From NCBI RefSeq assembly GCF_011761985.1, contig NZ_JAASQT010000006.1:62001-126000 (forward strand): a DNA stretch of 64,000 nucleotides. Reading direction: 5' to 3'. The DNA comes from Brevundimonas terrae (lineage in GTDB: Bacteria > Pseudomonadota > Alphaproteobacteria > Caulobacterales > Caulobacteraceae). The position numbers were made by a program, and so were the translations under genes. Shown here piece after piece: positions 1-64,000 of the stretch. Each line of letters starts with the position of its first letter. Position 1 is the first letter of the stretch. The notes beneath the pieces are model-generated. The model was not told where the DNA came from. It did no database searches and worked only from the letters and a program-made list of their open reading frames with translations.

Positions 1-1
1 G

Positions 2-601
2 CGCCACAACAATCCCGAGATTGTCCGTGACGTCCTCGAACGCGTGAAACTGGCGGCTGACGGCGCAGCGCTGGGCACCGGCACCCGCGTCGAGTTCGAG
101 GCCATTGGCGGTGTCTATTCAATGTTGCCGAACGAAACCCTGATGCACGTCATGGACCGCAATCTGCGCTCGGTCGGCGGCATCGAATGGACGGCCGAGG
201 AAATCGCTCTGGCGACCGAAATCCAGAAAACCCTGACCACACAGCCCGATCTGGCCAGTGTCGGCCAAATCGAAGATGCCGTCATCGGCGGCGATTTCGG
301 CGGCTCGACCGATGTATCGGACGTATCGTGGGTAACGCCGACCGTGGGCCTGTCCACCGCCACCTTCGTGCCCGGCTCGGCCGGTCATAGCTGGCAGAAC
401 GTGGTGGCCGCCGGTTCGACCATCGGTCTGAAAGGGGCGCACCTTGCCACCAAGACCCTGGCCCTGACCACCGCCGAACTGTTCCAGTCGCCGGACGTCA
501 TCGCCGAAGCGACCGCAGAGTTCGAGCGTCGTCGTGGCCCGAACTTCCAGTATCGCGCCCTGCTGGGTGACCGCGCTCCGGCGCTGAACTATCGCGACTG
601 A
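2..601 (+). CDS. M20 family amidohydrolase, C-terminal part (AbgB-like)
   Basis: The reading frame is open from the left edge, so the start lies outside the window. The visible 199 codons resemble the end of p-aminobenzoyl-glutamate hydrolase subunit B and related M20 amidohydrolases. These zinc peptidases cleave an amide bond in the cytoplasm. Family-like segments are the GGSTDVSDVSW stretch and the PGSAGHSWQ stretch, where the His is in the position of a late metal or catalytic ligand, and a C-terminal FERRRG region. The substrate cannot be read from this fragment. The gene runs toward ftsH and ends just before a strong hairpin shared by both genes. Confidence 0.8.
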   Translation, partial: RHNNPEIVRDVLERVKLAADGAALGTGTRVEFEAIGGVYSMLPNETLMHVMDRNLRSVGGIEWTAEEIALATEIQKTLTTQPDLASVGQIEDAVIGGDFGGSTDVSDVSWVTPTVGLSTATFVPGSAGHSWQNVVAAGSTIGLKGAHLATKTLALTTAELFQSPDVIAEATAEFERRRGPNFQYRALLGDRAPALNYRD

Positions 602-625
602 TCCATCGTCTTCGGACAAAAAGAA

Positions 626-656
626 GGGGCGGCACCTGAGGGTGCCGCCCCTTTTA
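626..656. terminator. bidirectional rho-independent terminator
   Basis: An 11-bp perfect stem, GGGGCGGCACC with GGTGCCGCCCC around a TGAG loop, is followed by TTTTATTTT on the plus strand. On the minus strand it is followed by TTCTTTTT. It lies between the convergent amidohydrolase and ftsH genes and can serve both. Confidence 0.9.
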
Positions 657-672
657 TTTTACCCTAGACCTG

Positions 673-2679
673 TCAGGCCGAGGGCTTGTTCTCTTGCGGG
701 TCCGAGACAGGAACACCGGTAGCTGCGGCGATATCGGCGGCAACCTGTTCTTCCGGCGTCACATCCTTGGAGGGCGTGGCACTTTCTTCGGGCGTGATCG
801 GCACCGATGAAGACGGACCCGAGATCGGCTCGCCTACATCCTCGCGGTTCGGCGGAGTGCCGTCCTTGAGAAGCTGGTTGATCTCTTCACCCGACAGGGT
901 TTCGTATTCCAGCAGGGCTTGCGACAGGGCCTCGTGGTCCGCCGCCTTCTCCGTCAGAATACGGCGTGCCTCGTCCCAACCGCCGGTGACCAGACGACGC
1001 ACTTCCTCGTCGATGATCTGGGCGGTTTTTTCCGAGATGTTCTGGGTGCGTGATACCGAGTGGCCGAGGAAGACTTCTTCCTGGTTCTCGCCATAGGCCA
1101 CCGTGCCCAGCTTGTCCGAATAGCCCCAGCGCGTGACCATGGCACGGGCCAACTTGGTCGCCTGCTCGATGTCCGACGACGCGCCCGAGGTGATGCTTTC
1201 CTTACCGAAGATCAGCTCTTCGGCCACACGGCCACCGGCCAGAATGGCGATACGGTCCACCATCTGCTGGTACTTCATCGAATAGCGATCGCCTTCGGGA
1301 AGCTGCATCACCATGCCCAGCGCACGACCGCGCGGGACAATGGTCGCCTTGTGGACAGGGTCCGTCATCTTGACGTTCAGGGCTACGATGGCGTGACCGG
1401 CCTCGTGATAGGCGGTCAGACGCTTTTCTTCCTCGTTCATGGCCATGGACTTGCGTTCCGAGCCCATCATCACCTTGTCCTTGGCGTCCTCGAAGTCGCG
1501 CTGCGTGACCATCTTGCGGTCCTTGCGGGCCGCGGTCAGGGCCGCTTCGTTAACGAGGTTGGCAAGGTCGGCACCCGAGAAGCCCGGCGTGCCGCGTGCG
1601 ATGGTCTTCACATTCACATCGGCCGACAGCGGCACATCCTTCATGTGGACGCGCAGGATATGTTCACGGCCGATCACGTCGGGGTTCGGCACCGTGACCT
1701 GACGGTCGAAACGACCGGGGCGCAGCAGAGCCGGGTCCAGAACGTCCGGACGGTTGGTCGCGGCGATCAGGATGATGTTTTCAGAAGCTTCAAAGCCGTC
1801 CATCTCGACCAGAAGCTGGTTCAGCGTCTGCTCGCGCTCGTCATTGCCACCGCCGAGGCCTGCGCCACGGTGACGGCCCACGGCGTCGATTTCGTCGATG
1901 AAGATGATGCACGGGGCATTCTTCTTGGCCTGTTCGAACATGTCGCGGACGCGCGACGCACCCACACCGACGAACATTTCCACAAAGTCCGAACCCGAGA
2001 TCGAGAAGAAGGGCACGCCCGCCTCACCGGCCACAGCACGGGCCAGCAGGGTCTTACCGGTACCCGGAGGGCCCACCAGCAGCGCACCCTTGGGGATCTT
2101 GCCGCCCAGACGCTGGAATTTCGACGGATCCTTCAGGAAGTCGACGACTTCTTGCAGTTCTTCCTTGGCTTCGTCCACGCCCGCAACATCGGCAAAGGTC
2201 TTGCGACCCTTATGCTCGGTCAGCAGCTTGGCCTTGGATTTGCCAAAGCCCATCGCGCCCTTGGAGCCACCTTGCATGCGGTTCATGATGAACAGCCAGA
2301 AGGCAATAATCAGCACGACCGGCAGCAACAGGCCCAGAACGCCCGACCACCACGGTGCCTTGGTAGACTTGCCGTCCACAGCAATGCCCGCGGCATTCAT
2401 CTTGTCGATCAGCTCGGGATTGGGGAAAGGCAGCACAGTCGTAAACTTGCTGTCGTTCTTATAGACACCACTGAGGGCTTCGCCGCGTACAGTGACCTCT
2501 TTGATCTCTTGGGCTTCAATGGCGGTGATCAGCTGGGAATAGTTGATCTCGGCCGGACGACCCGCAGCGCCAGGTGCGGTGGCCTTGGAAGCCAGCCCCC
2601 CGTTCTGGGTCATGGTTGAGTACACCACGGCCATGATCAGTAGGATCCCGGCGCCGATGGCAATATTTCGCAGGTTCAT
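673..2679 (-). CDS. ftsH: ATP-dependent zinc metalloprotease FtsH
   Basis: Membrane-anchored AAA+ protease that extracts and degrades membrane proteins and unstable cytoplasmic regulators. The protein has 668 residues, close to the family norm. A first membrane segment lies near residues 5-22, a periplasmic domain follows, and a second membrane segment lies near 112-131. Walker A GPPGTGKT is at 203-210, Walker B (IIFIDEIDA) near 258-266, and the SRH region ends in LLRPGRFDR. The zinc site HEAGH is at 425-429. The start MNLRNIAIG was chosen because GAGGA sits just upstream; an upstream in-frame start would add 12 unlikely residues. It is the last gene of the tol-pal-tilS-ftsH block, an order common in alphaproteobacteria. 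Confidence 0.97.
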
Positions 2680-2735
2680 GCGGTCCTCGGTTCCCCGACA
2701 CAGCCACAGGGCCATGCCGGACAGCAGTCATTCAC

Positions 2736-4046
2736 TTAGGAAAATAGGGCAGTCGGAACGGTTTCGCCATGCCACAGGTCAATCAGTGCGACCTCCTGCG
2801 GCGTTTCGTCCGCACCGACAAGACTGTTCACGCGAAATCGCGGTGCGACCAAACAACAGATTTCGGCCTCAGACCAAGCCGGAACATATTGATCTAGCTT
2901 GGAATTATACAAAGCCGGCAAGCTGGCGCGTGCCGCAGGCGGCAGGATGGACAGCCCTCGGCGATGTTTTTCATGGAGACGATTTAATCGTCCTTTTGCC
3001 GGTAAAATCTGCCAGTCCGGCGCGTTCACACGCACAGTGAAACGTCCGTCCCAAACCACAGGCGTATTTGGCTGCAAGATTTGTGGCTCCAGACCGCCAC
3101 GCATCTGCTCTCCGGCCTCGCGCATCAGGGTCAGTTCATCGCCCTGCATTTCGATACGCGTACCGGACAAGACCGCCACGCCATCGCCGGTTTCGACCAG
3201 ACGCGCCTTCAACTGGTCCAGCTTCTCGCCCCTTGGCGGCACATCCCCGCCCGAGACGCACAACAGCGCCATGGCCAGTATGCGGTCGGGGGCTTCCAGC
3301 ATGGCCCGCCGCGAAAACCGCAACACGCCCGCATGGGCTTCCGGTCCGGCCTGCCAAGCGAAAGGTTTCCAAACCTGCGGCGTAATCGCGGGCAGTTCCC
3401 CGTTGAGGGCCGCTCTAGCGCGTATGCGGCTATATCGCGCGTCCTGATTGGCCGGATCATCAATCCAGTCCAATCCGCGATGTTGCAGATAATCACGTAA
3501 GGCCTGACGCCGTTCAAACAGCAGAGGCCGCAGCAGGCTGACGCCCCGTCCCTGCGGCCAGACGGGTGAGGGCGACCAGACGCGCAACCGCCCGACAGAG
3601 GTTCCTTGCGCCCGCATCCAGTCATTTTCGGCCGCATCATCTGCGGTATGACCAAGGATCAGGATACTTGCCCCTGCCTCGCGGGCTGCGTCGGCCAATA
3701 GGGCATGGCGGGCCTGTCGGGCGCGGGCCTGAATGCCACTGCCGCCCTTGGCCTCGTTCCAGTGAAGAGCCTGCCAGTCCGCCCCCAAGGCGCGGGCCAT
3801 TTCACCGGCCTTGGCCGTCCAGTCGGTACTTTGTGGATTGAGGTGGTGATCGACCGTCAGGGCCAGAACAGGACGCCCTGCCCCCTTGGCCCAGTCGCAC
3901 ACCAGCGCCAGCAGCGCGTGGCTGTCACCACCGCCCGACAGGCCGACGGCGACAGGCGCAGGACTCCCGTGATCCAGACAGGCCGAAAGCTGACGGAACA
4001 CCCGCGCCTTCAGCCCGTCCGTTTCGGATGCTGAGATCAGCTGCAC
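2736..4046 (-). CDS. tilS: tRNA(Ile)-lysidine synthetase TilS
   Basis: Modifies C34 of the tRNA-Ile with CAU anticodon to lysidine, so that the tRNA reads AUA and is charged with isoleucine. This function is essential in most bacteria. The PP-loop ATP pyrophosphatase motif SGGGDS is at residues 37-42, and the following LTVDHHL segment is typical. The C-terminal part is diverged, as is usual in alphaproteobacteria. The 436-aa length fits. The start overlaps the end of cpoB by 10 bp, and ftsH begins 56 bp after its stop, so cpoB-tilS-ftsH look co-transcribed. Confidence 0.93.
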   Translation of the reverse strand: MQLISASETDGLKARVFRQLSACLDHGSPAPVAVGLSGGGDSHALLALVCDWAKGAGRPVLALTVDHHLNPQSTDWTAKAGEMARALGADWQALHWNEAKGGSGIQARARQARHALLADAAREAGASILILGHTADDAAENDWMRAQGTSVGRLRVWSPSPVWPQGRGVSLLRPLLFERRQALRDYLQHRGLDWIDDPANQDARYSRIRARAALNGELPAITPQVWKPFAWQAGPEAHAGVLRFSRRAMLEAPDRILAMALLCVSGGDVPPRGEKLDQLKARLVETGDGVAVLSGTRIEMQGDELTLMREAGEQMRGGLEPQILQPNTPVVWDGRFTVRVNAPDWQILPAKGRLNRLHEKHRRGLSILPPAARASLPALYNSKLDQYVPAWSEAEICCLVAPRFRVNSLVGADETPQEVALIDLWHGETVPTALFS

Positions 4047-4876
4047 TCCGCGCGGCTACGCATCTGGGTCGCGCGGGTTTTCTGCTGGGCCGTCGCCGCC
4101 TCGCCATAGCGGCGGGTAAAGTCGGTCAGGGTGGCACAGGCCTGCGTCTTGCGGTCGGTCACCCGCAGCGCTTCGGCCAGTTTCAGCGTGGTTTCTGCCG
4201 CCCAAGGCGTGCGCGGCCAACCGTTCAGTGCCTGTGCGTAGAAGCTGACAGCGCCCGCATTATCGCGCGAGGCCACATACATATCGCCCAGACGGCTGAA
4301 GGCTTCACGCGCTTGCGGCGTGTCGGGCCATGTCACCGTCACCGTTTCCAGTGCGCGCATACCGCGACGGGCATCGTCACCGCTGAGACGCATGGCGGCC
4401 TGAAGATCACCCGCCGCATTGCCGGTTGGCGAATTGGCCTCAATCGGCGCGTTCAGTTCGGCTTCTTCTTCCATCTGCTTCAGACGGTTTTCCAGCGTGC
4501 CCACACGCGAGGACAGTTCGCGATTATTGCGATTGGCCTCGTCCAGATCAAAGGTCAGGCGCTCGCTCTCGGCGTTCACACGGCGGAAGGTCGCTTCCAG
4601 ATCGCCCAGACGGCGCTCGAAAATCTCGACCTGACCTTGCAGGACGACCACCTCGGGGTCCGGCTCGACCAGCACAGGCTGACCGGCGGCATTGCGCTGG
4701 GTCAGGGCGCGTTCAAGACGGCGCACATTGCGGTCCAACTGGTCCAGACGGCGCTTGTCCCACTGTACCGGTTCCAGCGGTTGTTGCTGGGCCATGGCGA
4801 AACCTCCGCCAATCAGGCACAGGCCGACAGCGGTCGCGACCGCAGAGCGTTTGAGGCGAAAAGGCTTGTTGTTCAT
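4037..4876 (-). CDS. cpoB: Tol-Pal associated periplasmic protein CpoB (YbgF)
   Basis: Periplasmic partner of the Tol machine that coordinates outer-membrane constriction with septal peptidoglycan synthesis. The protein begins with a signal peptide (MNNKPFRLKRS, hydrophobic core, AMA-Q cleavage site). A heptad-rich coiled coil follows near residues 30-125, where the trimerising region of YbgF lies, and then TPR-like repeats (YVASRDNAGAVSFYAQAL) to the end. The start at 4876 is set by the signal peptide; no strong Shine-Dalgarno is visible, and ATG 4921 is an alternative. It lies downstream of pal with the DUF3667-like gene between them. Confidence 0.9.
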   Translation of the reverse strand: MNNKPFRLKRSAVATAVGLCLIGGGFAMAQQQPLEPVQWDKRRLDQLDRNVRRLERALTQRNAAGQPVLVEPDPEVVVLQGQVEIFERRLGDLEATFRRVNAESERLTFDLDEANRNNRELSSRVGTLENRLKQMEEEAELNAPIEANSPTGNAAGDLQAAMRLSGDDARRGMRALETVTVTWPDTPQAREAFSRLGDMYVASRDNAGAVSFYAQALNGWPRTPWAAETTLKLAEALRVTDRKTQACATLTDFTRRYGEAATAQQKTRATQMRSRAECS

Positions 4877-4937
4877 GTCGTTGTTCGTTCCACCGTTTGC
4901 GCGAGCCTGCAAGTCAACCATGAGTGTCCCCACTCTA

Positions 4938-6005
4938 TCAGTGTCCAAGGCCTAGATAGATGATGGCGATGATAAAGAAGCTTATCACCATGGTGCAGAA
5001 CACGCCCAGCACCATGGTTCGCCACAATGCGCCCCAGACACCCAGACTATATGTGCCCTTCAATTGGGCAAAGATATGGACAGGGGCCAGCGCCATACAC
5101 AGGCCCGCAACCACGCTGGCTGCGCTTGAAAACACACTGCCCAATATCATACCGACCATCAGCAACAGGGCCATAAAGGTCAGCGAATAAAGGACAAACA
5201 CCCCGTGATCATACAGGGTGTACTGGCGACGCCACAAAAAGATCAGCGCCATGAAAGGAATGGATAGAGGCACCAGCAGGAAGGCGAATTTATAGGTCGT
5301 TTGCTGAAGCTTATAGACCGCCAGATCGGGGTTTTTGAGCTTCTTGGAAACCGTCCCGCTCAGACTGTGCGGCTTGTCGGCATCATCGAATTTCAGGTCC
5401 GCCAGTTGCGCCTGCCAGCTACCGGGTTTCAGGCCATCCTTGCGGCCCTCGCGCGCTTCGGTTTCCAGATAGGCGAGGCGTTCCTCGCCGCGAAGCACAC
5501 GCTGTTGGGCGGCTGCCATCTGTCCGGCCGCTATTCCAGCCTCTGCACCGTCCGTGGCCGCATCAATCGTGGCCTGCGCCTCGGCAACAGCGTTTTCAGC
5601 CTCTGCCAGCCTGGCCTTCTCGATCGCAATCTGGTCCGGCAGGTTCACCACCACATTGCTGGGCGGCGGCGCAAAACTCAGCGCCATGAACATGACGAAC
5701 AAGGTGCACAAGAACATGGCCAGCGGCGACACATAGCGTGTGCGCTTTCCCATGATCCATTCGCGCGTCAGCTTGCCCGGATTAACGACCAGCAGCGGCA
5801 GGGTTCGCCAGAAGCGGCCATCGAAATGCATGACCCCGTGCAGAAGTTCATGCGCCAGATGGAACAGGGTGCGGTGGACGTGAATTTCCTGACCGCAATC
5901 GACACAGAACCTGCCCAGCGCGGCAGACCCGCAATCGGGGCAAACCCTGTGCGCGTCACCGTCATGGCTGTCAGGCTGTGCTGTTGCCGCTGCGCCCTTG
6001 GTCAT
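4938..6005 (-). CDS. DUF3667-like zinc-ribbon integral membrane protein
   Basis: Membrane protein of unknown function, 355 aa. The N-terminus carries a zinc ribbon (Cys 22, 25, 34 and 37: CPDC and CVDC). The HELLHGVMHFDGRFWRTL stretch that follows is typical of the DUF3667 group. A first membrane segment (PLAMFLCTLFVMFMALSF) is followed by an Ala/Glu-rich soluble insert near residues 110-205. Four more hydrophobic segments fill the C-terminal half. The start is supported by GGGGGAG upstream. It sits between pal and cpoB, two genes that are normally adjacent, so either a role in envelope constriction or plain insertion is possible. Confidence 0.75.
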   Translation of the reverse strand: MTKGAAATAQPDSHDGDAHRVCPDCGSAALGRFCVDCGQEIHVHRTLFHLAHELLHGVMHFDGRFWRTLPLLVVNPGKLTREWIMGKRTRYVSPLAMFLCTLFVMFMALSFAPPPSNVVVNLPDQIAIEKARLAEAENAVAEAQATIDAATDGAEAGIAAGQMAAAQQRVLRGEERLAYLETEAREGRKDGLKPGSWQAQLADLKFDDADKPHSLSGTVSKKLKNPDLAVYKLQQTTYKFAFLLVPLSIPFMALIFLWRRQYTLYDHGVFVLYSLTFMALLLMVGMILGSVFSSAASVVAGLCMALAPVHIFAQLKGTYSLGVWGALWRTMVLGVFCTMVISFFIIAIIYLGLGH

Positions 6006-6062
6006 TCGAACTCCCCCCGAAAATCCGCCCCTGTTTGAAACAGCGCGCCCGTCTTGAAAAGC

Positions 6063-6100
6063 CAAAAGAAAAGGGTGCCGCCCTTAACAGACGACACCCT
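6063..6100 (-). terminator. rho-independent terminator after pal
   Basis: On the minus strand, AGGGTGTCG pairs with CGGCACCCT (one G-T pair) around an 11-nt loop, and TTTTCTTTT follows. It lies just downstream of pal and would separate tolQRAB-pal from the DUF3667-cpoB-tilS-ftsH group. Confidence 0.75.
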
Positions 6101-6126
6101 GATACTTTGTAGAGCCTTGGGGCCGC

Positions 6127-6678
6127 TTAGCGCGGTGCGCCCGAGGCAATCGCGGTGCGGGCGTTACGGTTTTGCGCCCATGCCGATTCGTTCGAACCTT
6201 CTGCGATCGGACGCTCCTTGCCGAACGAGATGGTGTCGATGCGGTTGGCCGGAATGCCGCGCGAGATCAGGAAGTTGCGAACCGATTCTGCACGACGCGC
6301 GCCCAGAGCCAGGTTGTACTCGCTGGTGCCACGTTCGTCGGCATTGCCTTCGATACGGATGGTGACCGACGGATAGCGCTGCAGCCACTGGGCCTGAGCG
6401 CCCAGACGCATACCGGCCTCAGCATTCACTTCATACGAATCGAGGTCGAAATAGATGCGGTCACCGACATTGATGACAAAATCCTGTTCCGAACCCGCCA
6501 TCGGGCCGGTGTTGCTGCCGTCAACCGGACCTGTCGGCGCGGTCGGATAGCTCGGATTGGTCACCGCCGGCGGCGGGGTCGGGGTCGCCGTTTCTACCGG
6601 CGGTTTTGGTGTACAGGCAGCCATGGCAGCAGCGATTGCGCCGATGGTCGCCACCTTGATGATCGAAACCTTGGTCAT
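6127..6678 (-). CDS. pal: peptidoglycan-associated lipoprotein Pal
   Basis: Outer-membrane lipoprotein that binds peptidoglycan and TolB and completes the Tol-Pal envelope bridge. The 183-aa precursor has a lipoprotein signal ending in AAMAAC, with the lipidated Cys at residue 22. A Pro/Thr-rich tether follows, then an OmpA-like domain. The domain shows YFDLDSYEV, the peptidoglycan-binding IEGNADERGTSEYNLALGARRAESV segment, and a terminal NRNARTAI. The start MTKVSIIK is preceded by GGAG with 7-nt spacing. A terminator follows the gene. Confidence 0.97.
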   Translation of the reverse strand: MTKVSIIKVATIGAIAAAMAACTPKPPVETATPTPPPAVTNPSYPTAPTGPVDGSNTGPMAGSEQDFVINVGDRIYFDLDSYEVNAEAGMRLGAQAQWLQRYPSVTIRIEGNADERGTSEYNLALGARRAESVRNFLISRGIPANRIDTISFGKERPIAEGSNESAWAQNRNARTAIASGAPR

Positions 6679-6826
6679 GATCGACTCCGAAAGAAAGGAT
6701 CGCCATGCGCGATCCAAGCTGAGCTTTAAAAAGTGGATTTTAGCTACATCGCCTCACGCCTGCGTACCAGCGGTAGACCCTCACGATAACGCAGGAGTGA
6801 AGCTATTGATCCTGATCGTTACAAAC

Positions 6827-8191
6827 CTATGAGGTTGCACACGAATCCGGTCCTTGATTGACACCCAGATTGGCCGGAGGCGCATCCAGAAGACCCGACC
6901 ATGCCGGACTGGAACCGCGCTCGGTATAACCGGCCTGCGCGACCACACGACCCGACAGATCCACCGTCCACAGACGGGTATCACCACCCGGACTTTGGCG
7001 GGCAAACATCACATAGCGACCGTTCGGTGCCCATGATGCGCCCTCTTCCAGATAGGAGGACGACAGGATGCGTTCGCCGGTGCCGTCGGTGTTCATCACA
7101 CCCGTATGGAAACGGCCACCCGACTGCTTGGTGAAGGCGATCAGATCACCACGCGGCGACCATGCGGGCGCGGTATAGAGGCCACCGCTGCGGCTGATCG
7201 GACGCTGGCCCGAGCCATCCACGCGCATGGTGTACAGGCGCGCCGAACCCGAACGGTCGGAGGTGAACACGATCTGCGAGCCATCGGGGCTGAAGGACGG
7301 CGAAGTGTCGATGCCGGGGTCACTGGTCAGGCGCGACAACTGGCGCGTGCGCAGATTGATGACATAGACGTCGGTATTGCCGTTACGGATGATGGAGAAG
7401 GCCATCTTGGAGCCGTCATGCGAGAAGCGCGGGGCCAGAACCTGACCGTCGAAATCACCGAGGCTCTCGCGGCGACCGGTGGCCAGATTGTACAGATAGA
7501 TACGGCTGTAATCCTTGCCGAGCGCCACATAGGTGACTTCGTCGGGATTATGGGTCGAGAAGCGCGGCGACATGATCACCTCGTCGCCCTGCGTCAGGAA
7601 GACGGGATTGTAGCCATCCTGATCCACAATGGTCAGACGACTGCGACGGTTGGTCTGGCTGCCGCTCTCGGCCACGAACAGAACACGGCTGTCGAAATAG
7701 CCCTGCTCGCCCGTCAGACGCTGATAGACCACATCCGAAATCTTATGGGCCATACGGCGCCATTGCTCGGCGGTGGCAGTGAACTGATAGCTGACCAGCT
7801 GGCACTGGCGGTACGGGTCATACAGACGGAAACCCACATCCACGCGGCCATCGGCCCGCTGGGTCACGCCACCATACAGCACAGCCTGTGCGCCGATCGA
7901 GGTCCATTGCGGATAGTTGGGCGAGTTGGCCAGCGTCAGGCCGGTTTCGACAAAACTGGCCGGATTGAGCGGCGAGAAGAAACCCGAGCGTTTCAGGTTG
8001 CCACTGATGACATCGGAAATCTGCGGCCCGTTGGCACCTGTAAACGGCACCACGGCAATCTGCAGCGGCGTCAGGTCAGCCTGACTGATGATGATGTCTT
8101 CGGTCTGGTTCCGGTTGGAAACCTGCGCTGTCGCCACAGCCGGTGCCATTGCCGCAAGAACCGCCAAGCCTAGCCAAGTTTTGTTGCGCAC
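6827..8191 (-). CDS. tolB: Tol-Pal system periplasmic protein TolB
   Basis: Periplasmic beta-propeller protein that links TolA in the inner membrane to Pal in the outer membrane. The 454-aa precursor has a signal peptide ending near ATAQ at residue 23. An N-terminal alpha/beta domain follows ([13 protein letters not shown]), then repeated PD40/WD40-like blades such as [17 protein letters not shown]. The start is GTG with GGAG upstream. It lies between tolA and pal as in the canonical operon; the gap to pal is about 150 bp. Confidence 0.97.
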
Positions 8192-8271
8192 CTTTGATCT
8201 CCAAGTCTGTCAGGAACGGTCACCCGCCCCCTGTTTATCCGTATTTTGATGCCCGTTCGTAAACGACGGCA

Positions 8272-9123
8272 TCAGCAGAAGTCAGATGTATTAAACGCGA
8301 AAGGCAGGTCCTGTTCCTCGTAACCTGCGGGCATGTCGAACGGTACAGCCGCGTTGATGGCGCTGACCACCCGTGCCGAGGCCGGTGTACTGCGGCCTTG
8401 CACCTGTGGCGCGCGCACCAGACGTCCGCGCGTATCCAGACGCACAATGACGCGCACAACATCGCCCGCATCGACCAGATCACAGTTCAACTGTGGCCGA
8501 ACCTGTGCGCCCAGAGCCTGAAGAGCCGGACGGCCAATCGCCTGCGAAGCCGTACCACGGCCCTGCTGGCCTGCGGCGGGGCGTCCAGTATTGCCGGTAA
8601 CGCGACGCGGGCCATTGACCAGATCGGCCAGATTGACGCCTTCGTCACGCGCCGGTGCCGGGTTCGGTCGCGCGGGCGCAGGATTGGTGCGTGGCGGTGT
8701 CGGGTTCGGGCGCGCGGGCGCAGGATTGGGACGCGGCGGCGGCTCGGCCTTCTTGGGCGGTGTCGGGGTCGGGGTCGGACGCGGTGTCGGTGTCGGTGTT
8801 GGCGTCGGGCGCGGAGCAGGAGGCGTCGGGGTCGGCGGCTTGGGCGCAGGCGGCGTCGGTGTCGGCGGCGCGGGGGTCGGCTCGGGTTCCGGCTCTGGCG
8901 GCGAGATCAGCGGCGCAGAAGATCCGTCTTCGGGGCTGTCTTCCGGTTGCGGATTATCGGCAGGGCCAGCCTCGACAATCATGTCCGAGACAATGGTGAC
9001 CGGCACCGAATTGACCATGGGCACAGGTTCGGCCTTGCGCCCTGTCAGGGTGACAAGGGCGAACAACGCCACACCGACGTGTAACGCGACCGAACCAGCC
9101 AGAGCGGGGGACGGTTTACGCAT
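8272..9123 (-). CDS. tolA: TolA-type energy transducer with proline-rich linker
   Basis: Inner-membrane protein that carries proton-motive force from TolQR across the periplasm. A single N-terminal membrane segment (near residues 9-26, with the SxxxH-like SVALHVGVALF) is followed by a long spacer of PTP, PRPTPTP and PARPNP repeats near residues 75-160. A C-terminal TolA/TonB-like domain ends in FNTSDFC. It is short for TolA (283 aa), and the spacer is proline-rich rather than the long Ala-rich helix of E. coli TolA. Position between tolR and tolB supports TolA rather than TonB. It starts 6 bp after tolR. Confidence 0.88.
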   Translation of the reverse strand: MRKPSPALAGSVALHVGVALFALVTLTGRKAEPVPMVNSVPVTIVSDMIVEAGPADNPQPEDSPEDGSSAPLISPPEPEPEPTPAPPTPTPPAPKPPTPTPPAPRPTPTPTPTPRPTPTPTPPKKAEPPPRPNPAPARPNPTPPRTNPAPARPNPAPARDEGVNLADLVNGPRRVTGNTGRPAAGQQGRGTASQAIGRPALQALGAQVRPQLNCDLVDAGDVVRVIVRLDTRGRLVRAPQVQGRSTPASARVVSAINAAVPFDMPAGYEEQDLPFAFNTSDFC

Positions 9124-9129
9124 ACGGCC

Positions 9130-9585
9130 TTAGGCTCCTGCCGCCTCGGCGGTGTCGGTAATCAGGTTCAGCTTGCTGAAACCCGACGACGACAGACGCG
9201 CCATTACACGCGCCACAGCCTGATAGGGGGCGCGGCCATCGGCACGGATGAATACAGATTTTTCCGTGGCGTTCTCGCCGCCTTCTTCCGCCACGCGCAG
9301 GGGCAGTTGCTCCCAGCTGACCTCGGCCTCGCCCACATAGATGCTACCGTCTGCCTTGATGGAAACAGCCACCGGCTTTTCCTTGACCTCGACCGCACTG
9401 GCCTCGGTCTTGGGCAGTTCCACCGGAACGCCCACCGTAATCAACGGGGCCGAAATCATGAAGATAATCAGCAGCACCAACATCACATCGACCAGCGGTG
9501 TGACGTTGATCTCACTGAGGGGACGTTTGCGCGCACGGCGACGGCCACGACCGCCCCCCGATGCGCCACCTGCACCCATGCCCAT
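9130..9585 (-). CDS. tolR: ExbD/TolR family proton-channel protein TolR
   Basis: Partner of TolQ in the proton-driven motor that energises TolA. The 151-aa protein has a basic Gly/Arg-rich cytoplasmic N-terminus and one membrane helix (PLVDVMLVLLIIFMI) with the conserved proton-carrying Asp at residue 33. A periplasmic ExbD domain ending in KLNLITDT follows. It starts 2 bp after the tolQ stop, so translation is probably coupled. Confidence 0.96.
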   Translation of the reverse strand: MGMGAGGASGGGRGRRRARKRPLSEINVTPLVDVMLVLLIIFMISAPLITVGVPVELPKTEASAVEVKEKPVAVSIKADGSIYVGEAEVSWEQLPLRVAEEGGENATEKSVFIRADGRAPYQAVARVMARLSSSGFSKLNLITDTAEAAGA

Positions 9586-9587
9586 GC

Positions 9588-10340
9588 TTAGTTACCCCGG
9601 CGCAGGTTCAGATTGTCCGAAGGCGGCGGAGGCGGCGGCGGTGCAGAAGGACCGGCCAGACGTCGTGCCAGAGCGGCCTGAAGATCGTCGGCAAATGCTT
9701 CCAGACGACCTGTGAACTTGCCCGCCGTCACGGAGAAAGCGTTAAACGCCATATAGGCCGGAATGGCCGCAGCCAGACCAATGGCAGTGGCAAACAGAGC
9801 CTCTGCAATGGCGGGCGCAACCGTGGTCAGGTTGGTGTTACCGGCCGCTGCGATGCGGTCAAAGGCATTCATGATGCCCCACACCGTGCCGAACAGGCCG
9901 ATGAACGGCGAAGCGGTCGCCACCACCGACAACACGCCCAGACCGTTTTCGATCTTCTGGCTTTCGCGCGAGATCACCGAATCCATCGCGCGGTCCACGC
10001 GGTTGAGCAGGGCCTGACCTTGTGCATCGGTCATCTGTCCGCGCTGGCGGGCTTCTTTCCAGTCATGCAGGGTCAGTTGCAGCATGCGCGGCAGCGGCTC
10101 GACCGGATTGGGGCCTGCAGCAGCGGCAGCCTCTTCCAGAGAGCGACCGCTTTCCAGCAGTTGCTCGAATTCATTGGCGCGACGGAACATGCGGCTGAAA
10201 CGCACGGCCTTGTCGATAATGACCGTCCACGACCAGATCGACGCCACAGCCAGGCCGATCATCACGGCCTTCACCACCCAGTCGGCAGCGAGGAACAGCT
10301 CGATAGGGTTCAACAACGAGGCGTCGACAGGGGCAGCCAT
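9588..10340 (-). CDS. tolQ: MotA/TolQ/ExbB proton-channel protein TolQ
   Basis: Inner-membrane channel subunit of the Tol motor. The 250-aa protein has the family topology: a first helix near residues 20-40, a large cytoplasmic loop, and two C-terminal helices. The second helix (LSVVATASPFIGLFGTVWGIMNAF) and the third (EALFATAIGLAAAIPAYMAFN) hold the conserved Thr and Pro/Gly residues. It is the first gene of tolQRAB-pal. The upstream 153 bp carry a long palindrome that may belong to the promoter or leader. Confidence 0.97.
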   Translation of the reverse strand: MAAPVDASLLNPIELFLAADWVVKAVMIGLAVASIWSWTVIIDKAVRFSRMFRRANEFEQLLESGRSLEEAAAAAGPNPVEPLPRMLQLTLHDWKEARQRGQMTDAQGQALLNRVDRAMDSVISRESQKIENGLGVLSVVATASPFIGLFGTVWGIMNAFDRIAAAGNTNLTTVAPAIAEALFATAIGLAAAIPAYMAFNAFSVTAGKFTGRLEAFADDLQAALARRLAGPSAPPPPPPPSDNLNLRRGN

Positions 10341-10373
10341 TCAATGATCCTTGATCGTTTTGAATATTCACGT

Positions 10374-10406
10374 CCTTGAGAGCGCCATCCGATGGCGAAT
10401 TCAAGG
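10374..10406. repeat. 33-bp interrupted palindrome upstream of tolQ
   Basis: CCTTGA at 10374-10379 pairs with TCAAGG at 10401-10406. Nested inside, CGCCATC at 10383-10389 faces GATGGCG at 10391-10397. It lies in the gap between ybgC and tolQ, upstream of the tolQ start. It could be an operator or a leader hairpin. No T-run follows, so a terminator is unlikely. Confidence 0.6.
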
Positions 10407-10493
10407 CAAGAACCGGCGTCTAACGGTCCTGATTGCCCCCGTCACCCCGTCTCGGGCTGACATAAGCGTTATCGGATCGTTTTTTGACGGATT

Positions 10494-10949
10494 TCAGTTT
10501 TCAGCCGGTCCCGACAGCCACGGCTCGACCTTGTGCATTAACAGCTTCGACGGCCTGCGCGGGCGTCCATCCATGTGGATACAGGCGGCGACAACATCGG
10601 CGCGACAGATCACCTCGCCATCGCGCTCGATGGTCTGTTTGATGATCATCCGCACGCCCTTCACCACCTCGTAACGGGTGCGAACAATCAGGGCGTCGTC
10701 GATCTTGGCAGGGCGCACATATTTGATGTTCAGTTCACTGACGACAAAGGCCAGCGGGTCTTCGCTTTCCAGCAAATCGGTATGGCCGATCCCCGCCGCC
10801 CGCAGGAAGTCCGAACGCCCCCGCTCGAAATAGCGCACATAGTTGGCGTGATAGACCACACCGGTAAAATCCGTGTCCTCGTAATAGACGCGGATCGGCA
10901 GCAGGTGGTCCTTATCGTCAAAACGGCCCGCTGTGGGTGTATCGGCCAT
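10494..10949 (-). CDS. ybgC: Tol-Pal associated acyl-CoA thioesterase YbgC
   Basis: Hot-dog fold thioesterase of the 4-hydroxybenzoyl-CoA type, conserved next to tolQ across proteobacteria and thought to act in phospholipid metabolism. The signature EDTDFTGVVYHANYVRYFERGR holds the catalytic Asp near residue 27. Length (151 aa) is standard. It sits upstream of tolQ and downstream of ruvCAB on the same strand. Confidence 0.95.
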   Translation of the reverse strand: MADTPTAGRFDDKDHLLPIRVYYEDTDFTGVVYHANYVRYFERGRSDFLRAAGIGHTDLLESEDPLAFVVSELNIKYVRPAKIDDALIVRTRYEVVKGVRMIIKQTIERDGEVICRADVVAACIHMDGRPRRPSKLLMHKVEPWLSGPAEN

Positions 10950-11012
10950 GTCATCGCCTCGGCTTGGGGAGAAAGCCGGACAAGGCTAGTCCGGTTGGGC
11001 GCGCGTTTGAAG

Positions 11013-11035
11013 CCTCCCCCGCTTTGTAGGGGAGG
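11013..11035. repeat. intergenic stem-loop CCTCCCC / GGGGAGG
   Basis: A 7-bp perfect stem with a 9-nt loop lies just downstream of ruvB in the gap before ybgC. No U-run follows on either strand. It looks like a small intergenic palindrome of the kind scattered through related genomes, or an RNA-stabilising hairpin. Copy number cannot be tested from one copy. Confidence 0.5.
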
Positions 11036-11040
11036 AGAAG

Positions 11041-12087
11041 TTATTTGCCGAACAGGTCGGGCGCGGCAGTGGGCACGGGTGGCGGAGCGGACAGGCCGAG
11101 GTGTTCATAGGCACGGGCGCAGGCCATGCGGCCACGCGGGGTGCGCTGGATAAAGCCCTGTTGCAGCAGATAGGGCTCGATCACGTCCTCGACGGCATCG
11201 CGGGCCTCGGCAATGGCGGCGGCAAGGGTGTCCATGCCGACGGGACCACCGCCATAGTTTTCGATCAGGGCTTTCAGGAAGCGGCGGTCATTGCTGTCCA
11301 GACCAGCCTCGTCCACTTCCAGACGGGCCAGAGATTGCGCGGCCACCAGACGGTTGATGACCGGCTCGCCCAGCGCATCGGCAAAATCGCGCACGCGGCG
11401 CAGCAGACGCCCCGCAATACGCGGCGTCCCCCGCGAGCGGGCGGCGATTTCATAAGCCCCCTCGGCGTCGATTTCAGCGCCCATTTTACGGGCCGTGCCG
11501 CGCACCACCATGGTCAGTTCTTCGGGCGTATAGAATTCCAGCCGCAGCGGAATACCGAAACGGTCGCGCAGGGGCGTGGCCAAAAGCCCTGCCCGCGTCG
11601 TGGCCCCCACCAGCGTAAAGGGCGCAAGGTCGATCCGCACGCTGCGGGCCGACGGGCCTTCGCCGATAATCAGGTCCAGCACATGGTCTTCCATGGCCGG
11701 ATAAAGGATTTCCTCGACCTGCGGCGACATGCGGTGGATTTCGTCGATGAACAGCACATCGCGCGGTTCGAGATTGGTCAGGATGGCGGCCAGATCACCG
11801 GCCTTGGCCAAAATAGGACCCGAGGTGGCCCGAAAACCGACGCCCAGTTCACGCGCCACGATCTGGGCCAGCGTCGTCTTGCCCAGCCCCGGAGGGCCGA
11901 ACAACAGCACATGGTCCAGAGCCTCCTGCCGCTTGCGGGCCGCCTCGATAAAGATCGACAGATTGTCTTTGACCTTGGGCTGACCGACGAACTCCGAAAA
12001 GGTCTGCGGACGAAGGGCGCGGTCAAAGGCCTCGCCCGCCGCAGCCTCTGCGGACAACAGGCGGTTCAAATCCTGATGGTCCGTCAT
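11041..12087 (-). CDS. ruvB: Holliday junction branch migration helicase RuvB
   Basis: Hexameric AAA+ motor that drives branch migration with RuvA. Walker A GPPGLGKT is at residues 64-71, Walker B DEIHR follows, and the sensor region ATTRAGLL and the C-terminal winged helix ([13 protein letters not shown]) are present. The 348-aa length is normal. It overlaps ruvA by 4 bp. Confidence 0.98.
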
Positions 12088-12707
12088 TTGCCCAGTTCCT
12101 GAAGGGCCGCGCGGATAATGGCTGACAGACCGGCCTCCTCGCCCTTATCGGACAGTGCCTGTTCAACGGCGCGGCGGGCATTCATCTCGGCAATACCAAG
12201 CCCCAACAGCGCCGCCACGGCCTCACCCGCAATAGAAGGCACAGGCGCAGAAACGACCGCCTCGGAATGGACGCCAACTGCCACAGGGCTGAACGTCCCT
12301 TCGGTCAGAGGCTTGCCCTTCAGCTCGGTGACGATGCGCAGGGCCAGTTTCGGGCCCACCCCATTGGCACGCGCCACGGCGGCCTTGTCCTCGCGGGCCA
12401 CCGCTGCGGCCAGCTCGGCGGGCGGCAGGACATCCAGCACCGACAGCGCCGCTTTGGGCCCCACCCCCTGAATGGTCACCAGCACATTGAACGCCTTGCG
12501 CTCGTCGCGGTCGAGGAAACCGTAAAGGCGCGGCCCCTGCTCTGCCGACCACTGGGAATGGACGTAAAGAATGGCCTCGCTACCGATGGCCGGAAGACGC
12601 GACAGGGTGCGCGAACCGCAGGTGGCCATATAGCCCACACCCGCACAGTCGATGACACAGTGGTCCAGATCGACCTCGGCCAGCACACCTCTAAGACGAC
12701 CGATCAC
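12084..12707 (-). CDS. ruvA: Holliday junction branch migration protein RuvA
   Basis: Tetrameric Holliday-junction binding protein. The N-terminal OB fold begins [12 protein letters not shown]. Helix-hairpin-helix motifs follow ([13 protein letters not shown] and [17 protein letters not shown]). The C-terminal RuvB-binding domain is DALLGLG-like ([21 protein letters not shown]). It overlaps ruvC and ruvB by 4 bp on each side, so the three subunits are translationally coupled. Confidence 0.98.
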
Positions 12708-13222
12708 GCAGCACCTTTGTTCAATGTTTCCAGCAGCGCCCGTTTGCGAAGCTGGGCATGGGTAATGGCCACGGCCAGCGCATCGGCGGCATCGGCCTTT
12801 ACGCCATTCGACTGGGGCAGCAACCGCGCCACCATAAAGGCGACTTGGGACTTGTCGGCGTGACCTGCGCCCACCACCGCCTTTTTAATCAGGTTGGCCG
12901 AATATTCGCCGACACTGAGGCCGGACGACGCCGCGCCCAGAATAACAGCACCGCGCGCCTGTCCCAGTTTCAGGGTCGAGGCCGGATTGACGTTGACGAA
13001 CACTTCTTCGACCGCAGCCTCGTCGGCCTGATAGTCGTGGCACACGGCCTGAATGCCCTTCATCAGAAACAGCAAGCGTTCCGAGAACGGCAGGGTATCC
13101 GATGGTGCAATCACCCCGTGCGCGATCCAGCGCAGGCGTGACCCTTCGGAGGCGATTACACCCCATCCGGTCTTGCGCAGGCCGGGGTCTATCCCGACGA
13201 TTCTGATCGTTTCGTTCGCCAT
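12704..13222 (-). CDS. ruvC: crossover junction endodeoxyribonuclease RuvC
   Basis: Resolvase that cuts Holliday junctions symmetrically. The RNase H-like active site starts with GIDPG (Asp 12), followed by the EEVFVN Glu and a C-terminal [15 protein letters not shown] that supplies the last acidic residues. The 172-aa length is standard. It is the first gene of ruvCAB. In many proteobacteria yebC lies immediately upstream; here three plus-strand genes intervene. Confidence 0.97.
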
Positions 13223-13292
13223 CCGTTCACGTCATGCCCCAAAGAAGGTTAGCAGACAATGACCGGAGCAGCCTTTTCACGGCGCCATCATG

Positions 13293-13372
13293 CGAACCAT
13301 CATCGAACCATAGATTGCGACGAACCACGGTCTGTGTTCTTACAGGAACAGTTCCCGTTGCGGTATCACCGC
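13293..13372. promoter_or_regulatory. repeat-rich region upstream of the MFS gene
   Basis: Three direct copies of CGAACCA start at 13293, 13304 and 13321. Two perfect palindromes follow: GGAACAGTTCC at 13345-13355 and GCGGTATCACCGC at 13360-13372, the second only 14 bp before the ATG. These look like operator sites for the transporter. No regulator gene adjoins, so the cognate protein is unknown. Confidence 0.4.
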
Positions 13373-13386
13373 AGAAAGACCAGTGC

Positions 13387-14610
13387 ATGTCCGCGTCTCC
13401 CCCTGTCCACCTGTCCCGTCGAGTCTGGATTATGATCGCGGCCAGCGCCGCCATCGTGACCCTCGCCATGGGGGTGCGCCAGTCCTTCGGTCTTTACCTG
13501 ACGCCGATGACACTGGAGCTGGGCATCGACCGCCAGACCTTCGGGCTGGTGCTGGCCTTGCAGAACCTGTTGTTCGGGGCCGTCCAGCCCTTCGTCGGGG
13601 CCTATGCCGACAAGCATGGTCCCGTGCGCGTGCTGATGATCGGGGCCGTGGTCTATGTGGCGGGCATGGCTCTGACGGCAACAGCCTCGGGCGTATGGGG
13701 TCTGGGCATCGGGTTTGGCGCGCTGGTCGGTATGGCCATGTCGGGCGTGACTTTTGTCGTCACCATGGGGGCCGTCGGCAAGATCGTCGCGCCGGAAAAG
13801 CGCACGCTGGCTTTTGGCATCATCACGGCGGGCGGATCGCTGGGCCAGTTCTTTGTCGTGCCCATGGCGCAGGCCCTGATCGATGCAGCAGGCTGGCGCA
13901 ACAGCCTTTATATGCTGGCGGCCATGCTGGTCCTGATCGCGCCGCTGGCCTTTGGCCTGATGAGCAAGCGCGGGGCAGCCGCTGCGGCTCCGCACACAGG
14001 CCTGCCGCTCAATCTGGCGCTGAAACAGGCCTTTGCCGACAAGAGCTGGTGGCTGTTGTGCAGCGGCTATTTCGTCTGCGGTTTCCACGTCACCTTCGTG
14101 GGTATCCACTTCCCGACCTATATCACCGATCAGGGCCTGCCCAGTTCGATCGGCGCGACAGGTCTGGCCCTGATCGGCCTGTTCAACATTCTGGGGTCGT
14201 GGATGTGGGGCGCATGGGGTGGCAAACACTCCAAGAAGCACCTGCTGGCCATTCTCTATGCCCTGCGCGGCGTGGCCATTATCATCTTCCTTCTGACCCC
14301 GCTGTCCAGCTTCAGCGCCCTCGCCTTTGCGGCCAGTTTCGGCTTCCTGTGGCTCGGCACCGTGCCGCTGACCAACGGACTGGTGGCCCAGATGTATGGC
14401 CTTAGAAACCTGACCGCCCTGACGGGGATTGTCTTCTTCGGCCACCAGATCGGGGCCTTCCTCGGCGCATGGCTGGGCGGGCTCGTATTCGATGTCACCG
14501 GATCGTATAATATGGTCTGGTATATCAGTATCGGATTGGCCTTTACGGCGGCTGTGGCCAACCTGCCTATCCGTCAAAGCCCACCCCAGACCGCCCCGCA
14601 AACACCATGA
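13387..14610 (+). CDS. MFS transporter
   Basis: Twelve-helix major facilitator superfamily permease, 407 aa. The first helix starts after LSRRVWIMIAAS, and the MGVRQSFGLYL segment resembles monocarboxylate or oxalate/formate type carriers (COG2223/2807-like). The loop between helices 2 and 3 (GAYADKHGPVRVLM) fits the MFS signature. The start MSASPPVH was chosen because the long upstream extension has no hydrophobic or coding character. It is divergent from ruvC, and its stop overlaps the next small ORF by 4 bp (ATGA). The substrate is unknown. Confidence 0.85.
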   Translation: MSASPPVHLSRRVWIMIAASAAIVTLAMGVRQSFGLYLTPMTLELGIDRQTFGLVLALQNLLFGAVQPFVGAYADKHGPVRVLMIGAVVYVAGMALTATASGVWGLGIGFGALVGMAMSGVTFVVTMGAVGKIVAPEKRTLAFGIITAGGSLGQFFVVPMAQALIDAAGWRNSLYMLAAMLVLIAPLAFGLMSKRGAAAAAPHTGLPLNLALKQAFADKSWWLLCSGYFVCGFHVTFVGIHFPTYITDQGLPSSIGATGLALIGLFNILGSWMWGAWGGKHSKKHLLAILYALRGVAIIIFLLTPLSSFSALAFAASFGFLWLGTVPLTNGLVAQMYGLRNLTALTGIVFFGHQIGAFLGAWLGGLVFDVTGSYNMVWYISIGLAFTAAVANLPIRQSPPQTAPQTP

Positions 14611-14774
14611 GCGAACACCCCAAAGACCCCGACCCTAAAGGCCAGAAACCAGAACGTCTGGTCCCTGCCCTGTTGTTTGGCGGGGCTATTGTGCTGTCAC
14701 TGGCCGGTCTGGCCTTGTGGCAGCGTCAGGGGCTGGCCATCTGGTTGGAGCAGGCTATCGCTTTTTGCACCTGA
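14607..14774 (+). CDS. small single-helix membrane protein (55 aa)
   Basis: Short ORF that overlaps the MFS stop codon in an ATGA arrangement, which favours translational coupling. The 55 residues are a charged Pro/Lys-rich N-terminus (MSEHPKDPDPKGQKPERL), one hydrophobic helix (ALLFGGAIVLSLAGLALW) and a short tail ending in Thr. It could be a small accessory subunit of the transporter. No family is recognised. It is easily missed because of its length. Confidence 0.6.
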   Translation: MSEHPKDPDPKGQKPERLVPALLFGGAIVLSLAGLALWQRQGLAIWLEQAIAFCT

Positions 14775-14838
14775 GTTTCTTCATTCTTTGCAGCGATAAT
14801 CCTTCACGTTACGTCCCCCGCCTATCAAGGAGCCGCCC

Positions 14839-15600
14839 ATGCCATCCCGCCATTTCGCACCGCGCCTGGTTTTCGCAACGGTAGCCGCAATGGTGCTGGC
14901 GGCATGTTCTCCTGAAACCTCGTCCAAAACGTCCGAAGAGCCGACAGGCACCACGCCCGATGCCACGGCGGCTCAAGTCATGACCCTGCAAAATGATCGG
15001 CACGATGCCTTCATCGCCCGCTGCCGGAAAAACGCTGTCTCGACCGAAAGCGGCGAACCCGCCACTTCGGATAGCTGCGGCGTGGCCTATCCAAAGGCCC
15101 TGCAGGCTCTGGAGGCCGCGCGCATCCTGATACAGGCCCATGCCCGTGACGGTGCCGTCTCGGCCACCTCGCTGGAACAGGTGAAGGCCCGCCTGCCACA
15201 GATCAACTGGACCAACGAACAGGCCGGCGGCTCGACGCTGGCCAGTGGCCGTGTGGAGCCGTTCGACGCTGTGATTACCCGCCGCAACAACCAGCATCAT
15301 CTGGCCTTTAACTGGTCAGGTCCGGCGGGCGAGGTTCCGGTCAATGTCGCCTATGCCCTGCTGCTGGAAGGCGCACAGCTAAAGCAGATTGCTTGCAACA
15401 GCTCTTCTGCCGGCGAGACGGGTCAGGCATGGCATGTCACCGGCACCGATAGCGAACCGTTCGATCTGGTGACCTATAGCCGCATCGGCCCGTCGGGGAC
15501 CGCACTGTCGTCCTATTCGGCCAGCACGCCGCTGGACGGCAAGACCATGACGCTGGCAAGCTTGCGGGCCGATGATAGCGGCTGGACCGAGTGCAACTAG
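14839..15600 (+). CDS. lipoprotein of unknown function
   Basis: Predicted lipoprotein of 253 aa. The signal peptide ends in the lipobox VLAAC with the Cys at about residue 22, followed by a Ser/Thr/Glu-rich linker. The mature part has several Cys residues (for example CRKN, SCGVAY, IACN, TECN) that could form disulfides in the periplasm. No catalytic motif is recognised. Upstream AAGGAG supports the start. It is followed by a terminator shared with yebC. Confidence 0.75.
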   Translation: MPSRHFAPRLVFATVAAMVLAACSPETSSKTSEEPTGTTPDATAAQVMTLQNDRHDAFIARCRKNAVSTESGEPATSDSCGVAYPKALQALEAARILIQAHARDGAVSATSLEQVKARLPQINWTNEQAGGSTLASGRVEPFDAVITRRNNQHHLAFNWSGPAGEVPVNVAYALLLEGAQLKQIACNSSSAGETGQAWHVTGTDSEPFDLVTYSRIGPSGTALSSYSASTPLDGKTMTLASLRADDSGWTECN

Positions 15601-15614
15601 GATTGCGGGCATAG

Positions 15615-15648
15615 AAAAAGGGCGTCGCCACAACAGCGCCGCCCTTTT
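15615..15648. terminator. bidirectional terminator between lipoprotein gene and yebC
   Basis: AAAAGGGCG and CGCCCTTTT form the outer stem, with CGC/GCG inside and a CACAACA loop. The flanking A-run and T-run let it act in both directions between two convergent genes. Confidence 0.8.
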
Positions 15649-15665
15649 CCAGCCCCAACTCGAAC

Positions 15666-16439
15666 TCAGCCCGCGTACTTGGCCGCGTCTTCATCCGAGA
15701 TGTCTTCGTTTGAATACACTTGCTGGACATCGTCCTCGGCGTCCAGTGCATCCAGCAGCTTAAACAGCGTTCCGACGCTCTCGCCGGTCAGTTCGATCTC
15801 GGACTGTGGCTTCCAGACAATAGCCGTCGACTTCGGATCGCCCAGAACCTTGGACATGGCCTCGGCCACATCGTTCAGATCTTCAAAGGCGGTCCAGATG
15901 GTGTGGCCCGGTGCATCCTCGTAGATGTCCGGCTTGACCAGATCGCTCTCGACGTCGCTGGCGCCCGCTTCGATCGCCGCTTCCATCACCGCATCTTCGG
16001 TGCCTGCCTCGGCCGGATAGGTGATCTGGCCGACACGGTCCCACATGAAGGTGACCGAACCGGCTTCGCCCAGTGCGCCGCCATTCTTGGAGAAGGCCGT
16101 ACGGATGTTCGAGGCCGCACGGTTACGGTTGTCGGTCAGAACATCGACAACGATCTGGACACCGCCGGGGCCACGGCCCTCATAGCGGATTTCTTCCATC
16201 GCATCGACTTCACCGCCCGCAGCCTTCTTGATGGCGCGTTCGATGTTTTCTTTCGGCATCGACTCGGCCTTGGCGTTGTTCACAGCCAGACGCAGGCGCG
16301 GGTTCATCGACGGATCGGGCATGCCCGACTTGGCCGCAACCGTGATTTCGCGCGACAGACGCGAGAACAGCTTGGCGCGCAGCTTATCCGCGCGACCCTT
16401 GCGGTGCATGATATTTTTGAATTTTGAGTGGCCGGCCAT
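15666..16439 (-). CDS. yebC: YebC/PmpR family DNA-binding protein
   Basis: Widely conserved cytoplasmic protein of the YebC/TACO1 family, linked to transcription regulation and to translation of polyproline stretches. The start [15 protein letters not shown] is diagnostic and is preceded by GGGGAG. The [14 protein letters not shown] and [19 protein letters not shown] segments are also typical. The 257-aa length is normal. It is usually beside ruvC; here 13.4-15.6 kb lies between them. Confidence 0.96.
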
Positions 16440-16563
16440 GGTGTCGCTCCCCAAATGTTGAGTATGCTAAGGCGCGCCCTTTACCGGATGGCGCAATCCC
16501 TGTCACCTCAGGGAACTGCCCAATACGGTACGGATTGTGCGTTAGAGAGCTTGGAGGACAATC

Positions 16564-16773
16564 ATGGTCGCTGTTGACGACACCTATCTGGACGACGCCT
16601 ACGACGAAGGCCTGCGCGATCCGAATGCCACCGAGATCGTGGAGCGTTATGCCCGACGCCCTGTGACCGTTTCGACCGCCACAGCCACCGGCTCGGTCAT
16701 CGGTGCCTTTGCGCTCGGCGTTCTGACCACTGTCGGCGTCATGGCCCTGCTGCGTCCGCGCCGCGACTACTAG
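16564..16773 (+). CDS. small membrane protein of unknown function (69 aa)
   Basis: Short protein with a strong Shine-Dalgarno (GGAGGA, 6 nt before ATG). The acidic N-terminus (DDTYLDDAYDEGLRD) is followed by one hydrophobic helix near residues 42-62 and a basic end RPRRDY, which suggests an inner-membrane location. No family is recognised. It ends before an inverted repeat that may terminate it. Confidence 0.65.
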   Translation: MVAVDDTYLDDAYDEGLRDPNATEIVERYARRPVTVSTATATGSVIGAFALGVLTTVGVMALLRPRRDY

Positions 16774-16797
16774 GGTCCGCGCCCGATATTTGCGAAA

Positions 16798-16829
16798 CCT
16801 GATCCGGCTGGATTTACCGGATCAGGCTT
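16798..16829 (+). terminator. possible terminator, 10-bp stem
   Basis: CCTGATCCGG and CCGGATCAGG form a perfect 10-bp stem with a 9-nt loop, followed by CTTT on the plus strand. The 3' arm lies inside the last codons of the convergent thioesterase gene. The T-run is short, so this is only a probable terminator. Confidence 0.5.
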
Positions 16830-17248
16830 TCCAGAAAGACCCGCAAATCGGGTCTGAACGGTTGTGGCCTGCGATCCTCGCGCCCGACCATCACATGCAC
16901 AAAAAATCCTTCGGCCACGGCTTCGGTTTCCGTATTTCGGAACAGGCCGACCTCATAGCGCACACTGCTGTTTCCCAGCTTGCCGACCCGCACGCCTGCA
17001 TGGATCACATCCGGATAGTGGGCGGGTGCGTGATAGCGACAGCCTGATTCGGCCACGATCCCGATCTGGTCAGACGCCCCGAGCTCCAACAACCCCGCCT
17101 CGATCAGAAGTTGGTTCACCGCCGTGTCGATAAAGCCGTAATAGGCGACATTGTTGATGTGGCCATAAACGTCATTATCGGCCCAGCGCGTCGTCAGGGT
17201 GACAAAGCGGCTGTAATCGGCCCGTGTGGCACGCTGATGTGATGGCAT
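16814..17248 (-). CDS. 4HBT-family acyl-CoA thioesterase
   Basis: Hot-dog fold thioesterase, 144 aa. The signature WADNDVYGHINNVAYYGFIDTAVNQ fits the 4-hydroxybenzoyl-CoA thioesterase group with its active-site Asp. Substrate is unknown. The C-terminal RPDLRVFLESLIR overlaps the inverted repeat used by the convergent small gene. Confidence 0.85.
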   Translation of the reverse strand: MPSHQRATRADYSRFVTLTTRWADNDVYGHINNVAYYGFIDTAVNQLLIEAGLLELGASDQIGIVAESGCRYHAPAHYPDVIHAGVRVGKLGNSSVRYEVGLFRNTETEAVAEGFFVHVMVGREDRRPQPFRPDLRVFLESLIR

Positions 17249-17279
17249 AGGCCCGATTCCCCCCTTGCTCGACTATCTC

Positions 17280-17732
17280 TCAACCCAGCGCCAGCACCAT
17301 ATCCCAGCGATCTATGCCGGGCGCAAAGCCATCGGGCGTGATCTTCTCCGGCTTAAAACCAAACCGCGCATAGAAGCCCTGCGTATGCTGGCTGGTGTTC
17401 AAGATGATACGGCGTATCTCCGGCGTCGCCTGCGCCGCCGCGATCCGCGCCTCGGTCAGCATCCGACCCAACCCGTGACCATGCAGGTCATTATCGACCA
17501 TGCCCCAGCACAGGGCGACGCTGACCCCGTCCGCCTCGACCGCATGGCCGCCGCAGCCGACAACCTGCCCCTCTCGCTCGATCACCTGATAGGGCCAGCG
17601 CAGCGCCTGATCCTGCAAAAAGCCGACAAAGCTCTCGCGCTCGCTCACGTCGAAAAAGCGCGGCGTGTTGCTGTCGAACAGGGCCAGACAGCCAGCCATA
17701 TCCTCTGGTCGGTAGGGTCTCGAACGGGTCAT
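17280..17732 (-). CDS. GNAT family N-acetyltransferase
   Basis: Acetyl-CoA dependent N-acyltransferase of about 150 aa. Family features are the N-terminal RPYRPEDMAGCLALFD, the acetyl-CoA loop region GHGLGRMLTEARI, and FYARFGFKPE near the end. The start MTRSRPYR was chosen over an upstream GTG because GAGAAG lies directly before it. Substrate is unknown. Confidence 0.8.
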   Translation of the reverse strand: MTRSRPYRPEDMAGCLALFDSNTPRFFDVSERESFVGFLQDQALRWPYQVIEREGQVVGCGGHAVEADGVSVALCWGMVDNDLHGHGLGRMLTEARIAAAQATPEIRRIILNTSQHTQGFYARFGFKPEKITPDGFAPGIDRWDMVLALG

Positions 17733-17801
17733 TTCTTCTCGTAACACGCCGCGCTTGCCCCACCAACGAAAGGCATGGGTCGGGCGCTCTCAGGGGACGC
17801 G

Positions 17802-17819
17802 ATCGAGCGGTCGATTTTT
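17802..17819 (+). terminator. weak hairpin with T-run in the adh leader
   Basis: ATCGA and TCGAT flank a GCGG loop and TTTT follows. The stem is only 5 bp. It lies on the plus strand where no plus-strand gene ends, so it might attenuate a long adh leader or be coincidental. Confidence 0.25.
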
Positions 17820-17865
17820 ACTTGGTTGAACGCGGGTCTTCGCGCCACAGTGGAGGAGACCTGTA

Positions 17866-17889
17866 ATGCTGACCTTGCCAAGAAATTAG
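17866..17889 (+). CDS. possible 7-codon leader ORF upstream of adh
   Basis: A very strong Shine-Dalgarno (GGAGGAG, 7-nt spacing) precedes ATG CTG ACC TTG CCA AGA AAT TAG. The stop is 14 nt before the ATG of the dehydrogenase, in another frame. A translated mini-ORF could couple to, or tune, the dehydrogenase. Peptide identity is uninformative. Confidence 0.35.
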   Translation: MLTLPRN

Positions 17890-17903
17890 CCGGAGCTTGC
17901 TAC

Positions 17904-19037
17904 ATGCCCGTTACTGCCCGCGCCGCCATTCTGGAACAGACGGGCCATGCCACGCCCTATGCCGACAGCCAGCCGCTGAAAATCCGCGAGGTCACACTGG
18001 ATGATCCCGGGGCGGGCGAGGTCCGTGTGCGCATCAAGGCCGCGGGCCTGTGCCATTCGGACCTGTCGGTCATCAATGGCGACCGTCCCCGCCCCCTGCC
18101 CATGGCTCTGGGTCACGAGGCGGCGGGCATTGTCGAGGCGGTTGGTCCCGACATCGATGATCTGACGGTTGGCGACCATGTGGTGATGGTGTTCATGCCG
18201 TCCTGCGGACACTGTGGTCCCTGTGCCGAGGGACGCCCCGCCCTGTGCGAGGCAGGCGCGGCGGCCAATCTCGAGGGGCGGCTCTTGTCGGGCCGACGCG
18301 CCTTTGTGTGCGAGGACGGACCACAACTGAACCACCATCTCGGCTGTTCGGCCTTTGCCACCCATGCCGTTGTCTCGCGCCGCTCACTGGTGAAGATCGA
18401 CAAGGACTTGTCGTTCGAGCACGCCGCCCTGTTTGGCTGTGCGGTGCTGACAGGCGTCGGGGCCGTCGTGAACACGGCGCAGCTCAGGGCAGGTCAGTCC
18501 GCTGTGGTTATCGGCCTTGGCGGTGTGGGACTAGCGGCCGTTCTGGGAGCATTGGCAGCGGGGGCCAGCCCTGTGGTGGCCGTTGATCTCAACCCTGACA
18601 AGCTGGCACTGGCGGCGACGCTTGGCGCAGTTCACACGGTCAATGCCGCCGATCCCGATGCCGTGGATCAGGTTCGCGCCCTGACACGCGGCGGGGCCGA
18701 TTTTGCCTTCGAGATGGCCGGTTCGGCGCGCGCACTTGATGCCGCATGGAAGATGACGCGGCGTGGCGGCACCACGGTCACAGCTGGTCTGCCGCCACCC
18801 GATGCGGTCCTTGCGGTCAATATTGTCAGTCTGGTCGCCGAGGAACGCACGCTCAAAGGGGCCTATATCGGTACCTGTGTTCCCAGCCGTGATATTCCGC
18901 GCTTTATCGGCCTGTTCAAAGACGGACGCCTGCCCGTTGACCGGTTGATGTCAGGTACACTGACACTGGACCAGATCAACGGGGCGTTTGATGCACTGGC
19001 AGACGGCATGGCCGTGCGCCAGATTGTGCATCTTTAA
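17904..19037 (+). CDS. zinc-dependent alcohol dehydrogenase
   Basis: Medium-chain dehydrogenase, 377 aa, that oxidises an alcohol or reduces an aldehyde with NAD(P). The catalytic zinc site shows AAGLCHSD (Cys) and LGHEAAG (His-Glu). The structural zinc lobe is CGHCGPC...LC, with four Cys. The Rossmann motif is VIGLGGVGLAAVLGA. It resembles class III-like bacterial alcohol dehydrogenases. GGAG lies 8 nt before the chosen ATG. Its stop codon shares TTAA with the convergent ribokinase stop. The physiological substrate is unknown. Confidence 0.88.
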   Translation: MPVTARAAILEQTGHATPYADSQPLKIREVTLDDPGAGEVRVRIKAAGLCHSDLSVINGDRPRPLPMALGHEAAGIVEAVGPDIDDLTVGDHVVMVFMPSCGHCGPCAEGRPALCEAGAAANLEGRLLSGRRAFVCEDGPQLNHHLGCSAFATHAVVSRRSLVKIDKDLSFEHAALFGCAVLTGVGAVVNTAQLRAGQSAVVIGLGGVGLAAVLGALAAGASPVVAVDLNPDKLALAATLGAVHTVNAADPDAVDQVRALTRGGADFAFEMAGSARALDAAWKMTRRGGTTVTAGLPPPDAVLAVNIVSLVAEERTLKGAYIGTCVPSRDIPRFIGLFKDGRLPVDRLMSGTLTLDQINGAFDALADGMAVRQIVHL

Positions 19038-19879
19038 GCGTCCAGCAAGGCCTCGACCTCGTCACGGCTCGCCAGCGACGACTGCGCCCCTGCCCGCGTG
19101 CAGGCCACAGCACCCGCCGCACAGGCAAACTCCAGTGCGTCCTGCGGCTCCATCCCTTCCAGTAGGGCCACAGTGATGGCCCCGACAAAGGCATCGCCCG
19201 CGCCAACCGCATCCACCGCGCTGATCTGTGGCGGGGTCGCCCACGCCATTTCGACACCGCGCAGATACATGGCCGCTCCGCGTGCGCCCTTGGTCACGAC
19301 AACGCGCCCGCCGCCATGATGCAGCGCATCGCCGTAAAACGCCGCCTCGGTCTCGTTGACCACGATCAGATCGGCGCGGCGCAGCATGGCATCTGATACC
19401 GGCGCCGCAGGGGCCAGATTCACGCAGACAAACTCGGTCGCCCGTCCCACCGCCGCCTCGACGGTTTCGATGGGCAGCTCCAACTGCACGATCAGCGGCG
19501 TCTCGATCCGCGCCGGAAGCTGTTCGGGCATGACATTGTGGTTGGCACCGGCGGCCACGGTGATCTGGTTCTCGCCATGGGCATCGACCGAGATAAGGGC
19601 CACACCGGTCGGGGCATCGGCATCGGTGACCACCCCGCCCAGCTCTACGCCATAGGCTTCCAGCAGGGCCGTTGCAGGCAGGGCCATCTCGTCATCGCCC
19701 ACGCGACCGATCATGCAGACATCGGCCCCCAGCTTGCGCGCCGCCAAGGCTTGGTTGGCACCCTTGCCACCCGGATGACGGGCCAGTGTCGCGCCCGTCA
19801 CCGTCTCGCCCGCACGCGGCAGGCTGGCACAGGTGGCCACATAGTCGAGATTGATCGAGCCTACGACCGTGATCCTCAT
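19034..19879 (-). CDS. rbsK: ribokinase
   Basis: PfkB-family sugar kinase, 281 aa, expected to phosphorylate D-ribose at O5. The start MRITVVGSINLDY is typical. The substrate motif GGKGANQA and the C-terminal anion-hole signature DAVGAGDAFVGA are intact. It overlaps the nucleoside hydrolase stop by 4 bp (ATGA). Ribose freed by the hydrolase would therefore be fed directly to this kinase. Confidence 0.92.
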   Translation of the reverse strand: MRITVVGSINLDYVATCASLPRAGETVTGATLARHPGGKGANQALAARKLGADVCMIGRVGDDEMALPATALLEAYGVELGGVVTDADAPTGVALISVDAHGENQITVAAGANHNVMPEQLPARIETPLIVQLELPIETVEAAVGRATEFVCVNLAPAAPVSDAMLRRADLIVVNETEAAFYGDALHHGGGRVVVTKGARGAAMYLRGVEMAWATPPQISAVDAVGAGDAFVGAITVALLEGMEPQDALEFACAAGAVACTRAGAQSSLASRDEVEALLDA

Positions 19880-20820
19880 GCCTTTACTCCCGCGTTCGCA
19901 AGGGTTTCGCCGATCAGATCGAATATGCCCTCGGCATCGGCTTTCACAGCCCACAGGTGGCGGGCTTCCAATACATCGCCGCGCATCTCCACCGCCGTAT
20001 GGCCACGTGTCAGATCGCTTTGCGCCTCGATACGGATTTCGGCAGGGCGCAAGCGGAACAGTTCGGGGGCCATCACATAGGCCACCGTGCAGGGGTCATG
20101 CAGCGGTGCCGCATCCCAGCCGACAATGGTCCGCTCGACACGTTGCGAGAAACGCAACATCCCCGCGACCGCCTTCGACGACGCATTGCCTATGGCCTCG
20201 ATGGTGCGGATACGTTCTTCGGTGGCGCGCACCTGATGGGTCGCGTCCAGCCCGATCATCACCACCGGCACAGGGCTTTGCATCACCTCGTGCGCGGCAT
20301 CGGGGTCGGCCCAGATATTGAACTCGGCGCTGGCGGTAATATTGCCGCCCTCGCTGCGGGCACCGCCCATGGCCACGACCTGTTTCAGGCGCTCGGCCAA
20401 TAGCGGCTCGCGACGCAGGGCCAGCGCCAGATTGGTCATCGGCCCCATCGCCACCAGATCCACCGTGCCGTTCGGGCGCGACATCACCAGACGGATAATG
20501 GCATCGACGGCGTGCTCATCTTCGGCACCCTTGGCGGGCACGAACGGGGCCATATCCCCCAGCCCTTCCTCGCCATGGAACTCGCCCGCTCCCGCCGGTT
20601 CGCGCACCAGCGGACGCGCCGCACCGGCAAAGACCGGCACATCCTCGCGTTCGGCGATCTGGCGCAGAATACAGGCATTACGCGCCGTTCGTTCGGCGGG
20701 GACATTGCCACCCACCGTGGTAATCGCCAGCAGGTCGATATTCGAGGCCGCAAAGGCCATCAATAGTCCGGTGGCGTCATCCACCCCCGGGTCGCAATCA
20801 ATTATCAGGGTCGTTTTCAC
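19876..20820 (-). CDS. inosine-uridine preferring nucleoside hydrolase
   Basis: Hydrolyses the N-glycosidic bond of ribonucleosides to base and ribose for salvage. The calcium-binding signature DCDPGVDDA is at residues 8-16. The DLVAMGPMTNLALAL and EFNIWADPDAAHEV segments and the HDPCTVAYV region complete the family pattern. It begins with GTG preceded by GAAGGGG. It is the first gene of a two-gene salvage unit with ribokinase. Confidence 0.93.
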   Translation of the reverse strand: MKTTLIIDCDPGVDDATGLLMAFAASNIDLLAITTVGGNVPAERTARNACILRQIAEREDVPVFAGAARPLVREPAGAGEFHGEEGLGDMAPFVPAKGAEDEHAVDAIIRLVMSRPNGTVDLVAMGPMTNLALALRREPLLAERLKQVVAMGGARSEGGNITASAEFNIWADPDAAHEVMQSPVPVVMIGLDATHQVRATEERIRTIEAIGNASSKAVAGMLRFSQRVERTIVGWDAAPLHDPCTVAYVMAPELFRLRPAEIRIEAQSDLTRGHTAVEMRGDVLEARHLWAVKADAEGIFDLIGETLANAGVKA

Positions 20821-21166
20821 ACCCCTTCACTGGCCTCTGGTGCGACACAAGGCAAGCCATGTCGGGGCAGGTTTTTGGAGCCTCTGAACAGGTTTAAGTA
20901 AAAACACATATTTCAATGCATCCCCAAGGAACCTTAACAAAGAACGCCAGTTTACAAGATAGAACCCACCGGATTTTCCCCCACCCCCCAATCCGGTCGG
21001 TTCCTGGCGGCCCGGTCGACACGCCCCCCGACTGAGAAACCGGGCCGCCCCCTCCCCCTTTCTACATAACCGCGCGTGGCACGATTTTTTGTCGTCACAG
21101 ACCCTTGCGCAGGCAAGGCGGGCGTCCATATGGTTTGCAACATCATCTGTTTCAGAAGCGCACGCC
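20821..21166. other. structured intergenic region between nucleoside hydrolase and DsbA-like genes
   Basis: This 346-bp divergent gap has no plausible ORF. It holds two strong inverted repeats. ACCGGATT at 20968-20975 pairs with AATCCGGT at 20990-20997. An 11-bp perfect stem GGCGGCCCGGT at 21006-21016 pairs with ACCGGGCCGCC at 21039-21049. A smaller CCTTGC/GCAAGG hairpin lies at 21103-21118. None is followed by a good T-run. Promoters for both flanking genes must lie here, but I cannot place them. Confidence 0.6.
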
Positions 21167-21838
21167 ATGACCGACAAAGCCCCCCTGAAGATCGACTTTG
21201 TATCCGACGTTATGTGCCCGTGGTGCGTGATCGGGCTGGGCGGTCTTAACCAGGCCTTGGACAAGCTGAAGGCCGAAGGGATTTCCGCCGACATCACCTG
21301 TCAGCCCTTCGAACTGAACCCGCAGATCGCCATTGAGGGCGAAAACCTCGGCGAGCATATCCAGCGCAAATACGGCTCGACGCCCGAACAGTCGGCCGCC
21401 AACCGCGCCATGATCCGCGAGCGGGCCGCAGAGGTCGGCTTTGACATGCAGATGTCCGAGCATTCGCGCATGTGGAACACGTTTGACGCCCACCGCCTGC
21501 TGCACTGGGCGCACGAAACCGCGCCCGAGCGCCAACTGGCGCTGAAAATGGCGCTGTTCACGGCCCACTTCACCCTTGGTCGCAACATTTCCGATGCCGG
21601 TATCCTGACCGAGGTTGCGCAAAGTGTCGGCTTTGACCGCGCCGAAGCCGCCGAGGTTCTGGCCTCCAGCCGTTATGTCACTGAGGTACGCGCCAGCGAA
21701 CAGTTGTGGCAGTCGCGCGGCATCACCTCGGTTCCGGCAGTGGTCATCAACGACCAGTATCTGATCTCCGGAGGACAACCCGCTTCGGTGTTTGAAAATG
21801 CCCTGCGCCAGATCAGCGGCGAAACTGCACAGGTTTGA
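21167..21838 (+). CDS. DsbA family oxidoreductase (FrnE-like)
   Basis: Thioredoxin-fold protein of the DsbA/2-hydroxychromene isomerase group, 223 aa. No signal peptide is seen, so it is cytoplasmic. The redox motif CPWC follows the first beta strand (FVSDVMCPWC). The second half has the cis-Pro loop GITSVPAVVINDQYLISGGQP. FrnE-like proteins act in thiol-disulfide exchange under oxidative stress; the substrate here is unknown. The start MTDKAPLK is preceded by AGAAG. Confidence 0.88.
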   Translation: MTDKAPLKIDFVSDVMCPWCVIGLGGLNQALDKLKAEGISADITCQPFELNPQIAIEGENLGEHIQRKYGSTPEQSAANRAMIRERAAEVGFDMQMSEHSRMWNTFDAHRLLHWAHETAPERQLALKMALFTAHFTLGRNISDAGILTEVAQSVGFDRAEAAEVLASSRYVTEVRASEQLWQSRGITSVPAVVINDQYLISGGQPASVFENALRQISGETAQV

Positions 21839-21878
21839 ACATCTGGTCGCATCGGGCGGGAGTGGTTAAAGACAGGGC

Positions 21879-22832
21879 ATGACCACTGCCCCCCTGCCCG
21901 ATGCCACCCATGACAACTGGGTTGACCGATACGCCCCGCAAAAGCTGAAGCCTTGGCTGAAGCTGGGACGGTTCGACCGCCCGATCGGTACATGGCTTTT
22001 GCTGCTGCCCGGTTGGCAGGGCATCATGCTGGCGCTTTTGGAAACCGGACGCGGCTTTGGCTGGTACGAAGCGTGGCTGGTGTTCGGCTTTGCGCTCGGC
22101 GCCGCCCTGATGCGCGGCGCGGGCTGTGCCGTAAACGACATCGTGGACCGCGACTTCGACGCACAGGTTGCCCGCACGGCCAGCCGCCCCATTCCGTCCG
22201 GCCAGATCAGCCCCAAACAGGCCGCCGCCTTTGTGATCGGCATCTGTCTGGTCAGCCTGTCCATCCTTCTGACCATGAACCTGATGGCGGTTCTGCTGGG
22301 CTTCCTCAGCCTGTTTTTGGTCGCGGCCTATCCGTTTATGAAGCGCATCACATGGTGGCCGCAGGCGTGGCTGGGCCTGACCTTTAACTGGGGCGCTGTG
22401 CTGGGCTTTGCGGGGGCCAGTGTGGCCGCGCCGCTGGCCATGACCGGTTTTGTCAGCCCTGCAGCTCTGGTGCTTTATGCCGGAGGCCTGTTCTGGACGC
22501 TGGGCTATGACACCATCTATGCGCTTCAGGATATCGAGGACGATGTGATGGCAGGGGTGAAATCCTCGGCGCGCCGTCTGGGCTCCAAGGTGCGCGAGGG
22601 TGTCGCCGTTTTCTATGCGCTGGCCTTTGTGCTGGCCGGTATATCCGGTTGGCTGGCCAAGGCAGGGCCGCTGTTCTGGGTTTTCCTCGGTTTCTATGGT
22701 CTGCATTTTGTCTGGCAGATTGCGAAACTGCGGCCTGAAAATCCGGTGCTGGCCCTCAAACTCTTCAAATCCAATCGCGAGGCCGGATTGATCCTTCTGG
22801 CCGCTATAGCGTTAAGCCAGATCAGTTTCTGA
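21879..22832 (+). CDS. ubiA: 4-hydroxybenzoate polyprenyltransferase UbiA
   Basis: Integral membrane prenyltransferase that attaches the polyprenyl chain to 4-hydroxybenzoate in ubiquinone synthesis. Both Asp-rich motifs are intact: NDIVDRDFD and YALQDIEDD. They bind Mg-diphosphate. The RFDRPIGTWLLLLPG start of helix 1 is characteristic. The 317-aa length is normal. It stands alone and supplies quinone to the respiratory chain that includes the cyo oxidase found elsewhere in the window. Confidence 0.96.
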   Translation: MTTAPLPDATHDNWVDRYAPQKLKPWLKLGRFDRPIGTWLLLLPGWQGIMLALLETGRGFGWYEAWLVFGFALGAALMRGAGCAVNDIVDRDFDAQVARTASRPIPSGQISPKQAAAFVIGICLVSLSILLTMNLMAVLLGFLSLFLVAAYPFMKRITWWPQAWLGLTFNWGAVLGFAGASVAAPLAMTGFVSPAALVLYAGGLFWTLGYDTIYALQDIEDDVMAGVKSSARRLGSKVREGVAVFYALAFVLAGISGWLAKAGPLFWVFLGFYGLHFVWQIAKLRPENPVLALKLFKSNREAGLILLAAIALSQISF

Positions 22833-22855
22833 TTTCATTTCGGGTGGATGACCAC

Positions 22856-23671
22856 ATGAAAATATCGCGCACTTTCCGTTATCTGCTGCTGGGCAGCGTC
22901 GTGGCCCTGAGTGTGGCCGCCTGCGATCGCGACAAGGGCAAGGATGCTGAAAAGCCCGCCGCGATTGCCGCCGTTGACGGACCGCTGAGCTATGAATCTA
23001 CCACCCCCTACGCCAAGGTCAGCCTGACCCTGCCCGAAGCCATCAAGGGTTATCCGGACCTCTACAAACAGCTTTACGATACCGAAGTCGGCAAGCTGAA
23101 AGATTATTCCGAGGGCGCGCAATCGGACCGCAGCGAGTTCGGCAGCTCTGATCTGCCGCCCTATGAAAAGACCATCCTCTACAGCCAGCCTGTCGAGACG
23201 GGCCGTCTGTTCAGCATGCTGCGTTCGGATTTTGACTATTCGGGCGGGGCGCACCCCAACACCGTCGCCACCGGCCTGTTGTGGGACCGCACCACGAACA
23301 AGCCACTGGCCGCCGCCGACCTGTTCGCCACCGATGCCGACAAGGCCGCGCTGGATCGCATCCTTTGCGATGCTGTGAACGAAGCCAAGAAGGGCCGCCA
23401 AGGCTCGGTCAGCCTGACCAAGACCGGCATGTGGACCTGTCCGGATGCATCCAAGGTCGCCATCCTGCTGGCCCCGTCCGATACGGCGGGCAAGGCGTCG
23501 GGCATCACCTTCCTGCTCAACGCCTATGATGTCGGTCCCTATGTCGAGGGTGCCTATTATCTGACCATCCCATTCGAGGTTCTGGGTAAGGCCATCAACC
23601 CCACCTATGCCAGCGAGTTCGCAGGCACAGGGCCAAAGGGTGACGTCACCCAAACCCTGCGCCCGCAATAA
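22856..23671 (+). CDS. lipoprotein with DUF3298/RsiV-like domain
   Basis: Predicted periplasm-facing lipoprotein of 271 aa. The signal peptide ends in SVAAC with the lipidated Cys at residue 23. The FDYSGGAHPNT segment and the closing YVEGAYYLTIPFEVL region resemble the DUF4163/DUF3298 domains of PdaC and RsiV, which bind peptidoglycan or lysozyme-like ligands. The start at 22856 was preferred because GGTGGA lies 7-8 nt upstream; ATG 22844 is possible. Function is inferred only from the domain. Confidence 0.7.
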   Translation: MKISRTFRYLLLGSVVALSVAACDRDKGKDAEKPAAIAAVDGPLSYESTTPYAKVSLTLPEAIKGYPDLYKQLYDTEVGKLKDYSEGAQSDRSEFGSSDLPPYEKTILYSQPVETGRLFSMLRSDFDYSGGAHPNTVATGLLWDRTTNKPLAAADLFATDADKAALDRILCDAVNEAKKGRQGSVSLTKTGMWTCPDASKVAILLAPSDTAGKASGITFLLNAYDVGPYVEGAYYLTIPFEVLGKAINPTYASEFAGTGPKGDVTQTLRPQ

Positions 23672-23677
23672 GCGCGG

Positions 23678-24598
23678 CTAGTCGGTCGCCAAAAACGCAT
23701 CGATCAGGGCGTTCAGGCGCTCGGGTTGGTCATACATAATGAAGTGGCGGCTGTTCTCGACGGCCGACATTTTCACGTCCGGCAAGGCGGCATATTCGCG
23801 CGTCCACAGCGCCGGAGCCATTGCCCCCTGTCCGCCCGAAGTGTCCACGGCATAGACCGCCCAGAACGGCACCTTGACCTTATCAAGATCAGGGCGGGCA
23901 TCGGCCACCATCAGTTCGGCAATCGCCGTGGCGCGGGCTTGGGGGTCGGACTTCATCGAGTCCTCGATGATGGCAGGACGCTTGGCTTCGGTCAGCGTCA
24001 TGCCCACCGCCGTCTGTGCCTGTTGGGCGCTGAACATTTCCGGCGATACGGCCAACAACATGGCCTTGGTCTGGGCGGCAATCGGAGCCAGAGTTTCCGG
24101 CGTCGCTTGCGGCCCCATCAACACGCCAAAGAAGGGCAGGCTGTCCACGCTCATGACCTTGGACAATAGGTCGGGGTGCTGCTGAGCCAGACGCAGGCCC
24201 GCAAAACCGCCCATGGAATGACCGATCAGGGCAGGCCGATCCAGCGTTCCGACATAGCGGGCTAGTTCGTCCAGAGCGGGTGCCAAGAAGGGGCCATCGG
24301 CGTGGCTCCACGGCTGACCTGCAAAACCCGAGAACTGCACCAGATGCACACGATGCGTCGTCGAAAGTCGCACGGCCGCCTCGCGCCACACCTCACGCGA
24401 CGAGGTATAACCCGGCACGAAGATCACATCCGGTCCCTGCCCTATCACCTCGACCGACAGACGGTCCGAGGCAAAGGGCGCATCCTGCATGGCAGGGCTT
24501 GCAAGGGCAGGAGTCACCAAACCCGCCGCCCCAACAGACAGGGCCAGTACAGCCATAAAACGCAACGCAAACTGTCGAATAGTATGAGCGGGCTTCAT
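23678..24598 (-). CDS. secreted alpha/beta hydrolase
   Basis: Alpha/beta hydrolase of 306 aa with an N-terminal signal peptide (hydrophobic core, cleavage near ALAS-PA), so probably periplasmic. The nucleophile elbow is GHSMGGFAGLRLA. The oxyanion region is VFVPGYTSSREVW, and the terminal His lies in NSRHFIMYD. The substrate is unknown. It ends 6 bp from the convergent lipoprotein gene. Confidence 0.85.
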   Translation of the reverse strand: MKPAHTIRQFALRFMAVLALSVGAAGLVTPALASPAMQDAPFASDRLSVEVIGQGPDVIFVPGYTSSREVWREAAVRLSTTHRVHLVQFSGFAGQPWSHADGPFLAPALDELARYVGTLDRPALIGHSMGGFAGLRLAQQHPDLLSKVMSVDSLPFFGVLMGPQATPETLAPIAAQTKAMLLAVSPEMFSAQQAQTAVGMTLTEAKRPAIIEDSMKSDPQARATAIAELMVADARPDLDKVKVPFWAVYAVDTSGGQGAMAPALWTREYAALPDVKMSAVENSRHFIMYDQPERLNALIDAFLATD

Positions 24599-24629
24599 GG
24601 CCGCCTCCTTGCGATCAAAGGGTCATTAC

Positions 24630-24827
24630 TCAGCTATGCGGATTGTCGAAGACCTCTTCGACGGGCCGCGCGAACAGGGCGGCAATGCGGTAGGCCAGAT
24701 CCAGCGACGGATCGTGTTTGTCGCTCTCGATAGCGATCACGGCCTGGCGCGATACGCCCAGTTGCTGGCCCAGTTGTTCCTGCGTCCAGCCACGCTCCGT
24801 CCGCAGCAGTTTCAGCCGGTTCTTCAT
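24630..24827 (-). CDS. small XRE/Cro family transcriptional regulator (65 aa)
   Basis: Compact helix-turn-helix repressor of the YgzD-like group. The whole protein is one domain: MKNRLKLLRTERGWTQEQLG, then the turn and recognition helix VSRQAVIAIESDKHDPS, then AYRIAALFARPVEEVF. Its ATG overlaps the stop of the upstream membrane-protein gene (ATGA), so the two form a unit. Such regulators usually control their own operon. Four related half-sites lie upstream of the unit (25237-25291). Confidence 0.88.
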   Translation of the reverse strand: MKNRLKLLRTERGWTQEQLGQQLGVSRQAVIAIESDKHDPSLDLAYRIAALFARPVEEVFDNPHS

Positions 24828-25219
24828 TTGCTGTCCCTGATAAACAGGCTGGAAACACCCAGCAGGAACCACATCAGGCAGTATCCCCACCACGCGGCCA
24901 GATGTGGAACACCGGCAAAGGTTTCGAGGAATCCCCAAACCGTCATGATGCCGAAGGTCGCCAGACAGGCCACGATCAGGCGCTTGGCCAGCAGCGCCCG
25001 CACGAACTCGTCGGCATCACGCAGATAGCGCAACGTCACCCAGAGCTGGCCTATGATTGCCACCCCCGGCAAGGCCGCGAGCAGATACAGCAGCGGCCCC
25101 GAAACCATTTGGCGATCGGTGAGAAAGACAGCCGCCATCAGCGTCACCACATAACCGGCCATGGCGATGAAGGTGCCGCGACGATAGCGGGCATCGGGTA
25201 AAATCTCGGTCGCACTCAT
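24824..25219 (-). CDS. four-helix membrane protein paired with XRE regulator
   Basis: Inner-membrane protein of 131 aa with about four hydrophobic segments (FIAMAGYVVTLMAAVFL, LLYLLAALPGVAIIGQLW, LIVACLATFGIMTVW, GYCLMWFLLGVSSLFI). A very strong AGGAGGAA lies 6 nt before the ATG. The membrane-protein plus small-HTH pair recurs in alphaproteobacteria. Its job is unknown; the membrane partner could sense envelope state and modulate the regulator, but that is inference. Confidence 0.75.
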   Translation of the reverse strand: MSATEILPDARYRRGTFIAMAGYVVTLMAAVFLTDRQMVSGPLLYLLAALPGVAIIGQLWVTLRYLRDADEFVRALLAKRLIVACLATFGIMTVWGFLETFAGVPHLAAWWGYCLMWFLLGVSSLFIRDSK

Positions 25220-25236
25220 GGCTGTTCCTCCTGTAA

Positions 25237-25291
25237 TGTAAGGCAAACCTGACATCCGCGATGTGTAATGTCAACCTTACAAAATGTCAGG
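25237..25291. promoter_or_regulatory. cluster of four TGT(A/C)AGG half-sites, candidate XRE operator
   Basis: Half-sites are TGTAAGG at 25237-25243, its inverted form CCTGACA at 25248-25254, CCTTACA at 25275-25281, and TGTCAGG at 25285-25291. The first two form the 18-bp imperfect palindrome TGTAAGG-N4-CCTGACA. In addition TGTAATGT occurs at 25232 and 25264. The sites lie between the membrane-protein/XRE operon and the divergent DUF4892-like gene, so one regulator could control both. Confidence 0.5.
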
Positions 25292-25358
25292 ATCATATTA
25301 CATATTTAAGCCTTTGATCCGGCTTGCCATTACGGCAATCCATGGCAAGGTGACGCTT

Positions 25359-25940
25359 ATGAAATCCCGTCGCCTGTCCTGTATGTCTCTGGTTTTTGCT
25401 GCCTGTCTTGCCGCCCCCGCGCCCCTGTGGGCCGCGACGGCCGCATCCTATGTTTCCGACATTGCCGGATCGCGCGACTTCAGGGATTTACCGCGTTTCC
25501 AAAATGCCCACATCCGTGCCTATCAGGCGCGCGACAATGCCGAGATCGTCGTCCCCGTTGCCGCCATCAATACGCGCACGGACGAAGGCCAAAACATCAT
25601 ACAGTTGCAGGGGGCCATCACCCACACCGACTATGTGATCCGCCCTCTGGCCCCCGCCGCCGATGTGGACCGCCATTACGAAAACGTCCTGCGCGATGCG
25701 GGCTATGAAACCGTGTTTCGCTGTGCCGGCATTACTGCCTGCGGTACGCGCATGGGCTCGCTGATATTGAACGACGGAAATGTCGCCCCCGCCGGTTTTG
25801 CCGATGGCGTTTTCAATGACCAGATGCGTGTGCGCGTGGCCAAAAAAGGGGCCACATGGGTGCTGCTGCATGTGATACAGGGGCCGGATCGCGCCTTGGT
25901 CTATCAGGCTGTCATCGAGGGCGCACGAGAGTTGGAATAA
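25359..25940 (+). CDS. periplasmic DUF4892-like protein
   Basis: Secreted protein of 193 aa with a signal peptide (cleavage near LWAA-TA). The mature N-terminus YVSDIAGSRDFRDLPRFQNAHIRAY matches the pattern of DUF4892 proteins, in which the domain often precedes OmpA. No OmpA domain is present here. AAGGTG precedes the ATG. It is divergent from the XRE pair across the candidate operator, and the methyltransferase follows immediately after its stop. Confidence 0.7.
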   Translation: MKSRRLSCMSLVFAACLAAPAPLWAATAASYVSDIAGSRDFRDLPRFQNAHIRAYQARDNAEIVVPVAAINTRTDEGQNIIQLQGAITHTDYVIRPLAPAADVDRHYENVLRDAGYETVFRCAGITACGTRMGSLILNDGNVAPAGFADGVFNDQMRVRVAKKGATWVLLHVIQGPDRALVYQAVIEGARELE

Positions 25941-26594
25941 GTGCCGCGCATCGACGATCCCGAGGCTTTCATCCTCGACAATACCCGTCTTCAAACCGTG
26001 TCCCACACGCCGGAAATCTCGCTGTACCTAGCAGACGAGATCACCCCCATATGGCGGTTGACCGAGGAAGAACTGGGCGAGATGGGTCTGCCGCCGCCCT
26101 TCTGGGCCTTTGCCTGGGCGGGCGGTCAGGCACTGGCCCGCTGGCTGCTGGACAATCCAGAGGAATCCAACGGCAAACGCGTGGTCGATCTGGCCACAGG
26201 GTCCGGCCTTGTCGGCATTGCCGCCGCGCTCACAGGCGCAAAGTCCGTACTGGCCGCCGATATCGACCCGTTCTGCGAGGCCGCGGTCCGCGTAAATGCC
26301 AAGGCCAATAAGGTGTCGCTGGACTTCACCGATGTGAACCTGCTGGACAGCCCGCCACCACAGGTGGACCTGATCTGTGCCGGTGATGTCTTCTATGACC
26401 GCGATATGGCTGCGGCGGTGTTGGGCTGGCTGAAGGCGGCGCGCGCCAATGGCACGCGGGTTCTGGTCGGCGATCCGGGACGCAACCACTTTCCGAAATC
26501 GGGCCTGACCTTTTTGGCCGAATACACTGTGCCGACCACGCGCGAACTGGAAGACAACGAGGTCAAACGCTCGCGGGTCTGGGCACTGGATTAA
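25941..26594 (+). CDS. class I SAM methyltransferase, ETFB lysine methyltransferase-like
   Basis: SAM-dependent methyltransferase of 217 aa. Motif I is VVDLATGSGLVGIAAA. The N-terminal PPPFWAFAWAGGQALARWLLDNP and the later GDPGRNHFPKSG match the ETF-beta / Nnt1-type protein lysine methyltransferases, which methylate electron transfer flavoprotein. It starts with GTG directly after the TAA of the preceding gene, which suggests coupled translation. The substrate assignment rests on these motifs only. Confidence 0.78.
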   Translation: MPRIDDPEAFILDNTRLQTVSHTPEISLYLADEITPIWRLTEEELGEMGLPPPFWAFAWAGGQALARWLLDNPEESNGKRVVDLATGSGLVGIAAALTGAKSVLAADIDPFCEAAVRVNAKANKVSLDFTDVNLLDSPPPQVDLICAGDVFYDRDMAAAVLGWLKAARANGTRVLVGDPGRNHFPKSGLTFLAEYTVPTTRELEDNEVKRSRVWALD

Positions 26595-26688
26595 GGCCAC
26601 GCTTACGTCCGTTTACAGCTCGTCTCTTTTGGCTTCGGTCGTAATGTGGAATAGTCCGGATCGCTGAACAAACCGGAAGGCTCGGCTG

Positions 26689-27546
26689 ATGAAGTGGCAA
26701 GGTGGACGTCGTGGCGGCGGTATCGAGGATCGTCGCGGCATGGGCGGCGGGGCCGCTGCTGGCGGTGTCGGTATCGGCGGTCTGGTGATCGCGGGCATTC
26801 TATACTTCGTCTTTGGCGTTGATCCGCAAACCAGCCAGCAGATTGCGGGCCAGCTTGGCGGACAGTTGGGCAATGCGGGCCAGACCGAGGGCCGCCCCGG
26901 CACACCTGCCGACGATGCGGGCCTGTTCGTCGATGTGATCGGGGCCAATATCAACGACGTCTGGACGCAGAAACTTCAGGGCTATACCCCGCCCGTGACG
27001 GTGCTTTACGAACAAGGCACCCAGACCGCGTGCGGCATGGGCCAGTCGGCTATGGGGCCGTTCTATTGCCCCGCCGACCAGAAGGTCTATCTGGACCTCG
27101 GCTTCTGGCGTGACCTGCAAAATCTGGGCGGTTCGGGTGCCGATTTCGCCAAGGCCTATGTGATTGCCCACGAATATGGCCACCACGTCCAGCGTCTGAC
27201 AGGTGCCACCGATCAGGTGCAACGCGCCCAGCAAAACGCCCGCAGCCGCGCCGACGGCAACCGCTATTCGGTCGCGCTTGAACTACAGGCCGACTGCTAT
27301 GCGGGTGTCTGGGCGCATAATGCCGCCCTCGTTTCCGGTGGCGAGGTAAGCGTCACCGACACCGACCTGATGGAAGGCATGAAGACCGCCGCCGCCATCG
27401 GTGACGATGCGCTGCAAAGCCGTGGCGGTGGCCGCGTCTCGCCCGAAAGCTTTACCCATGGCTCGTCCGAACAGCGCATGCAGTGGCTGCAACGCGGCTA
27501 TCAGTCGGGTGATCCCAATACCTGCAACACCTTTGCGGGCCTGTAG
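26689..27546 (+). CDS. neutral zinc metallopeptidase, YpfJ family
   Basis: Membrane-anchored zinc peptidase of 285 aa. The Gly/Arg-rich N-terminus is followed by one hydrophobic helix (GIGGLVIAGILYFVF). The zinc motif is HEYGHHVQ, with the further ELQADCYAGVWAH segment that holds the third ligand in this family. The function of YpfJ proteins is poorly known. GGAAGG upstream supports the ATG. It converges on the retropepsin-like gene with 3 bp between stops. Confidence 0.9.
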   Translation: MKWQGGRRGGGIEDRRGMGGGAAAGGVGIGGLVIAGILYFVFGVDPQTSQQIAGQLGGQLGNAGQTEGRPGTPADDAGLFVDVIGANINDVWTQKLQGYTPPVTVLYEQGTQTACGMGQSAMGPFYCPADQKVYLDLGFWRDLQNLGGSGADFAKAYVIAHEYGHHVQRLTGATDQVQRAQQNARSRADGNRYSVALELQADCYAGVWAHNAALVSGGEVSVTDTDLMEGMKTAAAIGDDALQSRGGGRVSPESFTHGSSEQRMQWLQRGYQSGDPNTCNTFAGL

Positions 27547-27549
27547 GCT

Positions 27550-28503
27550 CTAGCCGATCGTCAGGTCCAGCTGGCCTTCGACAAACAGGGCCTTGCGCCC
27601 CAGATCAAGCGCCAGCTTTCGTCCCCTGAATGCCCCGATGCCCAACAAGGCGTCGGGGTAGTTGGGCAAGGGGGAATCTCCGAACACAGCCACCCGCTCA
27701 TTGCGGCGCATCTCGTCACCATAAGTCAGGGTTGCAACCTCGACCCAGCGGGCCTTGGCCACACCGCCCAGCACCAGACTTTGACCGGCCTCTTCGGGGC
27801 GACCATCCAGAATACCGGCCTCGGTGGCGACCGCATCGCTCAGCGACAGAAGCGATGACGCCCCTGTATCCAGAACCGCCGTCACCACAGCGCCCTCGAC
27901 ACTGACCTCGACGCCCAGTGCATCACCGACAGGTTTGGTGGCGACCGCGCGCATATCCGGTTCGGCCTGCCAGATTTGCGGGTCCAGAAAGCGCACGCGA
28001 CGACGTGGCAGATCCATCTCGACCACCGCCTCGCGCAAAAGATCACGACCGATAATCAGCTCGACACCCGGCCCGTCCGCATCGCGGGCCAGAGGGCCAA
28101 GGTCCAGAATGGCTATTCGCAAGGCAGGCACCTTAAGCCCCGCCATTTCCAGCGACAGCGTGGTGCCGCGCCCGACCTGCGCCTGACCGCCCACACCATA
28201 GGCCAGCATGGGCATGTCAAAGGTCTTGCCGATATGGCCCGCCGTGGTCAGTCGCTCGGCCAGCGCCTTGTCGATCACCGAATACTGCGCGCCGCTGTCG
28301 ATCAGGGCCAGCACCGGCTGCCCCGCCACCCTAACGCGAATAACCGGCAGGGACAGGGCCGGTTGTTCCAGCGCGATCCACGGGCTTTGCGCGTCGAAAA
28401 CCGGTTGCGGCCTGCGCCACAGGACATTGTCCTTCAGCCACAAACCACCGGTGACCACCGCCGCCAGACCGGCAGCATTTAAAAGAAACGAGCGACGACG
28501 CAT
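27550..28503 (-). CDS. retropepsin-like aspartic protease with two lobes
   Basis: Protein of 317 aa with an N-terminal RRRSFLLNAAGLAAVV, which resembles a Tat or membrane-anchor signal. Two aspartic-protease active-site motifs lie in one chain: LALIDSGAQYSV in the first half and TAVLDTGASSLL in the second. Each is followed by a hydrophobic strand and a GxD/GIG-type segment (LIIGRDLL and LLGIGAF). Bacterial retropepsin-like proteins usually have one such lobe and dimerise. Here a duplicated pseudo-dimer is likely. Location is periplasmic by inference. Confidence 0.78.
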   Translation of the reverse strand: MRRRSFLLNAAGLAAVVTGGLWLKDNVLWRRPQPVFDAQSPWIALEQPALSLPVIRVRVAGQPVLALIDSGAQYSVIDKALAERLTTAGHIGKTFDMPMLAYGVGGQAQVGRGTTLSLEMAGLKVPALRIAILDLGPLARDADGPGVELIIGRDLLREAVVEMDLPRRRVRFLDPQIWQAEPDMRAVATKPVGDALGVEVSVEGAVVTAVLDTGASSLLSLSDAVATEAGILDGRPEEAGQSLVLGGVAKARWVEVATLTYGDEMRRNERVAVFGDSPLPNYPDALLGIGAFRGRKLALDLGRKALFVEGQLDLTIG

Positions 28504-28646
28504 CCCTCACACATGAACGTTTCGCGACCCGAAATCCACACCTTGCCCGCAATGGGCATCTTCTTGCGCCAAATGGAGAATATTTCATTCTGCGGCGCAA
28601 CATTTTCCATGACGTGACCCGTTCCGAAGTCTAGGAATGCAGCATT

Positions 28647-30035
28647 ATGACTGCATCCGCCGACCGATACGTTTCGACCCGCGGCCACGCCGCCGATGAA
28701 AACTTCGCCGACGCCCTGCTGCGCGGCATTGCCCCCGATGGTGGCCTCTACATGCCCGCCGCATGGGCCACCATGCCCGCGGACATTACCCAAAAAGGCC
28801 GCACCTATGCCGAGATCGGCCGCGATGTCCTGACACCCTATATCGGCAGCGCCCTGCCTGCCGGTGCCGTGGAACGCGCCCTGAAACGTCTGGTTGAGGG
28901 TTTTGACCATCCGCTGGTGACACCTCTGGTTGAGCTGGAAGCGGGCCTGTTTGTGCTGGAGCTTTTCCGTGGCCCGACGGCTGCGTTCAAAGACCTTGCC
29001 ATGCAATTGGTCGCCGCCTTGTCCGACGAGGCACTGGCCGCATCGGGCGAAACCCTGACCCTGCTGACCGCCACCAGCGGCGATACAGGTGCCGCTGCCG
29101 TGCGTGCCTTTGCCGGTGCCAAGCGGATCAAGCTGATCGTGCTGCACCCGCTGGACCGCGTCTCGCCGATCCAGCGCAAACAGATGACCACGGTTCAGGC
29201 CGATAATGTGCTGAACCTTGCTGTGCGCGGTGATTTCGATGACTGCCAGCGTCTGGTGAAGATGCTGTTGGGCGATGAATCCTTGCGCGAAAAAGGCCGC
29301 CTGTCCTCGGTCAACTCGATCAACTGGGGCCGTCTGGCGGGCCAGATTCCCTATTATGTTTCGGCCACGGCCCAACTGGGTCAGGCCGCGCATTTTGTAG
29401 TGCCGACCGGAAACTTCGGTGATGCCTTTGCCGGTATTGCCGCCAAGAAGATGGGCCTGCCGGTTGCCGGTATGACCGCCGCCGTCAACCAGAACGATGC
29501 CCTCGCCCGCGCCATCAATGAAGGCGTCTATGACCGCCGCACCGCCATCGAGAGCGCCAGCGTCTCTATGGATGTTCAGGCCCCGTCGAACTTCGAGCGT
29601 CTGGTGTTCGAGGCCTCGGGTCGTGATGCCGACCTGACCCGCCAACTGTTCGAGGACTTTGCCAAGAATGGCACGGTCACCCTGCCCGACAGCCTTTTGG
29701 CTTCGCTGCGCAAGGAAACCTCGGCGGTGTCGGTGGACGAAGCCACCACCGCCGAAGAAATCCGCCACGCCTATAAGGCCTGGGGTCGTATCGTGTGCCC
29801 GCACACCGCCGTCGCCCTTCATGCCGCGCGCAAGATGGACCGCAACGGCGCACCAGTCGTGGCCCTGTCCACGGCCCACCCGTCCAAGTTCGGCGGTTAT
29901 GTCGAAAGCGTTCTGGGCGTTGCGCCCGAACCCGCGCCCGTGATTGCCGCTCTCGGTGATCAGCCCGAGCGGCTCACTGTGGTCGAGAACGACTATGCCT
30001 CGCTGCTGGAAACCGTCAGCGGTTTCAGCGCCTGA
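28647..30035 (+). CDS. thrC: threonine synthase
   Basis: PLP enzyme that converts O-phosphohomoserine to threonine. The start YVSTRGHAADENFADALLRG is typical of the long proteobacterial form (462 aa). The PLP lysine lies in AAFKDLAMQL (Lys 115), and TATSGDTGAAAVRAFAG supplies the phosphate-binding loop. It converges on thrB across a terminator, so thrC is transcribed separately from the hom-thrB unit. Confidence 0.96.
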   Translation: MTASADRYVSTRGHAADENFADALLRGIAPDGGLYMPAAWATMPADITQKGRTYAEIGRDVLTPYIGSALPAGAVERALKRLVEGFDHPLVTPLVELEAGLFVLELFRGPTAAFKDLAMQLVAALSDEALAASGETLTLLTATSGDTGAAAVRAFAGAKRIKLIVLHPLDRVSPIQRKQMTTVQADNVLNLAVRGDFDDCQRLVKMLLGDESLREKGRLSSVNSINWGRLAGQIPYYVSATAQLGQAAHFVVPTGNFGDAFAGIAAKKMGLPVAGMTAAVNQNDALARAINEGVYDRRTAIESASVSMDVQAPSNFERLVFEASGRDADLTRQLFEDFAKNGTVTLPDSLLASLRKETSAVSVDEATTAEEIRHAYKAWGRIVCPHTAVALHAARKMDRNGAPVVALSTAHPSKFGGYVESVLGVAPEPAPVIAALGDQPERLTVVENDYASLLETVSGFSA

Positions 30036-30043
30036 ATGACAAA

Positions 30044-30084
30044 AAACCCTGTCGGTTCACCTCGGGAACCGGCAGGGTTTGTAA
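30044..30084. terminator. bidirectional terminator between thrC and thrB
   Basis: AAACCCTG at 30044-30051 pairs with CAGGGTTT at 30073-30080, continued by CGGTTC/GAACCG around a 7-nt loop. A-rich and T-rich flanks let it serve the convergent thrC and thrB transcripts. Confidence 0.85.
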
Positions 30085-30105
30085 GTTACTCTAGAGTGCC
30101 AATCC

Positions 30106-31053
30106 CTAGACTAGGGCCGGTGCGTTCCACCACGCCGTGCGACGCCAGAACGGAACCGGATCTTTCGGCGTGACGAAATGGGCCGGATCGTGGAACAGGC
30201 GATCATGCAAGCGTGTCAGCGTAAAGCGCACTGCCGCTGCCATACCCATTTGCGGCAGCAGGCTCGCTTCCGATGCCGTCAACGGACGCACCGATTCATA
30301 ACCTTGGCGGAAGGTCTTGATCGCCTCGGGATCGGCTCGCCCTTCGGCATCGAAACCCCATGCCGACAGGGCAATGGCCAGATCGTAAACCAGCGCCCCG
30401 TTGCATCCGTAATAGAAGTCGATCACCCCGCCGATACGGTCGCCGTCAAACAGCACATTGTCGGGGAAGTAGTCGGCGTGGATCGCCCCTTGCGGCAGAA
30501 GCGACGGATCAAAAAGACGCACCAGATCGGGCATTAAACGCTCGATCTCGTCCAGCATTTTGCGATCCGAACCCTCGGCCCGCGTGGCGCTGCGCTCGGC
30601 AAGGGCACGCCAGTGCGACGGCCCCACCGGATTATCACGCCGCGCCGCATAGTCCTGTCCGGCCAGATGAAGTTCGGCCAAGGTGCGACCCGCCAGATGC
30701 TGGTCGGCCAGTGTCGGGTTTCTGCGCCATGCACCCGCCGCCCATTCCACCAGCGCCGCCGGACGGCCTTTCAGCGCGCCCGACAGTCGCCCGTCCAGAT
30801 CGGCCACAGGCGATGGCGTGGCAAACCCCTTGGCACCAAGATGCTGCATCAGGCCCAGACAGAAGGGCAAACCCTTCTGCTCTTCCGCCCCTTCGAAAAG
30901 GGTCAGGACATAGGCCGCATCACGTGTGCGAACACGATAGTTCGTGTTCTGCACACCTTCTGCAATCGGCGTGAACTCAACCACTTCCGACAGAGGCCAG
31001 GCTTTAAGAAAAGCCTTGGCCTCGACCTCCAATACGGGCGTAAAAACAGCCAT
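30106..31053 (-). CDS. thrB: homoserine kinase (APH-fold type II)
   Basis: Phosphorylates homoserine in the threonine branch. It belongs to the aminoglycoside-phosphotransferase-like type, not the GHMP type of E. coli. The start MAVFTPVLEVEAKAFL and the segment GVQNTNYRV are typical. The catalytic loop is HADYFPDNVLFDGD, followed by the metal-binding GVIDFYYGC. The 315-aa length is normal. It starts 7 bp after the stop of the aspartokinase-homoserine dehydrogenase gene and shares its attenuated leader. Confidence 0.94.
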   Translation of the reverse strand: MAVFTPVLEVEAKAFLKAWPLSEVVEFTPIAEGVQNTNYRVRTRDAAYVLTLFEGAEEQKGLPFCLGLMQHLGAKGFATPSPVADLDGRLSGALKGRPAALVEWAAGAWRRNPTLADQHLAGRTLAELHLAGQDYAARRDNPVGPSHWRALAERSATRAEGSDRKMLDEIERLMPDLVRLFDPSLLPQGAIHADYFPDNVLFDGDRIGGVIDFYYGCNGALVYDLAIALSAWGFDAEGRADPEAIKTFRQGYESVRPLTASEASLLPQMGMAAAVRFTLTRLHDRLFHDPAHFVTPKDPVPFWRRTAWWNAPALV

Positions 31054-31060
31054 TTAAGTC

Positions 31061-32791
31061 TTAAACCAGTTCAACCGCTGCGCGTCGTGCCCGCACGATG
31101 TCGGCGACATCGGCCAGAACGCTTTCCGTCGTGGCCCAGCGTCCGGCACCACGGCCTTTGCAGGCCCAGACACGACCGTCAGCACCAAAGACTTTGAGCG
31201 CATTACGCTCGCCGTTCAAGGACTGGAACAGGGCGTCTTCCAGCGCGTCGTTCAGGCTGACCGACGCATCCAGATGACCGGCCTTGTCGAAACAGGCCCC
31301 GATCTGGCGTACCGGCGAGGCACCGACCTTGGTTTGCGCCGACAGTGCATCGCACGGCACCTCGTTCGGCACCTTGCCAAAGGCTTCATAGGACAGAAGC
31401 TTGACCTTGGCGGCAGCATCGCGGCCTTCCAGATCGGACGACGGATCTTCCTCGGCAAAGCCAGCGGCGCGGGCATCGGCCAGAGCATCGGCAAAGTCCG
31501 CACCCTCGCCCAGACGTTGCAGCATGAAGTTGACCGTGCCGTTTAGAACCGCCTCGAAACCGGCCACGGGACCTGCGGCACGGGCGGCACGCAGCGTCTC
31601 GATCATGGGCGAACCGCCACCGACCGAGGCCGACCATGCGACACGCGCACCATTTTCCGATGCCAGTTTCTGAAGACCCGCCGGATCAAGCGCGACCGCC
31701 TGTTTATTGGCGCTGACCACATCCACACCCTGTGCCAATGCGCGGCGGATCAGGTCATGACCGGCCTCGCCTTCGGACAGGGCTTCGATCACCAGATCGG
31801 GCTTCTTGGCCAAAAGGGCATCGACATCATTGCTGAACAGTTCGGCCGGCGCATCGACATCGCGGCGCTTGAACGGATCACGCACCAGAACGCCGACCAC
31901 CTCGAAACCGTCTTCCCACAGCAGGCGGCTGAGCAGGCCACCGCCCACCACACCGCAACCGGCGACCACCACTTTCAGCGGAGCCTCGGCACCGACCGGT
32001 CCCGGAGGGGCATTGTGATGGCCCACGACCGTGCCCTCGGCGCGGCCCAGAGCGGCCACCTCGATACAGACATTGCTCGCCTCGGCCAGATCGATGGCAT
32101 CGTGCTGGACCAGAGCGCCGCCGAGCTGGCGGGCCGTCTCCCAGCTGGCACGGCGATAACGCTGCGGATTGCCCGATGCCGAGGCCGGATCACGGTCATA
32201 AAGACCGTCCACGTCCTTCACCAGACGCACCTTGTCCAGACCCAGTTCTGCCGCCAGCACCACCGCCGACAGGTCCGAACCACCACGCCCCAGCAGGGCC
32301 ACACGACCACAGTCACGCACAGCCCCGAACCCCGGCACCACCACCACTTCGTGATGCGCCAGAGCTTCACGTAACTTGTTGTTTTTCAAAGCCACAGGAC
32401 GGGCATGCTGCGACGGCCCCTCGGCGGAAATTCCCAGTTGCTGAACCGACAGACCCACAGCATCCAGACCCACGCGATCACAGGCAATCGCCACCAGAGC
32501 TGCCGCACGTTCCTCGCCCAGAACCACATAGGCAGGGAGCAGTTCGTTGTCGTGATCCAGCCCCAGTGCGCGGGCCTCCGACAGCAGTTTGTCCGTCTCG
32601 CCCGCCAGGGCCGACACCACCGCCACGACCTTACGGCCACGGCGCACATGGCTGTAGATTTCGCTGGCGACAGCCGGTGCATCGGCAGGGCTTTTCAGCA
32701 CCGAAGAACCGAATTTCAACACCACAACCTCGGCATCGAACTGGGCTTGCGGTTTCTGGTTTTCAGCGACGAGGGCAAGAGAGGCAGACAT
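31061..32791 (-). CDS. fused aspartate kinase-homoserine dehydrogenase without ACT domains
   Basis: Bifunctional enzyme of 576 aa, far shorter than E. coli ThrA (about 820 aa). Residues 20-262 form an amino acid kinase domain: VVVLKFGSSV with Lys 26 (canonical KFGGTSV is altered), GRGGSDLSAVVLA at 168-180, and KDVDGLYDRDP. Residues 271-576 form homoserine dehydrogenase: VAGCGVVGGG at 276-285, VSANKQAVA, NGTVNFML, and EEDPSSDLEGRDAAAKV. The kinase domain passes straight into the dehydrogenase with no room for ACT domains. AGGA precedes the ATG. The leader carries a Thr/Ile attenuator. thrB follows 7 bp downstream. Confidence 0.9.
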   Translation of the reverse strand: MSASLALVAENQKPQAQFDAEVVVLKFGSSVLKSPADAPAVASEIYSHVRRGRKVVAVVSALAGETDKLLSEARALGLDHDNELLPAYVVLGEERAAALVAIACDRVGLDAVGLSVQQLGISAEGPSQHARPVALKNNKLREALAHHEVVVVPGFGAVRDCGRVALLGRGGSDLSAVVLAAELGLDKVRLVKDVDGLYDRDPASASGNPQRYRRASWETARQLGGALVQHDAIDLAEASNVCIEVAALGRAEGTVVGHHNAPPGPVGAEAPLKVVVAGCGVVGGGLLSRLLWEDGFEVVGVLVRDPFKRRDVDAPAELFSNDVDALLAKKPDLVIEALSEGEAGHDLIRRALAQGVDVVSANKQAVALDPAGLQKLASENGARVAWSASVGGGSPMIETLRAARAAGPVAGFEAVLNGTVNFMLQRLGEGADFADALADARAAGFAEEDPSSDLEGRDAAAKVKLLSYEAFGKVPNEVPCDALSAQTKVGASPVRQIGACFDKAGHLDASVSLNDALEDALFQSLNGERNALKVFGADGRVWACKGRGAGRWATTESVLADVADIVRARRAAVELV

Positions 32792-32848
32792 GGGATTTTC
32801 CTGTGGTCGGGGAGTGCGTGGTGAGGATGGGAGCTAGGATCGGGACAT

Positions 32849-32880
32849 GAAAAAACCCGCCTCGGATGTCCGGGGCGGGT
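32849..32880 (-). terminator. attenuator terminator in the hom-thrB leader
   Basis: On the minus strand, ACCCGCC pairs with GGCGGGT, extended through a G-U pair by CCG/CGG, with six T residues directly after. It lies 58 nt upstream of the coding start, not at a gene end. Its 5' arm (32873-32879) can instead pair with GGGCGGG at 32928-32934 in the leader ORF, giving a mutually exclusive antiterminator. A CGCCT/AGGCG hairpin at 32900-32913 lies between. Confidence 0.8.
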
Positions 32881-32917
32881 GATCGGGTTTTTTGCTTTTC
32901 GCCTGTTAAGGCGCGCG

Positions 32918-33043
32918 TCAACCTGTCCCCGCCCTGATGGGCATGGTGGTGGTACCGGTAGTGATAATGGTGGTCATGGACGCGCCGAAGCCCATCGCCA
33001 TTGCGGCGACGAGGATCAGTTCAGTGCTGTCGATGCGTTGCAT
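32918..33043 (-). CDS. Thr/Ile-rich leader peptide of the hom-thrB operon
   Basis: ORF of 41 codons from ATG 33043; ATGs at 33001, 32995 and 32977 are alternative starts. The end reads MTTIITTGTTTMPIRAGTG, with seven Thr and two Ile codons in ten successive codons. This matches the design of the E. coli thr leader, in which ribosome stalling on uncharged tRNA-Thr or tRNA-Ile prevents terminator formation. The last codons contain the GGGCGGGG that can pair with the terminator 5' arm. No strong Shine-Dalgarno is seen; GGACG precedes 33043. The start is uncertain, the Thr/Ile run is not. Confidence 0.75.
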   Translation of the reverse strand: MQRIDSTELILVAAMAMGFGASMTTIITTGTTTMPIRAGTG

Positions 33044-33103
33044 CACGGCGTCCGTCCAAGGTTTGATTACGTTGTCCCTAGGGTGAGCGACGATGCTGCA
33101 CCG

Positions 33104-33109
33104 CGTCAA
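33104..33109 (-). promoter_or_regulatory. possible -35 element for the hom-thrB leader
   Basis: On the minus strand TTGACG lies 61 nt upstream of the leader ATG at 33043. The matching -10 region is weak. This is the best -35-like hexamer in the right place. Confidence 0.3.
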
Positions 33110-33238
33110 CCCCCTGTTCGAATAATTTTTCAAAAAGACGTTTTCAGGGATCATATTCATCGCCACTGGATCGGTAAGCTTTCAAATGAGGTGAAATTTT
33201 CCACTTGACCCGCGCTCTTGCAAACATCAGTTTGGTTT

Positions 33239-33354
33239 CACTCATCAAGACCAGCCGAGGGATTAGGCCCTTTGACGCTGGGGCAACCATCGGGTTCCTC
33301 CCGAAACGGTGCCAACTCCTGCGGGGTTCCGAAAGGGACCGCGAGAGATGGGTG
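33239..33354 (+). ncRNA. SAM-I (S-box) riboswitch upstream of metX
   Basis: The 8-bp P1 is CACTCATC at 33239-33246 with GATGGGTG at 33347-33354. Consensus blocks follow in order: ATCAAGA, GAGGGA, GGCCC, TGACG, GGGGCAACC, then GGTGCCAACTCCTGC, and a P4 hairpin with a GAAA loop. This matches the S-box SAM aptamer closely. SAM binding should shut off metX-metB. A TTGACC at 33205-33210 is a possible -35 element. Confidence 0.93.
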
Positions 33355-33397
33355 GAGCGTCGATAAGGCGGCGCGCCACAGGTCTGTCACTGCACGA

Positions 33398-33424
33398 GTT
33401 TCGGAAATGAGCCGGAACTTTTGA
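33398..33424 (+). terminator. riboswitch expression-platform terminator
   Basis: GTTTCGG pairs with CCGGAAC (one G-U) around an AAATGAG loop, and TTTTG follows. It lies between the SAM aptamer and the metX start. Transcription termination in the ligand-bound state is the simplest reading. The U-run is short, so translational control is not excluded. Confidence 0.6.
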
Positions 33425-33440
33425 TTGTGTGACGAGACCC

Positions 33441-34508
33441 ATGACCCTGGCTTTGATCCCTACCGGCGAAACTGCAAACGACCCGTCCTGTCGGACCGGT
33501 GCCGCGCGTCGTCCGTCCGCTCTGCTACAGCGTGAAGGGGCCCATGATGTTTTCGTGCCCATCCCCGATGATTTCGAACTCGATTTCGGCGGAAAACTGA
33601 CCCAGAAACAGGTTGTTGGCCGCCTGCATGGCAAGCCCAATGCCCCGCTGGTTGTGGTGGCGGGCGGCATCTCCGCCGACCGTTATGTCCACCGCACCGA
33701 GACCAAGGGTCTGGGCTGGTGGTCGGGGGCCGTGGGTGTTCGCGCACCGATCGATCTGACCCGCTATCGTGTTTTAGCCTTTGATTTTGCTCCGGAATTT
33801 GGCGAAGGCATTCCGCAACCCCAATCCCCTCTGACCATCACCACCCAGGACCATGCCCGCCTTCTGGCGCTGTTGCTGGACCATCTGGGTGTCGAGAAGG
33901 TCGCCGCCTTTATCGGCTGTTCCTATGGCGGCATGATCGCGCTGGCCTTTGGCGAGATCTATCCCAACTGGGCCGAGCAACTGGTGGTGGTTTCCGCCGC
34001 CCACCGCCCGCACCCGCTAGCGACAGCATGGCGCGGTATCCAGCGCCGCATTCTGGAGCTGGGACTGGAAACCGGACGTGTGGATCAGGCCATCGGCCTG
34101 GCCCGCGAACTGGCCATGACCACATATCGCACCCCCGAAGAATTCGATGCCCGCTTCGACAACGAAGCCCCCAGTCATGCGGGTCAGGCCTATCCGGTCT
34201 GCGACTATCTGAAGTCGCGCGGCAAGGCATATCGCGACCGCACGACACCGCAACGCTGGCTGACCCTGTCCGATTCTATCGACCGCCACCGCGTCGAGCC
34301 GGAGGCGATCACCGCCCCCGTCACCCTGATCGGTTTCACCAGCGACCGCCTGTGTCCCATCGAGGACATGAAGGAGCTGGCCGCGCGCCTGCCGAACCTT
34401 TGGCGGTTCGTACAAGCCGATTCCCTTTACGGCCACGACGCCTTCCTGAAGGAAGACAAGTTCGTGGGCGATATCCTGACCTCGGTTCTCAAGGACGTTG
34501 AACAATGA
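33441..34508 (+). CDS. metX: MetX-family homoserine O-acyltransferase, probably succinyltransferase
   Basis: Alpha/beta hydrolase-fold enzyme of 355 aa that activates homoserine for methionine synthesis. The nucleophile elbow is GCSYGGMIALAF (Ser 161); the triad is completed by the SDRLCP Asp and the YGHDAF His. Typical acetyltransferases read GGSxGGMQ here. The SYGGM form resembles MetX enzymes assigned as succinyltransferases in Xanthomonas relatives. The downstream metB-like gene fits O-succinylhomoserine as product. GTG 33429 is an alternative start. Controlled by the SAM riboswitch. Its stop overlaps metB by 4 bp. Confidence 0.88.
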   Translation: MTLALIPTGETANDPSCRTGAARRPSALLQREGAHDVFVPIPDDFELDFGGKLTQKQVVGRLHGKPNAPLVVVAGGISADRYVHRTETKGLGWWSGAVGVRAPIDLTRYRVLAFDFAPEFGEGIPQPQSPLTITTQDHARLLALLLDHLGVEKVAAFIGCSYGGMIALAFGEIYPNWAEQLVVVSAAHRPHPLATAWRGIQRRILELGLETGRVDQAIGLARELAMTTYRTPEEFDARFDNEAPSHAGQAYPVCDYLKSRGKAYRDRTTPQRWLTLSDSIDRHRVEPEAITAPVTLIGFTSDRLCPIEDMKELAARLPNLWRFVQADSLYGHDAFLKEDKFVGDILTSVLKDVEQ

Positions 34509-35683
34509 CCCGCGCCCGCTCTGCTGATCCCCGCACCATCGCCGCCCGCCACGGCGTCGATACGGACACGGCGCACGGCTCGGTCATGCCGCCGCTCTAT
34601 CTGTCCTCCAACTACTCGTTCGCGGGCTTTGACCAGAAGCGCCAGTATGACTATTCGCGCTCGGGCAACCCGACCCGCGACGTGCTGGCCGAAACCCTTG
34701 CCGAACTGGAAGGCGGCGCAGGGGCCGTTATCACCGCCACCGGCATGGCAGCGGTGGATCTGCCCCTCAGCCTGTTGTCGCCCGACGATCTGCTGATTGC
34801 CCCGCACGACTGTTATGGAGGCACGCACCGCCTGTTGAGCGCCCGCGCCCGCAAAGGCCATTTCCGCGTGGCGTTCGTCGACCAGAACGATGGTGCCGCC
34901 CTTGATGCCGCCCTTGCCGACGGGGCCAAGCTGGTACTGGTGGAAACCCCGTCCAACCCGCTGCTTCGTGTCAGCGACATTGCCGATATCAGCCGCCGCG
35001 CCCATGCGGTCGGAGCCAAGGTGGTAGCCGACAACACCTTCCTGTCGCCCGCCCTGCAAAACCCGTTGGCTATGGGGGCCGACATCGTCGTCCACTCGAC
35101 CACCAAATATATCAACGGCCATTCGGACGTTGTCGGTGGCGCGGTGATTGCCGCCGATGCCGAGGTGCATCAGGAACTGGCATGGTGGGCCAACTGCCTT
35201 GGCATTACCGGCTCGCCGTTCGATGCCTATCAGACACTGCGCGGCCTACGGACCCTGTTTGCCCGTATCGAGCGCCAGCAGGCCACGGCCACCAAGCTGG
35301 CCGCCATTCTGGAAGCCCACCCCGCCGTCAAGGCTGTCCACTATCCGGGTCTGAAATCCCATGCCGGTCATGCGCTTGCCGCCCGCCAGCAACGCGGCTT
35401 CGGGGCCATGCTCAGCTTTGAAGTGGTGGGTGGCACCGATGCCGTCTGCACCATCATCAACAATGTCGAGATATTCACGCTGGCGGAATCGCTGGGCGGG
35501 GTCGAAAGCCTGATCGCGCATCCGGCCACCATGACCCATGCCGCCATGACGCCGGATGCCCGCGTCACCGCAGGCATTACCGATGGCCTTTTGCGTATCT
35601 CGGTCGGACTGGAACACGAGGACGACATCATTGCCGATCTGGTTCCGGCACTGGATGCGCTTCTGGTCAGTCAGGCCGCCTGA
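34505..35683 (+). CDS. metB: cystathionine gamma-synthase (PLP trans-sulfuration enzyme)
   Basis: Cys/Met-metabolism PLP enzyme of 392 aa. Family segments are YDYSRSGNPTRD, APHDCYGGTHRLL, the PLP lysine region HSTTKYINGHSDVVGG, and NCLGITGSPFDAYQTLRGLRTL, which is close to the E. coli MetB pattern. It would join an activated homoserine with cysteine to give cystathionine. O-succinylhomoserine sulfhydrylase (MetZ) is the main alternative. It is translationally coupled to metX and ends before a strong terminator. Confidence 0.87.
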   Translation: MTRARSADPRTIAARHGVDTDTAHGSVMPPLYLSSNYSFAGFDQKRQYDYSRSGNPTRDVLAETLAELEGGAGAVITATGMAAVDLPLSLLSPDDLLIAPHDCYGGTHRLLSARARKGHFRVAFVDQNDGAALDAALADGAKLVLVETPSNPLLRVSDIADISRRAHAVGAKVVADNTFLSPALQNPLAMGADIVVHSTTKYINGHSDVVGGAVIAADAEVHQELAWWANCLGITGSPFDAYQTLRGLRTLFARIERQQATATKLAAILEAHPAVKAVHYPGLKSHAGHALAARQQRGFGAMLSFEVVGGTDAVCTIINNVEIFTLAESLGGVESLIAHPATMTHAAMTPDARVTAGITDGLLRISVGLEHEDDIIADLVPALDALLVSQAA

Positions 35684-35702
35684 GACATAGATCAACCATA
35701 AG

Positions 35703-35738
35703 AAAAGCCCCCGATCCGCAAGGACGGGGGCTTTTTAT
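35703..35738. terminator. bidirectional terminator between metB and chemoreceptor
   Basis: AAAAGCCCCCG pairs with CGGGGGCTTTTT, with an inner TCC/GGA and a short loop. The A-run and T-run serve both convergent genes. Confidence 0.88.
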
Positions 35739-35754
35739 ATAGGTTACGATCCGG

Positions 35755-37554
35755 TCAGGCCGCAGCGGCTACATTATGTAAGCGATGCTGGTTGATCTCG
35801 AACTGGTGCGTCAAGCGATCCAGCTCGGCAGCATCCTGCGCCAGCGAATGGCTGGCTGCGGTCGATTCCTCGACCATGGCCGCGTTCTGCTGGGTGACCT
35901 GATCCATCTGGCTGACGGCCATATTGACCTCGGCCAGACCTGTGGCCTGTTCCTTGGACGAGGCTTCGATCTCGACCACAATATGGGTCAGGCGGCCGAT
36001 CTGGTCGGCAATGCGTTGCAAGGCCGAGCCGGTCTGGTTGACCAGACTGACACCCTGCCCCACCTGCTGGCTGGAGGTATGGATCAGCGTCTTGATTTCC
36101 TTGGCCGCATCGGCCGAACGCTGGGCCAGCGCACGCACCTCGGACGCCACCACGGCAAAGCCGCGACCCGCATCGCCCGCACGCGCGGCTTCAACACCAG
36201 CGTTCAGGGCCAGAAGGTTGGTCTGGAACGCGATTTCATCGATCACACCGATGATATCGCCGATCTTCTTGGACGAGGCCTCGATCTGGTCCATCGCGGC
36301 GACGGCACGGTTCACGACCTCTTGGCCATCGGTGGCCTGATCGTGCGACAGGCGCACCATCGAGCCCGCTTCATGGGCACCTTCAGCCGAACGGGCAACG
36401 GTTGCCGTGATTTCCTCGACGGCAGCTGCGGTTTCTTCCAGCGAAGCGGCCTGTTGTTCGGTGCGACGCGACAGATCATCCGAGGCTTCGCTGATCTGCT
36501 GGGCCGCTGCGCCGATAGCCGCAGTGCGATCCATAATCACGCCCACAGCCGTTTCCAGCTTGTCGGCAGCAAGGTTGAAATCATGCTTTAGGCGCTGCGC
36601 TTCCGCGCTGAACTCTGCGGTGATCCGGTGCGTCAGATTACCATTGGCCAAGGCCGACAGACCCTCGGCCAGAGCACCGATCGCCACGGCATCCTCTGCG
36701 GCGGCCTTGGCTTTTTGTGCCTCGTTACGGGCGCGTTCCTCATCGGCCAGACGGCGGGTCGTGGCCGCTTCTTCGGCCAGACGCTTGTTCGCGATGCCCT
36801 GCTCGCGGAAGGTCACGACCGCATCGGCCATCGCCCCGATCTCGTCACCACGACCGATAGCAGGCACCGCCACGTCCAGATCACCATTCGCCAAACGGTC
36901 CATGGCGCGCGTCATGGCCACAACCGGCTTGGACAATGCGCCGATCAGCCACAGCGCCGCCGTCATGGCGATGGCCAGAGCCACAAGGCCACCCGTTACG
37001 AAAGCAATATAAACATTACGGAACGCCTTGGCGCGCTCATTCACACTGATCGTGTGCATGGCGTCCAGACGTTGCGTCATGGGCTCGCCCACCCGACGAA
37101 CAGCGCTGATGCGGCCCTTTTCGGCAACGCTGGCGACCACCTCGGCATTCAGCGCGGGGTTTTCGGCATCGGCCATCATCTGGCGCGCTTCGGTGGTGAA
37201 AGCTTCACCAGCCTGGGCAAAGCCTTTTTGCTCTTCAAGGAAGGCGGCATCGACGTCAGCAGCGGCCAGATTGGTCAATGCCGCCGTATAGGCCGTGGCA
37301 TGCTCGTCAAAGCTCTGTTTGAACTCGGGATTCAGCGAAGCCACATAACCGCGCAAGCTGAGTTGCTGGTTCAGGATCGCGGATTCGACCTCGGCCAAGG
37401 CCGCGACCAGTCCCTGTGTCGTCGCTTCCTGGTGATCTGCCCGCTGAATGGCCAAAACGGAAACCAAGACCAGCAGGGTTGCCGAACCACAGGCGGCTAT
37501 GATGGCCGCAAAAGACAAAAACAGTTTCTTGGGAACAGACAAATTTTGAAGCAC
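35755..37554 (-). CDS. methyl-accepting chemotaxis protein with CHASE3-like sensor
   Basis: Transmembrane chemoreceptor of 599 aa. A first membrane helix lies near residues 10-32. A helical periplasmic sensor of CHASE3 type follows ([21 protein letters not shown]). A second helix lies near 183-206. A HAMP domain ([25 protein letters not shown]) is followed by a second HAMP-like segment, and then the signalling domain with the hairpin tip [21 protein letters not shown]. Ligand is unknown. No che gene adjoins. Confidence 0.92.
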
Positions 37555-37653
37555 TGGGGGAACTCGGCAAGCCTAAACACGATGGCCCGCTTTTACCGCT
37601 GCAAGGGTTTACAAAGCTTAGCTACGCGCTGCGTAATTCTACGCAAAACGCCC

Positions 37654-38481
37654 TTAAACCAGTGCTTTCACGACCACCAGCACCGCCGTCAGCAGCAAAT
37701 AAACGGCAAAGGCGCGGCGCAGCATTTTACGATCCAGCCTGTGCGCCAAACGCGCGCCATAGGGGGCGGTCCACGCCGTCAGCAAGCCCATGATGATGGC
37801 CGCCGGAACATTGACATAGCCGAGCGTCAGTGGCGGCACGCCTGTCTTGCCCAACCCGAACACAACATAGCCCAGCGAGGCCGCCGCCCCGATGGCCAGC
37901 CCAAAGCCCGACGATGTGGCCACCGCCTGATGGATGGGACGCCCGCACAGGGTCATGGTCATGCCGCCAAAACTGCCGCCGCCGACGCCCATCATGGCAC
38001 TGAGCGTACCGATGATGCTGGCGGTGATCCGCCTGCCCCATCCGGTCGGCAGGTCTTTGCGGATCGTCACCCGTTCGGGCAACAGCCCCATCTGGGCGGC
38101 GATCAACAAAAGGCAGACACCGTAAACAATCGCCAGCGCCGACATGGGCGAACCACCGGCGATGAACGCCCCGACCAGACCGCCAAAGGCGACCCACGGC
38201 GTCCATGTTTTCAGCACCACCTCGTCGACAGCGCCATGTTTGCGATGGGTCGCCAATGAGCGCAGCGAAGTCGCAACAATGGTCAGAAGACTGGTCCCGA
38301 TGGCGACGTGCAGATTGCTCTCGCCGCCGACGCCCAGCACGGAAAACGCATAGAACAGGGCGGGCACCAGAACCGTGCCGCCGCCCACGCCGAACAGGCC
38401 GCCGATCAAACCGGCAATGGCTCCGGCCCCGATAAGGGCCACCAGCATCATCACCAGTTCGGCAACAGGCAATCCGCTCAC
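37654..38481 (-). CDS. TauE/SafE family membrane transporter
   Basis: Integral membrane protein of 275 aa with about eight hydrophobic segments. The paired family motifs are GLIGGLFGVGGGTVLVPAL near the N-terminus and SAMMGVGGGSFGGMTMT in the middle. Such proteins export sulfite, sulfonates or other organic anions. The start is GTG, overlapping the dusA stop by 4 bp. The substrate is unknown. Confidence 0.88.
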   Translation of the reverse strand: MSGLPVAELVMMLVALIGAGAIAGLIGGLFGVGGGTVLVPALFYAFSVLGVGGESNLHVAIGTSLLTIVATSLRSLATHRKHGAVDEVVLKTWTPWVAFGGLVGAFIAGGSPMSALAIVYGVCLLLIAAQMGLLPERVTIRKDLPTGWGRRITASIIGTLSAMMGVGGGSFGGMTMTLCGRPIHQAVATSSGFGLAIGAAASLGYVVFGLGKTGVPPLTLGYVNVPAAIIMGLLTAWTAPYGARLAHRLDRKMLRRAFAVYLLLTAVLVVVKALV

Positions 38482-39512
38482 GCCGCGTCCACGTTGTGAT
38501 CGGCGTCCTGCTGATGGCGGGCCTCGGCCTCTCGCACGGCATCCATGGCGCGATCCAGCACATCCAGACCCGCGCCCGACTTCACACCCTCGACTGTCAG
38601 GATACGGCGGAAGGCCCGCGCGCCCGGGCGACCATGCATGGAGCCGAGCAGATGGCGGGTGATACCGGCCAGATTGATACCGCGCTCCAACTGACCGGCG
38701 ATATACGGCTTATAGGCCTCCAGCGCGTCGAAGATGTCGGTGTCGGCTGTGTCGTCCTCATAGATCAGGCGGTCGGCCTGACCCAGCAGCGATGGCTCGT
38801 GATAGGCGGCACGGCCGATCATCACGCCATCCAGCGCCACACCGTCATAGGGCTGCAGCAGCTCCAGCGCCTGTTCCAGCGAGGCGATGCCGCCATTAAT
38901 GCCGATGGTCAGGTGCGGACGTTCCTTTTTCAGCCGCTTGACCAGATCATAGTCCAGCGGAGGAATGTCGCGGTTTTCCTTGGGCGAAAGGCCCTTCAGC
39001 CACGCCTTGCGGGCATGGACGGTAAAGTCGGTAATGCCCACGGCGGCACAGGCATCGACCGTGGCAAACAGGCTGATCTCGGGGTCTTGGTCATCCACAC
39101 CGATGCGGCATTTGACGGTGGCGGGTACCGAGACGGCTTCCTTGATGGCGGCCATACATTCGGCCACCAGTTCCGGCTCCTTCATCAGACAGGCCCCGAA
39201 ACGGCCCGACTGGACGCGGTCCGACGGGCAACCGACATTCAGGTTGATCTCGTCATAGCCATAGCGTTCGCCAACCTTGGCGGCCTGCGCCAATTGTTCG
39301 GGATCAGAGCCGCCCAGTTGCAACGAGATCGGATGCTCGACATCCGAAAAGCCGAGCAGATAGTCCTGATCGCCATGCAGCACAGCCGGAGCCGTCACCA
39401 TCTCGGTGTACAGCAATGTCCGGCGCGACAGGGTGCGGTGAAACGCACGGCAGTGTCGGTCGGTCCAGTCCATCATCGGGGCAACGGACAGTCTGTGACG
39501 GGGATGTTTCAT
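38478..39512 (-). CDS. dusA: tRNA-dihydrouridine synthase A
   Basis: FMN-dependent enzyme that reduces uridines in the tRNA D-loop. The start RLSVAPMMDWTDRHCRAFHRTLSRRTLLYTEMV is typical of DusA, and the active-site Cys lies in NVGCPSDRVQSGRFGACLM. The 344-aa length fits. It begins after an upstream gap of 70 bp that separates it from thiC. Confidence 0.96.
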   Translation of the reverse strand: MKHPRHRLSVAPMMDWTDRHCRAFHRTLSRRTLLYTEMVTAPAVLHGDQDYLLGFSDVEHPISLQLGGSDPEQLAQAAKVGERYGYDEINLNVGCPSDRVQSGRFGACLMKEPELVAECMAAIKEAVSVPATVKCRIGVDDQDPEISLFATVDACAAVGITDFTVHARKAWLKGLSPKENRDIPPLDYDLVKRLKKERPHLTIGINGGIASLEQALELLQPYDGVALDGVMIGRAAYHEPSLLGQADRLIYEDDTADTDIFDALEAYKPYIAGQLERGINLAGITRHLLGSMHGRPGARAFRRILTVEGVKSGAGLDVLDRAMDAVREAEARHQQDADHNVDAA

Positions 39513-39582
39513 CAGGCTCGGGCAAAAGCAAAAGGTTACGGCGACCCTATACGCGACAGGGCCGCCATAGCCTAGTAGGCCC

Positions 39583-41605
<2,023 letters not shown>

Positions 41606-41657
41606 AGACCTTGGTCTTGGGATGGGCCGCGCCCTTTGTCAACCGATGGTTGCCTGA

Positions 41658-42203
41658 TCAGGTGACGCGGCGCTTTTCCAGTTTGCGGGCCAGTGTGCGC
41701 CTGTGCATGCCGAGGCGTCGCGCCGCTTCGGAGATGTTGAAGTCGGTTTCGGCCAGCGTCTCGTGGATACGTTCCCACTCCAGCGTCTTGATCGAGGTCG
41801 GACGCGCCGACAGGGGTGCATCGGGATCGCCGTCACCTTTGTGGAAGGCGGCCTCGATTTCGTCGGTGCCTGCGGGCTTGGCCAGATAGTGCCGCGCGCC
41901 CAGCTTGATCGCCTCGACCGCCGTGGCGATGCTGGCAAATCCGGTCAGCACCACAATGACCATATCGGCATCAAAAGCGTGCAGAGCCTGAACGCAGGTC
42001 AGGCCCGAGGACGTGCCCAGTTTCAAATCCACCACCGCATATTGCGGACGGTGATGCTCCAGCACCAAGGCCATGTCTTCAGGGGAGCGCGCCGACAGAA
42101 CCTGATAGCCGCGTCGCTCGAACGACCGGCGTAGGGTGCGGGCAAAGGATTCGTCATCCTCGACTATCAGCAGCGTGGGGGAAGCTTCGACCATATCTGT
42201 CAT
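41658..42203 (-). CDS. regA: redox response regulator, RegA/PrrA/ActR family
   Basis: Response regulator of 181 aa. The receiver has LLIVEDDE and the phospho-acceptor Asp 59 in VVDLKLG, then VLTGFAS and a Lys in LAKPA. The C-terminal Fis-type helix-turn-helix ISEAARRLGMHRRTLARKLEKR is the RegA signature. RegA homologues control respiration, photosynthesis, and carbon and nitrogen assimilation in response to redox state. It overlaps regB by 4 bp. Confidence 0.92.
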   Translation of the reverse strand: MTDMVEASPTLLIVEDDESFARTLRRSFERRGYQVLSARSPEDMALVLEHHRPQYAVVDLKLGTSSGLTCVQALHAFDADMVIVVLTGFASIATAVEAIKLGARHYLAKPAGTDEIEAAFHKGDGDPDAPLSARPTSIKTLEWERIHETLAETDFNISEAARRLGMHRRTLARKLEKRRVT

Positions 42204-43516
42204 TTCGGTGCCAAAGCCTCTCTCGGCAAGCGTAAACGTATCTGTGTGCCGCCCTGTTTCAGGTTCTGGGCCTGAACCTCGCCGCCGAGGGTCCGCATTA
42301 CATTGACCAGCAGAAAAAGTCCGAGACCCGATCCGGCCTTGCCCTTGGTGGACTGATAGGGCTGGCCCAGATGTTTCAGAATGTCCTCGGGCATACCCGG
42401 CCCGTTATCGGTGCAGGTCAGGATCAGCACCTCCTGATCGGCCACAGCGTCCAGCACCACCTCGGTCGCGCCCGCCTCGGCAGCATTGTCCATCAGGGCG
42501 CTCAGCACCTGTTTCAGGGCTGGATCGGCAATGATGGACGGGTTCAGCGGCGACGGGCCGTGCAAATGGATGCTGAAATCATGGCCCACACGTTCACGCC
42601 ATTCGTCCACCACCTCGTGCAGGAAGTCGGACAGACGACGGATCACAGGCGACTCGCCGCGCGCCGCACCGGCTGCCATCAGGATGTTGGTGACGATGGT
42701 TTTACAGCGCTCGACCTCGGCCTGCATCTGCTCGACATCTTCGACAAGATCGCTATCGGCACTGATGGTTTTATCACGCTTCCAGTCGCCCAGAATGACG
42801 CTGAGCGAGGCTAGCGGCGTGCCCAATTCGTGCGCCGCCCCCGAGGCCAAAAGCCCCATGCGGACAATATGCTCGTGCTCGGCGGCTTGCTGGCGGCTGT
42901 CGGCCAGCCACGCATCGCGCGCCTGCACGTTGCGGATCGTGCGGCTGACAAACGCGGCCAGCAGCACCGCGATCAGCACGAAATTAATCAGCGAACCCTG
43001 CGCCAGTAGGCCGAGGCGGGCATCGGCCTCTTCGGGCAAGGGGAGCGGGCGATGGAACAGGGTCAGCAAGGCCAGAACGGCGCTGGTCCCCAACACAAAA
43101 GCCCACACATAGCGGCGCTTGAGTAGAACAGCGGCCAGCACGATCTGCATGACGAACAGGGCCGAGAACGGATTGGTTGCCCCGCCGCTGAAATATAGCA
43201 GCCACGCCAGAGCCGCCGCATCGCTGCACAGCGAGATGAAGATCTCGCCGTCCGTTACCGAGCGACGACGCAGCACCAGAGGCAGGCTGATAAGATTGAG
43301 GATCACCAGCGCCAGCGGGGCCAGCAACAGCCAGCCCAGCGGCAGCGCGATGCCGAACCCCCAGTGGATAATGGCAATGGTCAGGGCCTGCCCCACCACA
43401 GCCAGCCAGCGCAACTGGATGAGCAGCAGCATATTGCGCCGCCCTGCCGCACCGGGGGCAAGGGTGTTTTCGTCGGCCTGCCCCGTCAGCAGGTCAAACA
43501 GCGATCCTGAACTCAT
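42200..43516 (-). CDS. regB: redox sensor histidine kinase, RegB/PrrB/ActS family
   Basis: Membrane sensor kinase of 438 aa. Six hydrophobic segments lie near residues 35-195. The quinone-binding heptapeptide GGATNPF is at 111-117. The H-box ASGAAHELGTPLA places the phosphorylated His at 229. A Cys at 271 (VERCKTIV) sits where RegB has its redox-active Cys. The ATPase domain ends in GSGLGLFLLVNVMRTLGG. It starts 17 bp after surf1 and overlaps regA, so it appears co-transcribed with the cyo oxidase. Confidence 0.92.
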   Translation of the reverse strand: MSSGSLFDLLTGQADENTLAPGAAGRRNMLLLIQLRWLAVVGQALTIAIIHWGFGIALPLGWLLLAPLALVILNLISLPLVLRRRSVTDGEIFISLCSDAAALAWLLYFSGGATNPFSALFVMQIVLAAVLLKRRYVWAFVLGTSAVLALLTLFHRPLPLPEEADARLGLLAQGSLINFVLIAVLLAAFVSRTIRNVQARDAWLADSRQQAAEHEHIVRMGLLASGAAHELGTPLASLSVILGDWKRDKTISADSDLVEDVEQMQAEVERCKTIVTNILMAAGAARGESPVIRRLSDFLHEVVDEWRERVGHDFSIHLHGPSPLNPSIIADPALKQVLSALMDNAAEAGATEVVLDAVADQEVLILTCTDNGPGMPEDILKHLGQPYQSTKGKAGSGLGLFLLVNVMRTLGGEVQAQNLKQGGTQIRLRLPREALAPK

Positions 43517-43533
43517 TCCTACGGTCAGCCTTC

Positions 43534-44307
43534 TTACACGTTCTGTCGGTGGCGACGGCGCTCGCGCAGCACAAGCACCATGCCGAACAGGCTGCCACCT
43601 GCAAGGCCAAACCACGTCAACGCATATACCAGATGGCTGTTGGCAAAGCGTACAACCGTCAGGCCCGCTCTCGGATAGCTGTCGGCGGGGGTGTCCGCTG
43701 TTGGCTGGGCGTCAATGAAATAGGACGCGGTTTCACCCGTCACGCCGCGTGCATCCAGAATGGCTTTGACCTCGCGGGCATACCAGTTGTTAGCCGCCGG
43801 ATCATTGTCGCGCATGAAACCGCTATGGCCTTCGTCAAGACGCAACAGGCCCGTAACCGCTGCCTGTTCCGGCGCGGCGGGGCGGCTCTCCGGTAACTTC
43901 ATTTCCGCGGGCACAAAACCGCGATTGACCAGCACCGTAAAGCCTCGATCGGTTTCCAGCGGCGTCATGATCCACCAGCCCGGCCCCAGATCAGTGACGG
44001 CCTTTACGGGGGTTTCCAGATCGTGCCGGAACCGGCCCGTGGCCTTTACGCGCAGGTATTCGTGGTCATTACGGGTGATGGTGACATCGGGTGCGGGCGC
44101 ATCGACGGGGGCCGCATGGATACGGTTATCCACCCGTTCGATCAGCGCGGTTTTCCACGCCAGTCTCTGCACCTGCCAGATGCCCAGCCCCATAAAGCCG
44201 GCAAACAGGAACAGGAAAACCGTCACCACCATAATGCGCCAAAGGCGGCCACCTTTCGGATGACCGCCTTCAACTTGCGCGGACGGGATGTTTGGCCCTT
44301 CCGTCAT
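43534..44307 (-). CDS. SURF1 family oxidase assembly protein
   Basis: Membrane protein of 257 aa that assists maturation of haem-copper oxidases. One helix lies near residues 26-46 (VVTVFLFLFAGFMGLGIWQVQRLAWK, the SURF1 signature). A periplasmic domain follows with VLVNRGFVP. The second helix lies near the C-terminus (LVYALTWFGLAGGSLFG). It follows cyoD by 10 bp. Presence in a cyo operon suggests help with haem insertion. Confidence 0.93.
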   Translation of the reverse strand: MTEGPNIPSAQVEGGHPKGGRLWRIMVVTVFLFLFAGFMGLGIWQVQRLAWKTALIERVDNRIHAAPVDAPAPDVTITRNDHEYLRVKATGRFRHDLETPVKAVTDLGPGWWIMTPLETDRGFTVLVNRGFVPAEMKLPESRPAAPEQAAVTGLLRLDEGHSGFMRDNDPAANNWYAREVKAILDARGVTGETASYFIDAQPTADTPADSYPRAGLTVVRFANSHLVYALTWFGLAGGSLFGMVLVLRERRRHRQNV

Positions 44308-44317
44308 GTCATGATCC

Positions 44318-44695
44318 TCAGCCCATACCCTGCATGGTGTGGACCGGCATCATATTGGTGTTCAGGTGCCACATGACCCAGATCGAACCAGCCACCGCGA
44401 TCACCACGATAATCAGCGTGAAGATCAGGGCCAGCATGTTCCAGCCGCCTTCCGACTTGGAGTTCATGTGCAGGAAGTAGACCATGTGGACCACCATCTG
44501 GATGGCCGCAAAGGCCACAATGATGATGGCCGTGGCCTGAACCGGCAGAACGCCCGTCATCACCAGTGCAAACGGAATAGCCGTCAGCACAACCGAGGCG
44601 ATGAAGCCGATCAGATAGTCCCGATAGGAACCATGATAACCGCTGTCATCATGGTGGTCATCAAGGTGGGCGTCGTGGGTGTTGTGTCCGCTCAT
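44318..44695 (-). CDS. cyoD: cytochrome o ubiquinol oxidase subunit IV
   Basis: Small subunit of the bo3-type quinol oxidase, 125 aa. The His/Asp-rich N-terminus is followed by three membrane helices; the middle one is [21 protein letters not shown], typical of CyoD. It overlaps cyoC by 4 bp. Confidence 0.94.
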
Positions 44696-45339
44696 CGCAG
44701 CATCCCCATCAGATAGACAAAGGTGAAGACGCCGATCCAGATCACGTCAAGGAAGTGCCAGAACATCGACAGGCACATCAGGCGTCGGCGGTTGGCCGGG
44801 ATCAGACCCTTCATCTTCACCTGTACCATCAGCGTCACCAGCCAGATGACGCCAAAGGTGACGTGAAGACCGTGGGTGCCGACCAGGAAGAAGAAGGCCG
44901 ACAGGAAGCCGCTGCGTTGCGGCGTCGCGTCCAGATGGATCAGGTGCGCGAACTCGTAGAGCTCGATCCCGAGGAAGGCCAGACCGAACAGGCCGGTCAC
45001 AGCCAGCCAGCTCAGGGTCTGTCCGATCTTGCCCTTCATCATGGCCAGCATCGCAAAGCCATAGGTGATCGACGAGAACAGCAGCATGGCCGTATTCACA
45101 GCGATCAGGTTCAGATCGAACAGATCCTTAGGTGCCGGACCGGCGGCATAGTTGCCACCGATCACGGCATAGACCGCAAACAGAATCGCAAAGATGAGGC
45201 AGTCGCTCATCAGATACATCCAGAAGCCTAGCGAGGTGCTGTGGCCTTCGGGAAGGTGCGGTTCATGGACCGGATGCCACAGGGGCTTACCCTGTGCATC
45301 CACATAGTCAGGGTTGATGGGGGCGTGTGCAGCGCTCAT
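44692..45339 (-). CDS. cyoC: cytochrome o ubiquinol oxidase subunit III
   Basis: Membrane subunit of 215 aa with five helices. Typical segments are [23 protein letters not shown] and [15 protein letters not shown]. It begins 4 bp after cyoB. Confidence 0.95.
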
Positions 45340-45343
45340 CGGA

Positions 45344-47356
45344 TCAGCCCTCCGCTTTCAGTTGGGCAAGGGCGTGGGTGCGAGCATCCTCGGTCGCCAC
45401 AACCTCTTCCACCGGGATGTAGTAATCGCGGCGGTAGTTGAATGTATGGGCGATCGCCACGGCAATGACAGCCACGAAGCTGGCAGCCGCCAACCACCAG
45501 ATGTACCAGATCAGCGCCATGCCGCAGATACCGGCCAGAACCGAAATGATCAGGCCAGCACCCGTATTGGACGGCATGTGGATGGCTTCGAAGCCCTTGG
45601 TCGGACGCTCATAGCCACGCTTCTTCATGTCGGCCCAAGAATCCGTGTCGTGGATGATCGGGGTCTTGGCGAAATTGTAGGCTGGCGGCGGCGAAGAGGT
45701 CGCCCATTCCAGCGTACGGCCATCCCACGGGTCACCCGTCTCGTCACGCAGCTTGTCGCGGTTGATGATCGAGACAGCGAACTGGATCAGCATGGCCAGA
45801 ATACCGACCGCGATGATGACGACACCGACAGCGGCGATAACGAACCAGATATGGTAGGCCGGATCATCGAACACGCGCATGCGGCGGGTTACGCCCATAA
45901 AGCCCAGCACATAGAGCGGGGCAAAGGCGACCCAGAAGCCGACAACCCAGCACCAGAAGCTGACCAGACCCCATTTGCGGTCCAGCTTGAAGCCGAAGGC
46001 CTTGGGCCACCAGTAGTTGATGGCCGCAAACAGGCCGAACAGCACGCCACCGATGATGACGTTGTGGAAGTGGGCGATCAGGAACAGCGAGTTGTGCAGC
46101 ACGAAGTCAGCCGGCGGAACCGCCAGCATGACACCCGTCATACCGCCCAGAACGAAGGTCAGCATGAAGGCGATCAGCCACATCATCGGCAGCTCGAAAC
46201 GGATGCGGCCGCGATACATGGTGAACAACCAGTTGAATATCTTCGCCCCTGTCGGGATGGAGATAATCATCGTGGTGATGCCGAAGAACGAGTTCACCGA
46301 CGCGCCCGAGCCCATGGTGAAGAAGTGGTGCAGCCACACCAGATAGGACAGCACAGTGATACACACGGTGGCGTAAACCATCGAGGTATAGCCGAACAGG
46401 CGCTTGCTGGAGAAGGTCGAGGCGACTTCCGAGAACACGCCGAACAGCGGCAGGATCAGGATGTAGACCTCGGGGTGACCCCAGATCCAGATCAGGTTCA
46501 CGTACATCATCGGGTTGCCGCCGAAGTCGTTCGTGAAGAAGTTGGTGCCGATGTAACGGTCAGCCGACAGCAGGGCCAGCGTGGCGGTCAGGATCGGGAA
46601 GGATGCCACGATCAGGACGTTGGCGCACAGCGAGGTCCAGGTGAAGACCGGCATCTTCATGATACCCATACCCGGCGCGCGCATCTTCACGATGGTGGCG
46701 ATCAGGTTGATCCCCGACAAGGTGGTGCCGACACCGGCGATCTGCAGCGACCAGATATAATAGTCCATGCCGACGCCGGGGCTGTAACCAATGCCCGACA
46801 GCGGCGGATAGGCCAGCCAGCCGGTGCGGGCGAATTCGCCCACAAACAGCGAAGCCATCACCATGACGCCGCCCACCGTTGTCATCCAGAACGAGAAATT
46901 GTTTAGGAACGGGAAGGAAACGTCACGCGCGCCGATCTGTAGCGGGACCAGATAGTTCATCAGGCCCGTAATCATCGGCATGGCCACAAAGAAGATCATG
47001 ATCACGCCGTGGGCGGTGAAGATCTGGTCATAGTGGTGTGCGTTCAGATAGCCCTCGGACCCGCCAAAGGCCATGGCCTGTTGCAGGCGCATCATCAGGG
47101 CATCGGCAAAGCCGCGCAGGAACATGATCAAACCAAGGATCATGTACATGATGCCGATCTTCTTGTGATCGACGGTCGTGAACCACTCTTTCCAGAGATA
47201 GCCCCACATCTTGTATTTGGTCAGCAGGGCCAGCACGGCCAGACCGCCCAGAACAACCACGGCAAAGGTGACGTGGACGATCGGGTCGGCAGGGATGGCT
47301 GCCCAGCTCAGACGCCCCAACAAGGGCGTAGTTTCTACGATTGCTTCAGAAGCCAT
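45344..47356 (-). CDS. cyoB: cytochrome o ubiquinol oxidase subunit I
   Basis: Catalytic haem-copper subunit of 670 aa with about fifteen helices. It holds the low-spin haem and the haem o3-CuB centre. Visible signatures are [20 protein letters not shown] with the CuB His and cross-linked Tyr, WLHHFFTMG for the other CuB His pair, and [10 protein letters not shown] for the haem ligands. Position and length fit CyoB rather than cytochrome c oxidase CoxA. Confidence 0.97.
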
Positions 47357-47364
47357 GACGGGAC

Positions 47365-48654
47365 TCAGGATTGCGAGGCAGGCGTCAGCGACGCTGCCAC
47401 GGCAGGAAGGGTTTGCGGACCGGCCTGTGCGGCATTGACCGCAACCGCTTCAGGAACCTTGCCCGGGGCCGCAAGCGCAGCGCCGGTGAGGCGATTGAAC
47501 GGGTCGGCGCGCTCCAGGGTCCGCGCATTTTGCTGGCGGCGCAGATTGGCCTCGATGGCGGCGCGTTCGGCCTCCAGCGGGGTGCAGACCTGCATCACAT
47601 AGCTTTCGCCGCTACCGAACACGGCATCGCCGCGACGGGCGAACTTGTCATAGACCAGCGGCCAGGTATTGCTGACAGCCGCCAGACCCAGACCGCCCTT
47701 GCGGTCGATATCCATCATCTCGCCCATGCACATCTTGCCCGGCGTGACGCACATATTGACCACGGCGTTGAACAGCATCGCATCGACACTGTTATAATAG
47801 GTGACCGGAACCTTCTCGGACGGCTTTTCCAGTTCCAGATAGGTGTCGCGATCCAGAGCCTGACCGGCGGCGCGTACCTTGGCGACCCACTGGTCAAAAC
47901 CGGCATCATCCACGCCACGCGCGGCAAAGCGCATGTTCGAGAAGCCGTCGCCCGAATAGTTGGCCGAGAAGCCGACATAGTCGCCCGGACGGTTGATGAC
48001 CGCGTGCAGCTTGGTCTCCATGCCCGGCATGGCATAGATCTGGCCCGCCATGGCCGGAATATAGAACGAGTTCATCACGCCCGTAGCGGTGATGTGGAAG
48101 CGGATCGGACGATCGACCGGCGCAACCAGCTCATTGACCGTGGCAATGCCGTATTCCGGATAGATGAACAGCCATTTCCAGTCCATCGCCACCACTTCGA
48201 CCTGCAGGGTCTTGTGGTCTTCGGTCACGGCCTGATTTTCATCGATCCGGTCCAGCGGACGATAGGGGTCCAGAAGGTGGGTCCCCGTCCAGGTCACAGC
48301 GCCCAGACAAATGATGATCAGCAGCGGAACCGCCCAGATCACCAGTTCGAGGTGGGTCGAGTGATCCCAGTCCGGATCATGTTCTTTTTCAACGGCCTTG
48401 TTCGAGGCGCGGTATTTCCACGCGAACCAGACGGTCAGCACCATAACAGGCACGATGACGATCAGCATCAACAGCACCGAGAAGACCAGAAGGTCGCGTT
48501 GCTGGATGGCGATGTCACCGGCAGGGGCCAGCACGACGGCTTCACAGCCAGCGAGGGCCGCCATGATTGGCGCAAGGGCGAGCGGCCTAAGGCGGCGTGA
48601 TGTCATCACGCGCCGGGCCAGACTAACGGGGTGATCGGGCACAGTTTCGGTCAT
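47365..48654 (-). CDS. cyoA: cytochrome o ubiquinol oxidase subunit II
   Basis: Periplasm-exposed subunit anchored by a lipid and two helices. The precursor ends its signal in ALAGC. Helices lie near [25 protein letters not shown] and [21 protein letters not shown]. The cupredoxin-like domain follows ([20 protein letters not shown]). It lacks CuA Cys ligands, as expected for a quinol oxidase. The start is uncertain: ATG 48606 would give a compact lipoprotein signal, ATG 48654 a longer N-terminus. First gene of cyoABCD-surf1-regBA. Confidence 0.93.
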
Positions 48655-48802
48655 TGCACCCGCCCCGTAGCTCCACTGCCTAATGCGCGACATTGGACAA
48701 TCCGCCCTATCCCCTCATTCCTTTTGTCGGAGCAAAGGAGCGGTTCATTCATTCTAACAGTATGGGCGCTTAGACGCCCCGTCTCAGAGAACGGCATTTG
48801 TC

Positions 48803-50137
48803 ATGAACGCTTCGGGCGCGCCTTCTTCCGAGTCCCTTGAACGGGACGCCAGCCAGATCAACGCGCGGCATGGCAAAATCGACGCAGGCGAAATTGCAGT
48901 CGGCGTAATTTTGGGTCGAACTTCCGAGTTTTTCGACTTTTTCGTCTATGCCATCGCCTCGGTCGTCGTTTTTCCGGCCCTGATCTTCCCCTATGCGGGT
49001 CCGCTGGGCGGCACCTTGCTGTCCTTCGCCGTCTTCGCGGTGGCCTTTTTGGCCCGCCCGCTCGGCTCGGCCCTGTTTATTGCCATTGACCGCAAATTCG
49101 GTCGCGGCACCAAGCTGACCATCGCCCTGCTGCTTCTGGGCGCGTCGACGGTCTGCCTCGGCTTCCTGCCCAGCTTCCAGACCGCCGGTCACTGGGCCGC
49201 GGTCATGCTGATCGTACTGCGTATCGGTCAGGGCGTGGCTCTGGGCGGCACATGGGACGGCATGCCGTCGCTGCTGGCTGTGTCGGCGCCGGCCAACAAA
49301 AAGGGCTGGTACGCCATGGTGCCGCAACTGGGCGCACCGCTGGGCCTGATCGTGGCCAGCGCCCTGTTCGCCTATCTGGTGGCCAAGCTGGCACCGCAAG
49401 ACTTCTATAGCTGGGGCTGGCGCTATCCGTTCTTCGTGGCCTTCGCCATCAACGTGGTGGCCCTGTTTGCCCGCCTGCGTATCGTGGTGACCCCGACCTT
49501 CCAGGCCGCCTTCCTCTCCACCGAGTTGAAGCCGACCCCCATCATCTCGACCGTGCGCGAAGAGCACACCAAGATGCTGATCGGTATTTTTGCACCGCTG
49601 GCCACCTTTGCCATGTTCCACATGGTGACGGTGTATCCGCTGTCGTGGGTTTACCTCTATACCGAGGAAAATCCGGCCCGCTTCCTGATGATCGAACTAA
49701 TCGGTGCCTGTTTCGGTGTGGCCGCTATCGTGGCCTCGGGCTGGTTGGCCGACCGTTATGGCCGTCGCAAGCTGGTGGGTGGCTCGGCTGCGGCGATCGC
49801 TGCCTTCTCGGGCTTTGCGCCGCAACTGCTGGACGGCGGTGTGGCTGGCGAGCTGACCTATATGATCGTCGGCTTTATCCTTCTGGGTCTGGCCTTTGGT
49901 CAGGCTTCGGGCGTCATCGCCAACAGCTTCAACCCGCGTAACCGTTACACCGCCTCGGCCCTGACCTCGGACTTTGCCTGGCTGTTCGGTGCCGGTTTCG
50001 CGCCGCTGGCTGCGCTGTGGCTGTCCTCGACCTTCGGTGTCGGTGCGGGTGGTCTTTACCTGCTGTCGGGTGCCGTTGTGACCCTGCTGGTTCTGTGGTG
50101 GAATCGCACACTGGCCGCCAGCAACAGCAACGACTGA
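48803..50137 (+). CDS. MFS transporter, metabolite:H+ symporter (MHS) type
   Basis: Twelve-helix permease of 444 aa. The N-terminal IAVGVILGRTSEFFDFFVYAIASVVVFPALIFP is characteristic of the MHS group (ProP, ShiA, KgtP relatives). The loop RPLGSALFIAIDRKFGRGTKLTIALLLLG fits the helix 2-3 MFS motif. Substrates of this group are organic acids or osmolytes; which one is unknown. It is divergent from cyoA and ends in a strong terminator. Confidence 0.88.
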   Translation: MNASGAPSSESLERDASQINARHGKIDAGEIAVGVILGRTSEFFDFFVYAIASVVVFPALIFPYAGPLGGTLLSFAVFAVAFLARPLGSALFIAIDRKFGRGTKLTIALLLLGASTVCLGFLPSFQTAGHWAAVMLIVLRIGQGVALGGTWDGMPSLLAVSAPANKKGWYAMVPQLGAPLGLIVASALFAYLVAKLAPQDFYSWGWRYPFFVAFAINVVALFARLRIVVTPTFQAAFLSTELKPTPIISTVREEHTKMLIGIFAPLATFAMFHMVTVYPLSWVYLYTEENPARFLMIELIGACFGVAAIVASGWLADRYGRRKLVGGSAAAIAAFSGFAPQLLDGGVAGELTYMIVGFILLGLAFGQASGVIANSFNPRNRYTASALTSDFAWLFGAGFAPLAALWLSSTFGVGAGGLYLLSGAVVTLLVLWWNRTLAASNSND

Positions 50138-50156
50138 TCCGGTTCTCCGGTATGTC

Positions 50157-50188
50157 AAAAGGCCCGCCTTCACAGGCGGGCCTTTTTT
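50157..50188. terminator. bidirectional terminator after MHS transporter
   Basis: GGCCCGCC and GGCGGGCC form an 8-bp stem around TTCACA, with AAAA before and TTTTTT after. It separates the transporter from the convergent FMN reductase gene. Confidence 0.9.
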
Positions 50189-50212
50189 CATGCGCCATGG
50201 GCCGTGGGGGCC

Positions 50213-50767
50213 TCAGCCTTTGTGCTTGATCGCAAAATCGTGGAACGCCTTCAGATAATCGCCGAGGAATTTGGCGGTATCCGCATTGGCAATGGCCCCA
50301 TCCTCGCCAATGAGGTCCGGCTTGAACTGCAGATAGACTTCTGTCTGGTTCATCTGGATCACATTCAGAAAGCCCAGCACAGGACGCAGCGCCGCCTGCG
50401 CCACCGCCGTACCGATAGCTCCCGGCGAGGTGCCGATGACCGCCACCGGCTTGCCCGCGAAACTGTTGGTGCCCCACGGACGGCTGGCCCAGTCGAGGGC
50501 ATTTTTCAGACCGCCGGGGATGGAGCGGTTATATTCCGGCGTCACGATCAAAATGGCATCTGCCGCTTCAATCGCGGTCTTCAGGGCACGTCCCTCGGCC
50601 GGATAGTCCGCATCATAGTCATAGGAATAGAGCGGCAGATTACCGATCGCGATCTCGCTGAAACTCACCCCCTCGGGGGCAAGCTTTTCCAGCGCACCGG
50701 CCAGTTTACGGTTGATGGACGCCTTGGCGAGGCTGCCGATAATAATACCGACCTTGATCGCAGTCAT
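50213..50767 (-). CDS. NADPH-dependent FMN reductase
   Basis: Flavodoxin-like reductase of 184 aa in the ChrR/AzoB group. The FMN-binding start is VGIIIGSLAKASINRKLA, and the central TPEYNRSIPGGLKNALDWASRP is the family signature. These enzymes reduce flavins, quinones, azo dyes or chromate. The natural substrate here is unknown. Confidence 0.88.
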   Translation of the reverse strand: MTAIKVGIIIGSLAKASINRKLAGALEKLAPEGVSFSEIAIGNLPLYSYDYDADYPAEGRALKTAIEAADAILIVTPEYNRSIPGGLKNALDWASRPWGTNSFAGKPVAVIGTSPGAIGTAVAQAALRPVLGFLNVIQMNQTEVYLQFKPDLIGEDGAIANADTAKFLGDYLKAFHDFAIKHKG

Positions 50768-50849
50768 AAGCGGGCTCCGGTTGAAATGGATATGCAGCCT
50801 ATCAATGCCTGCACACCCAAGCCGTTCCGAAAACCCGCGCTATGACAAT

Positions 50850-52160
50850 CTAGACGCGCACCTCGCGACGGTCGCGGCCCGCCTCGCCAAACACCCGCTG
50901 ATAGCGTTCGATTTCGGCGGCATCGCCGGTGGCCTTGGCACGGTTGTCCGACAGCTTGACCACCGGACGCCCCGCCGCCTGCGTGACCTTGCACACCAGC
51001 GAAATCGGCGACAGTTCCGGCGTTTCAACCGGCGCACAGTCTCGGAAGTCGTTGGTCAGATTGGTGCCCCAGCCAAAGCTGGTCCGCACACGGCCTTTGA
51101 AATGGGCATGGGCGGTTTCAATCGTATCGACATCCAGACCATCGGCCAGAACCAGCAACTTGTCCTTGGGGTCCACGCCCTTGGACTTCCACCAGTCCAT
51201 AATGATCTCGCCGCCCTCGATGGGCGGGGCGCTGTCGGGCCTAAAGCCCTTCCACTCGGCCAGCCATGAGGGCGCATCGGCCAAAAACGCCTCTGTGCCA
51301 AACGCATCGGGCAGCACCACCAGCAGATTGCCGTGATAGGTCTGGCGCCATTCTTCCAGCACCCGATAGGGCGCATCGCGCAGGGCGTTATCGTCATCGC
51401 CCGCCAAGGCTGCCACCACCATCGGCAGTTCGTGGCCATTGGTGCCGACGGCCTCCATGTCGTTATTCATGGCCAACAGCACATTGGACGTGCCGATAAA
51501 GGCATCGCCCAGCCCCGCTTTCATCGCCTCGACACACCATCCCTGCCACAGGAAACCGTGACGGCGGCGGGTGCCGAAATCCGAGATCGACAGGTTTTCC
51601 AGCTTACGGAGGCGCTCGATCTTTTCCCACAGCTTGGTCTTGGCGCGCGAATAGAGAATATCCAGTTCGAACCGCCCCAGACGAGCCAGAGCGCCCCGCG
51701 CCCGAAGCTCGTTAATGATCGACAGGGCGGGGATTTCCCACAAGGTCACATCGGCCCATGACCCGCTAAAGGTCAGGCGATACTGGCCATCTTCGGTTCT
51801 CGCCAGTTCGTATTCGGGCAGTTGATAGGTCGAAAGCCAGGCCAGAAAATCGGGCGTGAAAATCTGCTTCACACCGTAAAACGTATTGCCGCCCAACCAG
51901 ATCAACTCGCGATTGGTGAACCGCAAGGTGCGGGCATGATCCAGTTGCGCCCGCAGTTCGGCCTCGTCGATTTCCGCCGCCAGCTTCACCGAGGTCGAGC
52001 GGTTGATAACGCTGAACGTCACCGGCACATCGCGGAAGCGACGCCAGATCAGTTGCAGCATCAACAGCTTGTAGAAGTCCGTATCCAGCAAGCTGCGGAC
52101 AATCGGGTCCAGTCGCCAACTATGGTCATAGGCACGTTTGGCCAGATCAACACTGGGCAT
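50850..52160 (-). CDS. pncB: nicotinate phosphoribosyltransferase
   Basis: First enzyme of the Preiss-Handler NAD salvage route: nicotinate plus PRPP gives nicotinate mononucleotide. The start [17 protein letters not shown] and the [17 protein letters not shown] region, with the His that is phosphorylated in this family, are diagnostic. The 436-aa length is normal. It starts 3 bp after the antiporter stop, so the two are probably co-transcribed. Confidence 0.95.
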
Positions 52161-52163
52161 GGA

Positions 52164-54014
52164 TTAGAGGCTCTCCGGTGCGGGCGGCGCGTCGCCGGTC
52201 GTGATGACGCGTCCTTCCTTCTCCGGTTTGATATACGGCGCAGGTGTGGGTGTTGTCATGTTCCCGCGCATCAAAGAACGCCCCGCCGTCATGCCGCCCG
52301 CCAGTTGCAAGGTCAGCCGCTCGCGGTCGCGATGGCGGACCTCCTCGATGGTTTCTTCGATCTCGACATCCGGCACATCCAGTTCACGCAGCACCTGCGC
52401 CCCGAAGGCCAGAGCCGATTCAAACGTCTCGCGGATTTCAAAATCGACGCCCGCCTGAATAAGCCGTATCGACGCCCCGCGATCAAAGGCCCGCGCATAG
52501 ACTTTGACATTGGGGAATTCGTGCTTGAGCAACTGCACGATATGGTCGGTGGCCTCGGCATTATCGATGCAGACCAGCACCGCCTCGGCCTTGGTCACAC
52601 CCGAAGCGCGCAAGGTGTCCAGACGCGTTCCGTCGCCATAATAAACCTTGAAGCCGAAGGTGGCGGCAGCCTGAATCATATCGATGTCTTTTTCGATGAT
52701 GCTGACATCGACACCGCGCGCCAGCAGCGGCTGTGACACCACCTGCGAGAAACGGCCAAAGCCGATAATCAGCACGCGCCCTTCCAGTTCACTGGCCGCA
52801 TCCACATCATCGACATCATCAATGCCGCGTTCTTTTTCCGGCGGCATCAGACGCGACAGGGCCAGTGTCGTCAGCGGCGTCAACGCCATCGAAAGGATGA
52901 CAATGGCCGTCAGGGCCGCGCTGGCCTGTGCGCCGATCACACCGGCTGTGGCCGCCGCGCTATAGAGGACAAAGGCGAACTCGCCCCCTTGCGCGAACAG
53001 GGCCGCCCGCTCGATCGCCTCGCGGTTGGAGGCCTTGAAGACGCGGGCCACGACATAGATCACCAGCGCCTTGGCCAGCATGAAGGCGGCCAGCCCTGCC
53101 AGCACCACCTTCCAGTCATTGGCCACCACCGACAGGTCCAGCGCCATGCCGACCGACAGGAAGAACAGCCCCAAAAGGATGGCGCGGAACGGCTCTACAT
53201 CGGCCTCTAACTGATGCCGGAAGGTAGAATCCGACAACAGAACGCCTGCAAGGAAGGCCCCCATGGCCATCGACAGCCCGACCGTATCCAGCAGCCACGC
53301 CGTACCGGCCACCACCAGCAGGGCCGAGGCCGTCATCACCTCGCGGCCGCCATTTCGGGCCAGAAAGCCGAACACCGGATTGATCAGATAGCGCCCGAAG
53401 GCCAGCACGCCCGCCACGGCCGCAACCGCAAAGACGATGACCTGCCACAGAGGCTCGCCCGTTCCTGTGTCGGCGACGGGGGCCATCTGCGCGCCCATAA
53501 CCGCAACAATGGCCAGCAGCGGCACGATGGCGAGGTCTTCAAACAAAAGCACCGAAACGGCCCGACGTCCGGCCTCGCTGGCCAACTGGCCGCGTTCCTC
53601 CAGCATCTGCATGATGACCGCGGTCGAGGACATGACAAAACCCATCGCCCCGACAAAGGCCACGGGCGCAGACACCCCCGCCGCCATGGCAATCAGGGTC
53701 AGGGCCAGACAGGACAATCCGACCTGCGCCGTGCCAAGGCCGAATATCTCGCCCTTCATCGCCCAAAGACGGCTGGGCCGCATCTCCAGTCCGATGATGA
53801 ACAGGAAGATGACCACGCCGAACTCGGCCACATGCAGGATGGTCTGCGGTTCCTTGACCAGAGCCAGTCCGAACGGGCCAAGCGCCAAACCTGCCACCAG
53901 ATAGCCCAGCACCGAACCCAGACCGATCTTGCGGAACACCGCCACCCCGACCACGCCTGCACCCAAGAGTGCGGCGACATGGCCCAAACCCATGCCGGCA
54001 GTTTCTGCGGCCAT
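52164..54014 (-). CDS. KefB/KefC-type monovalent cation:proton antiporter
   Basis: Membrane antiporter of 616 aa. The N-terminal two thirds hold about twelve hydrophobic segments, including LGYLVAGLALGPFGLAL and FLFIIGLEMRPSRLW. The C-terminal third is a RCK/TrkA-N domain with the nucleotide-binding loop VLIIGFGRFSQVVSQPLL and YYGDGTRLDTL. Kef proteins export potassium in response to glutathione adducts. No KefF/KefG ancillary gene is clearly adjacent, although an FMN reductase lies 1.4 kb downstream. GAGGGTGG supports the start. Confidence 0.9.
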   Translation of the reverse strand: MAAETAGMGLGHVAALLGAGVVGVAVFRKIGLGSVLGYLVAGLALGPFGLALVKEPQTILHVAEFGVVIFLFIIGLEMRPSRLWAMKGEIFGLGTAQVGLSCLALTLIAMAAGVSAPVAFVGAMGFVMSSTAVIMQMLEERGQLASEAGRRAVSVLLFEDLAIVPLLAIVAVMGAQMAPVADTGTGEPLWQVIVFAVAAVAGVLAFGRYLINPVFGFLARNGGREVMTASALLVVAGTAWLLDTVGLSMAMGAFLAGVLLSDSTFRHQLEADVEPFRAILLGLFFLSVGMALDLSVVANDWKVVLAGLAAFMLAKALVIYVVARVFKASNREAIERAALFAQGGEFAFVLYSAAATAGVIGAQASAALTAIVILSMALTPLTTLALSRLMPPEKERGIDDVDDVDAASELEGRVLIIGFGRFSQVVSQPLLARGVDVSIIEKDIDMIQAAATFGFKVYYGDGTRLDTLRASGVTKAEAVLVCIDNAEATDHIVQLLKHEFPNVKVYARAFDRGASIRLIQAGVDFEIRETFESALAFGAQVLRELDVPDVEIEETIEEVRHRDRERLTLQLAGGMTAGRSLMRGNMTTPTPAPYIKPEKEGRVITTGDAPPAPESL

Positions 54015-54248
54015 GGCCACCCTCGCTTGAATGACGGCCACAGCATCGCAATGAATGCGATCTGCCCTGCCCTTGCCCAATCCGCTTAACGAACAGCCTG
54101 TTGGGTCGTTCCCGCACAGTCCTATGCAGAACGGCGCGTGTAAACCGCCTGCGTAAAGCGCTGATCGCCCGCTGCACGCTCGGGGGAACCGCCAGCCTGT
54201 TCCATGCCTTTGAACAGCATACCTGTCGTCGTCCCCCAAGGAGCCGTT

Positions 54249-54659
54249 ATGAAAATCCGTGACCTTATGAGCCGTGATATCCATGTCGCCCGCCCCGAAG
54301 ACAGCCTTCAGCATGTGGCTCGCCGTATGGCCGATGGTGATTTCGGCTTCATGCCTGTGGTGGAGGGCGAACGCCTGATCGGCACCGTTACCGACCGCGA
54401 TATCGCCGTGCGGGCCGTCGCCACGGGGGCCGGACCCGAACAGGCGGTATCGGAATTCCTGTCGCGCGATGCCATTACGGTTCTGGATACGGACGAGCTG
54501 AAAATCGCGCTGGACCTGATGAGCCGTGCGCGTATCCGCCGCCTGCCTGTCATAGACAAAAATGCGCGACTGGTCGGCGTCGTGTCGCTTGGCGACCTGT
54601 CCGTAAAGGTTAAGGAACGCTATGCCGGAGAGGCTCTGGAAAGCATATCCCAGCCATAA
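54249..54659 (+). CDS. tandem CBS-domain protein
   Basis: Cytoplasmic protein of 136 aa made of two CBS domains: MKIRDLMSRDIHVARPEDSL through GTVTDRDIAVRAV, and FLSRDAITVLDTDELK through GVVSLGDLSVK. Such stand-alone pairs bind adenine nucleotides and regulate partners. AAGGAG precedes the ATG. It is divergent from the Kef-type antiporter. The partner is unknown. Confidence 0.9.
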   Translation: MKIRDLMSRDIHVARPEDSLQHVARRMADGDFGFMPVVEGERLIGTVTDRDIAVRAVATGAGPEQAVSEFLSRDAITVLDTDELKIALDLMSRARIRRLPVIDKNARLVGVVSLGDLSVKVKERYAGEALESISQP

Positions 54660-54689
54660 ACCACTGAATCACGACGTTATTCATAGCCA

Positions 54690-54772
54690 ACCCCGTTCAG
54701 GCTCGGTAACCATCTCTCCCAAGAGGTCGATAACCGCTATCGGCTAAGGTTACCGACCTGAAGGTACGGGGT
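54690..54772 (+). ncRNA. candidate structured leader with a three-way junction
   Basis: A long closing stem is formed by CCCCGT (54691-54696) with ACGGGG (54766-54771), TCAGG (54697-54701) with CCTGA (54757-54761), and CGGTAACC (54704-54711) with GGTTACCG (54748-54755). Inside are two hairpins: CTCT/AGAG with loop CCCA (54714-54725) and CGATA/TATCG with loop ACCGC (54728-54742). The 3' strand of the closing stem includes most of GGGGTAGG, the Shine-Dalgarno of the next gene. No known riboswitch consensus is recognised. Confidence 0.6.
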
Positions 54773-54779
54773 AGGCTTG

Positions 54780-55379
54780 ATGGCACGCGCACAATTCCAA
54801 AAAGGTCAGAAGGTCTGGGTCGAGAGCGTCGGCCTGTGGGCCGAAATCGAGCGGGTCATCCCTGTCTGGGCCAAAGGCTTTGAAGAGCCTGTGCGTGTCA
54901 CCTACGAACTGGGTCTGGGGCGCGAATTCCAGAACCACGAACTGCAATCGCCCGAAAGCGAGGCGCTGAGCAGCAATCTGGGCACTTGGCGCGTCTTGCG
55001 CGCGCGCAACAAGTGGCAGGACCAGAATGACTGCGCCCACCACCCCTTCCCCGGCAGCTATCCGGTCGTCGTCACCGACGATGCCGACTGGGGCGGCTGG
55101 CGCGTGCCGGGTGCCGAATATGACCGTCTGCCCGAGAAAATCGAGCAACAGGCCCGCATCATTGCCTGTGCGCCGCAAATGCTCAACCTCCTCAACCAAC
55201 TGGTCGAGAGCGTGGACGAGGCCCCTGACGATGCGCCGCCCGAGACGCGCCGTCTGGCCGATGCCGCCAAGTCCGTCCTGCGCCGTATCCAGACCCAGCC
55301 CCTGCCGCCACGCAAAACGGCCCCCGCCGGAAAACCGGAAGCAACCCCCATCGCCAATAGCGACGAGACGCTCGCCTAA
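54780..55379 (+). CDS. protein of unknown function (199 aa) with structured leader
   Basis: Cytoplasmic, unrecognised protein. The N-terminal half is rich in aromatic residues and beta-prone (QKVWVESVGLWAEIERVIPVWAKGF, GTWRVLRARNKW, DWGGWRVPGAEYD). The first stretch could be a small SH3/KOW-like barrel. The second half is helical (QQARIIACAPQMLNLLNQLVESV) and ends in a Pro/Lys-rich tail. GGGGTAGG lies just before the ATG and is covered by the leader structure. A kinase gene follows 94 bp downstream. Confidence 0.7.
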   Translation: MARAQFQKGQKVWVESVGLWAEIERVIPVWAKGFEEPVRVTYELGLGREFQNHELQSPESEALSSNLGTWRVLRARNKWQDQNDCAHHPFPGSYPVVVTDDADWGGWRVPGAEYDRLPEKIEQQARIIACAPQMLNLLNQLVESVDEAPDDAPPETRRLADAAKSVLRRIQTQPLPPRKTAPAGKPEATPIANSDETLA

Positions 55380-55473
55380 GGTCTTCCTCTTCGTCGCGAC
55401 AGGCGGCTCTCGACACAGCTCGGCAAAACAGCCTAGGTTTCCCTTATTCGAACACGGATAGGGAGCCTTCGTT

Positions 55474-57885
55474 GTGCGGGGAATAGAGCGCCGCAGCGAT
55501 GGACGGGGAAGACGAACCACAGACCATCCGGGTCTATGGGGTCGTCCCTATGAACGCGCCCTGTTTCTGGCGGCTCTGCTGATCCTGTCCATGGCCCTGT
55601 TGCTGGTCGCAAGGGACCAGTCCCGGCCGGAACGCGAACTGGATGTTCTCAACCACGATACGCTGGTTCTGGATGCCAGACTTTATGCCCAGAGCACCGC
55701 ACAGCAACTGACCGGTCTGGACCGGTTGCTGGATCAGGCACAAACCCAACTGACCCAGACACCCCTCCAGCCTCTGCAAGCGCTGGAAACGGCTGTCGCC
55801 AGTCTACCGGACAGCGGAATCCTTTTGTCTACAGCACAGGGCACGCCACTGGTGGCCGTGGGACAAAAGCCTGCCCAGAGCTATAATAATGCCCAAGGGG
55901 CCACCCTTACCGACGGATATTTGAACCTTGGCCGTACCCTTGCCAATGGCCAGCGCCTGAATGCCGGTATCAAGGCACACGGCATCGCGCCTACAGGTCA
56001 GGATGTCCGTCTGGAGCTGAGGCCCGTCGCGCAACTGCCACCCGAACTGTTCAGCAGCCCGACGGGGGTGGTACTGCCCGACCCGCAAGGCAAGGATCGC
56101 GTGAATACCGCAGTCAGGATCGGAGACAGCGGGCTGGCCGTGGTGGCCGACCGCCCTGCCCGATCCTTGCTCGACCGCTGGCGCGATGATGCCAGCCTGC
56201 TGGTGATCCCCTTGGCGCTCGGCGTGGCCCTGTTGTTGTTTCTGGCCCTGCAAACCTTCCGGCAGGATCGGACGTCGCGCCAGTGGGCCGATACCGAGCG
56301 CCGCTTCCGCATTGCCGTCGAGGCGGCCCAGTGCGGGGTGTGGGACTGGGATATTGAAAAGGGCCAGTTGCAATTATCGGACTATATGGCCGCGCTGCTG
56401 GACCTGCCCGCCGGAACCAGCCTGACGACCGATGCACTGGTCCAGCGTATCCACCCGCGTTTTCGCGACAGCTTTGCCTCGGCTCTTGGGCAGGCCCGCG
56501 AGAGCGGCCATTTCGATCTGGCCTTCCCCGTCACCCTGAACGACGGCAGCCTGCGCTGGATCGATGCGCGCGGGCGCTCGCGCGGACAACGGGCGGGTAG
56601 GCCGCACCGCCAGATTATGGGTATCGCGCTGGATATCACCGAGGCGCGCCGCGCCAAGGCCCGCGCCAAGGCCGCCGAGGAGCGGCTGGTGGATGGCATC
56701 CAGAGCGTCTCGGATGCCTTTGTCCTGTTCGACCGTCAGGGTCATCTGGTCATGTGGAACCAGGCGTTTCAGGATGCCTTCGATTTTCCGGCGGACGCCC
56801 TTTATCGCGGGGCACTCAAAAACGATCTGAACCGTATCGCCGCGCAGGCCATCCGTACCGAGAACCGCCCCGAGCCGCGCCGTGCAGGGGTCCGTGAAGT
56901 CGCCCTGAAGGACGGGCGGTGGCTACAGATGACCGAACGCTATACCGGCGATGGCGGTACCGTAGTGATCGCCGCCGATGTGACCCTGATCCGCCAGCAG
57001 GAACATGACCGCCGTCGCGCCGCCGAAGAACTGCAACGTACGGTCACCGAACTGCGCGCCAGCCGTTCGCGCCTGTCCACACTGGCCACCGAATACGAAG
57101 CGGCCATGACCCGCGCCGAGGCCGCCAGCCAGTCCAAGTCAGAGTTTCTGGCCAATATGAGCCATGAACTGCGTACACCGCTTAACGCCATTAACGGGTT
57201 TTCCGAAATCATGGCGGGCGAGATGTTCGGCCCGCTGGGGGATCGTCGCTACAAGGGCTATGCGCTCGACATCCATAATTCGGGCAAGCACCTGCTCAGC
57301 CTGATCAACGACATTCTCGACATGGCCAAGATCGAGGCGGGCAAGCATAACCTGCATTACGAGCGTACCGATCTGGCGGCACTGGGGCGCGAGGTGGTGC
57401 GTCTGATGCGCGGGCGGGCCGAAGAGGCGGGACTGGCACTGGCGCTGGATTCAACCGGCATGCTCGAAGCCGAGGTCGATTTGCGCGGCATGAAACAGGT
57501 GTTCCTGAACCTTGTTTCCAACGCCATCAAATTCACTCCGCGCGCAGGGCGTGTGATGCTGATGCTGACGCCACTGATCGAGCGTCCGGGCTATATTCGG
57601 GTGGCCATCAAGGATACCGGCATCGGCATTGCCGCCGACGATATCAAACGGCTGGCCCAGCCCTTTGTGCAGGTCGAGAACCAGCACGCCAAGACCACGC
57701 AGGGCACCGGTCTGGGGCTGGCCCTGACCAAGTCCCTCATCGAGATGCACGGGGCCAGCATGGTGATCGAAAGCGAGCCGAGCATAGGCACGACAGTCTG
57801 GTTCGACCTGCCGGTCAGGGCCAATACGGGGCCGGACACCCTGCCGGATCCGCATGCAGACGATGCGATGGTATCCGCCGCCTAG
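55474..57885 (+). CDS. PleC-like sensor histidine kinase
   Basis: Membrane sensor kinase of 803 aa starting at GTG with GGGAG upstream. A first membrane helix lies near residues 28-46, a periplasmic region to about 235, then a second helix ([21 protein letters not shown]). Two PAS-like domains follow ([19 protein letters not shown] and [22 protein letters not shown]). The HisKA core is [19 protein letters not shown], with the phosphorylated His about residue 564, and ends in a typical ATPase domain (N-box near 683). The [15 protein letters not shown] segment is like PleC/DivJ-type cell-cycle kinases. Identity as PleC itself is not proven. Confidence 0.85.
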
Positions 57886-57894
57886 TGCGGGTGG

Positions 57895-57918
57895 CCGCTA
57901 ATTCCCCTAGCGGTTTCT
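57895..57918 (+). terminator. possible terminator after the PleC-like kinase
   Basis: CCGCTA and TAGCGG form a 6-bp stem around ATTCCCC, followed by TTTCT. It lies just after the kinase stop and before the convergent sensor gene. The stem is short, so confidence is moderate. Confidence 0.45.
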
Positions 57919-57919
57919 A

Positions 57920-58417
57920 CTAGCGTTTTTCTGGTGGCTTTTCGGTCGGCGACGTCTTGGAATGGCTGTGCGGGCGATGGCGCGACAGGATACGCGCCAA
58001 GGCCTTGCGATCCTCGGCCTTCTGGTCGTTCAGGATTTCCACGGCGCCGGATTCCAGACGCGCACGCCCGCGCATTTCGGACGCCCGCGACTGCTCCAGC
58101 AGTCCTGCCACCATCACAGCATCGAAATCATCCGAAGCGGTGATGGCAATAGCCTGACGGCGAGCCTCCCGCGCTTCTTGAAAGTCGGGACGCGCCGCCA
58201 TGGCCACCTGACGCAGACGCACCTCTATAGCCCCGGCCACCTCCGGTGATCGGGTGCTGACGACCTCCATCAGCGAATCTGTGCGGGTCGTGCGGGTCAT
58301 GCGCTCGGCCTCGCGGGTTTCGCGCGCCGTCAGCCAGACCGCTGTACCACCTGCAACCAGAAACACATTGAGCGCCACCGATGCGACCAGTGCCAGCTTG
58401 ATCTTGCGCGAAGCCAT
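57920..58417 (-). CDS. periplasmic heavy-metal sensor-like protein (CnrX/CpxP type)
   Basis: Protein of 165 aa with one N-terminal membrane anchor (LALVASVALNVFLVAGGTAVWL). A helical periplasmic domain is rich in Arg, Glu and Met (EVRLRQVAMAARPDFQEAREARRQAI). Size and layout match CnrX/ZraP/CpxP-like sensors. The C-terminus is His/Ser/Lys-rich. Its ATG overlaps the TAA of the anti-sigma gene. By analogy with CnrX it would relay a periplasmic signal to the anti-sigma factor. Confidence 0.75.
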   Translation of the reverse strand: MASRKIKLALVASVALNVFLVAGGTAVWLTARETREAERMTRTTRTDSLMEVVSTRSPEVAGAIEVRLRQVAMAARPDFQEAREARRQAIAITASDDFDAVMVAGLLEQSRASEMRGRARLESGAVEILNDQKAEDRKALARILSRHRPHSHSKTSPTEKPPEKR

Positions 58418-58872
58418 TAGCGAGGCACCTCCAAAGACGCCATTTCCAGCCCCAGCACCTCGGTATCATCGGCACCTTGCAGACTGGCTTGATAGAAGAC
58501 GGTTTCGGCCTGCATCGGCGCGGCGAGATGCTGGGCCAGACCTACGCCGAGCAAGGCACCGGCCACAGCCGTCGCCATAACCCCCGCCCCCGACCACAGG
58601 GTCCATGCGGACCACAGGCCTTGCGGGCGACGACGAGCCTTCAGCCCCGCCCCGACCGCCGAGGCCAGAACCCGTTCGCGCAGGTCGGCGCTGGCCGTCA
58701 CCGCAGGCAGGCTCAACAGATCATCCAGAGCCTCGGCACCGGACCAAAGCGTTTGCAGGTGCGGATTGTCGGCCAGTGCCAGACGCGCCTGTGCGACCTC
58801 GTCCTGCGGCCAGCAGGTCCAGCGTGCGCCATAGGCATCCAGAAGATGTATAAATCGGTCTTCAGTCATCAT
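58417..58872 (-). CDS. putative anti-sigma factor
   Basis: Membrane protein of 151 aa. The cytoplasmic N-terminal part (RFIHLLDAYGARWTCWPQDE, then LDDLLSLPAVTASADLRERVLA) is followed by one helix (GAGVMATAVAGALLGVGLA) and a short periplasmic tail. There is no HxxxCxxC zinc motif. Position directly after an ECF sigma gene (4-bp gap) and before a CnrX-like sensor supports an anti-sigma role, in the place of CnrY. Confidence 0.7.
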   Translation of the reverse strand: MMTEDRFIHLLDAYGARWTCWPQDEVAQARLALADNPHLQTLWSGAEALDDLLSLPAVTASADLRERVLASAVGAGLKARRRPQGLWSAWTLWSGAGVMATAVAGALLGVGLAQHLAAPMQAETVFYQASLQGADDTEVLGLEMASLEVPR

Positions 58873-58876
58873 CGTC

Positions 58877-59461
58877 TCATGCCCCCCGCCTTGTCTGTCT
58901 CGGTGCCATATCGGCCAGCGAAAGCCGCAAACTGCGCCTCGCCCGCGATAAAAGGCTTTCCAGTGCCTCGACGCTGACCCCCATCAAATGCGCCGCTTCG
59001 ATATTGCCCAGTTCCTGATAGTGACACAGAACGATAGCCTCGCGTTGTCGTTCCGGCAGTTTCAACAAAACCGACTGGACCCGGGCTCCGGTCTCGGCGG
59101 CCAACAGCCCCCGATCCGGTGCCGGTGAATCGTCCACCATTTCGGGGATGCGATCGATTGGCGTCTCGCGCTTGCGGCGCAAGCGGTCGTAGCACAGATT
59201 CAGCCCCACCCGATGTAGCCATGTATCGAAGCGGGCCTGTCCCGGTCGCCATTTTGGGGCCTGTTTCCAGACCCGCAACATGGCTTCCTGCGCCACATCC
59301 TCGGCCTCTACGGGATCGCCCAACATGCGCGTGGCCAGCGACAGAAGACGCGGCAGCTTGCGGGCCACCATGGCCTGAATGGCCGCGGGATCGCCCACGG
59401 CCACACGGCGCAAAAGTTCTTCGTCGGGATCGGCGGATGGCGCCAAGCCTGCCTCGCACAT
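58877..59461 (-). CDS. ECF-family RNA polymerase sigma factor
   Basis: Sigma-70 family, extracytoplasmic function type, 194 aa. Region 2 includes ATRMLGDPVEAEDVAQEAMLRVWK and FDTWLHRVGLNLCYDRLRR. Region 4 includes LPERQREAIVLCHYQELGNIEAA and the recognition helix LMGVSVEALESLLSRARRSL. The downstream anti-sigma and sensor genes form an operon with it. The EF-hand gene upstream is a candidate target or partner. Confidence 0.92.
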   Translation of the reverse strand: MCEAGLAPSADPDEELLRRVAVGDPAAIQAMVARKLPRLLSLATRMLGDPVEAEDVAQEAMLRVWKQAPKWRPGQARFDTWLHRVGLNLCYDRLRRKRETPIDRIPEMVDDSPAPDRGLLAAETGARVQSVLLKLPERQREAIVLCHYQELGNIEAAHLMGVSVEALESLLSRARRSLRLSLADMAPRQTRRGA

Positions 59462-59508
59462 AGTTAAACTGTCGGGCGGACGACCGCGCCGCCTTCCCCG
59501 TCACGACC

Positions 59509-60111
59509 CTACTCCGAAACCGGCATCGAAGGCGACGGCTGACGCGCGGTTCGTTCGCCGCGTCGTGATTCACGCATCGTCTGACGGGCGGCGCGGCGTT
59601 CCTCGGCGCTCAGCTGACCGTCGCGGTTGGCATCCATCTGGGCGAAGCTTTCGCGGGCCTTTTGCTCGACGCTGGCAATATCGACCGTGCGGTCCGCCAT
59701 AGCCTGCATACGCCCCTCGCCCCGTTGATGGCTCCCATGCCCTGCCATGCGACGCGCATTATGACGGGCACCCTCGCCGCGGGTGCGCGACATATGGCCC
59801 ATCTGTGCGTGGTCCGCCGTAAACTCTTCGCGGCTGATCTGGCCGTCGGCATTGGTGTCCAGACGGGTAAAGCGCGCCTCCATGCGCTCGGTACGCATCT
59901 TCTGGCGCTGGGCAAGGCGTTCCTCGGCGGATACCTGACCATCGCCATTGGCATCGGCGGCACGCAAGGCCTGTGTGCGGCGGGCGACAAAGTCAGCCTC
60001 GCTGATGCTGGCCTGTGCGCGTTCCATGCGCGGCATAGCCTCTTGCGCCACAGCAGGTACCGCCACGGCCACCAGCGAAAACACCGCCAAACTGCTCAGT
60101 AATTGTTTCAT
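59509..60111 (-). CDS. periplasmic EF-hand protein
   Basis: Secreted protein of 200 aa with a signal peptide (cleavage near AVAQ-EA). Three canonical calcium loops are visible: DANGDGQVSAEE near 53-64, DTNADGQISREE near 85-96, and DANRDGQLSAEE in the last third. The rest is Arg/Met/His-rich, which may bind other metals. It lies 47 bp upstream of the ECF sigma gene on the same strand and looks like part of the same unit. Confidence 0.85.
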   Translation of the reverse strand: MKQLLSSLAVFSLVAVAVPAVAQEAMPRMERAQASISEADFVARRTQALRAADANGDGQVSAEERLAQRQKMRTERMEARFTRLDTNADGQISREEFTADHAQMGHMSRTRGEGARHNARRMAGHGSHQRGEGRMQAMADRTVDIASVEQKARESFAQMDANRDGQLSAEERRAARQTMRESRRGERTARQPSPSMPVSE

Positions 60112-60180
60112 CTCTCATGGTCTCCATTGGGCATCTTCAGCCCGATGTTGTCCCCGTCAGAGAGATTGAACGCATACGAA

Positions 60181-63102
60181 TCAGTTTTCCGTCGCGCTTT
60201 CCTCATTGTCGGTAGAGACAGCCGACGGCAGTACATGGTCCAGATGCGCCCGCGCCTGTTTGCGGATGTCGGAAATACTGACCTTTAGCGCCTCGAAATC
60301 CGGCTCGCCCACCACCTCGGCCAGCTTTTTCTGGAAGCCCGCCGGTTCCTGATCCAGATCGACCCGCTCGCCAAAGGCGCAGGTCATCACCTGTCCGACA
60401 TGCTGGTGCAGCATCCATGTGCGGGCCATGACCGGATCATCGGCCAAGGCTTCCAGCGTCGAATTGGTCAAAGGCCCGCCCGAGGCCGCCTGCATCAACT
60501 GGCGGTACTGGCCGACAAATTCGGCATCGACCTGTGCACCTGCGCTGAGTTTTAAATCCCAGAAGCCGCGTGGCCGACGCTCGCGCTCCATCAGGTCGCG
60601 CATCTTGCGGACATCGGCGGCCACATCGACACCGGGACGCGGACGACGCAGCACATCCTCCAGCGTCTGCTGAACCTGTACCGCAAACTCGGGACTGGTC
60701 GCCCACACCACCCGCGCGCGGGTCAGGGCCATAAACTCCCATGTGTCGGCTTCATCGGCATAATAGTCGATCATGCTGCCAAGGCGCACCGATACCGGCC
60801 CTTTAGAACCCGTCGGGCGCAGGCGCATGTCCACTTCGTAAAGCCCGCCCTCGGCTGTGTGCGCCGACAGGGCCGCAATCAGCCTCTGGGTAAAGCGGCC
60901 ATAAAAGGTTTCCGCACCCCAGCCCTTGCCCTCGGTCACGGCATCGTTCGGGGCATTATAGAGGGTCATCAGATCAAGATCCGACCCCAGCGACATCTCG
61001 CGCGAGCCGGCCTTGCCCAGCGCCACCACCGCCACCTCGCCCCCGCCAAGCGCACCGCCCATGCGTGTGGCCTCGGCCAAGGCCGCCACCGACAGGGCCT
61101 GAATACAGGCATCGGCCAGCGACGTGGTGGTCCAGCCCGCCTGACAGGCCGAAACGCGGCCCGTAATGATGTTCATGCCGATGCGGAAAGCCTGCTCGCG
61201 GTGATGCTGGCGCACCACATTCATCGTGCTTTCGAAATCGCCCGCCTCGGCGGCTTCCTCGACCAGTTGGGCAGCAACGCCCGTATCCTCGCCCAAGGGC
61301 GTCAGAAAGCGGGCATCCAGTACGCCGTCCAGCGCCTGTGGCTGACGGCCCAATACCCGCGCCAGACGCGGGGCAAAGGCCATGATCCCCACCACCATGT
61401 CGAACAAACGCGGCTGGTTCAGGAACAGGGCCTGCACCTGCACGCCGGTTTTCAGGCCGGAAAAGAAGGTGGCAAAACGGGTAAAAGCCACATCGGGCGC
61501 GCCGGTCGCGGCGGCAGCTTCCAACAGGCGCGGCGCAAGGCGGGTGAACAGTTCACGCCCCCGTGCCGTACGCGTGGCCTGAATACGGCCATGGTGCCAG
61601 CTACGGATGGTGTCCGAAACGCTGGACGCCTCGACAAAGCCCATACGACGCAGGGTTTCCAATGTGCCGGGGTCGTTTTCAACGCCGGTAAAAACCAGAC
61701 TGCCATATTCGGAGGACAACTGCTCGCCGCCCTCGAACAACTGGCCATAGATGTGGTTCACACTGACCAGCAGCTCTCCGATATGGCGGTCAAACTCGGC
61801 CAGATCGTCCTGTCCGTAAAGGGCCGCCACCTTGGCGCGGCGATCATCATCGACCGGCAGGGCGTGGGCCTGTTCGTCCTCCAGCATCTGCACGCGGTGT
61901 TCCAGATCGCGCAGTACGCGATAGGCGGCATTCAACTGCTCGCAGGTCTGTGGTGTGACATGGCCCGCCTCGGTCAGAGCCGCCAGCGCATCCAAGGTAC
62001 GCGGGCTTCTGAGGGCCGGATTGCGTCCGCCAAGGATCAGTTGCTGGGTCTGGACGAAGAACTCGATCTCGCGGATACCGCCGCGCCCCAGTTTCAGATT
62101 GGCCCCTGCGGCGTCCAACCCTTCGCCGGTCTTGTAGGTGTGGATCTGTTTCTTGATCGACTGGATGTCCAGCACGGCCTGATAATCGAGGCTGCGGCGC
62201 CAGATAAAGGGTTGGAGATGGTCCAGAAACACCTCGCCCGCCGCCATATCACCGGCGCAGACGCGGGCCTTGATAAAGGCGGCCCGCTCCCAGTTCTGGC
62301 CGACGCTCTCATAATAGGCCAGCGCCATCGGGGCCGACACCACCGGCGGGGTCGATGACGGATCGGGACGCAGACGCAGGTCCACACGGAACACATAGCC
62401 CTCGCCCGTGCGCTCGGTCAGCAGGGTCGCCATGCCCTGTGCCAGACGGTTGCAGAAGTTCTGCACCTCCACGCTGTCATCCAGAACCGCCGACAGCACA
62501 TCGGGATCATAAAACAGGCTGAGATCGATATCGGACGAATAGTTCAGCTCGAACGCCCCGCCCTTGCCCATGGCCAGCGCAAACAGGCCGGGCACAGGGC
62601 CGCGTGGATCATCGGCATGCGATAACAGCTTGCCGCGCCTGCGCCAGTCGGAGGCTGCTGAACGCAAGGCCGTCTGGGCCGCCGCATCGGCAAAACGGGC
62701 AATGGCCGAGGTGACCTGATCCAGCGACCATGCCCCGCCCAGATCGGCCAGCGCCGTCATCAAATGCAGTTCGGCCTTGAACAGACGCAGCGGCGATTTC
62801 GTCTCGTCCGGCGGGCCTTCAAGCGACAGCGTCTTTTCCAGCAGGCGTTCCACCCTCTGGTCCGGATCGCCCGTCAGAACCTCGTGCAGCATTGCTGGCC
62901 AGCGACGGGCGATGCCGCCCAGATAGGACGAGGCTGCAAACACAGGTGCCAGAGACGGCCATGCCAGTTCCAGATCACCCTGCCAGCCCTGTTCCTGCGC
63001 CGTCTCGTGCAGCCGCTCATAAAGGCGGGCGGCGGCGTCCGGATCGCTGACAGGGCCGCACGGGCTGATACGGGCGATCAGGGACTGGGTGTCTAGGGTC
63101 AT
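60181..63102 (-). CDS. glnE: bifunctional glutamine synthetase adenylyltransferase/deadenylyltransferase
   Basis: Controls glutamine synthetase by adding or removing AMP at a Tyr, driven by PII proteins. The 973-aa protein has two nucleotidyltransferase domains: the N-terminal deadenylylase with FELNYSSDIDLSLFYD and the C-terminal adenylylase with REMSLGSDLDLMTLYN. Each supplies the catalytic DxD. The central GRGGIREIEFFVQTQQLILGG segment is highly conserved. It starts 9 bp after the upstream histidine kinase stop. Confidence 0.96.
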   Translation of the reverse strand: MTLDTQSLIARISPCGPVSDPDAAARLYERLHETAQEQGWQGDLELAWPSLAPVFAASSYLGGIARRWPAMLHEVLTGDPDQRVERLLEKTLSLEGPPDETKSPLRLFKAELHLMTALADLGGAWSLDQVTSAIARFADAAAQTALRSAASDWRRRGKLLSHADDPRGPVPGLFALAMGKGGAFELNYSSDIDLSLFYDPDVLSAVLDDSVEVQNFCNRLAQGMATLLTERTGEGYVFRVDLRLRPDPSSTPPVVSAPMALAYYESVGQNWERAAFIKARVCAGDMAAGEVFLDHLQPFIWRRSLDYQAVLDIQSIKKQIHTYKTGEGLDAAGANLKLGRGGIREIEFFVQTQQLILGGRNPALRSPRTLDALAALTEAGHVTPQTCEQLNAAYRVLRDLEHRVQMLEDEQAHALPVDDDRRAKVAALYGQDDLAEFDRHIGELLVSVNHIYGQLFEGGEQLSSEYGSLVFTGVENDPGTLETLRRMGFVEASSVSDTIRSWHHGRIQATRTARGRELFTRLAPRLLEAAAATGAPDVAFTRFATFFSGLKTGVQVQALFLNQPRLFDMVVGIMAFAPRLARVLGRQPQALDGVLDARFLTPLGEDTGVAAQLVEEAAEAGDFESTMNVVRQHHREQAFRIGMNIITGRVSACQAGWTTTSLADACIQALSVAALAEATRMGGALGGGEVAVVALGKAGSREMSLGSDLDLMTLYNAPNDAVTEGKGWGAETFYGRFTQRLIAALSAHTAEGGLYEVDMRLRPTGSKGPVSVRLGSMIDYYADEADTWEFMALTRARVVWATSPEFAVQVQQTLEDVLRRPRPGVDVAADVRKMRDLMERERRPRGFWDLKLSAGAQVDAEFVGQYRQLMQAASGGPLTNSTLEALADDPVMARTWMLHQHVGQVMTCAFGERVDLDQEPAGFQKKLAEVVGEPDFEALKVSISDIRKQARAHLDHVLPSAVSTDNEESATEN

Positions 63103-63111
63103 ACTGTTTCG

Positions 63112-64000
63112 TCAGGCGGTTTGATCGGGTGCCTCGGCAGGCGGCAGGACCAGTGCAACACGAAGACCGGGCCCGCGTCCATCATAAGCGCCCGGCCCCT
63201 CGGCCAATTCGATACGCCCGCAATGGGCCTCGGCCACAGCCGTCACCAGCGACAGGCCCAGACCCGAGCCGGGCTCGGTACGGCTGCTGTCCAGACGCAC
63301 AAAGCGTTGCAGCACCCGTTCGCGGTCTTCTTCGGGGATGCCGGGGCCATTATCGGTGACCGAATATTCGATCTCGCCATTGGCCTTGCGACGCGCACGG
63401 AACATCACCGCCCCGCCCGCAGGGGTATATTTGATGGCGTTATCGATCAGATTGGCCAGTGCCTGTGCGAGGAAGGGATGGTTACCCTCGACGAACAGGC
63501 CCTCTTCGATTTTCGAGGCGAACTCGATGTCTTTTTCTTCGCCCGCATATTCGTAAAGCTCGGCCATGTCGCGGCCCAGAATGGCGGCATCGAACACCTT
63601 GGGATCGGGCGCACCACCGGCTTGCAGTCGGGCAATGGCCAGCACGGTGTTAAAGGTCTTGAGCAGGCTGTCGGCCTCGCCCAAGGCCAGTTCCAGTGCA
63701 TCGACACCGGACACCTTGCCCGCCTCGGCATCGATCAGCGCCACCTCCAGCTTGGCCCGCATACGGGTCAGCGGAGAGCGCAGATCATGGGCAATGGCAT
63801 CACCCGCATGGCGGATAGAGGCCATCGAGCCTTCGAGCCTGTCCAGCATGGTGTTCAGGCCGATGGAAAGCTCGTCCAGTTCGTCGCCCGAATGTTTGAC
63901 GGGGACACGAACCTTCAGATTGCCTTCCTGTACGGCACCGACCACGCGGTTCAGTCGCCCCATCGCCACTTCCACGCGGCGGCTGACCAGCAAACCACCG
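63112..64000 (-). CDS. HAMP sensor histidine kinase, C-terminal part
   Basis: The frame is open to the right edge, so the N-terminus is missing. Visible are a HAMP domain (SRRVEVAMGRLNRVVGAVQEGNLKVRVPV), the HisKA box AIAHDLRSPLTRMRAKLE with the phosphorylated His, and an ATPase domain (ANLIDNAIKYTPAGG, then TDNGPGIPEEDRERV and GSGLGLSLV). The type resembles OmpR-family partner kinases. The response regulator should lie just outside the window. glnE follows 9 bp downstream. Confidence 0.9.
   Translation of the reverse strand, partial: GGLLVSRRVEVAMGRLNRVVGAVQEGNLKVRVPVKHSGDELDELSIGLNTMLDRLEGSMASIRHAGDAIAHDLRSPLTRMRAKLEVALIDAEAGKVSGVDALELALGEADSLLKTFNTVLAIARLQAGGAPDPKVFDAAILGRDMAELYEYAGEEKDIEFASKIEEGLFVEGNHPFLAQALANLIDNAIKYTPAGGAVMFRARRKANGEIEYSVTDNGPGIPEEDRERVLQRFVRLDSSRTEPGSGLGLSLVTAVAEAHCGRIELAEGPGAYDGRGPGLRVALVLPPAEAPDQTA

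Follow-up and report, generated by a model that had tools for sequence, protein, structure and literature searches.

A promoter-like block inside a ribosome-binding-site-masking fold upstream of a 199-aa protein gene in Brevundimonas, and its possible role in insulation from read-through RNA

Related systems and the locus of the 199-aa gene

Read-through RNA that enters the IS10 transposase gene folds over the ribosome binding site (RBS), whereas the element's own RNA does not. In the phage T4 gene I-TevI, RNA from the early and middle promoters hides the RBS, and the late RNA, which begins further downstream, cannot form the fold, according to the part of PMC2988022 that deals with this gene. 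Similar arrangements with a promoter inside a hairpin are reported there for I-TevII, I-TevIII, segB and Aeh1 mobE (PMC2988022).

The locus described here lies in the window, the whole stretch of 64,000 nucleotides that was analysed, and precedes a gene for a 199-aa protein. As in I-TevI as portrayed in that account, the RBS would be hidden in RNA from an upstream promoter and free in the gene's own RNA, which is a prediction here and was shown for I-TevI. It is also like IS10, as that system is generally pictured, in that read-through RNA would mask the RBS and the gene's own RNA would not. Unlike the T4 cases, this is a chromosomal gene of free-living bacteria, with no phage genes seen around the locus, and the Brevundimonas mask, for which there is prediction only, varies by lineage and goes with the orientation of the neighbouring gene. 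Unlike IS10, the locus is no mobile element; it is single copy, and its gene order, with a co-directional CBS-domain gene no more than 200 nt upstream, is common to 73 loci out of 100 distinct ones, a set that includes 9 from outside the genus. We propose that the insulation logic could be the same as that of the T4 promoter-inside-hairpin control.

The features of the locus are listed in Table 1. The open reading frame of the CBS gene was listed from 54204, and the in-frame ATG at 54249 is preceded by AAGGAG. The 199-aa protein was found in 125 of 131 Brevundimonas genomes. It had been called uncharacterised in the preliminary description, and this stands: no family in Pfam, NCBIfam or PADLOC matched it, and a PDB sequence search (best E-values 0.086 and 0.1) led to no assignment. 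The fold model of the protein (54780-55376; mean pLDDT 76), which has strands N-terminally and helices C-terminally, gave only fold matches with E-values of 0.05 or worse and again no assignment; a short stretch of the model weakly matches a Lon specificity factor (5ycq, E = 0.1). The downstream PAS kinase resembles cell-cycle kinases of the DivJ/PdhS type, with scores far below their cut-offs.

Table 1. Features of the locus, in window coordinates.
Feature	Position	Strand	Basis or remark
Upstream co-directional gene, two CBS domains	54249..54659	+	proposed source of read-through RNA; Pfam CBS, E = 1e-25
Outer closing stem, 5' arm (masks Shine-Dalgarno)	54685..54701	+	fold for 54690-54701; 54685-54688 by eye
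Inner closing stem, 5' arm, includes first promoter half-site	54703..54711	+	fold and motif
Triple half-site GTAACC, CCAAGA, ATAACC; probable activator site	54706..54735	+	score 16.1 vs shuffled maximum of 5.5
Internal hairpin 1 (4 bp)	54714..54725	+	fold
Internal hairpin 2 (7 bp, one G-U)	54726..54744	+	fold
Predicted -10 hexamer TAAGGT	54745..54750	+	xAxxxT 9 or 10 nt past the motif in 89/91 loci
Inner closing stem, 3' arm	54748..54761	+	fold
Predicted transcription start, uncertain by a few nt	54757	+	inferred: 7th base past the hexamer
Outer closing stem, 3' arm	54766..54777	+	fold for 54766-54772; 54774-54777 by eye
Shine-Dalgarno GGGGTAGG	54768..54775	+	sequence
199-aa gene of unknown function, stop codon included	54780..55379	+	open reading frame
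PAS sensor histidine kinase, downstream	55474..57885	+	open reading frame and profile matches

The three-way junction and its distribution

Folds were computed at 37°C. Positions 54690-54772 have a minimum-energy fold of -42.5 kcal/mol (z = -5.86), and none of 200 dinucleotide shuffles was as stable. In this fold, 54690-54701 and 54703-54711 pair with 54766-54772 and 54748-54761 to give a closing stem of 21 pairs with one 1-nt bulge and one 4-nt bulge. The interrupted closing stem and two hairpins of the preliminary description are thus present, although its term "perfect" was slightly generous to hairpin 2, and its claim that the 3' strand of the closing stem holds most of the Shine-Dalgarno sequence agrees with the pairing in the fold. 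Four extra pairs beyond these coordinates, seen by eye (54685-54688 with 54774-54777), take the rest of the Shine-Dalgarno sequence into the closing stem. When the plus strand was scanned in 1598 segments of 83 nt, four had z < -5, one of them overlapping the element; of the other three, two (35681 and 601) resemble intrinsic terminators, each having a U-rich tail, and that at 30001 is a long hairpin. The element is single copy in the genome (the second match is 21 nt, E = 0.26), and a mobile repeat was rejected on this ground.

No Rfam family matched 54690-54772 at the gathering score or the element at E-values up to 5, and nothing was found on the element in the loci of two relatives. A riboswitch or other known RNA class was therefore rejected, in keeping with the earlier statement that no known riboswitch class could be recognised. 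A covariance model of the window structure was searched against 91 sources, a set assembled before 29 further loci were added. This leader was matched only in the window and in the relative G140, where the match is weak (28.2 bits, E = 0.0024); three marginal matches lay elsewhere, one on the opposite strand of the window (E = 0.017) and one each in L119 (E = 0.23) and L141 (E = 0.41), both outside the leader. The covariance search suggested beforehand thus recovered G140 and no other leader among the 91 sources.

In G140, 17 of 18 homologous closing-stem pairs are retained despite 8 substitutions, a count that rests on a manual alignment somewhat favourable to the structure and omits window pairs with no clear G140 counterpart; MAFFT alignments of the two sequences drift at the 3' end. 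Three pairs are changed on both sides; when the 8 changes were placed at random, about 0.1% of trials preserved the pairing this well. B. pishanensis, about as closely related to the window as G140 is, has no closing stem and is unmasked (z = -0.53 by the measure described below); by protein identity the window, G140 and B. pishanensis are about equally distant from one another (80, 77 and 81%). Absence of the paired blocks from homologous genes had been named as a refutation of the structure, and the outcome is mixed: most homologues do lack them, but G140 keeps them through compensatory changes.

A structured core conserved across homologous leaders was not found, the 91 sources giving the window and G140 only, and a single consensus structure for the diminuta-like group of 13 was weak, with register shifts. 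In diminuta-like leaders such as L050, L005 and L007 a different segment does the masking: the Shine-Dalgarno sequence and the start codon are paired with the bases that run from the -10-like CATGCT as far as the predicted start. As judged from these comparisons, the three-way junction does not represent a conserved class of RNA, and the earlier suggestion of one was not borne out, given the two-species range of the covariance model and the lack of a closing stem in B. pishanensis.

A regulated leader (riboswitch, thermometer or protein-binding RNA), in which the transcript would begin ahead of the structure and some signal would release the RBS, appears improbable. It would account for the layout of the fold and for strong leader folds elsewhere in the genus, 30 of 100 leaders lying below z = -2 vs 1 of 100 in a coding control. 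The absence of an Rfam match and of a conserved aptamer-like core speaks against it, as does a -10-like hexamer inside the structure, and it offers no reason for a dependence on the upstream gene.

A promoter-like block inside the fold

A block of 30 bp upstream of the 199-aa gene recurs across the genus. It reads TTAACC-N7-CAAACC-N5-TTAACC, where the third position of either outer half-site is A or C, and lies 67-76 nt before the ATG in 82 training loci, all of which scored above the 99th percentile of shuffled regions when scored with their own matrix. The three window-clade loci, L148, L152, L010, L058, L028 and L030 were left out of the training. Held-out scores above 5.5, the maximum of 1820 shuffled regions, were obtained for the window (16.1), G140 (11.0), B. 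pishanensis (12.2), L030 (30.4) and L010 (8.7); L058 (4.2), L028 (1.9) and the two Caulobacter loci fell short of it. In these two (L148 and L152, Caulobacter sp.), where the matrix finds no 30-bp motif, a leader hairpin lies over a CAGG shortly before the ATG.

A hexamer of the form xAxxxT, whose two fixed bases are the best-kept ones of -10 elements, follows the motif after 9 or 10 nt in 89 of 91 loci. The block scored above 5.5 in 23 of 26 loci without an upstream CBS gene and in 90 of 92 with one (median 30.5 vs 30.9). The block persists where a different, divergent gene lies upstream, and so belongs to the 199-aa gene. The conserved feature is the promoter inside the fold, as predicted from motif and hexamer, and not the structure.

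The half-sites lie 11 bp apart, as in the CtrA-activated Caulobacter promoters treated in the relevant parts of PMC4287350 and PMC11264516. The Brevundimonas middle half-site would begin at about -38, and the full motif of Caulobacter ctrA P2 begins at -39 in the section on that promoter (PMC4287350). Unlike the CtrA promoters presented in those parts, the Brevundimonas block has TTMACC and CAAACC in place of TTAA-N7-TTAA, and a third half-site stands 13 bp further upstream. When TTAA-N7-TTAA was tested over the -35 region, spacing and position fitted a CtrA promoter and the sequence deviated. Any regulator named for the triple half-site, CtrA included, is a guess.

With a start predicted near 54757, the gene's own mRNA would have no 5' arm, and the fold could therefore form only in RNA from further upstream, that is, in read-through from the CBS gene. 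The predicted own leader is 16-29 nt long (median 19) in 89 loci and is less folded than shuffles (mean z +1.14, 0/89 below -2).

These observations suggest the following course of events. The gene's own promoter (54706-54750, start at about 54757) would sit within the inverted repeat. RNA entering from the CBS gene would carry both arms, fold and bury the Shine-Dalgarno sequence, and should give little of the 199-aa protein; transcripts of the own promoter would begin past the 5' arms, could not fold in this manner and would be translatable. Output of the 199-aa protein would then track its own regulated promoter regardless of CBS-gene activity. The start site, the read-through, the translation block in cells and the regulator are what we infer. 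We regard such a read-through insulator as the best explanation of the fold and its inner promoter, and as a fairly probable one.

Masking and the orientation of the upstream gene

Masking was scored as the predicted energy cost of opening the start site, taken as -13 to +3, for three RNAs: the read-through RNA, the own-promoter RNA and one with shuffled upstream sequence. Nine loci outside the genus (L037-L045) and two Caulobacter loci (L148, L152) were left out beforehand, and the rows for L121 (short) and L137 (partial) had been dropped at an earlier stage. In the first set, the 72 loci with a CBS gene upstream had opening energies of 14.7 kcal/mol in read-through RNA, 10.6 with shuffled upstream sequence and 5.9 in own RNA, and 29 of the 72 were masked at p < 0.05. 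The corresponding energies for the 17 loci without CBS were 9.5, 9.9 and 5.1 kcal/mol, with 1/17 at p < 0.05. The masking z, the predicted occlusion of the RBS in RNA starting upstream, was 2.98 for the window and 3.97 for G140. RBS masking as proposed earlier is thus predicted, but for read-through RNA only; the gene's own mRNA should not form the mask.

A second set was fetched after the idea had formed, and comprised 69 loci less 39 duplicates and L231, whose start was misassigned. Its 20 loci with CBS had a mean z of 1.24 (4/20 at p < 0.05), and its 9 loci without CBS a mean of -0.17 (0/9; MWU p = 0.004 between the two). In the combined sets, z exceeded 2 in 31 of 92 CBS loci vs 1 of 26 without CBS (MWU p = 3.6e-6), and exceeded 1 in 53/92 vs 1/26. 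The contrast held under PGLS (p = 2e-5 with lambda fitted at 0.09; p = 0.008 with lambda set to 0.99) and persisted when the diminuta-like and window clades were removed (74 vs 26 loci, p = 2e-5). Neighbour state changed an inferred 11 times on the tree, and in 11 of 12 comparisons a clade lacking CBS was less masked than its closest relatives with CBS (p = 5e-4); these comparisons are partly non-independent, as several share relatives. An earlier swap test on 91 loci (p = 7e-6), which carried no phylogenetic correction, is superseded by these results.

Of 27 loci that lack CBS, all but L134, where the case is unclear, have a divergent upstream gene; 23 of the 26 were assigned by homology and 3 by open reading frame. 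L210, which retains only a 22-codon CBS match, is unmasked (z = -1.08). L010 has a divergent neighbour and yet is masked (z = 3.79). In six loci with no intact CBS gene (L018, L119, L122, L130, L143, L210), a small minus-strand open reading frame starting MTTALT[K/R]KALLSLLAASAVAIATPTLAQ has the 199-aa gene on one side and, on the other, a divergent aldehyde-dehydrogenase-like gene, so named from its sequence. These data suggest that masking goes with a co-directional upstream gene, as a tendency and not a rule. Since it tracks the neighbour, it is unlike what is expected of a ligand riboswitch or thermometer. The fold, the promoter-like block, the less-folded own transcript and the link between masking and neighbour are computed results.

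As a control, the CBS gene's own start was mildly masked (mean z 0.85, median 0.29, 20/92 above 2, p = 0.005). With the motif-to-start sequence alone as the upstream part, the comparison gave 1.09 vs -0.19 (MWU p = 5e-5), a contrast that weakened under phylogenetic correction (p = 0.014). The three window-clade loci showed no masking in this form (z = -0.84, -0.23 and -1.06), since the arm that masks in these loci is 5' of the motif. Tandem genes of the window were unmasked, both far-spaced (-0.15, 1/20 above 2) and close-spaced (-0.38, 0/12). Divergent genes gave +0.36 when far-spaced (3/18 above 2, one of the three being the 199-aa gene itself, misclassed through a CBS gene that the gene caller had missed) and +0.41 when close-spaced (0/4). 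The one far-spaced tandem gene above 2 was 50215-50767 on the minus strand (3.33), whose leader fold is weakly unusual (z = -1.99). A SAM riboswitch at 33239-33354 (+) and a TPP riboswitch at 41493-41611 (-) reach the Rfam gathering score, and masking above 2 is also seen for the gene that follows the SAM riboswitch, called at 33440.

These controls bear on the simpler reading that the promoter alone is functional and that the fold is a by-product of the TAACC half-site repeats, an inverted GGTTACC over the -10 and a C-rich stretch facing the G-rich Shine-Dalgarno sequence. What is conserved is indeed the promoter, and the specific structure is confined to two species; moreover, 22 of 92 CBS loci have z < 0, among them B. 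pishanensis as one of the two nearest relatives of the window, and the control start of the CBS gene is mildly masked too. We nevertheless consider this reading rather unlikely, as it is opposed by the compensatory changes in G140 and by masking that exceeds that of same-composition shuffles and depends on neighbour orientation in two sets.

A 3'-end structure of the CBS message, either terminator or stabiliser, that overlaps the start of the next gene by chance would explain the dependence on the CBS gene as well. Such a structure is very improbable here: no terminator-like site (a GC-rich stem followed by a T run) was found within 54150-54900, only 6 of 92 CBS loci contain a run rich in T (6 of 8) between -60 and +40, and the effect shows in the measure of start-site occlusion.

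On the read-through insulator, the three-way junction of the window would be one lineage's version of insulation from neighbour RNA. We judge it an evenly balanced question whether a chromosomal insulator has re-evolved repeatedly in Brevundimonas, such that under a co-directional neighbour selection tends to build an RBS mask from the DNA just upstream of the gene's own start, with sequences that differ by lineage, and the mask disappears once that neighbour is gone or divergent. The case also cautions that leader folds, however strong, need not be riboswitches when they overlap a promoter. For bacterial chromosomes the question is seldom raised of how a separately timed gene stays silent inside the transcript of its neighbour. 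If the proposal is true, the point at which an RNA starts would decide whether the 199-aa protein is made, and the rule of a mask only with a co-directional neighbour would offer a route to genome searches for further insulators.
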